Notes under the pieces: model-generated
Seen by the model: the letters and a program-made list of their open reading frames with translations, nothing else
The model's database searches: none
What the model was told of the DNA's origin: nothing
Source: a virus
DNA: 33,902 nucleotides
IMG/VR virus record: IMGVR_UViG_3300012929_000036
Coordinates: 1-33,902 of that record
Strand: one strand, 5' to 3'
Made by a program: the position numbers and the translations under genes
Shown here: positions 1-33,902 of the stretch, in pieces
How the letters are laid out: each line of letters begins with the position of its first letter
Numbering within the stretch: the first letter of the stretch is position 1

Positions 1-22
1 CACCATCTCATGGAGGATACCT

Positions 23-232
23 ATGGTTAAGATAGGTTGGCAGCCGATTGAAACAGCGCCGAAAGACGGCACGCGCATCCTCACGTTTTCGCCTCGTGCT
101 CCGGAATCCGAGAAGGCACCCATCAGGATCAACGAATGGCGCGGCAGAGACTGGTGGTGCACGAACGCCGAATATTGGCCGCCAACTCATTGGATGCCAT
201 TACCAGCGCCACCGATCATACCGGCCCCATAG
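23..232 (+). CDS. DUF551-like small phage protein
   Basis: Predicted 69-residue protein of unknown function. It has the family signature of small DUF551-type phage proteins: an N-terminal W-Q-P-I-E-T-A-P-K-D-G-T stretch (residues 6-17), a Trp-rich middle, and a C-terminal P-T-H-W-M-P-L-P block (residues 54-61). The ATG is preceded by GGAGG at 14-18 region spacing typical of a Shine-Dalgarno site. It is one of few plus-strand genes, and its 3' end overlaps the convergent minus-strand gene by 17 nt. Its promoter would lie outside the window. The family is recognised with good confidence; no biochemical role is known to me. Confidence 0.8.
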   Translation: MVKIGWQPIETAPKDGTRILTFSPRAPESEKAPIRINEWRGRDWWCTNAEYWPPTHWMPLPAPPIIPAP

Positions 233-392
233 CATGGATCGCCGCCGCAACCCAGGCGGCAGCCCCCAGGATGAAGGTGAAGAAAACGGTAATCGCCCAC
301 CAATCGAACACGTCGTTGCGATACCAGTTCACGGCATCGCCGAGATGTTCGTGGTACCAGGATCGGCGAGGAAATCCGAACCATCCTCTCAT
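216..392 (-). CDS. Small single-span membrane protein
   Basis: Hypothetical 58-residue protein. The N-terminal third is aromatic and basic (W4, W12, Y13, W22, Y23), followed by one hydrophobic segment at about residues 31-53 and a short tail, so it is probably an inner-membrane protein. The ATG at 392 overlaps the stop of the upstream gene as ATGA, which suggests translational coupling and fixes the start; longer in-frame extensions run through the neighbour in another frame and look non-coding. It is the last gene of the lysis-side minus-strand cluster. A function in lysis or superinfection exclusion is only a guess from position. Confidence 0.6.
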   Translation of the reverse strand: MRGWFGFPRRSWYHEHLGDAVNWYRNDVFDWWAITVFFTFILGAAAWVAAAIHAMGPV

Positions 393-586
393 CCGAGCCC
401 GCCCTTCTCCAGGTACATCGCCACCACCTCCGGTGGCGTGGCTCCTGAGATGGCGGCTTCCCGCTCGACGATAAATGCGTCGATGAGAGCCACCACCATG
501 TCGTGCAGGTTGCCGTCGGCCAGGTTGGCGATGAGCTGGAGCTTCCCGAGCCGATCGCCGGGGAGGAAGAGCGTGAGCTGCTTCAT
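389..586 (-). CDS. Hypothetical small protein, lysis-side cluster
   Basis: Predicted 65-residue protein that I do not recognise. It begins M-K-Q-L-T-L-F-L-P-G-D and has a largely helical, acidic C-terminal half (residues 28-60) with no membrane span. A GAGAGG element sits 6 nt upstream of the ATG. Its stop overlaps the next start as ATGA, so it is probably coupled to the small membrane protein downstream. It lies between the coiled-coil protein ending at 643 and that membrane gene. The competing longer ORF in another frame is rich in Arg, Gly and His and looks like a shadow. Confidence 0.55.
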   Translation of the reverse strand: MKQLTLFLPGDRLGKLQLIANLADGNLHDMVVALIDAFIVEREAAISGATPPEVVAMYLEKGGLG

Positions 587-642
587 TCGCGCCTCTCGCG
601 GGGCGGTTCCGCGCCAGAACCAGCCCCGCTTGTCCAGTACGA

Positions 643-960
643 TCAGGGGCGCGCGTCCGCCACGACGGCATCGGCCAGCGCCTGCGTCTTGGCCTTCAGG
701 TCGGTCGAGAGCGCCGTCAGGGCCGCAGGATCTGTGCCGGCAGCAATGATGGCGTCTATCTTGGCCGCCAGGCCGTTCAACAGCGTGATCGCCGAATCGA
801 TCCCGGCATCGGATGCGGCAACAGCTGCCTGCAAGTCTGCGAGTTCACCAGCCATGGTTGTAACCTTTCCAGCAAGAGTTTGAAGCGCCAATAGAATCCG
901 ATCCAGCTTGCGCTCGGTGGCGGGATCGGTAGGAAAATGAACGTCAACGTCGATCTTCAT
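643..960 (-). CDS. Helical coiled-coil phage protein
   Basis: Predicted 105-residue protein starting M-K-I-D-V-D-V-H-F-P. After a short beta-like N terminus it is almost entirely Ala/Leu-rich amphipathic helix (about residues 18-105) with heptad-like spacing, as in apolipoprotein-like or trimeric coiled-coil phage proteins. There is no signal peptide or membrane span. The ATG at 960 overlaps the stop of the preceding membrane-protein gene as ATGA, which supports this start over the longer upstream reading frame (whose extra N terminus is a shadow of the membrane gene). The role is unknown; position puts it at the distal end of the lysis module. Confidence 0.65.
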   Translation of the reverse strand: MKIDVDVHFPTDPATERKLDRILLALQTLAGKVTTMAGELADLQAAVAASDAGIDSAITLLNGLAAKIDAIIAAGTDPAALTALSTDLKAKTQALADAVVADARP

Positions 961-1154
961 GCTGGCGATCTCCAATGGAAGTCCAGCGGCCCCATGCCCA
1001 GGAACATGTTTAAGAGGACCAGGATGAAGATCACGATAATGATCACCAGCGCGATCGTCTTGAACGGATCGGGGATCGGCAGCAGCGTGAACAGGTAGTA
1101 GATCAGGCCGCCGATGAGGCAGAGGATTAGCAGGTTGATGAGCAACCCAATCAT
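957..1154 (-). CDS. Two-span membrane protein, Thivi_2564-like
   Basis: Predicted 65-residue very hydrophobic protein with two membrane segments (about residues 2-23 and 30-52) separated by a short L-P-I-P-D-P-F loop. This resembles the Thivi_2564 family of small bacterial and phage membrane proteins. The start at 1154 overlaps the stop of the lipoprotein gene upstream as ATGA, with AGGA about 9 nt before it. Because it follows holin, spanin-like and lipoprotein genes, it could be an auxiliary holin or antiholin, but that is inference from context. No catalytic residues are visible. Confidence 0.7.
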   Translation of the reverse strand: MIGLLINLLILCLIGGLIYYLFTLLPIPDPFKTIALVIIIVIFILVLLNMFLGMGPLDFHWRSPA

Positions 1155-1408
1155 GGGGTCGGTTCCTTCGGGCAATCCTTGTTGCAGACGCACTCATAGG
1201 CGCCGTTGTGAGCGTCCACGCCAGCTTCAGTGCGCGCATCGTTCGTGCCATAGATCGTGATCGGCTGCGCCAACGCGGAGGAGCACAGCAGCCGATCCGA
1301 AACGTCGCTACGGCTTGCGGTATTTGCTTCGCACGCGGCTAGACCACTCGCTATCAAACTGCATGCCAGCGGCGCCCTTAGCCGCGTCGTCCACCATGCC
1401 GGAAACAT
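1151..1408 (-). CDS. Putative o-spanin (Rz1-like) lipoprotein
   Basis: Predicted 85-residue protein with a lipoprotein-type N terminus: Arg at 9 and 11, a hydrophobic stretch, and a lipobox L-A-A-C at residues 23-26. The mature part contains A-Q-P-I followed by D-x-x-T and A-H-N (about residues 47-68), a spacing I associate with Rz1-like outer-membrane spanin subunits of alphaproteobacterial phages, plus three Cys near the C terminus. It starts inside the upstream gene (100-nt overlap in another frame), the classical Rz/Rz1 arrangement, and ends in an ATGA overlap with the next gene. Function would be fusing inner and outer membranes at lysis. Moderate confidence. Confidence 0.55.
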   Translation of the reverse strand: MFPAWWTTRLRAPLACSLIASGLAACEANTASRSDVSDRLLCSSALAQPITIYGTNDARTEAGVDAHNGAYECVCNKDCPKEPTP

Positions 1409-1529
1409 GCGTTACCCCGTCTACGATCGCCTCAGCCTTGCCAGCATCGATGAGCTGCTTATCCTTCAGATAGCCGGCGATAATGTTCACTAGCTTCAGG
1501 AGTGCGGCGGCGGCCGAGAGCCAGCCCAT
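1308..1529 (-). CDS. Putative i-spanin-like small protein
   Basis: Predicted 73-residue protein. The N terminus (residues 2-20) is a hydrophobic anchor, followed by a charged helix containing K-D-K-Q-L-I-D-A-G-K-A-E-A and a basic C-terminal tail. This resembles short Rz-like proteins found after holins in alphaproteobacterial phages: an N-terminal anchor and periplasmic helix that would pair with the lipoprotein encoded in the overlapping frame. The ATG immediately follows the holin stop codon. It is shorter than classical Rz, so the spanin role is inferred from gene order and overall shape rather than from a diagnostic motif. Confidence 0.6.
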   Translation of the reverse strand: MGWLSAAAALLKLVNIIAGYLKDKQLIDAGKAEAIVDGVTHVSGMVDDAAKGAAGMQFDSEWSSRVRSKYRKP

Positions 1530-1709
1530 CTACTTCGCAGGCGCCGCGATCATCTGGGAACGATGCAGATAGCCCCAGATGGCCGCCCCGATGGCGACGA
1601 TGCCCGCCACGATGGTTTCCCACTGCGTCTGCGTGGCTACGCCATTGGCGACCACGAAGCCGCTGCCGGCGAGCAGAACGGTGCGAACGATACCGAGAAT
1701 CTGATCCAT
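1530..1709 (-). CDS. Putative holin
   Basis: Predicted 59-residue protein with two hydrophobic segments (about residues 6-22 and 32-49), the second ending I-W-G-Y-L-H, then a short polar C terminus. The M-D-x-I-x-x-I-V-R-x-V-L start and the A-I-W-G motif resemble small phage holins of the Pam3-gp28 kind. AGGAG lies 6 nt before the ATG. It sits directly between endolysin and spanin-like genes, as expected for a holin that releases the endolysin through the cytoplasmic membrane. The endolysin here has no signal peptide, which fits a need for a holin. Confidence 0.8.
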   Translation of the reverse strand: MDQILGIVRTVLLAGSGFVVANGVATQTQWETIVAGIVAIGAAIWGYLHRSQMIAAPAK

Positions 1710-1717
1710 GAAGTCTC

Positions 1718-2140
1718 CTAAGCGAGGGCCATATCCACAGCACGCTTGATCATCGTGCCTTGATATGGATTCTGGCCGTTCTCGTGCCGCACGATTGCGG
1801 CGACGAGCGATACAAGCCTGTTCCGATTGGCGACGAAGTCAACGTGCTCGTCGGGGCTGATGCCGATGTCATGGGCGACCGCCTCGGCATAGGACGCCGT
1901 GTCGTTTTCGGTCGGCGGCGCCCAGCGATCGATAATCTTCCGCACCGTATCCAGGCCACACTTGCGCTGGTATTTCAGCACGATTTTGGCGATGGCGCGG
2001 AGGCCATAGACCGGCTCTGTGAACACAAAGAACGACGGGTCATCCTGATTGTCCGACAGCCCAAGCCAATCATCGGCCGACTTGCGGATATTTCCTGGAT
2101 TTCGATTCCTAACGCCGCGAGGGGTCACGGTCACCACCAT
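1718..2140 (-). CDS. Endolysin / virion-type muramidase
   Basis: Predicted 140-residue peptidoglycan hydrolase. Residues 8-19 read R-G-V-R-N-R-N-P-G-N-I-R, the hallmark of a lysozyme-like family (often annotated as structural protein P5-type transglycosylase), followed by F-x-x-F (38-41), Y-G-L-R-A (45-49), R-W-A-P-P-T-E-N (72-79) and H-E-N-G (119-122). No signal peptide or cell-wall-binding domain is present. I place the start at the ATG at 2140; it overlaps the upstream coiled-coil gene by 10 nt and has no strong ribosome-binding site, so coupling is likely. The next gene is the holin. Function in host lysis is well supported. Confidence 0.88.
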   Translation of the reverse strand: MVVTVTPRGVRNRNPGNIRKSADDWLGLSDNQDDPSFFVFTEPVYGLRAIAKIVLKYQRKCGLDTVRKIIDRWAPPTENDTASYAEAVAHDIGISPDEHVDFVANRNRLVSLVAAIVRHENGQNPYQGTMIKRAVDMALA

Positions 2141-2544
2141 CCGATCGCTTTGGTTAATGCTGCGCCACAAACGCTCAAAAGAACAGCGATGAGGCCCAGA
2201 AGGGATGCCCTCTCGGTCTTTCGTGACGTCCGCTCGATTTCCGTGATGGAGCCGCGATTTTCGGCATGGAAGCCGTCCAGTTTGAGCCCAAAAGCCCTGA
2301 CGGCGCCGATGAAATCCGCTTTCAAGTCGGTGATCTCGGCACGCAAATCATCGCGCATGCTTGAAAGAGTTAACGCCATCTCGGCGCGGAAGTCGTGCCG
2401 CTGCTCGGTGGCCTGGCGACGCTCTTCCTTGCAGTCTTCTTCGTGACGGGTCATGCGCGCGTCCAGCTTGTCGAGCAGTTCGCGGCTGGCGGCGGCCATT
2501 TCAAGGGCACGCGAATCCAGCGCTCGTTGGGCGGCTTCGTTCAT
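2131..2544 (-). CDS. Coiled-coil protein with C-terminal membrane anchor
   Basis: Predicted 137-residue protein: a long charged helix rich in Glu, Arg and Lys (about residues 1-95, heptad-like) followed by one hydrophobic segment near the C terminus (about 115-133) ending in W-W. This layout is like XhlA-type or other phage lysis-associated membrane proteins, but I cannot assign a family. The ATG at 2544 has GGGG about 5 nt upstream; a GTG or ATG slightly upstream is less likely. It is the first gene of the lysis cluster, and a candidate promoter lies about 60 nt upstream. The role is inferred from position only. Confidence 0.65.
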   Translation of the reverse strand: MNEAAQRALDSRALEMAAASRELLDKLDARMTRHEEDCKEERRQATEQRHDFRAEMALTLSSMRDDLRAEITDLKADFIGAVRAFGLKLDGFHAENRGSITEIERTSRKTERASLLGLIAVLLSVCGAALTKAIGWW

Positions 2545-2604
2545 ACAACCCCGCACGCGGAATAGGCTACAAGTCTAAATGCACAAACGAAACCGAATGG
2601 CCGG

Positions 2605-2613
2605 ACTATAGCA
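2605..2613 (-). promoter_or_regulatory. Candidate extended -10 promoter for the lysis module
   Basis: On the minus strand the sequence reads TGC-TATAGT, an extended -10 element with five of six matches to TATAAT. It lies about 60 nt upstream of the first lysis-cluster gene and within a relatively AT-rich gap (2545-2783) after the ejection-protein gene. No good -35 hexamer is present at the right distance, which is tolerated by extended -10 promoters. This is a pattern call only. Confidence 0.35.
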
Positions 2614-2691
2614 GAAACGAGGGCCGAAGATATGACGGAGTTCGCGATTTGGGCGGCTTGCGTATAAGGCTGTGGAGGGCCAGATTTGGTA

Positions 2692-2899
2692 CATGTGGAT
2701 CATTTATACATTCGCCATCGGGGTAGGATTCGGCTTCGCCTTCGGCATCGATTGGCAACGGGCCGGTGCGACCTCGAAACTCATTACTGTTGGTAGAGTC
2801 CTAGCCCACCGAGTTGCCCCAAAATGGCGGCGGCTTTCTTCGTCCCAGGAGCGACCGTTCGAAGTTCGACGAGCTGATGGAGCAAGTCCGGATCCTTGA
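2692..2899 (+). CDS. Possible small plus-strand membrane protein (weak)
   Basis: A 68-residue reading frame in the gap before the lysis cluster, overlapping the 3' end of the large ejection-protein gene by about 116 nt. Residues 1-20 form a Gly/Phe-rich hydrophobic segment (F-A-I-G-V-G-F-G-F-A-F-G), followed by a basic stretch, as in many tiny phage membrane proteins. A GGAGG occurs about 14 nt before the ATG, too far to be convincing, and the last third is a shadow of the opposite gene. It may be real up to the hydrophobic part or entirely spurious. Confidence 0.22.
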
Positions 2900-5543
2900 T
2901 GGCTTCGTAAACCATCCGCTCCACTTTCTGCTGTCGCAGCTTCATGATCTGCCGCCCCGCATAGGGGCCATGCGCCAGCGGTCCTGTGATCCCGCGGTAG
3001 ACCGTCAAGAGGCTGTCAAGCATCGTCCCCCTGCCCTGACCAGCGATGACGGCCGTCCCGGAACTGCCGACAGTAATCGGCTTGCGCTGTGACATTTCGA
3101 CGGCATCGCGCAACAGATTCATGTCCTTCACATACTGAGGTCCGAACAACATCTTCAGTTTTGTGTCGTTCGCCTCTATGTAGGCGTCCACCTTGGGAAA
3201 CGAGAGTGCTCTTTCCTTCGTCGCAGGATCATATCCCGTGATCTTCGGTCCCATGTCTTCGATCACCGCGCCACGAAGAGCAGCCTTCGACGTATCGGGA
3301 GCGATGACCATGAACTGCGCGAGTTCGCCATCGGAGCCTTCAGCCCATAGCCGCTGAAATACCTTCTGCGGCTCCATGCTCGTCAGTTTGCCGCCGAATG
3401 ACTCCTTGATCTTCGCCTCGACAGTATTCTGTTCGGCGGCTGCCTTCTGAAACCCTAACTCTGCCGTGTTGGCATTGCTCAACAGTTTGAAATCCGTCGG
3501 GCTGAAGTACGGTTTCGCCATGTCGCCGTACTTTTGCATCCATTCCGCATGGCGAGCCGCATCCACGCGCCCCTGGACAAGAACTTTCTGGCGGTAGTCG
3601 TTGAAAATCGCGGTTCGGAATGCCGCCTTCGCCTCGGGGCTCTTGTCGAGCAGATAGGCCGTCTGGTCCGCCAACTCGCGGTCACCGCTTTCGAACACCT
3701 GTTTGAAGACTTCGCTCGGCCGCGACACTACGGCATCATGAACTGTACTGTTCAACAGCCCGATCTGCGATTTGTATTGTGCCTTAAAGGCGTCGTAGGC
3801 GGCGGCACCAGGAGTGCCCGCCAGCGATTGATTAATATCGCTTTCTAGAGCAGCAGCGAGACGATTATAAGTTGCTGCGTCGGGAGCAGTCGTCGACTGA
3901 TCTTTTGTCGCCTTCCGCGCCAATTTCTTGAGCGTCGAAACGGCATCCCATGCTTGCTGGAAAGTCCACTTGGTATTGGGGTCAAAGATAGCAGATGGCG
4001 TTCCCGGAGTCCCAGGCGTGAAAGTCGTAATCCGCGTTCCCGGCCGCGTTCCCAACTTCACGACCTTGCTGGATGGAGTGCCGCCGAATGATGATGGTCC
4101 CACCACCGTTTTCTTGTCAGTCTGCAACCCCGAGAAGATCGCATCCCTGGTTTCCTGACTGAATGTCTTCGCGGTATCTGACAAATTTGTATTCGCTATC
4201 GGCAAGCCACTTGTGGCTGCATCGACCTTGCCAGCCTCCTGTGAAGCCCATTCCTTAAATGCATCCTGCTCCCCAAGCAGCGTATTCGTGACGCGGCTAC
4301 CGGCGACAGTCGGCGATCCCTGCGGCAACGCGCCAACCGCTGATTGTGCGCCGATATCAGCCTGCTGGGTTTGCGCCCCATAGCGTGCCTGCGTCTGCTG
4401 CTGCGGCAAAACGAGTTCGTTCTGAATCTGCGTCCCGGCCCCGTACCGGCTAGTCGGCGCCCCCTGCGGCTGATCGATCGCCTGCTTGAAGCCTCCGAGC
4501 GCCTGCTGTTGCTGCCGCCGCGCATTCAGCATCTCGGTCTGCCGAATGCCTGGCGTGCGATACTCCATCTCGGCGACATTCAGGAGCGGTTGGTCGCCCG
4601 TCGCCTGGGCGAGATTGTATTTCAACGGCGGCCCGCGTCCGGTCTTGTTGATCTGCGATTCGATATCCTTCGCCGCCTGTTGTCCGCCGGCATAGGCAGC
4701 CTCGTGAACCGGCGTGAAAACGCGCCCCTTAATGAAATTCGCAATGACCTTGACGGACCTTGCGGCGACAGATAGGGCGGCACCCCCGGCGATCGTCAGG
4801 CCCGCCGCGATGCCAGCTGCTTTGGCGATGTCCTCATCCGACATGCCTTCATTGACGCCCATCTCGCGTCCGATCGCAAGGCGGGCGGCTTCGGTGGCGA
4901 ATGCCGCCGCTCCGCCGGCAGCCGCCGTTCCTACGCCGCCCGTGAACGCCGCCGCGCCCGTGGTGATCGCGCCCTCCAATCCCATCTGGCCGATCATGGC
5001 GGCATTGCGCTTGAAATCTCCAACATCCGGACCAAGCGCATTGACGAGGGCGAAGCGTTTCGACGCTGGATCATAGTATTCCAGTTCGCCTGTCTTAGGC
5101 CCCGTTCGGACGGCGATATGTTGGCGCTCGATGGGCGGAGCGCCCTTGTTGGCATCTAAAGTCAGTTCGTTGGAGAGATATTTTTGGGCGCTGGGAGAAT
5201 TCATGTCATAGGCGAATGAAAGTCCCCATTGACCGACCGGAGCCGCTTTGTCCGAGATCACGCCGGCTGCGGCGGCTTTCGTTGCAGCCTCCGACGGCTG
5301 CACACGGAACCCACGCGGCGCAAAGGTGGCTTGAGGAGTTGGCAGAGGAGATTCATCGATCGGCGTGTACGGTCCCGGCGCTTGCTGCGGTTGGGATTGC
5401 TGGCCAAGATTCGCAGCCTTGAAACTCTCCGGCGTCCAACCCTTGCTTTTCAAATAGCCGTCGATGTCATCGGGCGGCGCATTCTGCTGCATCATCTTGC
5501 GGACGTTCTGTTGCAAGATCGGTAGTTGCGTGAATTCGCTCAT
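2784..5543 (-). CDS. Large internal virion / DNA ejection protein
   Basis: Predicted 919-residue protein, the largest in the window. The N-terminal region is Gln/Pro-rich, then there is a Gly/Ala-rich hydrophobic zone (about residues 180-270, with repeated A-A-G-G patterns) that could insert into membrane, followed by a long Gln/Ala-rich helical body to about 915. Size, composition and position after two other Gln/Ala-rich virion proteins match podovirus internal (ejection) proteins that leave the capsid with the DNA and form a channel across the envelope. The ATG overlaps the preceding stop as ATGA. No lytic transglycosylase motif is evident to me. Exact family unassigned. Confidence 0.7.
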   Translation of the reverse strand: MSEFTQLPILQQNVRKMMQQNAPPDDIDGYLKSKGWTPESFKAANLGQQSQPQQAPGPYTPIDESPLPTPQATFAPRGFRVQPSEAATKAAAAGVISDKAAPVGQWGLSFAYDMNSPSAQKYLSNELTLDANKGAPPIERQHIAVRTGPKTGELEYYDPASKRFALVNALGPDVGDFKRNAAMIGQMGLEGAITTGAAAFTGGVGTAAAGGAAAFATEAARLAIGREMGVNEGMSDEDIAKAAGIAAGLTIAGGAALSVAARSVKVIANFIKGRVFTPVHEAAYAGGQQAAKDIESQINKTGRGPPLKYNLAQATGDQPLLNVAEMEYRTPGIRQTEMLNARRQQQQALGGFKQAIDQPQGAPTSRYGAGTQIQNELVLPQQQTQARYGAQTQQADIGAQSAVGALPQGSPTVAGSRVTNTLLGEQDAFKEWASQEAGKVDAATSGLPIANTNLSDTAKTFSQETRDAIFSGLQTDKKTVVGPSSFGGTPSSKVVKLGTRPGTRITTFTPGTPGTPSAIFDPNTKWTFQQAWDAVSTLKKLARKATKDQSTTAPDAATYNRLAAALESDINQSLAGTPGAAAYDAFKAQYKSQIGLLNSTVHDAVVSRPSEVFKQVFESGDRELADQTAYLLDKSPEAKAAFRTAIFNDYRQKVLVQGRVDAARHAEWMQKYGDMAKPYFSPTDFKLLSNANTAELGFQKAAAEQNTVEAKIKESFGGKLTSMEPQKVFQRLWAEGSDGELAQFMVIAPDTSKAALRGAVIEDMGPKITGYDPATKERALSFPKVDAYIEANDTKLKMLFGPQYVKDMNLLRDAVEMSQRKPITVGSSGTAVIAGQGRGTMLDSLLTVYRGITGPLAHGPYAGRQIMKLRQQKVERMVYEAIKDPDLLHQLVELRTVAPGTKKAAAILGQLGGLGLYQQ

Positions 5544-6862
5544 GGCAGCGGTGCCAACCCGTAGCGTGACTCATAGTCGTTGCCGGGTGCCGTCTGTGCC
5601 TGTCCCTGCGGCTGTCCAATGAGCGGCATCCCGCGCATCTGGCTTTCGATCTTCAGATTAGATTGAAGATTCCCGACGATTGAATCGAGAGCCGCCGCCA
5701 TCTGCCGGGGATCGGCGAGAACATCAGCACTACCGATCTGTGCGAGCGCCTTACGTACATCCTGTTCTGTCACGCGCGTTCCGTTCTGCGCGAGAGCGAT
5801 GGAATAGGCCAAGCCCAGAATATCGCTTTGCAATGCAGCGCTTGATGCGCCTGCGCTGCTGGTATTGATACCATAGGTCGCAGGGTCAAGCAGCTTCGTA
5901 TCAGCACCGAGCGCTTGTGCAGCTTGCTTTGCTTGGGCACCCGCACCGGCGATTGTCTGCGTGAGCCATCCCGTACCACCAATTGGCGTCCCCGATGTAA
6001 GTTGCCCCTTGATTTTGTCGGCAAGCGAGTTGACTTGCGCGGCTGCGATCTGGCGGTTCTGGAATTCCAGCGCGGTCTTGTTCGTCAGCGACTCGCTCGC
6101 GGCTGGTGGTACGCCTGGCAGTCCAGCAGCCTTCGGTTGATACGAAATACCTGTGGGAGAGTTCGGATCGGCACTCTGCACCAAATCTTGTTTAACCGCC
6201 TGCGGCGTCACGCCATAGTCCTGGAGAAACTGTAGAGTCGGGCGGCCTGGCTTATCAGGATTCGCCGTGTTCCAAGCATCGACAGCCAACTTGAGCCGCG
6301 TCTGAATCTCTGTCGGCTGCTGGGGCTGCGGATACGCGATGTAGTTTTCCTTCTTCTTAGCCGCGTCGAAATCGGCCTGCGAAATCCGCCCTGCCTTCAG
6401 ATCGGCCTCCAGGTTCCCGATCGTGCTGTACGGCTTCTGCGGCGTCAGTTGGTTCTCGATCAGCTTTTCCCCGATGTTCGGATACGCCGTCGCCACGTCC
6501 GGCGTGAGGCCGGGGTACTGGCCGCTGCCGGCGAGCTTCGCCATAGCTGCCGCTTGCGCCTGCTGCTGTTCGTATTCGCGCTGTTGACGAGCGTGCGCCT
6601 CTTCGTATTCCTTCATCCGCAACTGAATCTGCGCATCGTCCAGGGCCGTTGCGCGACCCTGCTGCGCCAACTGGTTTCCGAGATACATGCCTTGGCCGAC
6701 ACCCTGTTGCCAATTGGGGGCGGAAAGAAGGCCAGTTCCGATACCCATCAGCATGTTGCTGAATTGCGCGTTGCGCAGGACAGCCGGGTCGACGCCCCAT
6801 GGGCCAGTCCCGAAACCGCCAGGAGACTGCTGCGTCGCGGCGGTGTCGTATGGCGCTACCAT
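5540..6862 (-). CDS. Internal virion / ejection protein
   Basis: Predicted 440-residue protein, Gln/Ala-rich and largely helical, with a predicted coiled coil rich in Q-Q-A-Q and E-Y-E around residues 75-115 and no membrane span except a Gly-rich patch near residues 35-50. It precedes the 919-residue ejection protein with an ATGA overlap and follows a Gly/Ser/Gln-rich 275-residue protein, a trio resembling the ejection proteins of podoviruses. I choose the ATG at 6862, 4 nt after the upstream stop; a TTG-started extension to 6934 would overlap the neighbour. Function is inferred from context and composition. Confidence 0.65.
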   Translation of the reverse strand: MVAPYDTAATQQSPGGFGTGPWGVDPAVLRNAQFSNMLMGIGTGLLSAPNWQQGVGQGMYLGNQLAQQGRATALDDAQIQLRMKEYEEAHARQQREYEQQQAQAAAMAKLAGSGQYPGLTPDVATAYPNIGEKLIENQLTPQKPYSTIGNLEADLKAGRISQADFDAAKKKENYIAYPQPQQPTEIQTRLKLAVDAWNTANPDKPGRPTLQFLQDYGVTPQAVKQDLVQSADPNSPTGISYQPKAAGLPGVPPAASESLTNKTALEFQNRQIAAAQVNSLADKIKGQLTSGTPIGGTGWLTQTIAGAGAQAKQAAQALGADTKLLDPATYGINTSSAGASSAALQSDILGLAYSIALAQNGTRVTEQDVRKALAQIGSADVLADPRQMAAALDSIVGNLQSNLKIESQMRGMPLIGQPQGQAQTAPGNDYESRYGLAPLP

Positions 6863-6866
6863 GACA

Positions 6867-7694
6867 TCACGCGAACGGTTGCCAGCCCATTTGGCCGGCG
6901 GCCCCCAATGCGGAGAACAATCCACCAGCGGCAAGCTGAGGCCAGCCGGCCTGAGGAGCCTGTGATTGGCTCATCTGAGTGCTGCCAGGAGCGCCGTAAA
7001 TCAGGCTGGCGTATTGATTGAGCTTGTCGATTGGTGCTTGCTGACCAAAGTTCCAGCGTGCCACGAGGTCGTTGATATTTTGCTGGTTCATGCCTTGGCG
7101 TGTGTCGCCGACTTGGCCTATCTGTCCGATGTTGCCATAGTCCAGGGACGCCTGCTGACCGGCATAGCCCGGAGCCGCCTGAGCCGCTCCCAACTGGTTC
7201 TGCCGCTCCTGGGCATATTGGTTGAAGGCGTAGGGCGCGAGCGCTTCGGTGCCGCGACTCACCAACGCCTGGGCCTCCGAGCCGCTGCCGAATCTCCCGG
7301 CAAGCTCCGCCTGTCCCTGCACCTGTGGCAGGATGCGGGACATGACGGACTGGCTCACGTTGTCCAAGTAAGGGTTGCCCTGCGCCGTGTAGTCACCCTG
7401 GATGGTTTTCTGGAGTTGGTCGGCGCCAGCCTGAGGAAGCGGGTTCGTCATGTTGGACTGCGCGGCATTCAGCGTAGCCTGCTGAGCCTGTGTTTGCTCG
7501 GGCGTGAAGCCAGCGACCGTCGAGCTCGGATAGTACTGCGGATTGCTGGAGAGATAGGACGCTTGGGCCTCCGGCAGCAGTCCAGCAATGGCCGGTTTGT
7601 TGCCGCTCGCCGCTTGACCGATAATATAGGGTTTTGCATAGCTTGGCGGTCCAGAAGTCTGGACCGAACTGCCTTGACTGCCTCCGCCGCCCAT
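6867..7694 (-). CDS. Gln/Gly-rich virion protein (ejection-cluster)
   Basis: Predicted 275-residue protein starting M-G-G-G-G-S-Q-G-S-S. Such Gly-rich starts followed by S-G-P-P-x-Y/W are common in a family of podovirus-like virion proteins located beside ejection proteins. The body is Ala/Gln-rich with N-P-Y-L-D-N and Y-A-Q-E-R-Q-N-Q-L-G-A-A motifs (about residues 110-175), and the C terminus is Gly/Ala-rich and mildly hydrophobic. Its ATG shares one base with the upstream stop (TGATG). Probably packaged in the virion; a role in DNA ejection or tail assembly cannot be separated from sequence alone. Confidence 0.65.
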   Translation of the reverse strand: MGGGGSQGSSVQTSGPPSYAKPYIIGQAASGNKPAIAGLLPEAQASYLSSNPQYYPSSTVAGFTPEQTQAQQATLNAAQSNMTNPLPQAGADQLQKTIQGDYTAQGNPYLDNVSQSVMSRILPQVQGQAELAGRFGSGSEAQALVSRGTEALAPYAFNQYAQERQNQLGAAQAAPGYAGQQASLDYGNIGQIGQVGDTRQGMNQQNINDLVARWNFGQQAPIDKLNQYASLIYGAPGSTQMSQSQAPQAGWPQLAAGGLFSALGAAGQMGWQPFA

Positions 7695-8320
7695 CAGGCA
7701 TATCCTCCGCGTGGTTGGCCAGACCCTCTTCCGGCTGGTCCATTGGCTTGTGCGCCGGCAATGCTTTCATGGCCACCGCCACTGGCAGTAGCGGATTCAT
7801 GATGGGCGCGGTCGGCATCCATGGCCTGTTGCACGGTACCGCCATTCGTGATGACGGCTCGACCAGCAGGAGTCGGCCCTATGTAGCCGGTGAAGGGCGA
7901 TGGGTTGCGGACTAGGTTCGCCGCCGTCCCGAGGAACCCCATCCCACCCATGACGCCTGCCGCTAATTTCGCAGCGGCAATTAAATTGTGAGCCGATAGA
8001 TCGGCCTGTCCTCGTCCATATGCTTGGAGATTGCGATCCATCTGACCGGAGTTTCCGAAAGAGGAGGGACTGCGACTATCGATGCCCACACGCGGAAGCC
8101 CGGTAAGCGCACTTAATGGTCCGGCCTGCTGACCGTTGGCTTGTCCTTGATTCAGCCATCGTAGCGGATCAATGAAGGCAGGCGGTGGCGCGCCGCTTGG
8201 ACTTGGCACCTGATTGAGTGTTTGACCGGGAACGAACGGTTGGCCCATGTCAGGCGGCATAACCGGCGGCTGAGGAACCATAAGCGGCGAGAGTTGCATG
8301 TTTGGCGGCAGACCGAACAT
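7694..8320 (-). CDS. Pro/Gly-rich hypothetical virion protein
   Basis: Predicted 208-residue protein. The first 50 residues are Pro- and Met-rich (repeated P-P-x-M and P-x-x-G-Q), residues 115-135 form a short hydrophobic Ala/Gly helix, and the tail is Gly/Ser/His-rich and probably disordered. I do not recognise a domain. Its ATG overlaps the stop of the GNAT-like gene (TAATG) and its stop overlaps the next ATG, so it is embedded in the ejection-protein operon and is likely co-translated. Structural or scaffold-like role is a guess from neighbours. Confidence 0.55.
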   Translation of the reverse strand: MFGLPPNMQLSPLMVPQPPVMPPDMGQPFVPGQTLNQVPSPSGAPPPAFIDPLRWLNQGQANGQQAGPLSALTGLPRVGIDSRSPSSFGNSGQMDRNLQAYGRGQADLSAHNLIAAAKLAAGVMGGMGFLGTAANLVRNPSPFTGYIGPTPAGRAVITNGGTVQQAMDADRAHHESATASGGGHESIAGAQANGPAGRGSGQPRGGYA

Positions 8321-8730
8321 TAGAGTTCCTTAGCGTATAGAACGGCCACCGGCCGCAGGCCCTCGACAAGATGGCCCCATCCCGGCCGTCCGAGTCCTTC
8401 GATCATCTTGCAACCGATACCACGAGCGATCTCCTCGAAATCTGCGAACCATTGCCGCCAGAGACCGAAGCCGTCTCCGGAGATCGCCAGGATGTTGAAC
8501 GACTTGCAATCGTCATATAACACGATTTCGGTCAACGCGGCAGTCACGATCTCACCGTCCCGATCTGCCAGCCATAGGTGCTTGCGGTTGGCAAGAACGT
8601 CGCGCTCCACATCCGCGCTTCGGTAGCGCTTGCCGAGCCGGTTCATCGCCGGCTCTAGCATCTCCCACACCGCCGGCCACAGCGGGCCGACCTGCGGCGC
8701 TTGGACAGAACGGAGGGTGACGGTGGTCAT
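8320..8730 (-). CDS. GNAT-like protein of podovirus virion cluster
   Basis: Predicted 136-residue protein resembling compact GNAT-fold proteins encoded next to podovirus ejection genes. Recognisable elements are the N-terminal V-W-E-M-L-E-P-A-x-x-R (about 20-32), W-L-A-D-R-D-G-E-I-V-T-A-A (53-65), and the late G-C-K-M-I-E-G-L-G-R-P-G-W block (about 105-117). The canonical acetyl-CoA pyrophosphate loop (R/Q-x-x-G-x-G/A) is not clearly conserved, so catalysis is uncertain; it may be a structural relative of T7 gp13-like proteins. Start overlaps the upstream stop as ATGA. Confidence 0.7.
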   Translation of the reverse strand: MTTVTLRSVQAPQVGPLWPAVWEMLEPAMNRLGKRYRSADVERDVLANRKHLWLADRDGEIVTAALTEIVLYDDCKSFNILAISGDGFGLWRQWFADFEEIARGIGCKMIEGLGRPGWGHLVEGLRPVAVLYAKEL

Positions 8731-10103
8731 TCGAGATAGCCGTTTATCATGACATCGCCTCGGAAAATCTCGCTCGCAGTTGCGGCGGCTACGGGAATCT
8801 GCATGATGATGTGCAGATAGCGCCCGCTGTCGACTACAAGCTGCGGATCGAAGGAACGCGAGATGTCAGGCGCTGCGCTACCGACAGCCACCGATAGGGC
8901 GAATGTTTGCATGCCCAAGGGAATGCGGCGCGGCGCCCATGTGTTCGTTCCGTCCGCTGTCGCGAGGGAGACAGCGGAACTGTTCACGCCGACGGACCAG
9001 TCGATGATCGTTGGCGTGATGGCCGAGCCGATGGCGCCAGTGTTCGCACAGGATATGACGATGTTTCGGACGAACAGTTGGAACCCAGCGGGCACCTGAT
9101 AGGCGAACAACGCGAAGTCTGTCACCGCTCCGGCGACTGCCGCGAACTGGTAGCGCCCACCGAGCGTCGTATAGCCGGCGGCCGTGTTGGAGAGCGCGGC
9201 GCTGGTCGGGTTAGTGCTGTTCGCGTGGTTGGCCGTCTGTCCGAAGCCGGTCACGGGTGACTGGTAGGCCCCGCGCCCGAGCACGGCCAATGATTCCGCC
9301 CAATCTCGATTCGGCTTCAACACCTTCTGAATGACCGAAATACGGCCGAGCGATATCTGCGGGGCCGTCCCTGGCGGGCTGGACCCGTTGATGACGCGCA
9401 TGAAGATCGGAAGCCGGGTCGTGCCAACGCAGAACGGCAGGCCGGCGGCGTTCGGTATCTCGATAATTGTATCGTCGTCCACCTCGAATTCGCAGTCGCC
9501 GACTTCGATGAGGAGGTCGAGGTCGTGCATCACATTGGTCGCAAGCGCAGTCATTGGTGCCGTTGCGGTCTCAGAGCCGCCGTTGTTCGTGATGCCCTTC
9601 AATGTCGCATCGGATGCGAAGCGGTAGAGCACGCCGTCGGCGAGCGCTCCAGCACCGGAAGGATTCCCAATGCCGACTTCGATTGTGACGTTGGCCTGCG
9701 GCGCCACATTCACCTTGATGTCGAAGGCAATGAAGGTCGGGAATTCCGGATAGAGCGGAATGTGTTTGATGCTCTTGAGCAGCGCCCAGGCGTTTGCCGT
9801 CGTTGCCAGCCCGGCATTGAGCGTGATGAATCCGCCGGACTGCGCGATGGTCATTCCGGACACGTCGTAGGGATTCCAGATGTTAGTGTTCACGGCGTTG
9901 CCGTCGATCTGATCGAACAGGACGATGGTGTCCTCGCTCACCAAGGCATGACCATCCTCCGTCGCCTCAAACGGCACGCCATCTACGGAGGCCGGAATGA
10001 CGAACCCGGCCTTCTTCGGATCGAGCGGCATGTTCACGAGCGCATTCCCATCTGTATCCACGTCCGCGATGCTGCCGGTACGGCCAGCCTGTTTGAACGC
10101 CAT
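8727..10103 (-). CDS. Tail-associated structural protein with jelly-roll-like domain
   Basis: Predicted 458-residue protein. The N terminus (M-A-F-K-Q-A-G-R-T-G-S-I-A-D-V-D) and short beta-rich first segment resemble tail-spike or decoration proteins; residues about 60-250 look like a lectin/laminin-G-type beta sandwich (F-D-Q-I-D-G-N, I-A-F-D-I-K-V-N-V, I-E-V-G-I-G), and the C-terminal half has alternating beta strands ending in F-R-G-D-V-M-I-N-G-Y-L-E. No signal peptide or enzymatic motif. GAGG lies about 8 nt before the ATG. Probably a tail or spike component that contacts the host surface; the lectin idea is by fold impression only. Confidence 0.65.
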   Translation of the reverse strand: MAFKQAGRTGSIADVDTDGNALVNMPLDPKKAGFVIPASVDGVPFEATEDGHALVSEDTIVLFDQIDGNAVNTNIWNPYDVSGMTIAQSGGFITLNAGLATTANAWALLKSIKHIPLYPEFPTFIAFDIKVNVAPQANVTIEVGIGNPSGAGALADGVLYRFASDATLKGITNNGGSETATAPMTALATNVMHDLDLLIEVGDCEFEVDDDTIIEIPNAAGLPFCVGTTRLPIFMRVINGSSPPGTAPQISLGRISVIQKVLKPNRDWAESLAVLGRGAYQSPVTGFGQTANHANSTNPTSAALSNTAAGYTTLGGRYQFAAVAGAVTDFALFAYQVPAGFQLFVRNIVISCANTGAIGSAITPTIIDWSVGVNSSAVSLATADGTNTWAPRRIPLGMQTFALSVAVGSAAPDISRSFDPQLVVDSGRYLHIIMQIPVAAATASEIFRGDVMINGYLE

Positions 10104-10121
10104 AGCAAACCTCTTAAAGAA

Positions 10122-10691
10122 TCAGTTCCAGGCCCAATTCGCCTTGAATGTGCCGACGACTTCGCCGTCGGTGAACGCGAAAATCGTGAAGCCGACGCTG
10201 GGGACAATATTCCCGCACGCCAGATTGACTAGATCGGACGCAATAATATGCGAGTCTGAATCGTTGTCCGTCGTGTTGGCTGATACCAACCATGCGCGCG
10301 GCAGATTGGTAGATTCGATATACGTCTGTCCTGTGATGATGGACGACGTTTCGTTTTCCCATCCTGATCCGTCACCGAAATCCAGAACCGTCGTGCCACG
10401 GTTTATCGGCAGAGCCGCGAACCTGCCTCCAAGCACATCGGCCGCAGTGAAAACCTCAGCGCCTTGGACTTGGGCATTCGCGGTGTCGAGGATGCCCTGC
10501 AAGAGAAGGGCATTGAGCTGTGTGTTGACGTAGATGTTATCGAGAGCAATATCGAAAGCTCCAACATCGTAGAAACCTCCGCCTGCCATGGCATGGATGG
10601 GCGGCACAATTCTATAGGACACCCTCAGCGAAAACGTGCCATCGCCGAAGTCGTGAACGACCGGAATGTCGCAAAAGAGGATGGATGCCAT
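10122..10691 (-). CDS. Tail protein sharing a C-terminal domain with the fibre at 11355-12053
   Basis: Predicted 189-residue beta-rich protein. The N-terminal half (I-P-V-V-H-D-F-G-D-G-T-F-S-L) has no family I know. The C-terminal roughly 90 residues carry V-L-D-F-G, then W-L-V-S-A-N-T-T-D-N-D-S-D-S-H, G-F-T-I-F-A and a terminal A-N-W-A-W-N, closely parallel to the C-terminal domain of the 232-residue fibre protein two genes upstream. The shared domain suggests oligomerisation or receptor contact. It follows the 220-residue structural gene after 1 nt and precedes the 458-residue gene. Confidence 0.65.
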   Translation of the reverse strand: MASILFCDIPVVHDFGDGTFSLRVSYRIVPPIHAMAGGGFYDVGAFDIALDNIYVNTQLNALLLQGILDTANAQVQGAEVFTAADVLGGRFAALPINRGTTVLDFGDGSGWENETSSIITGQTYIESTNLPRAWLVSANTTDNDSDSHIIASDLVNLACGNIVPSVGFTIFAFTDGEVVGTFKANWAWN

Positions 10692-10692
10692 A

Positions 10693-11355
10693 TCAATAGG
10701 CCGTCACTTCTGCCCACGCCACGTCAACGGTCAGGTCGGCCGTTCCGGCAGCGCCAAACACGATTGTCGGTCCGCGCACGATGAAGCCTTCATTCTGCGC
10801 GAACACGTAGGGGTGAACGCCATCGCCGGAATCAAAATTTATGTCGGCCGAGTACAGTTGCTGATTCAGGGTAGTAATGGTTTGCTGCGTCGAAAGCTCT
10901 AAGACAGGCTCCGCGTCTAGAGTTCTAGTCCCAACCGTGAGACCGGCGGCGACGGCGGATTTTCGGATGTCCGTCACCAGCGTCGTCCCCATGCTAGTCC
11001 GTTTCTTCATGTTGTTGCCGGTCAGCGTGATGGCCGTCCCGACGCTATCCGAAGCGGTGAAGGCGCGGGCGATGAAGACCTGAAACCGGCATGTTATGGT
11101 TGCTGTCGCTACTGCCGTTTGCAGGCATTGCAGCCTGATTTTCTGTGGTACGCAGAGCCGGGTCGCGTCGCCCCAACGGAACGAGAAAAGCGAGCCGTTT
11201 GCTGCTTGCGTGACCACCAAGGCAACTGTCGTCGAGAGCCTGTAGTGGCCGAAAGCGCCGTGGTCTGTTGGCCTGGGCGTAATGCGGATGGCGCGAAACG
11301 TCGTGCCGTCGACTTCCGCAATCGTGCCGCCGTTGCCTTGGAATTGTAGAGCCAT
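10693..11355 (-). CDS. Beta-rich tail structural protein
   Basis: Predicted 220-residue protein starting [18 protein letters not shown], an N-terminal pattern like that of the 458-residue protein downstream (hydrophobic strand, Gly-Gly, A-E/D-V-D-G/T). The rest alternates beta strands with T/V-rich segments and ends in V-D-V-A-W-A-E-V-T-A-Y. The start shares bases with the upstream stop (TGATG). Similar proteins are found in phage tail-fibre loci of alphaproteobacterial phages; no catalytic motif is visible. Likely a tail accessory or decoration protein. Confidence 0.6.
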   Translation of the reverse strand: MALQFQGNGGTIAEVDGTTFRAIRITPRPTDHGAFGHYRLSTTVALVVTQAANGSLFSFRWGDATRLCVPQKIRLQCLQTAVATATITCRFQVFIARAFTASDSVGTAITLTGNNMKKRTSMGTTLVTDIRKSAVAAGLTVGTRTLDAEPVLELSTQQTITTLNQQLYSADINFDSGDGVHPYVFAQNEGFIVRGPTIVFGAAGTADLTVDVAWAEVTAY

Positions 11356-12053
11356 CAGTTACTCCAGGCCCATGCCACGTTCCAGGCACCGTACAGACGC
11401 GCGCCCTTGCCGCCAGCCGTCGATTGCTGCGCGCCCTGCTCGATAACGAGGCCACCAGCCAGGGTGCTGTTGTTCGCGCCGCCACCGAGAGGCAAAAGAG
11501 GCTCGAATAGGCTGCTGGTGTTAACGCCCTTGATGGTAAAGCCTGTGCCGGCAACGATGTCCATGGGCACCACGGCGAGGGTCTCCACAAGATGTTCATC
11601 GGAGCTGTGGTCGGCCGTCGCAACACCGAGCAGGTGCGCCTCGACGTAGGAGGTCGTGAGGATGCCCGCCTGCCCCGTCACGGCCACGCTGGCGTCCGAT
11701 GCGCCGGGGAACGCGCCGAAGTCGAGGGTCGCCGTGCCCTTCGTCAGCGAGCCGCCGGCAGCGCCCAGCATGGCGTTCACCTGGGCGACCGTCAGGTCCA
11801 GCGGATCGGCAACGCCGGCCGTATTGTTGCCCTTGATCGTGTTCGCCGGCATGTCCGCCAGCTTCGCATTCGTGATCGCGTTGTTGTTGACGGTCCATGC
11901 CGTGCCGGAGCCGGAGACCGTAATGTCTCCCTTGTTGCCGTCGGTGATGAGGCCAGTCTTCAGGCGGCGCAGAATCGAGGCGATGACCGCCGCCACTTGC
12001 CGCGGCGTGCCGCCTTCGTTGGGGAGGCCCGGATATCCCGTCGGCGCCGTCAT
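11355..12053 (-). CDS. Tail fibre-like protein with fibre repeat
   Basis: Predicted 232-residue protein. After an N-terminal helix ([15 protein letters not shown]) it contains the common fibre module [18 protein letters not shown] (about residues 60-77) followed by [16 protein letters not shown], typical of phage tail fibres where short repeats are stacked. The C-terminal part (about 110-232) has [21 protein letters not shown] and A-W-N-V-A-W-A-W, shared with the 189-residue gene downstream. The ATG overlaps the upstream stop as ATGA. Host-recognition role is likely. Confidence 0.75.
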
Positions 12054-13525
12054 CGCGTCGCCAGCGGAACGGCATCGATGCTGTCGATGCCTTGGAGGAA
12101 CGTTGCGGCATGGCCGGCCGGCATGGAGAGCCGCATGCGGGCGTAGCGGGCGTTAACGCGCATCGGTGCCCGGCCGAGCGAGTCCAGACTGATGGCCGAG
12201 CCAGTTGTCACGGCATCGCTCGGCAGGTTGCGCGTGATGGGCGTGACGGTCGCACCCGTAGCATCGACGATGGGACGCACCGAGCGGAACAGCGTTCGCT
12301 TGCCAGGGGTGGCCTCGAACTCGCCCGTATCGATGGCGGCCGCCAAGTTCGTGCCCGTGAAGGAGCCGGACTTGTGGTCGGTGAAGAACCCCGCCAGCAG
12401 GTATTTGCCGCTGCCGGCCCAGAGCGGCGAGTCGAGCGGCGCCGGCAACAGGTCCAGGTTCGTCGTCACGGCGTCGAGACCATCCAGAGTGTAGCCGGAC
12501 TGAGAGAAGACCGGCCAGATCCATTCGCAGGATTGATCGAACTCGGACCAGCGTTGCGTCGGCCAATGGTAGATGCGGCCCTTGGTCGGTGTGCCATCGC
12601 CGCCAGTCTGCGGATAGACGACGACATAGATTTGGTTCTGCGGATCGATGGAGCCGACGATGCGGCCGAGATTCGACTGATCGACCTCGCCCAGGAATGT
12701 CCGGTTAACCTTGCCCTCGCCGATAGGAACCAACTCGGCGGCGCCGATGAGCTGGTAGAACCCGTTGTCGCTGAGGAAGAACGAGTTGCTCTGGTACGCC
12801 GCCAGAGAGTTCTCCGCCATGCAGCCGATGGAATTCGAGATCATGTCGAACTGGAAAATGAACTCCGCGCCGATGTAGGTCATGCGGCTGATGGCGTTGC
12901 GCTGGAGGATAACGCCGGATTCGCCGCCGACGCCGCCCATGATGAACCCGCCATGCGCGATGTCTTGGAAGTCCGCCTGCGTCACGGCGCTCACCGCCCA
13001 TGATGCCGTCGGGTCTCCGATGGCGCACCAGCGGGCTTCGTTGAATAGGGACGCCACCCGCAGGATGACGGCAAAATCCTTGATCGTGATGATGAAGCGC
13101 CCGACGGGCGGCGAACCCGTCAGGGCCGCGAAATTCGTTGATGTGCCCATGGTGTAGACCTGGGGCGCATCGGTGCCGTTGACGGCGATACAGAAATTGT
13201 TGAACTGCGTGAACGACCAGGCGTTCGCCGTGTCGGTCGCATAGGCACCGCCGACCAGGCGGGATACGTCCTGCCACAGCAGGCCGGTGCTATCGAGCTT
13301 GTAAAGCTTGGTTGCGTCGCCTGCGAAGTTGTGCGTGCCGCCGCTGAGATCGCGGAACGATGCCGCACCTTGGCAGCGCGCCGTTAGGGCGTTGGTGGTC
13401 GTTGCAAGCGCCTTCCACGGCCGGTAGGCGCCGGGCCACGGCACCACGCCGCTGGCCGTCAGCGCGCCTGGGTTATCGCGTGGTGGGAGATCGGGGAGGT
13501 GCTCGCCGAAGGGGATGAGGGGCAT
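12050..13525 (-). CDS. Packaged DNA stabilisation / tail hub-like protein
   Basis: Predicted 491-residue protein of the podovirus family that begins M-P-L-I-P-F-G-E-x-L-P-D and continues with repeated beta-propeller-like blades (for example [40 protein letters not shown]). Position between adaptor/fibre genes and the distal tail genes and length near 470-500 residues suggest a role like P22 gp10, plugging and extending the tail hub after packaging. Its ATG shares a base with the tail-fibre stop (TAATG). Family placement is by pattern, with moderate confidence. Confidence 0.72.
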
Positions 13526-14820
13526 TAGTTAAACACCAGAGCGCGCCACCTGAGTTCCCAATTTGCCGTATTGATGTTCACCCCTGCCGCTGGAGCGCTC
13601 AGATTCATGACAGGGAACGTGGCGGTCGTTCCCTGCAATGTGTAGCCGTTGGTGGCGTTGACCGCGAACCCTTTGTGGCGGCCCACGGCGGTCATATCAG
13701 ACACGTTCTGCGGCATCAGGACTTCGTCGCCTATGGCGTAGCCGAGTTCGGCAGTCGTGTTGCGGATGAAGCTATTATAGATTTGCGGGCGTACGCCAAG
13801 AGAGTGGGCCTGCGTGTCTGTAGCAGTCGTCGTCCATGCCACGACGGCAGACGTAAAGGAGCGTTTACCCTGCACGAACCAGCGCGTATTGACGGTATCC
13901 GCGACGAACCAGACTTGGTCCCCAAGCGACGGAAGCGTGATAGAGGTCAACCCCGCAGTACCCTGCGAAACGATGGTATCCGCCGCCGACCGATTGGCCA
14001 CGCATGTGCCGGAAGCAATCTGATTTTGCAGGCCGATGCGATAGCCTGCGGCGACAGCGGCGAGCGATGGCAGCGTGAGCGTGAAGCCGGCGCCGGTCGG
14101 GATATACATCGTCCCGTGATCGGCCAGGATGGGAGATGCCGCCACGCCAGAGACAATGACAGTCGAGACGATGCCGCCGTTCGCCAGCGGCAGAACGCCG
14201 GAAACGTCCGTCGTCAGGGCGACCGCTCCGTAAGCCAAGTCAGTGCCGTTGGACCTCGGGAACGTGCCGTTCCCGCCGATCGCTAGACGAGCCAGCGCGT
14301 TCGTAGCGTCACGATAGGCGATGTCGCCGCGCGTCGTCGTCACATCAGATAGTGGGGCGCCAGCGGCGGCCGTCGGCGTCATCAGGATGACGCGCGCCAG
14401 CGTGGCGTCGTACTTGAACCAGACGTGCTGGCCGGTGATGAGGTCGTTGACCGATAGATTCACGTAGCCGGCGCTCGTCATTTTCTGGATTGCCGTCGCG
14501 CCGAGACCGTTGACGTTCATCGTCGGGTTGGCGCTGCACGTCAGGTTGATCTTGCAGCCGAAGATGAAGCCGGTGAAGAACGACGCCGGCGCGGTCGTGA
14601 AGGTCAGCGTATATGCGACGGGGCCGCCCGCCGTGCTCAGGAGAGCGCGGGCGTTGTCGAGGCCGTGATGGCGGTTGAACCAGCGGACCTGGGCGGCGAG
14701 ACCCTCGCGGTAGGTGTCATTGACAGAGCTTGGGGCGCACCCCTCTGCCATTCCGTTAGGGCTTGCCGCATTGTTGCTGGCAGAAGTTTCAGAAACCGTC
14801 GTTGTTTGCAGCTCAGAAAT
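13525..14820 (-). CDS. Tail fibre protein, probable ATT start
   Basis: Predicted 431-residue fibre. The family N terminus (A-S-P-N-G-M-A-E-G-C-A-P-S-S-V-N-D, about residues 19-35) is normally preceded by some 20 residues; here those residues exist in frame (S-E-L-Q-T-T-T-V-S) but the only initiator-like codon is ATT at 14820, with AGGAG at 14828-14832 exactly 7 nt away and a TAG stop just upstream. The first ATG, at 14751, lies inside the conserved block and has no ribosome site. A collagen-poor fibre repeat domain follows (about 70-140), then a C-terminal H-S-L-G-V-R-P and G-Y-A-I-G-D-E-V receptor-domain-like region. Function: host adsorption. Confidence 0.75.
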   Translation of the reverse strand: MSELQTTTVSETSASNNAASPNGMAEGCAPSSVNDTYREGLAAQVRWFNRHHGLDNARALLSTAGGPVAYTLTFTTAPASFFTGFIFGCKINLTCSANPTMNVNGLGATAIQKMTSAGYVNLSVNDLITGQHVWFKYDATLARVILMTPTAAAGAPLSDVTTTRGDIAYRDATNALARLAIGGNGTFPRSNGTDLAYGAVALTTDVSGVLPLANGGIVSTVIVSGVAASPILADHGTMYIPTGAGFTLTLPSLAAVAAGYRIGLQNQIASGTCVANRSAADTIVSQGTAGLTSITLPSLGDQVWFVADTVNTRWFVQGKRSFTSAVVAWTTTATDTQAHSLGVRPQIYNSFIRNTTAELGYAIGDEVLMPQNVSDMTAVGRHKGFAVNATNGYTLQGTTATFPVMNLSAPAAGVNINTANWELRWRALVFN

Positions 14821-14835
14821 TGTCTATCTCCTCAC

Positions 14836-14862
14836 GTTATATCTTGATAAGACACCTGTCAA
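14836..14862 (-). promoter_or_regulatory. Candidate promoter of the tail-fibre gene
   Basis: Minus-strand TTGACA (14857-14862) and TATAAC (14836-14841), separated by 15 bp. Both hexamers are close to consensus although the spacer is 1-2 bp short. It is placed just upstream of the AGGAG ribosome site at 14828-14832, so a transcript from it would begin just before or within the ribosome-binding region. It overlaps the plus-strand promoter of the HNH gene. Confidence 0.45.
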
Positions 14863-14872
14863 GGCATATCAT
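14844..14872 (+). promoter_or_regulatory. Candidate promoter of the HNH endonuclease gene
   Basis: Plus-strand TTGATA (14844-14849), a 17-bp spacer and TATCAT (14867-14872), both five of six matches to consensus. The ATG at 14879 is the seventh base after the -10 box, so transcription would start at or beside the start codon and give a leaderless mRNA. This fits the absence of a usable Shine-Dalgarno site before that ATG. Confidence 0.55.
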
Positions 14873-14878
14873 GACAAC

Positions 14879-15535
14879 ATGCCAAAATTCGAAGACCTGA
14901 CCGGGAAGCAGTTCGGCAGATGGATCGTGTGGTCTCGCGGCCCCGATTATCGCAAGGGCATCCCTCGGTGGGCCTGCATCTGCGAGTGTGGGACGAAAGG
15001 AATAGTCCGCGCTGGAGCACTCAAATCCGGCCAATCCCAATCCTGTGGGTGTCTCAATGTTGATGTGCATCGTCAGCTCTGCATCGAGAGGAACACAACG
15101 CATGGCGCTAGCCGAACTCGTACTTACCGAGTTTGGTGTGGCATGATTGATCGTTGCGAAAATCCCAAGGCTCCGAAATGGCCTAGATACGGCGGCCGTG
15201 GGATCAAGATTTGCCCGCGATGGCGCCAAAGTTTCGAATCGTTCGCGACCGATATGGGAGAATGCTTCCCCGGCATGACCATCGACAGAGTCGATAATTC
15301 CAAAGGATACGACCTCGGCAACTGCCGGTGGGCAAGCCAGCGAGAACAGCAGAACAACCGCAGTGACAATCGCATAATCGAGCTTGGTAACCAACGAATG
15401 ACATTGGCGCAGTGGTCGCGCCACACTGGCATCGGTCGCAAAACGATTGCCCACAGGCTTGATATCGGTTGGCCTCCCCACAAGGCGCTCTCGACGGAAA
15501 AGTTCGGACGGTCCGGCAAACCGCTGCATCGTTAA
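14879..15535 (+). CDS. Freestanding HNH homing-type endonuclease
   Basis: Predicted 218-residue HNH endonuclease, antisense to the surrounding structural genes. Cys33, Cys35, Cys37, Cys56 and Cys58 form a zinc-binding N-terminal module; the nuclease core follows with H75, Y-G-G-R-G-I (104-109), D-R-V-D-N (136-140), Y144, N-C-R-W (148-151) and E-Q-Q-N-N (156-160). The C-terminal part (about 173-203, M-T-L-A-Q-W-S-R-H-T-G-I) is a helix-turn-helix-like DNA-binding repeat typical of homing enzymes. It sits between fibre and adaptor genes, and its stop overlaps the adaptor stop by 4 nt. It would cut a DNA target, probably in phages lacking the insertion. Confident family call. Confidence 0.9.
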   Translation: MPKFEDLTGKQFGRWIVWSRGPDYRKGIPRWACICECGTKGIVRAGALKSGQSQSCGCLNVDVHRQLCIERNTTHGASRTRTYRVWCGMIDRCENPKAPKWPRYGGRGIKICPRWRQSFESFATDMGECFPGMTIDRVDNSKGYDLGNCRWASQREQQNNRSDNRIIELGNQRMTLAQWSRHTGIGRKTIAHRLDIGWPPHKALSTEKFGRSGKPLHR

Positions 15536-16488
15536 GCCCACCGCTCCATGCCCCAATTGTTGTTCGGGCTGACATCGCTGCGGATCTGCAACGGGCCGCC
15601 GCCGTAGCGGTCCAGTTCGTTCTGGTCCTGCAACCCCCTCACGGCCGACAGGTAGAGCTGGTGCCACTCGCGCCAGTTCGGTAGCTCCGGCAGGTTGTTC
15701 TGGAACCGCTGCATCTCCAGCAGCGTGCCGTAGAGGTACACGTCCGGCTTGTTGGTCAGCATCCAGTTCGTCGCCTGCGTTCCCGACAGCGCCTCGAATT
15801 TCTTCCAATAGAGGAACTTGATGTTGTTGTTGGCGTCCGGTGCCGGCCCCAACACGACAGTATCGGCCTCTATCGTATATGCCTTCGGCGTCGCGTTCAC
15901 AGCGCCGAGCCAGCGTGCCCAGAAGTCGTTCGATGCTATGAAGTTCGGCGTCGTCGGCGGGCTGGTATCAATGAACATGCGGCGCTCGGCCAAGAACCGC
16001 GATGGCAACGGGAATCCTGGGCCGGAGAGTTTCACGTAGTTCGTGCCGTCGTAGTAGACAGTGGCGTTCGTGCCTGCCAGGAATTCGCCGCCGACCAAGG
16101 CTGCGGAGTCCGGCGCTCGCACGACGGATTTCGCGCCCGTGCCCTGGATGTTGAGAGTCGCAGCGCCCGTGTTGGTCAGGCCGGTGCCGACCGGAAATGT
16201 CACAAGCCGTCCCGTGGTCAGCGTATAACTCGCGAGAGCGACGGTCTGTGCATTGGCGGACCCGGCAGACGTGCCGCCGGTCTGCGACTGTCCGGCGATG
16301 ATGTCGATCGCCGCTTCCATCGGCCGGATACGCAAAGGCGGCGATGGGAATGGCGTCATCGACCCCGCGCCGTAGTGGATGCGCGACTCACATAGCGCGA
16401 TGGCGTCGACGATCTGTGCCGTCAGGTCGGAGCGGACCAGATAGTCCGCAACCGACGCCTGGAGGTCACTATAGGTGGCGAAAGGCAC
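15532..16488 (-). CDS. SU10-type head-tail adaptor with inserted fibre domain
   Basis: Predicted 318-residue protein. The start P-F-A-T-Y-S-D-L-Q-x-S-V-A-D-Y-L-x-R-S-D-L and the C-terminal Y-L-Y-G-T-L-L-E-M plus G-G-P-L-Q-I-R are those of podovirus adaptor proteins that join portal to tail. Usual members are about 200-220 residues; the excess is an insertion at about residues 63-155 (T-G-G-T-S-A-G-S to Y-D-G-T-N-Y-V-K-L-S-G) with the pattern of phage fibre beta domains (T-N-T-G-A-A-T-L-N-I-Q-G). The start is GTG at 16488, sharing its first base with the upstream TAG stop; the longer frame upstream is a shadow. Confidence 0.85.
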   Translation of the reverse strand: MPFATYSDLQASVADYLVRSDLTAQIVDAIALCESRIHYGAGSMTPFPSPPLRIRPMEAAIDIIAGQSQTGGTSAGSANAQTVALASYTLTTGRLVTFPVGTGLTNTGAATLNIQGTGAKSVVRAPDSAALVGGEFLAGTNATVYYDGTNYVKLSGPGFPLPSRFLAERRMFIDTSPPTTPNFIASNDFWARWLGAVNATPKAYTIEADTVVLGPAPDANNNIKFLYWKKFEALSGTQATNWMLTNKPDVYLYGTLLEMQRFQNNLPELPNWREWHQLYLSAVRGLQDQNELDRYGGGPLQIRSDVSPNNNWGMERWA

Positions 16489-16811
16489 TAGCCACCTTCG
16501 ACGGGGGAAACTTGGAGATTCGCCGCAGCCACTTCTTGGATGTGCTGGAAATTGGTACAGCCGCCGCAATCCAGAATCACGGCATCGTTCGCCGTCACCA
16601 TGAGATCGCCAGTCGTGGCAACGCCACCGGCTGGGCCAACCTTCACATGCACGGCGAATCCTGTCGCGTTCTGGACAACGCTGAAGCGGTAAAACTTGAC
16701 GAGCGCGCCCGTCGATCCCACAGGCAATGCCACGTCCACACTGGCTGCCGTGGAAGTAGCCAGAACGCCGACTGTGGTGACCTTGATGACCTCGGTGATG
16801 TTGCCGGCCAT
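16488..16811 (-). CDS. Small beta-rich structural protein
   Basis: Predicted 107-residue protein, beta-strand rich with little charge: repeated V/A/T segments such as V-D-V-A-L-P-V-G-S-T-G and A-V-H-V-K-V-G-P-A-G-G-V-A-T-T-G-D, a C-x-x-C pair near residues 83-86 and a C-terminal helix-like tail. It lies between another small beta protein and the adaptor, a slot where podoviruses encode head-completion or decoration proteins. The stop overlaps the GTG start of the adaptor by one base. No domain family can be named with confidence. Confidence 0.65.
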   Translation of the reverse strand: MAGNITEVIKVTTVGVLATSTAASVDVALPVGSTGALVKFYRFSVVQNATGFAVHVKVGPAGGVATTGDLMVTANDAVILDCGGCTNFQHIQEVAAANLQVSPVEGG

Positions 16812-16815
16812 GGGA

Positions 16816-17241
16816 TCACCGGGGGTTGGCGCCGACCGTCACAACGCCCGTTGCGCTGGTGAGCGTGCCGGTGAAGTCGATGGCGATGCTGTCTCCTGCC
16901 GCCAAGATGAGGTCGCTTTCAGTGGTTGACAGCACTCCCGCTTGATTCGTGTCCACGGTGCCGACGATATTGAAGGTGCCGGAATGTAGCGCAGTGCCGG
17001 CGGTGATGGCCGTCCCGGAGGGAACCTTTCGGACGATGAAAGTCGCTGCGCCGCCTGTCCCGGCAACCGTCACTCGAGCGTTGATCGACTGCACGGCAAT
17101 CTGCCGAGGCGCGATGTAGATCACCTTGTCAACCGATGCGGCCGTCCATTCACTCGTGATGAACTCGGTGTCCCCACGCCCGCCGTCTCGCCCGACTTGG
17201 CCCATCGTGCCGTCGCTGAAATTCTGGAAAACGATTGACAT
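16816..17241 (-). CDS. Putative head decoration / jelly-roll protein
   Basis: Predicted 141-residue protein. Residues 1-35 hold a Gly/Asp-rich linker (D-G-T-M-G-Q-V-G-R-D-G-G-R-G-D), and the rest is a beta-sandwich-like domain with A-A-T-F-I-V-R-K-V-P-S-G-T-A-I and D-S-I-A-I-D-F-T-G-T-L. Such single jelly-roll proteins often decorate capsids. AGGAG sits 6 nt before the ATG and overlaps the TAG stop of the upstream gene. The gene follows the capsid cluster directly. The decoration role is inference from fold impression and location. Confidence 0.6.
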   Translation of the reverse strand: MSIVFQNFSDGTMGQVGRDGGRGDTEFITSEWTAASVDKVIYIAPRQIAVQSINARVTVAGTGGAATFIVRKVPSGTAITAGTALHSGTFNIVGTVDTNQAGVLSTTESDLILAAGDSIAIDFTGTLTSATGVVTVGANPR

Positions 17242-17250
17242 TTCTGTCTC

Positions 17251-17574
17251 CTAGATTCTGCCAAGCGATGTCCGCAGGTAGGACCACTCGCTGCTGTTCA
17301 AGAGCCGCTTGACCGCCGGCCAGTGGTTCCTGTTGTTGATGTCGATGCCGAGTTCCGTTCGCCACTTCATCTCGATGATCGGCGGGATGGTGGCCACGAA
17401 CTTCATGTCGCGCGAGGGCGTGTAGCCGTCGGTGGAGTTCTGGAGCGCCTTGTTGCGCTCCAGAATCGGCTCCACGTCCTGCACGCTTTCGATGACGCAC
17501 GACTTCCCGTCCGGCGACGAAAACCATTGCTCGACGCCGGACAGGGGATCGCGGTCAAGAAGCCAGCGCGGCAT
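17251..17574 (-). CDS. Hypothetical protein next to major capsid
   Basis: Predicted 107-residue soluble protein with the blocks D-P-L-S-G-V-E-Q-W-F (about 9-18), F-V-A-T-I-P-P-I-I-E-M-K-W (about 59-71) and N-N-R-N-H-W-P-A-V-K-R-L-L-N (80-93). Small proteins of this kind follow DUF5309-type capsid genes in related phages, but I know no function. No signal peptide, membrane span or metal site. It begins 10 nt after the capsid stop and ends just before the putative decoration-protein gene, so it is likely expressed with the head genes. Confidence 0.7.
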   Translation of the reverse strand: MPRWLLDRDPLSGVEQWFSSPDGKSCVIESVQDVEPILERNKALQNSTDGYTPSRDMKFVATIPPIIEMKWRTELGIDINNRNHWPAVKRLLNSSEWSYLRTSLGRI

Positions 17575-17584
17575 CCGCCACCTA

Positions 17585-18535
17585 TTACGGTGTCGTCAGA
17601 TCGTACACGCCGCCATGCGCAGCCTGGTTTCTACATTCCAGAGTGAATTCGACGTTCACCGCCCGCTTGTTCGCGTCGCCCGTGCGCGCCAGCTCGAAGC
17701 TGTTGAACGGACGCAGGTAGGAGACGGCGGCGTAGTCGAAGTCGATCAGCAGCGCCGTGCGGTCCCGGTTGAAGCGGTTGGGCACGATGCGATGCTCGCC
17801 GAAGTCCGACACGTACACGTCGGCCGCTGCGATGATGGTGGCCGGCGACGTGTCGTTCTGCTTGTACTGCGTGGCGATGCCGGCGAAGGCGGAGGCGACG
17901 GCCTTGTTCTTCGGACCGACAATGATGACGTTCGGCTCACCTCCGCTCGTCCAGGCCGACTGGATGACCGTCTTCAGCAGCGTTTCAGTGAATGCCCGCA
18001 GCGTGCCGTCGGTGCGCGCCGCGATGTTGCCGGCGGAGAAGCCGGTGTTGGCGCCGCCGGCTCCCAACGAGGTGTTGGAGGTCAGCCAGTTCTCGAATCC
18101 GCCCAAGGTGCGGGCGGCAGCCGATGAGCCGGTCGCCGACGCCTGGTTCTGCGTCAGGACGAACTCCATGTCGCGCTTCAGTTCCTTGGAGCGCTTGGCC
18201 ATCTGGTAGGCCATGGTGGCGTTGTCGGCCGGGCTGTCGATCGCCTCGTTGGTGCCGGAAACGACGGCGACCTTCTTGCTGATCTGGCAGCGGTTGCCGA
18301 CGCGGACGGCGGAGACCGAGGCATCGGCCGTGTAATCGTCGGCCTCGATCGCCGTGTTCGTGGCGGCAGCGGCGAGCGTATCGGTAGACCACTCATGAAA
18401 AACGTTCGACGCCTTCGTTCGACCGGCCATGGAGAGGAACGGCGTCTGCGTCGGCGCGATGTTGTAGACGAGCTTCGACAGATCTTCGTTGTTGATGCTG
18501 TCGTAGGAATCGAAGGTATTCGTTGGTTGTGCCAT
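17585..18535 (-). CDS. Major capsid protein, DUF5309 / SU10 type
   Basis: Predicted 316-residue major capsid protein. The N terminus N-T-F-D-S-Y-D, then L-V-Y-N-I-A-P-T-Q-T-P-F-L-S (about 23-36), H-E-W-S-T-D-T-L (48-55) and K-R-S-K-E-L-K-R-D-M-E (about 117-127) match the DUF5309/SU10-type HK97-fold capsid family, whose members are near 300-330 residues. Gly/Ala-rich loops near 150-170 and the C-terminal F-E-L-A-R-T-G-D motif agree. GAGG lies 8-9 nt before the ATG. The scaffold gene is directly upstream. This is one of the most certain calls in the window. Confidence 0.92.
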   Translation of the reverse strand: MAQPTNTFDSYDSINNEDLSKLVYNIAPTQTPFLSMAGRTKASNVFHEWSTDTLAAAATNTAIEADDYTADASVSAVRVGNRCQISKKVAVVSGTNEAIDSPADNATMAYQMAKRSKELKRDMEFVLTQNQASATGSSAAARTLGGFENWLTSNTSLGAGGANTGFSAGNIAARTDGTLRAFTETLLKTVIQSAWTSGGEPNVIIVGPKNKAVASAFAGIATQYKQNDTSPATIIAAADVYVSDFGEHRIVPNRFNRDRTALLIDFDYAAVSYLRPFNSFELARTGDANKRAVNVEFTLECRNQAAHGGVYDLTTP

Positions 18536-18568
18536 AGGGCGGACCTCGTGTGAGGGCCGCGAAGCAGC

Positions 18569-19615
18569 CTATTTGCGACTCAGGATCGCCTCAAAGGCCG
18601 TGGCCGCGTCCTCGACGCGGCCTGTCTTCGCGACTCGGTTCATGACGGCTCCGAACCGCTCCGCCTGACCGTTCCGACGCACCGCATTGCCGGGCCTGAG
18701 GACTGGCGTCTTCTGGCCGGGCGTCGTCTGCGCTTCCTTGAGCTTCTGGACGCTCTGGTCGTATTTCATGGCCTTCCAGGCCATTTCCAGCGCCCAGGCA
18801 GAGCCTTGCCGCAACATGTTGGCCGCCTGCTCCTTGGACTCGCCGTAGCGCTCGGCATGCTTCAGGACGTAGCCTGATACGTCCTTCTCGAATGCCGTCC
18901 ACTTCGTCTTGTCCCGCAGCGCGGGCACCATGTCCGCCAGCTTGGCGTTCTCCGCCTCTCGGTAGCGTTCGACCGTCTCTCGTTGCTGGTTCTGGAACTG
19001 CGCCTTCAGGGCCTCCTGCTGGTTCCACCCTTGCGCCGCCTTGTCGCGGGCGATGGTGTAATCCATGAAGCGGCCGAGCGGATCACTGTCCTTCAACTGC
19101 TGGAGATCGGTCTTGCCTTCGATCACGTCCTTGAACTTGGATTCGAAGGCGACGATGTCGGGATGTCGGAACTGCGTCGCGGCATGCGCGATTCGTTGCA
19201 GCTCGGATTCGTAGCGCTGGCGCGAGGCTTCCATCGCCTTGCGTTCGTCGCCCGCCTTGCTGGCCACCTTGGCACCGCCGCGCTCGATATTGCGTTCCCG
19301 ATCCACCAGGAATTCCTGGAGGGCTGGGGGTAGCTTCGAGAACTCGGCCCTTAGCTCCTCAGGCATCGACTTCGGCGGATCGATGGAGGAGGCGTTGTCG
19401 CCCCCGATCGCGTCCGCGTCGTCGGATTCGGTATCGTCCGGTCCCGGCGCTTCCGGCTCATCGGCCTCAGCGTCATCGGATCCAGGCTGTGTCTCTTGTT
19501 TGGCAGGCTGTTGGCGCTGCGCGGGCGGCTTCTTCCCGCTCAGCAAGCCCTCGAAGCCGGCGGCGGCTTCCTCGACCGTGCCGTCGGTATCGGCGATGGC
19601 GACTTCGTCTCCCAT
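18569..19615 (-). CDS. Capsid scaffolding protein
   Basis: Predicted 348-residue protein with an acidic, low-complexity N terminus (about residues 30-90, Asp/Glu/Pro/Ser-rich, including P-D-D-T-E-S-D-D-A) and a charged helical, coiled-coil body (about 95-300) with no Cys. P-P-A-L-Q-E-F-L-V-D-R-E-R (about 103-115) is typical of phage scaffold-like proteins. It lies directly upstream of the major capsid gene, as scaffolds do, and its ATG overlaps the preceding stop (TGATG). It would guide procapsid assembly and be lost before DNA packaging. Confidence 0.85.
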   Translation of the reverse strand: MGDEVAIADTDGTVEEAAAGFEGLLSGKKPPAQRQQPAKQETQPGSDDAEADEPEAPGPDDTESDDADAIGGDNASSIDPPKSMPEELRAEFSKLPPALQEFLVDRERNIERGGAKVASKAGDERKAMEASRQRYESELQRIAHAATQFRHPDIVAFESKFKDVIEGKTDLQQLKDSDPLGRFMDYTIARDKAAQGWNQQEALKAQFQNQQRETVERYREAENAKLADMVPALRDKTKWTAFEKDVSGYVLKHAERYGESKEQAANMLRQGSAWALEMAWKAMKYDQSVQKLKEAQTTPGQKTPVLRPGNAVRRNGQAERFGAVMNRVAKTGRVEDAATAFEAILSRK

Positions 19616-19893
19616 CAGGCGTCAAGCCGCTTCTTGGGCTCGGCAGCCAGCGTGATGGAGGCCAGTTTCCCGGTTTCGACCATCGTCAGCAGATCCGCCT
19701 GTACGTCGTTCAACGCCTGCGTCTTCAGCCATAGCCGGTCGCGAATCTCTGGACTGGCGCACTGCGCCCACTGCTCGGCGTAGCCGGCGCGGAGCTTGTC
19801 GAACGTGCCGACCATCAGTTCGTCGCCCATGAGTTGGCGGGCGCGGGAACCGAGCGCTGTTTCGGAGCGGAGCTTGTCGGATTCGGCAGTCAT
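19615..19893 (-). CDS. Hypothetical helical protein, head cluster
   Basis: Predicted 92-residue helical protein (M-T-A-E-S-D-K-L-R-S-E). Features are L-G-S-R-A-R-Q-L-M-G-D-E-L (about 14-26) and Y-A-E-Q-W-A-Q-C (about 38-45); it is charged and has no membrane segment. It lies between the 336-residue virion protein and the scaffold gene with an overlapping stop/start. The ATG at 19893 lacks a strong ribosome site, and a GTG-led longer form exists but adds only six residues. Small helical proteins here are usually hypothetical in related phages. Confidence 0.65.
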   Translation of the reverse strand: MTAESDKLRSETALGSRARQLMGDELMVGTFDKLRAGYAEQWAQCASPEIRDRLWLKTQALNDVQADLLTMVETGKLASITLAAEPKKRLDA

Positions 19894-19938
19894 CTGTGGC
19901 CGATATACCACCGATGTGGCGGTTTGGCAACATGGCCC

Positions 19939-20949
19939 TCAAGGGCCACGGGAGCGCAGCCATTTGAGGATTTCCGCGTCATCTTCCTCAATCTCCCGGC
20001 GCTTGGCCTCCAAGGTATGTTCATTGGCGGCGATCATCTGCATTTTCAACTGTAATTGCCTGCGGAACTCCTTGAACTCCAATTCATCTTTCAGGACAGC
20101 TTCCTCGGCCAGATGAGCTAGCATTTCTCCAATGTTTGGGGTCCTGACAACAGGACCAAAAACCGCACTCTCCTGCTGTACCTCCTTGGCGATCTTGGAG
20201 AATATTTCGGCGATGATACGGCGGCGTTCATCCTCGTTCTGAGGATAGACAATGTGGCCATCCGGCATGAGGATGCGGCGAGGGCGCTTGAGTTGTTTTG
20301 TTGGACCAGCACCTCCTGCGGCGGCGACACCGAAGGATAGAGTCTGTGAAAATTCTATCCAGGTTCGCAACGCTGTAGTATCAGATTCGTCTTCCGGCAA
20401 GTCGGCGGCAGCTCCCGCCGATGAATTATAAGTCCGTCGCGCATTTGCGACTGAAGTTGAAAATTGGAGAAATCCGACTTCTACCACCAACACATCGTTG
20501 GCCTGCGCAACGACATTGGTGAGGGCGGGGCCGGGGCTGACATATCCGCGAGGAAACTTGGCATTTGTGGTGACCAGCGCGAATTCATTGGAAAGCGCGC
20601 TGTTATCAGCGGCTAGCAAGACTCCGCGCTCCGTCAGCCCGTCCGATGAAAAAACCCGGATAATAAGTTGGGGGCAGTAATCGTCCGTAAGATTCGTCTC
20701 AAGTGCCTGAATCTGGCCTTTAACGTTCCCGGAGATAGTTTGTGCGGAGAGCGCGGTAGAAATAAACTGCGTCCATAATCGGTTCGTATTTGCCGAGCCC
20801 GTGCCCGCCAAAGATTGGGCATTGCTACCAGCGCCCGGAGTTGTGATAAGACCGAGACGACCTGCGAATGTCGTCAAATCCCAGGAGGCGGAAAAGGCTG
20901 GGGCAATACCAGGAGCGGCGGTAGAACCGAGATAGAACCGCGTCGCCAT
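19939..20949 (-). CDS. Virion protein: beta N-domain plus coiled-coil tail
   Basis: Predicted 336-residue protein. The N-terminal 215 residues start M-A-T-R-F-Y-L-G-S and form an apparent beta-rich domain (R-G-V-L-L-A-A-D-N, V-L-V-V-E-V-G-F) seen in various phage structural proteins; the C-terminal 100 residues form a charged coiled coil (E-F-K-E-F-R-R-Q-L-Q-L-K, E-A-K-R-R-E-I-E-E-D). The junction K-R-P-R-R-I-L-M-P-D-G is basic. The ATG shares its A with the portal stop (TGATG), so it is translated with the portal. A tail, neck or fibre-like role is possible; I cannot choose between them. Confidence 0.65.
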   Translation of the reverse strand: MATRFYLGSTAAPGIAPAFSASWDLTTFAGRLGLITTPGAGSNAQSLAGTGSANTNRLWTQFISTALSAQTISGNVKGQIQALETNLTDDYCPQLIIRVFSSDGLTERGVLLAADNSALSNEFALVTTNAKFPRGYVSPGPALTNVVAQANDVLVVEVGFLQFSTSVANARRTYNSSAGAAADLPEDESDTTALRTWIEFSQTLSFGVAAAGGAGPTKQLKRPRRILMPDGHIVYPQNEDERRRIIAEIFSKIAKEVQQESAVFGPVVRTPNIGEMLAHLAEEAVLKDELEFKEFRRQLQLKMQMIAANEHTLEAKRREIEEDDAEILKWLRSRGP

Positions 20950-23072
20950 CAGCTTTCATCGACTTGGCTGACCTTGCCATCAGGGCCGCGCGTGAACTTA
21001 TAGGTGCGCTGAGCGTTCTTGGCCTTCTCAAGCTGGAACTTCATCAGGGCTTCCATGGTCGATAGCTTGGTCTTCAACTTGGCCAGTTCCGCATCGGCGG
21101 CCGTCTGCTGAAGATCAGTCTGCGCCTGGGCTTGACTCACCTGACTGTCCAGAATGGTCTGCTGCATATCGATGCCGGCTTTCTGCTTCGTCTGCATCAG
21201 ATCGATCTGCTTGCCCTGGAGATCGAGGCCGGCGATCTGCACGTTCGTCTGCGCCACCTGCGCGTCGGCCTGCGCCTTGACGACGGCAGGATCAGGCGGC
21301 TTCGGCGCGGGCTTCGGCGCGTTCGACGGATCGGTGAAATAGTTCTGCACGCCCTTGCGGCCCAGGAGCGCCGGCAGATGCGCGAGGCTGTTGTAGATGT
21401 TCTGCAACGTCACGATGGGACCATCCGCCCCGCCCTGCATCTGGATGGCCTGGGTCTGTACCCCGATCATCTGCATGAGCTGGGCGAGCTGCTGCTGCTT
21501 GTCGCCGGTGCCGATGCCGACGTTGACGACGAGATCGAACTTGTTCTCCCATTCGCGCGGGTCGATGGATTTCCACTCGCCGTTACGCAGGCGGATGACA
21601 CGCGCCTTGCTCTGGTTGCTGCTCACCGTTTTCATGATGAGCCACATGAGGTCTTTGTATCCCGTCTCGGCGAACACGCGGGCGATCAGTTTCATGCGCT
21701 GCTGCGCCGCGTTCATGATCTGCGTGATGCCGGAGGCCGTTTTGTTCAGGGAATTAGCGTCGATGCCTTGATTGTAGCGAGTGACTCCGGTTCGATTCTC
21801 GCGGATCGTGTCAAGGTACTCCAATAGTGGGAATGAAGAAGAAATGATAAGCTGTTGCTCGACGGGAAGGATATGTCCTTGGGATGGCATAGCTCCATTT
21901 TTAAGCCGAACGATCCCGCCAGGCCGCGATACGAGTAGGTCATCGAGGTTCACCTGATCGCTGACTTGCAGGCGTGAGTTCACGGCCTGATACATGTTGT
22001 CGAGAATCTGCCGCAGGATCGTGGACTTGATGATCTGCAAGTCCATCACGAGATCGGCGATGGAGATGCCGAAGAACCGATGCGGCATGATGATCGGGGT
22101 CATACTGACGAACGGGATCGGGCCGTCCCAGGGCTCGTCATCCAGGATGATCTGCCCGGTGCCGCCGACCGTGACCTTGCGGCGCTCCGCGATGCCGTCG
22201 CCGTCGGAGTCGTATTTCAGGTAACACTCGACGATCCATTTCTCGCGGGTGGCGCCCTGCCCGACGACGTCCGGCATGACGGTTTCGGTGAAACGGTCGC
22301 GGATCATCGACTCCTGGTTCCACACTTGATCGTTCTCATCGGGGATGCTGTTGACCAAGTCCTCGGGATAGCCTTCCTCGATCAGGTCGGACACGGTCTT
22401 GCGGATGCGATGGCCGACGAAGCGCGCCGTCTGTATCTCGCGCGCCTTGGAGTCGATCAGGAACTCCTCCGGCGGCACGCCCATGACGCGGCAGCGACCG
22501 ACGCTCTTGTTCCGATAGTTGTAGGAGACCGACATGTCGCCGTTGGCGCCGGCCGTCTGCACGCTCTCCGGGATGATCTCGATGTCCGGATCGGCGGCGG
22601 CGATGGCGTAGGTCTCGCCATCCACATCCCTGACCTCGTGGACCTCGGTGTCGTCTTCCTTCTCCCACCAGCCTTTGATGATGCCATTCTTCTGGATCAG
22701 GGCATCCTTGAAGGCGCTGTAGGTGACGAGAAAGCCGGGGTTGTCGCGCAGGAAAATCCAGTTGATGTACTCAGTTGCCTCGTTCGCGATGGCCTCGTCT
22801 TCCGGTCCCTGCGGCGCGAAGGAGCAGGCATCGTCGCCGCCCATGAAGATGTCCATGAGCGCCGGCATGATCCACTCGACGGTGTCGGAGACCTCGGAGC
22901 AGACGACCTTGGAACGGCCGTCGATTTCGTTGCCCAAGGGCTCACCAAGGTAGAACATGAGCGAGCGGCGACGCTGCTCGGAAAGCTCGCCCTCGATCCA
23001 GCCGACGGCGGCATTGATCTCCTGCGAGATCAGGGCCGAGAGAGCGGGATCGATATTGCGGTCATCGGCCAC
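20949..23072 (-). CDS. Portal protein, P22-like size
   Basis: Predicted 707-residue portal, close to the 725 residues of P22 gp1. Landmarks are the N-terminal W-I-E-G-E-L-S-E-Q-R-R-R-S-L-M-F-Y-L (about 24-41), S-K-V-V-C-S-E-V-S-D-T-V-E-W (about 53-66), the clamp region, P-H-R-F-F-G-I-S-I-A-D-L-V (about 325-337), and a Gln/Ala-rich helical C-terminal barrel (about 610-690). The portal forms the dodecameric DNA entry ring. I start at GTG 23072, after GGGA at 7 nt, because further upstream frame overlaps the preceding gene with non-portal sequence. Very confident family assignment. Confidence 0.92.
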   Translation of the reverse strand: MADDRNIDPALSALISQEINAAVGWIEGELSEQRRRSLMFYLGEPLGNEIDGRSKVVCSEVSDTVEWIMPALMDIFMGGDDACSFAPQGPEDEAIANEATEYINWIFLRDNPGFLVTYSAFKDALIQKNGIIKGWWEKEDDTEVHEVRDVDGETYAIAAADPDIEIIPESVQTAGANGDMSVSYNYRNKSVGRCRVMGVPPEEFLIDSKAREIQTARFVGHRIRKTVSDLIEEGYPEDLVNSIPDENDQVWNQESMIRDRFTETVMPDVVGQGATREKWIVECYLKYDSDGDGIAERRKVTVGGTGQIILDDEPWDGPIPFVSMTPIIMPHRFFGISIADLVMDLQIIKSTILRQILDNMYQAVNSRLQVSDQVNLDDLLVSRPGGIVRLKNGAMPSQGHILPVEQQLIISSSFPLLEYLDTIRENRTGVTRYNQGIDANSLNKTASGITQIMNAAQQRMKLIARVFAETGYKDLMWLIMKTVSSNQSKARVIRLRNGEWKSIDPREWENKFDLVVNVGIGTGDKQQQLAQLMQMIGVQTQAIQMQGGADGPIVTLQNIYNSLAHLPALLGRKGVQNYFTDPSNAPKPAPKPPDPAVVKAQADAQVAQTNVQIAGLDLQGKQIDLMQTKQKAGIDMQQTILDSQVSQAQAQTDLQQTAADAELAKLKTKLSTMEALMKFQLEKAKNAQRTYKFTRGPDGKVSQVDES

Positions 23073-23457
23073 GGGCGTTCCCACGTTGCGGCGGGTTCTG
23101 GAGATACTTATCCACGTCTCGCGCCATGAAGTCGTGCATCTGCATGTAGCGCTGATCAGCCAACTCCGGCGTCGGATATGACGGCCAGTTCTCCATCCCG
23201 ACTCGATCAGCAAAATCCATGGCGGTTCTCACGGGGACGATAGTTCCATGCCAGACGGTCGGGATGTTGTAGAACCTGCCCTTAGGGCCGGCCACAACGG
23301 CTTGATACACGGTACTGATATCTCCGTTCGGATGGATCACACCACCGCCACGACCGGCAGTCGACAGATTATCCAGATGGTGCTGATAGAGGAACCGTTC
23401 CTGCGGCGTCAACTTCAGGACCGCTATATTGTCGGCTCGGCCGCGCACGTCAGGCAC
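23062..23457 (-). CDS. Phage protein with Y-N-I-P-T-V virion-type domain
   Basis: Predicted 131-residue protein. The central part (about residues 45-115) contains the pattern S-T-V-x-x-x-V-V-A-G-P-K-G-R-F-Y-N-I-P-T-V-W, followed by A-M-D-F-A-D-R-V-G and a helix with R-Y-M-Q-M-H-D-F, which is a small domain I know from phage internal or structural proteins where it is usually part of a larger chain. Here it is free-standing and directly upstream of the portal, overlapping it by 11 nt. The start is GTG at 23457. Function unknown. Confidence 0.65.
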   Translation of the reverse strand: MPDVRGRADNIAVLKLTPQERFLYQHHLDNLSTAGRGGGVIHPNGDISTVYQAVVAGPKGRFYNIPTVWHGTIVPVRTAMDFADRVGMENWPSYPTPELADQRYMQMHDFMARDVDKYLQNPPQRGNARGR

Positions 23458-23461
23458 TTTG

Positions 23462-23701
23462 TCAGCCCATCAGGTAGGGGCCACGACGGCTGCCGCCAGA
23501 CTTGCCGAGTTTGCGGTTCGCCTTGGCGTCAATTCTCGCCTCGGTCGCCGGACTGATGTTGCCGGCGGCCTCCTGCTGAGAAGCACGGGCCTTCGCGTTG
23601 GCCGCATGAGCGCGATCCGGCATCGGATACTTCCGGCTGCCTGGCATGCCGAACGCCGACGCCGGAAGTTTGTTCCGCGCCTTGGCCTTCAATCTGGCCA
23701 T
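23462..23701 (-). CDS. Small basic protein, DUF6582-like motif
   Basis: Predicted 79-residue basic protein. The segment L-P-A-S-A-F-G-M-P-G-S-R-K-Y-P-M-P-D-R-A-H-A-A-N-A (residues 12-36, shown with breaks) follows the pattern of DUF6582-like sequences found in phage proteases and capsid-associated proteins (L-P-x-S-x-F-x-x-P-x-x-R-K-Y-P-x-x-D-x-x-H-x-x-N-A). The tail is Lys/Arg/Gly-rich. GAAGGG about 9 nt before the ATG. It may bind DNA or a virion protein; no evidence of catalysis. Located in the small-gene cluster before the portal. Confidence 0.6.
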   Translation of the reverse strand: MARLKAKARNKLPASAFGMPGSRKYPMPDRAHAANAKARASQQEAAGNISPATEARIDAKANRKLGKSGGSRRGPYLMG

Positions 23702-23705
23702 CGGC

Positions 23706-23897
23706 CTAGCCCTTCACGAACTTGCCGAGGGGCTTGTATGACTTCGTGATGTCGGAATTCGTCTGGTGCGCATGCTCGACGTTGCCGGCGAACGATGTGT
23801 TCGGCTTGCTGCCGGTGTGCATATCGCCGAACGGATCACTAGTCTGATAGCTCTGCGGCAGCGTCTTGACAGTCGGTGTCTTGGACAGTTTTCCCAT
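23706..23897 (-). CDS. Small hypothetical protein
   Basis: Predicted 63-residue protein, Lys/Ser/Thr/His-rich and probably disordered, starting M-G-K-L-S-K-T-P-T-V-K-T. No domain or membrane segment. A very good AGGAG lies 6 nt before the ATG and overlaps the TAG stop of the upstream coiled-coil gene, so the reading frame is likely translated. It ends 5 nt before the next gene. Function unknown. Confidence 0.65.
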   Translation of the reverse strand: MGKLSKTPTVKTLPQSYQTSDPFGDMHTGSKPNTSFAGNVEHAHQTNSDITKSYKPLGKFVKG

Positions 23898-23906
23898 GGA
23901 AGTCTC

Positions 23907-24095
23907 CTATTGTGAAGCCTGATTCTTTTCCAGAAAGGCGACACGCCTTTCGAGCTTGGCGACGATATCGACGAGCGCGGTCAAGTCGCTCCGCATCTTG
24001 GCAGCCGATGATTGCGGCACCTCGGGAATAGGATTGTCTAAAATCCCAATCCTCTGTTCTAAGGCGCGGATGCGCTGGTCGGATTCGATGCTCAT
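23907..24095 (-). CDS. Short coiled-coil protein (SlyX-like shape)
   Basis: Predicted 62-residue protein, M-S-I-E-S-D-Q-R-I-R-A-L-E-Q-R-I, with two heptad helices (about 5-20 and 35-58) split by a Pro-containing loop. The layout is like SlyX and other short trimeric coiled coils, but without diagnostic residues. The ATG overlaps the preceding stop as ATGA, which selects this start over a much longer upstream frame. It is the last of three consecutive ATGA-coupled genes. Role unknown. Confidence 0.65.
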   Translation of the reverse strand: MSIESDQRIRALEQRIGILDNPIPEVPQSSAAKMRSDLTALVDIVAKLERRVAFLEKNQASQ

Positions 24096-24262
24096 CCCAC
24101 GAACCGACAATTCTCGATCGTGCCACGCGCCCGTAGGCACATCGCCGCGAGTGCCATCCATTGGCAAGGCGCCATCTGAACAATCGGACAAGCTCCAATC
24201 CGCCAAAGGTCCATAGCCATATATTGTCGCAGCAGACCGTGCCGCCAGAGAAACCACTTCAT
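24092..24262 (-). CDS. Trp/Cys/Met-rich mini-protein
   Basis: Predicted 56-residue protein with an unusual composition: W3, W6, W21 and W35 together with many Met and three Cys, starting M-K-W-F-L-W-R-H-G-L-L-R-Q-Y and with a moderately hydrophobic middle (about 28-46). It may be a small membrane-associated protein. Both ends are defined by ATGA overlaps with neighbours, which is the main reason to believe it; the competing frame gives a weaker N-terminal extension of the next gene. I do not recognise it. Confidence 0.5.
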   Translation of the reverse strand: MKWFLWRHGLLRQYMAMDLWRIGACPIVQMAPCQWMALAAMCLRARGTIENCRFVG

Positions 24263-24465
24263 TCTCTTACAGCTTCCCATTGAGATGCAATATCACCGTT
24301 GGCGAGCCTTACGCCACCGATGATGCGAACAGAGTTTGCGCCTAGTTGTTTCTTGGCTTGCTCCCTCGTGATTCTCGCCATGAGAAAAACAACCCGCCAA
24401 TCATCGATATTAGATATCGAAATTTCGCGTTGCTCAGCAAGCGTAGTAACGATTTCGCAGGTCAT
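24259..24465 (-). CDS. Hypothetical small protein
   Basis: Predicted 68-residue protein, mixed alpha/beta, with D-D-W-R-V-V-F-L-M-A-R-I-T-R-E-Q-A (about 21-37) and a C-terminal V-R-L-A-N-G-D-I-A-S-Q-W-E. No membrane span or metal motif. Starts with an ATGA overlap with the 96-residue gene upstream and ends with another ATGA overlap. The gene is probably expressed as part of the coupled cluster between terminase and portal. Unknown function. Confidence 0.6.
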   Translation of the reverse strand: MTCEIVTTLAEQREISISNIDDWRVVFLMARITREQAKKQLGANSVRIIGGVRLANGDIASQWEAVRE

Positions 24466-24752
24466 GCGGCTTCATCCATGGACGGGACTATGCGCAGGCG
24501 CTTGTTGGCCGCCACATGGCCGGCCATGTCAAACTTACCACGCGGCCAGGTGCCCGGTTCGGTTGCCGGCTCGACAACGCCGTGCTCATCCGGCATCGCC
24601 TCGGTATCGCTGATGATGGCGAACTGGCTGCGCCACATCTCGTTGGCGTTGCGGGCATGGGCGATGGCGTCCTGCAGCGTCGGCGCCACGATGCGGGTCT
24701 GCATGTAGTAGGACCAGACCGGCGACTTGGTGGCGAGGATCACGATGCGCAT
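24462..24752 (-). CDS. Hypothetical protein of terminase-portal cluster
   Basis: Predicted 96-residue protein, M-R-I-V-I-L-A-T-K-S-P-V-W-S-Y-Y, with a helix containing A-I-A-H-A-R-N-A-N-E-M-W-R-S-Q-F-A-I (about 29-46) and an acidic, probably flexible C-terminal region. Related small proteins occur near terminase genes in other phages, but no function is known to me. The ribosome site is weak. It ends in an ATGA overlap with the next gene and starts 27 nt after the preceding stop. Confidence 0.6.
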   Translation of the reverse strand: MRIVILATKSPVWSYYMQTRIVAPTLQDAIAHARNANEMWRSQFAIISDTEAMPDEHGVVEPATEPGTWPRGKFDMAGHVAANKRLRIVPSMDEAA

Positions 24753-24779
24753 GGCGGATCGTTCCAGAGAATGACGCGG

Positions 24780-24953
24780 CTAGTGCGTGGCAATGTCGAC
24801 AGTCGCCTTCGCGCTGTCGGATGTGAAGGTGGTGACGAATGACGTCGTATCGATCGGCGCGCCATCGACTTTGATTTCAAGCGTCTTGGCATGCGGAAAG
24901 CCCTGCAACGCCTCCTTGAGGTCTCCGCAAACACGGAGGTCCAGAACCGGCAT
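24780..24953 (-). CDS. Small hypothetical protein
   Basis: Predicted 57-residue soluble protein, M-P-V-L-D-L-R-V-C-G-D-L-K-E-A-L, with a beta-alpha-beta appearance and no Trp. AGGAG lies 7 nt before the ATG at 24953, a near-ideal ribosome site, and this selects the start against a longer upstream reading frame. It is the first small gene after the large terminase. No family recognised. Confidence 0.65.
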   Translation of the reverse strand: MPVLDLRVCGDLKEALQGFPHAKTLEIKVDGAPIDTTSFVTTFTSDSAKATVDIATH

Positions 24954-25008
24954 CGAAAATCTCCTAACGAATGCGTCCGCCAAAAACGGCACCATACGCC
25001 GCTCGCCG

Positions 25009-26409
25009 TCAGATGTACAGCCGACTCACCTTGCCGTAGTTGATCGGCTTCATGACGGGATCGAGCTCATGCGCCAGGCCGAGCGCGCCATAGCGGAACC
25101 CGTCGGCGGCGTGCGATGCCCAGTTGTGGAGAGGGTTGGACTTGAAAATCTTCAGCCGGTCGTCCCACTCGCGATGGTAGTCCTTCAGGGCGCGGATGCC
25201 GCGGTCGCACTTGTCACGGTCGAACACACAACGCGGCAGGACGCTGCGGGCCGCCTGGATGCCATCCTCGATACGCTGGCGCGGCAGGATGCGTAGGTTG
25301 AAGCAGCCGAGCGAGCGCAGGGTCTCCTCGCGGCTGAAGCCGGTGCCGATCTCTTTGGCGGCGGCATCGTGCGGCAGGATGTAATCGGCATAGGCATAGG
25401 GCTTGTCGCGCAGCACCTTGACGTAGTGGTCGAGGCCGACGCCCGACGCCTCATAATAGTCGATGAACCGGAACTGCGTGCCGACCGTCTGGATGAACCA
25501 GATCGCCGTGCTATCGCCGATGCCCAGATCCCAGGCTGTGCGGACGAGGTAGCGCGGGTCGTAGTTGAGGGCGGTGATTCGCCCCTCCTTCTCGGCCGCC
25601 GCCATCTCCTTGCCGTAGTAGGCGCCCTCGACGGCGGCATCGAATGAACACTCGAATTCCCGCTCGAACTGGTCGAGGCTCATGGAGCGCTTCAGGCTGG
25701 CAAGCTCCTCCTCGGGAAGGATGCGAGTCTCGGATGCGCGGTACATGAGGGCGAGCCAGTCGTTGTCGATGACGCGGCGGCGCATCGGATCGCCTTCGGG
25801 ATGCGTCCAGAACCCGAACTTCGCCTGCTCGTAGAGGTTCCAGAATTCATTCCGGCCCATGGGCGTGCCGATGAACACGGCCCAACCCTTGCGGTCAGCC
25901 AGCCACGGCCGCACGACCTCCGACCAGATGCGCGGATCCATCTGGGCGTACTCGTCGAACACCACTCCGTCCCCATATATGCCGCGCAAAGAGTCGGGGT
26001 TATCGGCACCTGTGATGGTGACGCGGGCGCCGCCGGGGAGTTCGACATAGAGTTCGGACTCGTTCTTCTGCGCTCCCGTGATGGTCATGCCGTACTGCTG
26101 AAGGTAGGTCCAGGCGATCTGTTTGGCCTGCCGCAGGAACGGTGCCACGTACCAGAAGCGCGGGTGCTGGAGCGGCGGCAAATGCATCAAAGCGCGCTCC
26201 TGGTGGAACGCGGCGGCACTGTGCAGGAGCTGGTTCACCAGGGCGACGGTCTTGCCGAACCGGCGGTGGCAGACCAGGACGTTGAAGCGCTTCAGCTTAC
26301 TGTGCAGTTCGGATTGCTGGACGCGCGGCGTATAGCCGGTTTTTACGATGCTAGGTTGTGTTCGTCGCTGGGGAACAGCCATGGGGCTCAATGATAGAGA
26401 CCTTGCCAT
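25009..26409 (-). CDS. Terminase large subunit
   Basis: Predicted 466-residue packaging motor. Walker A-type C-H-R-R-F-G-K-T lies at residues 47-54, Walker B V-V-F-D-E-Y at 149-154 and the coupling motif G-T-P-M-G at 181-185. The C-terminal nuclease has W-D-L-G-I-G-D-S at 293-300 and Y-I-L-P-H-D-A near 343-349, with acidic residues for metal binding. Length fits Terminase_6-type podovirus enzymes. Two ATGs are possible (26409 and 26382) and neither has a strong ribosome site. The portal and head genes follow downstream after a run of small genes. It translocates and cuts concatemeric DNA. Confidence 0.93.
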   Translation of the reverse strand: MARSLSLSPMAVPQRRTQPSIVKTGYTPRVQQSELHSKLKRFNVLVCHRRFGKTVALVNQLLHSAAAFHQERALMHLPPLQHPRFWYVAPFLRQAKQIAWTYLQQYGMTITGAQKNESELYVELPGGARVTITGADNPDSLRGIYGDGVVFDEYAQMDPRIWSEVVRPWLADRKGWAVFIGTPMGRNEFWNLYEQAKFGFWTHPEGDPMRRRVIDNDWLALMYRASETRILPEEELASLKRSMSLDQFEREFECSFDAAVEGAYYGKEMAAAEKEGRITALNYDPRYLVRTAWDLGIGDSTAIWFIQTVGTQFRFIDYYEASGVGLDHYVKVLRDKPYAYADYILPHDAAAKEIGTGFSREETLRSLGCFNLRILPRQRIEDGIQAARSVLPRCVFDRDKCDRGIRALKDYHREWDDRLKIFKSNPLHNWASHAADGFRYGALGLAHELDPVMKPINYGKVSRLYI

Positions 26410-26415
26410 GTCTTG

Positions 26416-26577
26416 TCATGCCCGGTGTGGAAGGGCGCCGATGAAGGTCGTTTGGGATGCTGCGCTCTTCCCAGGTGGCTGCCCGGAAACCGAAAGCCAG
26501 TGTAGCAGATCATCAGGCCGGAATATACTCCTCATCGCCGGCAAGCGCGGGCCAGAACAAGCGGCGCAGGCATACAA
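26416..26577 (-). CDS. Possible TTG-started mini-protein before TerL
   Basis: A 53-residue frame beginning with TTG at 26577. GGGGAGA lies 10 nt upstream, overlapping the end of the previous gene. The sequence has C-A-A-C near the N terminus and F-R-P-D-D-L-L-H-W-L in the middle and ends 6 nt before the terminase ATG. An internal ATG (at residue 15) would give a 39-residue version. It fills the only gap between small genes and terminase, but composition alone cannot prove it. Confidence 0.4.
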   Translation of the reverse strand: MYACAACSGPRLPAMRSIFRPDDLLHWLSVSGQPPGKSAASQTTFIGALPHRA

Positions 26578-26580
26578 GTA

Positions 26581-26769
26581 TCAACGGTCTCCCCTACGGT
26601 CACGTTGCCATTGCGCATCTTCCATCGCTGAATCCAACTGTTCCTGCAATTCCAGAATCCATAGTTCCAACGCACGGATATGTTTCCGCAACTCCGCCTC
26701 ACGTTTCAATCCGATGTCGTCAATTTTATCACAGTCATCCATCGCCGCCACCACAACTGAACCATACAT
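26581..26769 (-). CDS. Small coiled-coil protein
   Basis: Predicted 62-residue protein whose C-terminal 45 residues form a strongly charged coiled coil (R-E-A-E-L-R-K-H-I-R-A-L-E-L-W-I-L-E-L-Q). I place the start at the ATG at 26769, which has AAGGGAAG about 7 nt away; a second ATG at 26742 would remove nine mostly hydrophobic residues and avoid overlap with the preceding short frame. It resembles other small coiled coils of this phage (62-residue gene at 23907-24095). Function unknown. Confidence 0.55.
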   Translation of the reverse strand: MYGSVVVAAMDDCDKIDDIGLKREAELRKHIRALELWILELQEQLDSAMEDAQWQRDRRGDR

Positions 26770-26861
26770 ACCTTCACTTCCCTTCCACGATCCTCCGGCA
26801 AGCAATTCCAATGTTCAAGCTCCTCTTTTCGCGTAACTGCTTCGTTGATGAATCTAATCAT
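26706..26861 (-). CDS. Possible overlapping mini-protein (weak)
   Basis: A 51-residue frame starting M-I-R-F-I-N-E-A-V-T-R-K-E-E-L-E-H-W-N in the gap between two small genes. The first 30 residues look protein-like and are not a shadow of any other gene, but the last part overlaps the coiled-coil gene by about 64 nt and becomes Trp/Arg-rich, as antisense or out-of-frame sequence often does. No convincing ribosome site. Included because otherwise 26770-26905 would be empty. Confidence 0.3.
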   Translation of the reverse strand: MIRFINEAVTRKEELEHWNCLPEDRGREVKVCMVQLWWRRWMTVIKLTTSD

Positions 26862-26905
26862 GCCGACCATTTCTCATCCAAGCGGCGGAGGCAGTCAAGC
26901 ATCGA

Positions 26906-27103
26906 TCACTCGCGCAATAGCCACGAACGCCCCATGTCATCGCCAGGCCGGCGTAGCCTCATGACCATACGATGAACGGCATATTCCTGGAGAAACACAC
27001 TGCCCCATGACCTGAGAGGCAAATCGTTCATTAGCGTCCGGGCGATCTCGTTGATTCTGAAAGGCGGCAAATCCGGCAGCCATGGGCCGAGCGGCTTAAG
27101 CAT
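26906..27103 (-). CDS. Hypothetical mini-protein
   Basis: Predicted 65-residue protein, M-L-K-P-L-G-P-W-L-P-D-L-P-P-F-R-I-N-E-I-A-R, basic in the C-terminal half (R-M-V-M-R-L-R-R-P-G-D-D). The ATG at 27103 overlaps the TAA of the preceding TTG-started gene by 8 nt. No clear Shine-Dalgarno site, so coupling is likely. I recognise no domain. Part of the mini-gene string between the putative small and large terminase genes. Confidence 0.5.
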   Translation of the reverse strand: MLKPLGPWLPDLPPFRINEIARTLMNDLPLRSWGSVFLQEYAVHRMVMRLRRPGDDMGRSWLLRE

Positions 27104-27266
27104 CGGACGGCGGCTCACGATCGCGCAGGCACCAGGCCACAAGCTGATCCGAAAGCGCTTCCAACTCCTCCTGCGTCCATTGGGGGTTTTGGTCGGCTAC
27201 GCGCAAATGAAGGCCATAACACTCCAGCCGCAAACGTGCCAAGTCGGCGTCGGAGAGGTTAAGCAA
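27096..27266 (-). CDS. Mini-protein with TTG start
   Basis: Predicted 56-residue acidic helical protein (L-N-L-S-D-A-D-L-A-R-L-R-L-E-C-Y-G; W-T-Q-E-E-L-E-A-L-S-D-Q-L). It has no ATG or GTG. The TTG at 27266 overlaps the stop of the upstream gene and is preceded at 6 nt by AGGGAGA, an excellent ribosome-binding site. The repeated A-D-L-A and E-E-L-E-A-L patterns and the stop directly after an acidic tail make it a convincing gene in spite of its size. Function unknown. Confidence 0.65.
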   Translation of the reverse strand: MLNLSDADLARLRLECYGLHLRVADQNPQWTQEELEALSDQLVAWCLRDREPPSDA

Positions 27267-27471
27267 GGCCGATCTCCCTCAACAACCACTCGCGCGCCTC
27301 CTCGAACGTAAGGCCGGCCCAACCGTAGGCGGGTGCGGCGGGAAGGAAATAACTCGGCACATTCATCTGCGCTCGCAGTTGGCGCCGCAGCGCGTCAGCC
27401 AGTTCGGCCGGAGTGCTGCCGTAGGTGCCATCGGACGGCAAACCCTGCGATCCAGGCGGTAGACCCTTCAT
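27259..27471 (-). CDS. Hypothetical mini-protein
   Basis: Predicted 70-residue protein from ATG 27471: M-K-G-L-P-P-G-S-Q-G-L-P-S-D-G-T-Y-G, a helix A-E-L-A-D-A-L-R-R-Q-L-R-A-Q-M, then Y-F-L-P-A-A-P-A-Y-G-W-A-G-L-T-F-E-E-A-R-E-W broken by Pro. An upstream ATG (27567) would extend it into the previous gene with Arg/Leu-rich sequence and no ribosome site, so I prefer the shorter form. It ends in an overlap with the TTG-started gene. Function unknown. Confidence 0.55.
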   Translation of the reverse strand: MKGLPPGSQGLPSDGTYGSTPAELADALRRQLRAQMNVPSYFLPAAPAYGWAGLTFEEAREWLLREIGLA

Positions 27472-27538
27472 CCCCAAACCGTACCTCAAACGGAACAGGC
27501 GCGCAAGCGGGATTCGCAAGGAACCGCAGCCGAGAGGC

Positions 27539-27751
27539 TCAAGACGGGCGGATGGGACCCAAAGCATGCTTGCGCCAATAATCGAACTGCACACCCATGG
27601 GTGCATTAGGATTGGCAGGCGTCGGGCAACGCGCATCAAGAAACGCACGCCACTGCGCGGCGGTTGAACCAACCTCGTTGGGAAACAATTCAGACGCCCA
27701 CTCCTCGATCAGGACTGCCCAGCGCGCGTTAGAGACGGGGTGGATCGGCAT
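27539..27751 (-). CDS. Hypothetical mini-protein
   Basis: Predicted 70-residue protein, M-P-I-H-P-V-S-N-A-R-W-A-V-L-I-E-E-W-A-S-E broken across a predicted helix, then a Pro/Asn-rich stretch (C-P-T-P-A-N-P-N-A-P) and F-D-Y-W-R-K-H-A-L-G. Start could instead be GTG at 27787 (12 more residues). No good ribosome site for either. It is the first mini-gene after the structured gene-free stretch and is likely on the same transcript as the large terminase. No family recognised. Confidence 0.55.
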   Translation of the reverse strand: MPIHPVSNARWAVLIEEWASELFPNEVGSTAAQWRAFLDARCPTPANPNAPMGVQFDYWRKHALGPIRPS

Positions 27752-28078
27752 CAGGACGAACGACTCTGACAGACACGGGTGCCGCACCGGCCATACATGA
27801 GGATCGTCCCATCGTATGACGGCGGCGTAACGTCTCGCCAGATGTGAGCGGGGTAGGGTCCAGCGTCCCCACCGCAGCGGTCCACCCCGGCCGGATGGGG
27901 ACCCGCCCGATGGGGTGCCGGGGTGGTCGGAGGGCCAGCCAGCCGCGCTGGCAACCGCCTGTGTAGCGGTTGCTCTGGACTGCGACTATGGCGGAAAACT
28001 GTCATTCCTGTGGCGCTATGAACCGTGTTTGTTACCCCATGGTCGCGCCGGGGTAACAGCCGTTTCCGATCGAGGCCA
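27752..28078. other. Gene-free stretch with clustered inverted repeats
   Basis: About 330 bp without a convincing gene on either strand. It contains four perfect inverted repeats: 9-bp arms at 27882-27890 and 27918-27926 (27-nt loop); 6-bp arms at 27938-27943 and 27947-27952 (3-nt loop); 8-bp arms at 27951-27958 and 27966-27973 (7-nt loop); and 8-bp arms GTTACCCC/GGGGTAAC at 28031-28038 and 28050-28057 (11-nt loop). The minus-strand transcript of the putative small terminase would run through it. Terminator, structured RNA, packaging site and origin are all possible; long open frames here are Pro/Arg-rich shadows. Confidence 0.6.
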
Positions 28079-28549
28079 TCAACAGCTTGGTACGTCATCT
28101 GCATCCACATCGGCATCAGAGCTGGAATGCTGCACCGATGAGTTCGCAGCATGTCCCGAGTTAGATACAGTCGAGACTGCATTCGATACAGTCGATGTTT
28201 CACGTGAAACATCGCGCGGCGTCACGTCCGTCATATGCTCGATTGCCGGCATGCCCGGCGAGCGAGTGACGCCGGTGAGGACTTGGAGGACGGCGTCGGC
28301 CATGGCGCGGGCATCGTCCGGTGCGTTGGCGACCTTGCCAAGTGCCCGATCCAGCAGGGAATTCGCGGCAGTTACGGCCACCGCATCGCTCTCGCTGGTC
28401 AATGCCTTGGCCAATCGATCAATTGCCGGCCTGACATGCTTCCATGCTAAACGTCTAGCCTGCAAGCCCTTCCGAATTTGGATTGAATGGTGATCGCCGC
28501 GACTGAACCGTTTTTCCTTCGGTTCATCATCGCCTTCAACGAGTGCCAT
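28079..28549 (-). CDS. Putative terminase small subunit-like protein
   Basis: Predicted 156-residue protein. Residues 38-73 (R-P-A-I-D-R-L-A-K-A-L, then A-V-T-A-A-N-S-L-L-D-R-A-L-G-K-V) follow the helical-repeat pattern seen in small phage proteins, including some small terminases, with A-A-x-x-L-L-D-R-x-x-G-K. The C-terminal 45 residues are Ser/Asp/Val-rich, low complexity and contain two S-T-V-S-N repeats (119-123, 126-130) next to D-V-S-R-E-T-S (113-119), encoded by the parS-like palindrome. It precedes the terminase cluster. Start at ATG 28549 fits the promoter at 28555-28583. The terminase role is inference from position. Confidence 0.6.
   Translation of the reverse strand: MALVEGDDEPKEKRFSRGDHHSIQIRKGLQARRLAWKHVRPAIDRLAKALTSESDAVAVTAANSLLDRALGKVANAPDDARAMADAVLQVLTGVTRSPGMPAIEHMTDVTPRDVSRETSTVSNAVSTVSNSGHAANSSVQHSSSDADVDADDVPSC
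28164..28195. repeat. 11-bp direct repeat pair beside the parS-like site
   Basis: GATACAGTCGA occurs at 28164-28174 and again at 28185-28195, a 21-bp period, so the reading frame is kept and the encoded S-T-V-S-N motif is duplicated. The second copy overlaps the left edge of the parS-like palindrome (28193-28214). The repeats may be protein binding sites linked to it or simply a small in-frame duplication in a low-complexity tail. Confidence 0.8.
28193..28214. promoter_or_regulatory. parS-like ParB-binding palindrome
   Basis: A 22-bp perfect palindrome whose centre (28196-28211) is TGTTTCACGTGAAACA, identical to the widely conserved bacterial chromosomal parS 16-mer bound by ParB. It is flanked on both sides by matching CGA/TCG bases. 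It lies inside the C-terminal coding region of the putative small terminase gene. No ParA or ParB gene is in the window, so a host ParB would have to act on it. The sequence match is exact; the function in this phage is inferred. Confidence 0.8.
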
Positions 28550-28554
28550 GTCGC

Positions 28555-28583
28555 ATTCTAAATCGCCTCGAGACGCCTGTCCA
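28555..28583 (-). promoter_or_regulatory. Candidate leaderless promoter of the 28079-28549 gene
   Basis: Minus-strand TGGACA (28578-28583), 17-bp spacer and TAGAAT (28555-28560); each box has five of six consensus matches. The ATG at 28549 starts the sixth base after the -10 box, so the transcript would begin at the start codon. No Shine-Dalgarno element precedes that ATG, consistent with leaderless translation. Confidence 0.6.
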
Positions 28584-28774
28584 TCCTTCGTTTCCGGCCC
28601 CGTGGTGTGCAAGTCGGCACGGAAGACTGCTTGGCAGGGGTAGGTGCGGGAACGCGCTGTACGGGCTTTAAACGCGGTTGGCAGTGAGAACACGAACGCG
28701 GCTGTAACAATTCGTGACTTGCATCCGTCCCTTACTGGGCACTTCATGAGGTCATGAACATGATGGAGGCGATG

Positions 28775-28876
28775 ATGACTGCTTCCCAATACCGCCGGCT
28801 TGAGCTTCTCGCTGCTTGGCGTTTCTTCGTGCAGTATCGCACGATTGGCGGCTTCAACCACCTCTCTCGGGCATAG
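28775..28876 (+). CDS. Possible 33-residue coupled mini-ORF
   Basis: A 33-residue plus-strand frame starting ATG 28775 with GGAGG 5 nt upstream (28765-28769): M-T-A-S-Q-Y-R-R-L-E-L-L-A-A-W-R. It is amphipathic and basic. Its TAG stop overlaps the AGGAG-type ribosome site of the next gene (28875-28880), so it could serve as a leader that couples translation. ATGs further upstream in the same frame are also possible. No homologue known to me. Confidence 0.45.
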   Translation: MTASQYRRLELLAAWRFFVQYRTIGGFNHLSRA

Positions 28877-28887
28877 GAGCGCACACC

Positions 28888-29247
28888 ATGACTGCACAAC
28901 ACACGCCGGGGCCGCTTAGGCCGATCGAGGTTATCGGCGGCGGGGGCACGGGCTTTCATCAATACATCATCGATGCGGGCGGCCGGAAGATCGGCTGTTG
29001 CTGGGGACCGGCCGAGGAGAAGATGGCGAACGCCGCGCTGTGGGCCGCCGCTCCGGAGACTGCGGCCGAGTGCGACCGCCTGCGCGCGGTCAATGCGGAG
29101 CTGCTGACGGCGCTGAAGGGGCTTGAGGAGTTTGCCGGTCAGATCACCGGCTTCACTTTCCCCGAAGGCAGCCGCTCGCCGTTTGAGACTTTGGCGTCCC
29201 GTTGCAAAACGGCCCGCGCCGCCATCACCAAGGCCGGACAGTCATGA
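28888..29247 (+). CDS. Phage protein of the H-T-P-G-P family
   Basis: Predicted 119-residue protein with the widespread but uncharacterised phage pattern M-T-A-Q-H-T-P-G-P-L-R near the N terminus, M-A-N-A-A-L-W-A-A-A-P-E (residues about 49-60), L-L-T-A-L-K-G-L-E-E (about 74-83) and a C-terminal A-R-A-A-I-T-K-A. AGGAG lies 7 nt before the ATG. It is on the plus strand, following the mini-ORF, and converges on the helicase gene with about 250 bp between stops. Function unknown; commonly near early or regulatory genes in temperate and lytic phages. Confidence 0.8.
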   Translation: MTAQHTPGPLRPIEVIGGGGTGFHQYIIDAGGRKIGCCWGPAEEKMANAALWAAAPETAAECDRLRAVNAELLTALKGLEEFAGQITGFTFPEGSRSPFETLASRCKTARAAITKAGQS

Positions 29248-29406
29248 CAGCGCGCGCCGGCCGGATATCATCGGGCACAGCAGGTGGCGCTCCGCGAACG
29301 CGCCCGGTTGGCTGTGTTCGCATTCGTCTGACACCAGCCCCGCGCCCGTAGGTAGGCGCTGGTTGTCGATTCAGGTCTAGAAAGGTAAGACTCGCTGTAG
29401 GGGGAG

Positions 29407-29512
29407 CTGTTGGCCTGTTGGTGTGTTGGGGTATGTATATACCAACACCCCCCAACAGCCCCCAACACCCCCAACAGATTTTGATTAACACATTGATTTA
29501 TCATTGATAACC
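29407..29512. repeat. Inverted-repeat block plus AT-rich TTGAT repeats
   Basis: Between the convergent stops at 29247 and 29501. The left side has TGTTGG at three places (29408-29428), the right has CCAACA four times (29442-29477). The core can fold as GTGTTGG(GG)TAT-GTAT-ATACCAACAC (29423-29448, broken for length). It is followed by an AT-rich stretch (29478-29512) with three TTGAT repeats running into the end of the helicase gene. A bidirectional terminator is the simplest explanation; repeats plus an AT-rich block beside a RepA-type gene also fit an origin. Confidence 0.6.
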
Positions 29513-30550
29513 ACCGCCAACAAGATAGTACTTGCCGTTCCCGAGTCGCGAAATCTCATCCTTCCTGTGCATCTGTCCAAGCAACCATCTGATTGAACTA
29601 CGGTTCTTTCCAATCGCCGCCGCGATTTCCACTGGCGTCATGGGTTCAATGTTCGCTTTTAGTACTTTTATGATGTCCAGGCGGGCTTCCGACTTCCTGA
29701 AATCCTCGGCCGGCCCCAACAGGGTGACGCATCCGGTATCCGGATCGAATTGGAGCGCCACCGAGCGCTCGGCAACGTCCCTCCCGCGGATATGCAGCTC
29801 GCCCGTCAGGGACCCTGCCGCACGCTCCAGTACGAGCGTCGTGTCGGCGGCGCCTGACAGTCCCATCGTGCCGCTGATCCGCATCACCGGGTCCTCGGCC
29901 GCGCCCTTATTCGTGTGATGCACCAGCAGCATCGGCAAGCCGTTGTCGCGGGCCAGCTTGTGGAACGGCGTGATCGTCGCATAATCCTGGTCGTAGACGC
30001 CCTTGGCGCGGTCCTGCGCGCCCTTCACCTTGGCCAGTACGTCAACGATAACCAGACGCGGATTCTCGCGCGAGGCTATCCAACCCTCGATTCTATCCAT
30101 CCCGCCCTGGTCGAGCGTCGCCCATTCGGTGGCTATTTCCAGCCCGTGCGGGGCCGGCGCGCCCTGCAAAATGGCGCGCATCCGATCGGCTATCCGGCGC
30201 TCCGAGTCCTCAAGCGCCAAGTAGAGCACGTCCCCAGGCTCGCAGGGAACGCAGCCAAGGGCCGAGCCGCCACGCGCCACCGCCAGTGCCCAATCCAGGA
30301 CGATGAAGCTCTTGCCTCGGCTTTTAGGCCCCGCGAGAAGTGATACGCCCTCCGGCACGAAATTCGGAATTGCCCACCGGATCGGCGCATACTTCGTTCC
30401 CGCGATGTCGTCCGCCCGCCGCGTCGGCAGCGGAACCGTCGAATAACCGTTCCCCTTGTAGCGCGCCGCGTTGAGCCGCAGATTCGCCTCAAACGTCCGC
30501 GACGCCGATTTAGAGGCGAGCGGCCTTGTCGGCTTGTCGCCGAACGCCAC
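29501..30550 (-). CDS. RepA-type AAA helicase / DNA replication ATPase
   Basis: Predicted 349-residue RecA-fold ATPase. G-P-K-S-R-G-K-S (about 74-81) is Walker A; L-Y-L-A-L-E-D-S (about 109-116) and R-L-V-I-V-D (165-170) give the acidic Walker B region; L-L-V-H-H-T-N-K (about 208-215) is the RepA-type H-H-T motif. The C-terminal domain (about 255-349) includes a winged helix-like segment. This matches the AAA_25/RepA hexameric helicase family encoded by RSF1010-like replicons and many phages. It would unwind DNA for replication. Start is GTG 30550 with GGGA at 6 nt, or TTG 30562. It follows a methyltransferase with overlapping signals. Confidence 0.88.
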   Translation of the reverse strand: MAFGDKPTRPLASKSASRTFEANLRLNAARYKGNGYSTVPLPTRRADDIAGTKYAPIRWAIPNFVPEGVSLLAGPKSRGKSFIVLDWALAVARGGSALGCVPCEPGDVLYLALEDSERRIADRMRAILQGAPAPHGLEIATEWATLDQGGMDRIEGWIASRENPRLVIVDVLAKVKGAQDRAKGVYDQDYATITPFHKLARDNGLPMLLVHHTNKGAAEDPVMRISGTMGLSGAADTTLVLERAAGSLTGELHIRGRDVAERSVALQFDPDTGCVTLLGPAEDFRKSEARLDIIKVLKANIEPMTPVEIAAAIGKNRSSIRWLLGQMHRKDEISRLGNGKYYLVGGGYQ

Positions 30551-30552
30551 GG

Positions 30553-31038
30553 TCAGTCCCAACCCTTGAGCGCGCGATAGCTATGCCAAGCGATCGTGAC
30601 GGCACCCGATCCAATGAATAAATCCGTGAACTCGTCGCCAGCTTCGATGCCAATCGCATCGAACAGCCAATGACAAACTTTCTCCGGCTTCACGCCACAT
30701 AGGCCGCGCTTGAGTGTTATGTTCTCGGCACACCAATCCCGCACCGTTGGCATGGTGCGGTCGCCCTTGCGCCAGCCCCGGACGATGATCGGTTCCCAAG
30801 CATAGGCAACGCGGACGTTCGGCTTGAAGATCGCGAACGGCTTGACCCACGCGAATATCCGCACGTCTTCGGGACATAGCGGGAGAAGGTAGCGAAGGGA
30901 CGGACTCGACGCTGACAAAGCCCACGCGGCGTACTCCGAATCGAGCCGCTGAATCAACGCAGCATGGTCGACCTCATCGCAGCCGTAGAGTTTGCGCGCT
31001 TGCCCGACATATGGAGGGTCGGCGTATGCGAAGCGCAT
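30553..31038 (-). CDS. Orphan DNA methyltransferase (D-P-P-Y, beta-type order)
   Basis: Predicted 161-residue adenine/cytosine-N4 methyltransferase-like protein. D-P-P-Y is at residues 7-10, F-A-W-V-K-P-F near 62-68, W-E-P-I-I-V-R-G at 81-88, K-P-E-K-V-C-H-W-L-F-D at 117-127 and F-I-G-S-G-A-V at 141-147. The order (catalytic motif first, SAM-binding motif last) is of the permuted beta type. No restriction endonuclease is nearby, so it is an orphan enzyme for self-protection or gene control. The exact base and site cannot be told. The ATG is 2 nt after the upstream stop. Confidence 0.85.
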   Translation of the reverse strand: MRFAYADPPYVGQARKLYGCDEVDHAALIQRLDSEYAAWALSASSPSLRYLLPLCPEDVRIFAWVKPFAIFKPNVRVAYAWEPIIVRGWRKGDRTMPTVRDWCAENITLKRGLCGVKPEKVCHWLFDAIGIEAGDEFTDLFIGSGAVTIAWHSYRALKGWD

Positions 31039-31040
31039 GA

Positions 31041-31367
31041 TTAGGCGACCTTGGCGCTGTCCCTCGCCTGTTCAAGCTCCTGCCGCCATTTGAGCCGCTG
31101 CACTATCACCGTCTTGTGCGGCCCCGGATGAAATTCGCCGCAGTACCAGTTGTAGTCAATGCTCTGTGCGTCGTAAGGCTGCACATTCTCCCCGGTCGTG
31201 GCTGGTGCCCAGCGACGGCAGTAGCCCCAAGCGCGCGGCTCGACTCGCGGATCTTCCCAATAGCTCAGACAGCCGGCACACGATGGGATGTCCGAATCGC
31301 CGAGCTTCTCGACGAAATCCAACGTCGCGAGCAGACGGGACCACGATTCGGAATACGAGATAGCCAT
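31041..31367 (-). CDS. Cys4 zinc-binding-like protein under leader control
   Basis: Predicted 108-residue protein. C-A-G-C (about residues 30-33), Y-C-R-R-W (about 49-53) and W-Y-C-G-E-F (about 74-79) give four Cys with spacing similar to small phage zinc-ribbon-like proteins. The C-terminal tail is a charged helix (K-W-R-Q-E-L-E-Q-A-R). The ATG at 31367 has AGGGAG 6 nt upstream; this ribosome site is predicted to be base-paired in a pseudoknot (31374-31428). A weak TTG start at 31373 is less likely. It is the first gene after that leader; methyltransferase and helicase follow. Confidence 0.65.
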   Translation of the reverse strand: MAISYSESWSRLLATLDFVEKLGDSDIPSCAGCLSYWEDPRVEPRAWGYCRRWAPATTGENVQPYDAQSIDYNWYCGEFHPGPHKTVIVQRLKWRQELEQARDSAKVA

Positions 31368-31373
31368 TGACAA

Positions 31374-31428
31374 CTCCCTGATGATTACAGCGGGCGGGAT
31401 CGCCTCAGGGAGAGAGCGATATCCCGCC
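31374..31428 (-). ncRNA. Predicted 5' leader pseudoknot sequestering a ribosome site
   Basis: In the minus-strand mRNA a stem forms between 31416-31428 and 31393-31403 (GGCGGGAT plus CGC arms with a 2-nt bulge). Its loop (31404-31415) contains CTCCCTGA (31405-31412), fully complementary over 8 bp to TCAGGGAG (31374-31381), which includes the Shine-Dalgarno sequence of the downstream gene. Together these give an H-type pseudoknot with an 11-nt linker. It could act as a translational switch bound by a ligand or protein. Structure is inferred from complementarity; no covariation was tested. Confidence 0.55.
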
Positions 31429-31469
31429 GCGCGTGGCCGAATCTGGCGGAGGATCAGGCCGCCACGGCC

Positions 31470-31498
31470 AATCTATCTAAATCAAAATCCTGTTACAA
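31470..31498 (-). promoter_or_regulatory. Candidate promoter for the pseudoknot leader
   Basis: Minus-strand TTGTAA (31493-31498), 17-bp spacer and TAGATT (31470-31475), each four of six consensus matches, in an AT-rich patch. It would start a transcript near 31463 with a leader of about 95 nt holding the pseudoknot before the ATG at 31367. Supports, but does not prove, a dedicated leader for the Cys-rich gene, methyltransferase and helicase. Confidence 0.4.
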
Positions 31499-31732
31499 GT
31501 TCCGCAACGCCCGCAATGCTTCGCTGTAATTGGCCCGCGAATCGACCGCCCGCCATTCGTTGGCCCGGCAGTTCAACTCATGGACCTTCAACACGATCGA
31601 AGCCAACGGCCGCCCGAGCGCCCGTGCGATCTCGCGGTTTCGCTTCCTGTCGGCATGGAGAATCAGCAACACGCAGAGATCGGATTTGGTCCATCGATGG
31701 CCGCGGCCGATGCGCGGCCCGGCTGGCCTCAA
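31493..31732 (-). CDS. GcrA/SANT-like HTH protein, TTG start
   Basis: Predicted 79-residue protein whose middle (about residues 12-55) reads H-R-W-T-K-S-D-L-C-V-L-L, R-E-I-A-R-A-L-G-R-P-L-A-S-I and V-H-E-L, a three-helix Myb/SANT or GcrA-type DNA-binding fold. I start it at TTG 31732 because it overlaps the preceding stop as TTGA; a longer frame would run 115 nt into the preceding gene with Arg/Ala-rich sequence. It lies next to another HTH gene. Likely a transcription regulator, specifics unknown. Confidence 0.55.
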   Translation of the reverse strand: MRPAGPRIGRGHRWTKSDLCVLLILHADRKRNREIARALGRPLASIVLKVHELNCRANEWRAVDSRANYSEALRALRNL

Positions 31733-31953
31733 GGCTTCTCGGTCGAACCAGAGTCGGGCGCTGGAATCGTCAACTCGCCGGTCAGCAGCCGCCGCATAAT
31801 GTCCTCCGTAACGGCGTCGTAATCCGTCGGCAGCGTCTTCCATTTCCGCACTCCCGCGATATAGTCTGCGATCTCGCCGTCCGTCATGACGCGCTCGCTC
31901 ACAACTCTGTCTGTCACCGTGACGCGCCCCAAATCATCACTCGGGCTGGACAT
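31729..31953 (-). CDS. Hypothetical early protein
   Basis: Predicted 74-residue acidic protein, M-S-S-P-S-D-D-L-G-R-V-T-V-T-D-R, with a central helix (G-E-I-A-D-Y-I-A-G-V-R-K-W) and no known motif. AGGTGG lies 5 nt before the ATG at 31953. It overlaps the GcrA-like gene end by 17 nt and ends in the TTGA overlap with the next gene. Unknown function, in the early regulatory cluster. Confidence 0.55.
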   Translation of the reverse strand: MSSPSDDLGRVTVTDRVVSERVMTDGEIADYIAGVRKWKTLPTDYDAVTEDIMRRLLTGELTIPAPDSGSTEKP

Positions 31954-32296
31954 GGCCACCTATAGCCGGATAGCAGAGTCGGCAATGCGCCAGGCAATAC
32001 GGCTTGTCGAGAAATACCGGCAATCCACAGAACGTCCGCACGGCGTCCATCGCCTTGCCGAGCGGGTAGCGGCATTGGCCGCGCGCCAGCCGTTCCAGCG
32101 CCGCCCCGCCGCCATTCACGACAGCGTGCTTGCCGCTCCGCTCCTGCGTGCGCAGCAGCCCACGCCGGCCGACGACGCCGAGCACCGCATCCCGCGAGAT
32201 ACCGAACTTCCAGGCGATGGCCGAGGCCCGATGCTTCGCGATCCACAGCGCCGCGATCTCATCATTCCGCTCGCGGTGGCGCTCCTGGGATTTCAT
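31937..32296 (-). CDS. GcrA-like regulator
   Basis: Predicted 119-residue protein. The N-terminal helices (E-I-A-A-L-W-I-A-K-H-R-A-S-A-I-A-W-K-F-G-I-S-R-D-A-V, broken for length) form the GcrA-like HTH, and the C-terminal part has C-R-Y-P (about 73-76), F-C-G-L-P-V (about 87-92) and P-Y-C-L-A-H-C (about 97-103), the characteristic GcrA zinc-like ending. GcrA of Alphaproteobacteria activates promoters with CcrM-methylated GANTC. The ATG at 32296 overlaps the DUF1064 stop (ATGA). A phage homologue could redirect host cell-cycle transcription. Family call fairly strong, role inferred. Confidence 0.75.
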   Translation of the reverse strand: MKSQERHRERNDEIAALWIAKHRASAIAWKFGISRDAVLGVVGRRGLLRTQERSGKHAVVNGGGAALERLARGQCRYPLGKAMDAVRTFCGLPVFLDKPYCLAHCRLCYPAIGGHVQPE

Positions 32297-32664
32297 GCCG
32301 GAATGATCCGCAGCTCGTGGTCCGGATACAACGCGCGGAACAGCTTGGCCTTGAGCTTGAACAATGTCGTAGCGCATCCCTTGCAATCTTCCGCTACTTC
32401 GGCCCCTTTTTCGGTATAGGAAAAGTCAGCTTCGTACTCGCCGACCTTGATGCCGTTGACGACGAACGGATAGCGCGAGTGAATGCGCAGGTTGTCGATT
32501 CTCTTGCCCTTTAGGAGCAGCTTGAGTTCCCGATACCGCCGCCACTCGGCCTCGCTGTCGAACGAAAATCCGTCCTCCTTGCATCGCCGATTCTTATATT
32601 TGCTTGGCTTCGGCCGCTTGATGAGTCGCCGCGCATCGGGCGCGGCGATGGTCTTAACCATCAT
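32293..32664 (-). CDS. DUF1064 nuclease-like protein
   Basis: Predicted 123-residue protein of the DUF1064 family found in many phages. Signature residues are S-K-Y-K-N-R-R (21-27), F-D-S-E-A-E-W-R-R-Y (35-44), L-R-I-H-S-R-Y-P-F (about 59-67), Y-E-A-D-F-S-Y (77-83) and E-D-C-K-G (92-96). The E-A-D and D-x-K pair resemble the PD-(D/E)xK nuclease core of Holliday junction resolvase-like enzymes, a hypothesis for this family. Two ATGs are adjacent (32664 and 32661). It sits between a Cys-rich gene and the GcrA-like gene, both with ATGA overlaps. Confidence 0.82.
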   Translation of the reverse strand: MMVKTIAAPDARRLIKRPKPSKYKNRRCKEDGFSFDSEAEWRRYRELKLLLKGKRIDNLRIHSRYPFVVNGIKVGEYEADFSYTEKGAEVAEDCKGCATTLFKLKAKLFRALYPDHELRIIPA

Positions 32665-33125
32665 GACTTCATGGCCTCGTCCATGCGCGCAATCACGTAT
32701 GTCTGCGACTCGCCAGCGGACAGGCCGTCGCCAAGCGGCGTTATCAAACCGCTTTTTTGGAGGGCCGCGAAACAGACCGGCGAAATCTTCCGGCCCGTGC
32801 TCAGCCGGTACTCGATCTCCCGCGACATCTCCTCGCGCACAACCGGGAGGATCGTCTTAACAATCTCTGCGCCGGCTTCAATCTGATCGAACACGCCGGC
32901 TTGGTGACGGCTAAGAACGATGCCCCGGCGCGTTCGATCCTGCGCGCGATCGGCACTATCGTGCCATTCCTCCAGCGTCGTTTCAAAGCCATCGCAATAC
33001 CCCTGTATGTCCGTCACCACCTTGTAGCGTGGTGACGCCTGGTTGGTGCAGCGGCCGTTGTACTGGTAACCGCGCACGGATGAATCACGTTGATGGAACC
33101 GACAGGTGCCGCACGAATCGCTCAT
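32661..33125 (-). CDS. Cys-rich N-terminus early protein
   Basis: Predicted 154-residue protein. The first 50 residues carry C-G-T-C-R-F-H (5-11), C27 and a late C44 in G-Y-C-D-G-F, a four-Cys metal-binding-like module related in pattern to the 108-residue protein at 31041-31367. The remainder (about 55-154) is an alpha-helical region (R-R-G-I-V-L-S-R-H-Q, I-E-A-G-A-E-I-V-K-T-I-L) without known family. The ATG overlaps the regulator stop (ATGA), and the stop overlaps the DUF1064 start. Possibly a nucleic-acid-binding early protein. Confidence 0.65.
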   Translation of the reverse strand: MSDSCGTCRFHQRDSSVRGYQYNGRCTNQASPRYKVVTDIQGYCDGFETTLEEWHDSADRAQDRTRRGIVLSRHQAGVFDQIEAGAEIVKTILPVVREEMSREIEYRLSTGRKISPVCFAALQKSGLITPLGDGLSAGESQTYVIARMDEAMKS

Positions 33126-33343
33126 GCCGCCGACTCTCTATCGTCGTAGGCGCGCATCCAATCGCGCACGCGCACAACCGTGCTGGGGAGCGACTCGGCG
33201 CCGCGCCGCATGTTGAATACGAACTCCGTCTTGTTGACGGCTTCCTTGCCGAGCCGGCGCGCGCTCATGCCGGGTGTGCGGGCGATGAACGACTCGACCT
33301 CGGCCTTGAAGATTTCCCAATCGGTCTGCGATTTCTTTGCCAT
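33122..33343 (-). CDS. Small HTH regulator (Cro/CI-like)
   Basis: Predicted 73-residue protein, M-A-K-K-S-Q-T-D-W-E-I-F-K, with M-S-A-R-R-L-G-K-E-A-V-N (about 26-37) and F-V-F-N-M-R-R-G-A-E-S-L-P-S (about 41-54) typical of a short helix-turn-helix protein family seen in alphaproteobacterial phages and genomes (G-x-S-x-R-x-L-G-x-x-A, then x-x-R-x-G-x-x-P). It starts the minus-strand early operon, and a divergent gene lies upstream, the usual place for a repressor or Cro. The ATG at 33343 has no ribosome site, fitting a leaderless mRNA. A TTG 21 nt upstream is unlikely. Confidence 0.65.
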   Translation of the reverse strand: MAKKSQTDWEIFKAEVESFIARTPGMSARRLGKEAVNKTEFVFNMRRGAESLPSTVVRVRDWMRAYDDRESAA

Positions 33344-33351
33344 GGCTGCGG

Positions 33352-33380
33352 ACAATACGGCCAAAAAAATGTTCCGTCAA
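33352..33380 (-). promoter_or_regulatory. Early promoter of the HTH regulator, leaderless
   Basis: Minus-strand TTGACG (33375-33380), 17-bp spacer containing a T-run, and TATTGT (33352-33357). The start codon at 33343 begins 9 bases after the -10 box, so the mRNA would have zero to three leader bases. No Shine-Dalgarno sequence is present. The layout is like the leaderless cI transcript of lambda. Confidence 0.55.
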
Positions 33381-33395
33381 CGGCACGCTTGGGCA

Positions 33396-33424
33396 TTGAC
33401 ATCGGGAAGGCGAGGACGTACCTT
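33396..33424 (+). promoter_or_regulatory. Plus-strand promoter of the DUF6948 gene
   Basis: TTGACA (33396-33401), exact consensus, 17-bp spacer, and TACCTT (33419-33424). It drives the GTG-started gene at 33478 with a leader of about 45 nt that holds GGAG 8 nt before the start. It is divergent from the regulator promoter, and the two -35 boxes are 15 bp apart, so one operator could control both. Confidence 0.6.
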
Positions 33425-33477
33425 AATCGGGACAGCAACAGCCCGCGCCTCGGGGACTCAGGGGCGGAGACAATAGC

Positions 33478-33780
33478 GTGACCAATCATCCCCACTGCAA
33501 TAAGCGAGAGCGCGCCGTACTAGTGACGACCTTGCATCGGGGCGTGTTCTTCGGTTATGCGACCCAAACTGATGGCGCGGTCATCGCACTCCGCGCCGCG
33601 CGCAACTGCATCTATTGGTCGAGCGATGTGAAGGGCTTCCTGGGCCTTGCCTCGGATGGCCCGTCGAAGTCCTGCAGGATCGGGCCGGCGGTGGACATCG
33701 AACTGCGCGACATTACCTGCGTGGCCGAAGTTACCGAGGTAGCAGCGACGGCCTGGAACGGTGCCCCGTGGTCGCGGTAA
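33478..33780 (+). CDS. DUF6948-like phage protein
   Basis: Predicted 100-residue protein of a widely occurring phage family (DUF6948-like): R-G-V-F-F-G-Y (21-27), A-R-N-C-I-Y-W-S-S-D (41-50), G-L-A-S-D-G-P-S-K (56-64), C-R-I-G-P-A-V (66-72) and V-A-E-V-T-E (83-88) in the usual order. GTG start at 33478 with GGAG 8 nt upstream. It is the only gene transcribed rightwards at this end and lies under the divergent promoter. It ends just before a hairpin and the G-rich repeat block. Biological role unknown. Confidence 0.78.
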   Translation: MTNHPHCNKRERAVLVTTLHRGVFFGYATQTDGAVIALRAARNCIYWSSDVKGFLGLASDGPSKSCRIGPAVDIELRDITCVAEVTEVAATAWNGAPWSR

Positions 33781-33794
33781 TCCTTACCGGCTCT

Positions 33795-33815
33795 GTCCCT
33801 GATTTCGTCAGGGAC
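33795..33815 (+). terminator. Hairpin after the DUF6948 gene
   Basis: Perfect 8-bp inverted repeat GTCCCTGA (33795-33802) and TCAGGGAC (33808-33815) with a 5-nt loop, 14 nt after the stop. It is stable and well placed to end the plus-strand transcript, but no T-run follows; instead its right arm merges into the tandem G-rich repeat. It could be a terminator without a U-tract or a structural element. Confidence 0.5.
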
Positions 33816-33902
33816 GGGTACGGGGACGGGTACGGGTACGGGGACGGGTACGGGTACGGGGACGGGTCCGGGTCCGGGTACGGGGACGGGTACGGGGACG
33901 GG
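33811..33902. repeat. G-rich 6-bp tandem repeat array at window edge
   Basis: About 90 bp built from GGGTAC and GGGGAC (with two GGGTCC variants) in tandem, running off the end of the window. It has runs of three or four G every six bases, enough for G-quadruplexes on the plus strand. The array begins in the right arm of the hairpin at 33795-33815. In any frame it codes only short dipeptide repeats, so it is most likely non-coding. Confidence 0.85.

Follow-up and report, generated by a model that had tools for sequence, protein, structure and literature searches.

Chromosomal-type parS site in a phage genome

The analyzed window (33,902 bases, 61% G+C), which is the whole of a podovirus-like IMG/VR record classed as linear, was found to carry a site identical to the parS sequence of bacterial chromosomes. 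The site consists of a 16-bp core, TGTTTCACGTGAAACA (28196-28211), with no mismatches to the chromosomal parS consensus, extended to a 22-bp perfect palindrome with 11-bp arms, CGATGTTTCACGTGAAACATCG (28193-28214); by the criterion of a 16-bp inverted repeat it is a parS of the chromosomal type. The best explanation, which we hold with moderate confidence on the basis of sequence comparisons, is that of an orphan host-type parS, which would capture the ParB protein of the host for positioning or inheritance of the phage genome by the host ParABS system.

Under Markov models of order 1-3, the expected count of the 16-mer in the window is 2.5-4.6 × 10^-6, while that of the 22-mer is 4 × 10^-9 to 1 × 10^-8. 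The core is the sole parS-like site of the window at up to three mismatches (shuffle mean 0.03), and the extended site is its longest perfect palindrome, the runner-up having 16 bp. The preliminary description had placed a chromosomal parS 16-mer inside a 22-bp perfect palindrome; the exact match and its coordinates were confirmed, and the chance figure given there (8 × 10^-6) is of the right order. Two 14-bp direct repeats, TTAGATACAGTCGA (28161-28174) and TTCGATACAGTCGA (28182-28195), located on the plus strand, 93% alike and 21 bp apart, adjoin the palindrome, and the second of them shares its first 3 bases.

Gene content of the phage record

In silico analysis distinguished the following genes, all on the minus strand: (i) a major head protein gene (17585-18535; phrog_1328); (ii) a gene of an SU10-type podovirus portal protein (20949-23213; phrog_1216 and PF23899); (iii) the gene of the terminase large subunit, TerL (25009-26409; phrog_2, E 1e-38, and PF03237); (iv) a gene encoding an AAA_25 (RepA/DnaB-like) replicative helicase (29501-30562; Pfam/PHROG profile matches); and (v) a scaffold gene. 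The record also contains an open reading frame (ORF) of a RusA-like resolvase (DUF1064; Holliday junction resolvase PHROG). Following the direction of transcription, the start of TerL lies 1.79 kb downstream of parS, and on the opposite side of the site the first gene identified with confidence is that of the helicase. Neither ParB (PF02195) nor a ParA-type ATPase (PF13614) was found in the record, which is possibly incomplete, and these searches bear out the earlier remark that no ParA/ParB gene is present. A tyrosine integrase (PF00589) was likewise not found in the record, and the tRNA and Rfam scans of the window were empty. On the right (33800-33902), the record closes in a degenerate GGGGACGGGTACGGGTACG repeat, which may mark the end of the genome or of the assembly. 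The idea of CtrA sites, with alphaproteobacterial phages making use of host cell-cycle control, was rejected, as the window contains no TTAA-N7-TTAA.

The palindrome is located within a minus-strand ORF (28079-28897) of uncertain start (an internal ATG gives 28079-28561), whose C-terminal tail reads D-V-S-R-E-T-S through parS. Only 6 of the 13,824 synonymous spellings of this peptide hold the 16-mer, and therefore the thing to be explained is the DNA site and not the peptide. Comparison of the ORF with Pfam and PHROG gave no family at significance, and no relatives of it were found in IMG/VR. Its middle part (approximately 76 amino acids) weakly resembles a DUF5681-like ORF placed directly upstream of TerL in contig L186 (35%, E 6e-4), and because of this resemblance the ORF may encode a small-terminase-like (TerS-like) protein, an assignment that is weakly supported. 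The earlier placement of the palindrome inside a small-terminase gene thus retains one homology, but no significant profile match, and parS itself lies outside the portion homologous to the L186 ORF. Moreover, coding-like codon usage is confined to about 28240-28420. The surroundings of parS lack it, so that the site belongs either to a tail under little constraint or to sequence that is not truly coding.

The codon-usage scan detected no coding-like ORF between the end of TerL (26409) and the parS-spanning ORF. Two stretches between the helicase and terminase genes (26410-28079 and 28900-29500) show no recognizable coding signal, which is unusual for a 34-kb phage.

Probable host and its parS sites

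Among bacterial genomes, the closest TerL relatives (approximately 52% identity) belong to elements of Dongia and other Rhodospirillales, which makes a host among the Alphaproteobacteria probable, though not proven. All ten of the tested bacterial genomes with TerL relatives contain one to three exact parS sites, with the same letters as the core of the window site, and these mostly cluster over a few kb, the arrangement expected of sites close to the origin. A cognate ParB is thus expected in the probable host group.

The occurrence of the same 16-mer on chromosomes of the host group would also agree with capture of a parS-containing host chromosome fragment by recombination, the fragment having no role in the phage. 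We consider such an origin very improbable. The flanks of the chromosomal parS sites in the ten genomes do not match those of the window site and the 22-mer was found at none of their 20 sites, both of which speak against a recent transfer of host DNA into the phage; in addition, no homologue was found in IMG/VR for the surrounding ORF, and repeated recapture would be needed across phages.

Distribution of the site among relatives

No nucleotide relatives of the window were found among cultured phages, and the nearest cultured terminases, those of Pelagibacter, Rhodoferax and Methylophilales phages, are approximately 42-45% identical. The closest contig, L032 (85% identity in TerL), stops inside TerL; neither a close relative spanning the parS region nor one sharing the tail of the parS-spanning ORF was found. 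In a set of 80 viral TerL relatives (576 kb, 39 of them extending 1.9 kb or more beyond TerL on its upstream side), parS at up to two mismatches was absent. Exact parS was also absent near all 80 TerL relatives from bacterial genomes (782 kb), which yielded one two-mismatch site, and portal relatives together with five cultured relatives had no parS at up to one mismatch. Hence parS does not characterize the family, and the check proposed in the preliminary description, a search for the 16-mer at the same place in related phages, returned TerL relatives devoid of it. Conversely, seven contigs fetched by parS alone (L037, L051, L054, L055, L080, L124 and L148) carry homologues of the TerL, portal or head proteins of the window. 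Judging from these contigs, gain and loss of parS look patchy across phages that share such homology.

A separate observation concerns a TerL relative, Ochrobactrum phage vB_OspP_OH (L168), in which a two-mismatch parS-like palindrome, CGTTCCACGTGAAACA, is placed at position 14, inside a 55-bp terminal repeat.

Orphan parS across phage collections

A 30-base parS query matched 344 (redundant) of 50,697 cultured-phage records, while two control palindromes, permuted but unchanged in composition and flanks, matched 7 records each. This is an approximately 50-fold excess, from which it follows that roughly 98% of the matches in phages have a cause other than chance. The matching records include Listeria A511-like, Microbacterium, Arthrobacter, Gordonia, Bacillus phi29-like and Lactobacillus phages, as well as Microviridae. 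None of the ten commonest names among them is enterobacterial; enterobacterial hosts are not known to have a chromosomal ParABS. In IMG/VR, the 16-mer occurs in at least 120 stretches vs. 11 for a permuted 16-mer (at least 11 times as many), and the 22-mer in 30 stretches. The ParB_N domain (PF02195) is missing from 96 of the 98 distinct parS-bearing viral records tested and present in the other two.

The reading of parS varies by locus: some ORFs give DVSRETS and others MFHVKH, and elsewhere the site is non-coding, so that the recurring thing is the parS DNA and not an encoded peptide. In Microbacterium phages (L368 and L369; also records L355, L370 and L371), parS is located in the linker of one DNA-binding protein, at two non-homologous places, and it has decayed in phage Fireman (L369), while phage Metamorphoo (L368) keeps it. 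Synonymous-site conservation in these phages accordingly does not show parS fixed at one homologous place; the two linker places and the decay in Fireman point to selection on the DNA element. Metamorphoo and Fireman constitute a natural parS-plus/minus pair.

These data bear on the view that the palindrome matches parS only incidentally, being an operator that serves another regulator or else a feature that is passive or arose by chance. The TerL relatives without the palindrome and the direct repeats adjoining it would be in keeping with this, but the chance expectation of about 3 × 10^-6, the share of phage matches not attributable to chance, and the complete agreement with a motif whose universal reader is known leave it decidedly improbable. 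As for the wider pattern, there is an approximately even chance that orphan chromosomal-type parS is a widespread and repeatedly evolved phage device, found in phages of many host groups including non-sporulating ones, by which the host ParB clamp (and SMC) would serve as a general genome-handling service during infection or carriage; the window would then represent a podovirus-like phage of Alphaproteobacteria in which this element is found close to the packaging genes.

Proposed role of the site

ParB dimers load at parS as CTP clamps, slide outwards and link the DNA to ParA and SMC. The palindrome would be an orphan copy of this centromere site of the host chromosome, at which, after infection, host ParB dimers would load as CTP-dependent clamps and from which they would slide onto adjacent phage DNA. 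By way of ParB, the phage genome could be tied to host ParA, for segregation and positioning, and to SMC. It might thus stay close to the origin or the poles of the host and reach the daughter cells if division precedes lysis (slow infection, pseudolysogeny or extrachromosomal carriage), and all of this could be achieved without parAB genes of the phage itself.

Binding of host ParB in vivo is very likely, given an exact site and a phage that lacks a ParB of its own. The recruitment of host ParB suggested in the preliminary description receives indirect support from the exact site, the lack of a phage ParB, the same parS in the probable host group and the phage-wide excess, and the phage is probably borrowing the segregation protein of its host. 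Given binding, we would put the prospects of segregation or positioning being the benefit at about one half. Counting against the carriage reading are the lack of conservation among TerL relatives, the single parS of the window and the fact that no repressor or other lysogeny gene was recognized in it.

The lack of a recognized lysogeny gene fits a virulent phage, in which ParB might instead be bound for the lytic program. The site could then act (i) as a decoy titrating or misplacing ParB, (ii) by upsetting host segregation or initiation control, or (iii) by loading SMC to compact replicating DNA. Orphan parS is present also in the Listeria A511-like phages. If these phages are strictly lytic, prophage segregation is not needed there. 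One site per genome, however, would make a weak sponge before phage replication, and engineered parS placed on lambda and bound by fluorescent ParB stopped neither replication nor lysis, although the ParB was itself engineered (PMC13190303). Taking both sides together, we regard a lytic function as possible but unlikely.

Another role considered for host ParB at parS is in packaging or late-gene control, for instance as a roadblock or organizer near the terminase genes and the pac region, and several positional observations are consistent with it. The parS of the window is placed 1.8 kb upstream of TerL, and in L051, L077, L080 and L111 the site precedes TerL or falls within its initial part. 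Among clusters of parS-bearing contigs with the portal family of this window (portal identity confirmed by PHROG in 10 of 10), parS is upstream of the portal gene in 13 of 18, which is a weak signal (expected 9.2, P = 0.04), and it never lies within the portal ORF. Against this, parS is far from the packaging genes in OneinaGillian, Quhwah and Woes (right end), the TerS assignment is weak, and virtually all TerL relatives package their DNA without parS; a packaging function is accordingly improbable. Of the packaging role proposed earlier there remains this positional hint, while its other ground, a small-terminase gene around parS, is weakened by the slight TerS homology and the position of parS outside the homologous part.

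Comparison with known systems

The proposed capture of host ParB by an orphan parS has a close counterpart in Bacillus phage phi29. Meijer and colleagues reportedly described in 2005 an orphan parS of phi29 that is bound by the host Spo0J (ParB) protein and required for the phage genome to become trapped in spores. We found a parS-like sequence, TGTTTCACGTGGAACA, in the phi29-like phages PZA, Goe6 and Goe15. The features shared with the window are a phage without parAB, a parS of the host type (in the window, that of the probable host group) and the implication of host ParB. However, the phi29-like site has one mismatch to the 16-mer and is located at the end of the upper collar gene, whereas that of the window is a perfect 22-bp palindrome, and the phi29 host is a sporulating Firmicute, whereas the window phage is podovirus-like with hosts that are probably alphaproteobacterial.

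A comparable strategy is known from SGI1, whose parS mimics hijack the ParABS of the IncC helper plasmid (PMC10954446). Like the window phage, SGI1 is a mobile element that has parS-like sites but lacks the matching parAB genes, and it gains stability via the ParB of another replicon; it differs from the window phage in being an integrative element that uses the parS type of a helper plasmid, and not the chromosomal type.

Partitioning phages, such as P1 and cluster A mycobacteriophages like RedRock, have their own parABS (PMC7157519). They are extrachromosomal prophages without an integrase that use parS for inheritance, and the window likewise has parS and no detected tyrosine integrase. In contrast to the window, which has neither gene, phages of this type encode ParA and ParB, and the parS of RedRock is element-specific and composed of 8-bp direct repeats, unlike the chromosomal-type parS found here. 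Judging from the genes detected, the window phage is not a partitioning phage with its own parABS.

Chromosomal parS sites follow the TGTTTCACGTGAAACA consensus and occur in 1-20 copies near oriC (PMC10197239). The window site has the identical 16-mer, but is placed on a phage genome and not near a chromosomal origin.

Hijacking of parS by elements without parAB is therefore already known (SGI1, phi29), and the window adds a podovirus-like phage case. In the open-access journal literature covered, no phage-borne chromosomal parS was found apart from artificial parS on lambda and from phages that encode a parABS of their own, and the frequency of orphan chromosomal parS in phages appears undescribed there. 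ParB-parS is usually viewed as chromosome or plasmid machinery; the phage-wide excess of orphan parS would make its clamp-loading system a common target for parasites, with a bearing on the positioning of phage genomes, their inheritance in pseudolysogeny, and their protection or compaction.

Additional arrangements of parS in phage records

Several records depart from the single-site arrangement. Arthrobacter phage Ranunculus (L356) has two exact and one near-exact parS (at 2791, 3886 and 5001), contained within about 2.2 kb of its portal/protease region, and an annotated ParB-like gene a few kb off, so that a self-encoded ParB operating with chromosomal-type parS is possible in this phage. 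Three short viral contigs (L050, L077 and L086) contain three to five exact parS in about 1 kb, resembling a multi-site centromere; no ParB was found in L050 and L077, the two records scanned. Finally, parS matches of 16-21 bases occur in records of gokushoviruses and other small ssDNA phages (e.g., H156, H174 and H182), with genomes of 5-6 kb, in which clamp loading would be surprising.

Follow-up and report, generated by a model that had tools for sequence, protein, structure and literature searches.

An untranslated leader in a phage early operon that could fold into an H-type pseudoknot over its Shine-Dalgarno sequence

The pseudoknot in the leader of gene 32 of phage T4 lies approximately 67 nt upstream of the start codon, where it nucleates binding of gp32, a zinc protein; a review from 2010 describes it as possibly the only viral pseudoknot involved in translational autoregulation (PMC3014915). 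Direct capture of a Shine-Dalgarno (SD) sequence by a pseudoknot is established in other systems. In the operators of the Escherichia coli rpsO (S15) and alpha (S4) operons the first cistron has its SD region enclosed by the pseudoknot, which a known ribosomal protein stabilises and which entraps the 30S subunit (PMC10931766). In the preQ1-I type III and preQ1-II riboswitches a small pseudoknot is formed, one helix of which occludes the whole SD (PMC11625349).

The locus described here belongs to a virus record of 33,902 bases, and the window analysed is this whole record. It encodes an SU10-type portal protein (PF23899, E = 3.6e-206), together with terminase, scaffold and virion proteins. An early block on the minus strand (29501-33364) encodes DUF1064/resolvase-like, GcrA-like, HTH-like, Cys4, methyltransferase-like and AAA-type proteins, and its ORFs overlap or nearly touch each other, with the exception of a gap at 31368-31492 (minus strand) in which the candidate is located. 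This leader is a real untranslated gap, extending from the stop of the HTH ORF directly upstream (31493-31843, minus strand) to the start codon of Cys4 (31041-31367, minus strand), a 108-aa orphan ORF with four cysteines. No minus-strand ORF of at least 20 aa starts inside the gap, except for the TTG-extended version of Cys4; this TTG (31373), which is the start given by the ORF finder, lies immediately behind the SD, and the ATG at 31367 is the normally spaced start that yields the 108-aa product. On the plus strand, a 225-aa ORF (31288-31965) crosses the gap and is antisense to the HTH gene as well; such antisense ORFs are expected in GC-rich DNA. The minus strand contains no intrinsic terminator (a GC stem followed by a T run) between 31374 and 31500.

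Read 5' to 3' on the minus strand, the candidate consists of GGCGGGAT (31428-31421), AT (31420-31419), CGC (31418-31416), TCTCTCCCTGAG (31415-31404), GCGATCCCGCC (31403-31393), CGCTGTAATCA (31392-31382) and TCAGGGAG (31381-31374), followed by TTGTCA and the ATG (31367-31365). The 5' strand of stem 1 (31416-31428) is formed by the first three of these segments, with the AT bulged out, and its 3' strand by GCGATCCCGCC, giving 11 pairs and a 2-nt bulge. The 12-nt loop TCTCTCCCTGAG carries an anti-SD arm, CTCCCTGA (31405-31412), which is the exact complement, at 8/8 positions, of TCAGGGAG; the latter contains the SD, with its GGAG 6 nt before the ATG, and would form the 3' strand of stem 2. The linker CGCTGTAATCA, of 11 nt, would become loop 3. 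An independent repeat search returned both pairings as 8/8 inverted repeats (31374-31381/31405-31412 and 31393-31400/31421-31428), and neither a further copy of the perfect octamer in the window nor a second copy of the leader within the record was found. The stem, loop, complementary bases and linker had been described in a sequence-only reading, all coordinates and lengths of which proved to be correct, as did the H-type geometry that it assigned: stem 1 of 11 bp, loop 1 of 3 nt, an inter-stem gap of 1 nt, stem 2 of 8 bp and loop 3 of 11 nt. With a loop complementary to the downstream SD and with sterically possible loop lengths, the element has the layout of an SD-sequestering H-type pseudoknot. 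Such a pseudoknot could form, and from its geometry we soundly infer that the SD would be sequestered.

In being a phage leader with a candidate H-type pseudoknot upstream of the start codon, for which translational control is proposed, the locus resembles gene 32 of T4, T2 and RB69 (PMC3014915). Unlike the T4 pseudoknot, which excludes the SD, the second stem is here the SD itself, and the locus has neither an SSB gene nor phylogenetic support. The embrace of the SD region is shared with the rpsO and alpha-operon operators, but the gene downstream of the candidate is not ribosomal and comes without a known ligand protein. Similarly, the small size and the complete occlusion of the SD by a helix are reminiscent of the preQ1 riboswitches, although Rfam has no match for the candidate and the genes downstream of it include none for queuosine. 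Its stem 1 is also much longer than in the preQ1-I type III and preQ1-II riboswitches. The likeness to these known systems is one of architecture only. If the pseudoknot is real, it would give phages another case, unrelated to gene 32 and capturing the SD directly, and would point to convergent use of the motif; if it also regulates the early operon, it would join a very small set of viral pseudoknots known to govern the translation of genes of the DNA phages that carry them. At present it stands as a testable candidate and not as evidence of convergent motif use, and dedicated regulation is unproven.

The sequence-only reading had also placed a candidate promoter with a 17-bp spacer upstream of the stem. 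The candidate -35 hexamer TTGTAA (31493-31498, minus strand) and -10 hexamer TAGATT (31470-31475, minus strand) each match their consensus, TTGACA and TATAAT respectively, at 4/6 positions, and transcription would then start near 31463. The hexamers and their spacing are indeed present, and they lie inside an AT-rich island (31468-31503) which is one of only five in the window (30-mers with GC ≤ 0.30). The combined score of 8/12, however, is below the promoter-scan threshold and at chance level, with 194 such sites in the window versus 166-209 in shuffled sequences. An internal promoter at 31498-31470 is plausible from its sequence context.

The energetics of the pseudoknot were estimated by masking the stem 2 bases and adding the energy of the stem 2 duplex (-13.1 kcal/mol), a sum which includes only the duplex initiation cost of ∼4 kcal/mol and which, whichever of four transcript starts is assumed, is lower than the best nested fold by 4-6 kcal/mol. 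Pseudoknot penalties amount to ∼9-10 kcal/mol in the Dirks-Pierce model. Once the usual penalty is charged, the pseudoknot and the nested folds are predicted to be near break-even. In the masked fold, stem 1 is extended by GCG/CGC, using bases of the linker, and this extension would be sterically incompatible with stem 2. A further competitor is GGCGGCCTGAT (31453-31463, minus strand), which would form the extreme 5' end of the leader if the transcript begins near 31463. The best nested fold predicted for that 98-nt leader has this segment paired to the SD region, so that the SD has at least two possible partners. The predicted nested stability of the leader (z = -1.56, fourth of 32 starts in the genome; z = -2.0 for 98 nt) is unexceptional for this genome. 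Among the same 32 starts, the strongest nested fold relative to shuffles occurs upstream of an ORF at 14837-15808 (minus strand, start 15808), with z = -3.76.

To what extent such an arrangement arises by chance depends on which of its properties are counted. H-type geometries of equal quality, defined by 8 exact pairs, a stem of at least 10 and limited loops, occur three times on both strands of the window, versus a mean of 1.06 per dinucleotide-preserving shuffle, and at least one is found in 59% of the shuffled windows. The other two, at 3514 and 16306, are plus-strand sequences that lie opposite minus-strand ORFs. The geometry alone is unremarkable and no more than is expected by chance; the unusual point is that the candidate ends on the SD. 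In 20,000 shuffles of the leader around an unchanged SD, a complementarity of at least 8 nt combined with a stem of at least 10 bp was obtained with P = 0.0003, and one of at least 7 nt combined with at least 8 bp with P = 0.0046. Over the 47 minus-strand sites with an SD and a start codon, the family-wise probabilities are 0.003 and 0.09, of which the looser figure is the fairer, because the case supplied the strict thresholds post hoc and had itself been picked by eye from a 34-kb window. At other loci, four annotated phages included, a single one of 2,197 control SD and start sites reached the strict thresholds. The rarity of the SD coincidence is suggestive, not conclusive.

Homologous leaders were sought in viral contigs, annotated phages, plasmids, bacterial genomes and Rfam, and none was found. 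The 39-mer core has no exact DNA match in viral contigs. The loop and SD octamers occur in register before an ATG at 15 loci in 2.9 million viral contigs, nearly all of which fold simply as a hairpin in which the two octamers pair with one another; the reading frames downstream of these loci are 1-78 aa long, in most cases not long enough to be a gene, and none of the 15 has a leader like the candidate. No relatives of the Cys4 protein were found in viral contigs, genome contigs, annotated phages, plasmids and 398 genomes of one phylum, in scans which were seeded on exact peptide words and which a distant relative could escape, although such a relative would not settle the question of the leader anyway. 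Ten weak genome matches to Cys4 were obtained (E ≥ 0.001), and the five that were inspected are unrelated proteins or broken frames. A search for the W-x-C-G-E-F-x-P pattern at the DNA level returned chance hits. Neither the AAA nor the GcrA-like neighbours led to a homologous leader, and no Cys4 gene adjoins the methyltransferase relatives in any of the stretches fetched (19 viral relatives, ∼50% identity). The nearest relative found by portal and terminase searches (L021; terminase 85% over 356 aa) comprises only 4.8 kb and lacks the early region. No Rfam covariance model matched at its gathering score. A full-length alignment of the segment 31359-31489 (minus strand) to ar7, an alphaproteobacterial sRNA, scored 12.5 bits versus a cut-off of 60 (E = 1.7) and is probably a chance match arising from GC-rich hairpins.

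Taken as a whole, the best explanation, to which we give a little better than an even chance, is that a podovirus-like phage with a tightly packed early operon carries here an ordinary structured leader, in which the complementarity between the loop and the SD is coincidental or merely passive. The gap, which probably holds an internal promoter, would place a GC-rich hairpin immediately before the ribosome-binding site, and the octamer pairing would at most make the start site moderately less accessible. Such passive damping of translation would be common to the competing nested folds and would require no dedicated sensing or autoregulation. Of this account, the loop-SD complementarity, the stem, the place of the SD and the non-coding nature of the gap are shown, while use of the promoter, folding inside the cell and the lack of regulation are inferred. 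This explanation is preferred because two candidates of equal quality lie elsewhere in the window (3514 and 16306) and the majority of shuffled windows contain at least one, because the leader does not stand out by its nested fold, because several mutually exclusive folds with energies near break-even cover the SD, because no Rfam family is matched, and because a case picked by eye is subject to a look-elsewhere correction (0.003-0.09). It has to accommodate the rarity of the coincidence at the exact thresholds (0.0003, and 1 of 2,197 control sites), the sterically plausible loop lengths, and the presence of a gap that is unusual in an otherwise packed operon. The same rarity at SD sites, together with the exact 8/8 pairing, the 11 pairs of stem 1, the loops of 3 and 11 nt, the energy of the stem 2 duplex and the energy sum below the nested fold, argues for a functional pseudoknot which sequesters the SD and so sets or regulates how the Cys4-methyltransferase operon is translated, a reading which we consider possible but rather unlikely. 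Stem 1 would form first, co-transcriptionally, after which the loop would capture TCAGGGAG and the 30S subunit would be blocked until a protein, ribosome traffic or a ligand opened the knot, or such a factor might instead stabilise it. Against it stand the lack of any homologue, and hence of covariation, the post hoc thresholds, the parity in energy after a normal pseudoknot penalty, and the predicted outer extension of stem 1, which clashes with stem 2.

More specific proposals fare less well. A phage H-type pseudoknot that has the SD as its second stem and controls an early replication operon, perhaps with the four-cysteine protein encoded downstream as mediator, is in our judgement improbable. 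A specific riboswitch, or an operator to which the Cys4 protein binds to control its own synthesis, both of which the sequence-only reading had suggested, would be a special case of the functional pseudoknot, accounts for a small part of its probability and is quite improbable. It is favoured only by the position directly before the gene and by the analogy with rpsO and T4 gene 32, and a dedicated switch of either kind is unsupported: Rfam gives no match, no metabolic gene lies downstream, and Cys4 matches no family in Pfam, PHROGs or NCBIfam, known RNA- or ssDNA-binding families among them, nor does it have a usable predicted fold (pLDDT 44). Alternatively, the inverted repeat CTCCCTGA-23-TCAGGGAG might act as DNA, providing two half-sites for a regulator of the phage, for example the HTH protein whose gene lies just upstream. 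Its arms are perfect, their centres are 31 bp (approximately three turns) apart, it lies downstream of the candidate promoter, and the adjoining ORF is HTH-like (phrog_11013, E = 0.0011; phrog_31591 HTH, E = 0.032). However, the octamer has no other copies in the window, one arm is simply the SD, and the arms enclose half of the second inverted repeat, so that this reading is regarded as very improbable indeed.

Several further features of the early region were observed. The ORF that follows Cys4 (30553-31038, minus strand) encodes a small DNA methyltransferase-like protein of 161 aa, with weak matches to PF02086 and phrog_56, DPPY towards its N-terminus and, close to its C-terminus, an FxGxG-like motif, so that motif IV precedes motif I. 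The GcrA-like protein (31937-32386) matches PF07750 with E = 2.4e-10, and its presence, together with that of the HTH-like protein, suggests an alphaproteobacterial host. The motif GANTC is under-represented in the window (128 copies versus 168 expected); with so many copies, the one at 31439 in the leader is uninformative, and a link of the leader to GcrA and GANTC was set aside. Another early ORF (32661-33125), also without a family, shows a CxxC...C...C arrangement near its N-terminus, a layout resembling that of Cys4. At the end of the record (33811-33902) a GGGACGGGTACG-type tandem repeat with periods of 6, 12 and 18 bases is present, which may be a true repeat array or an assembly stop point.
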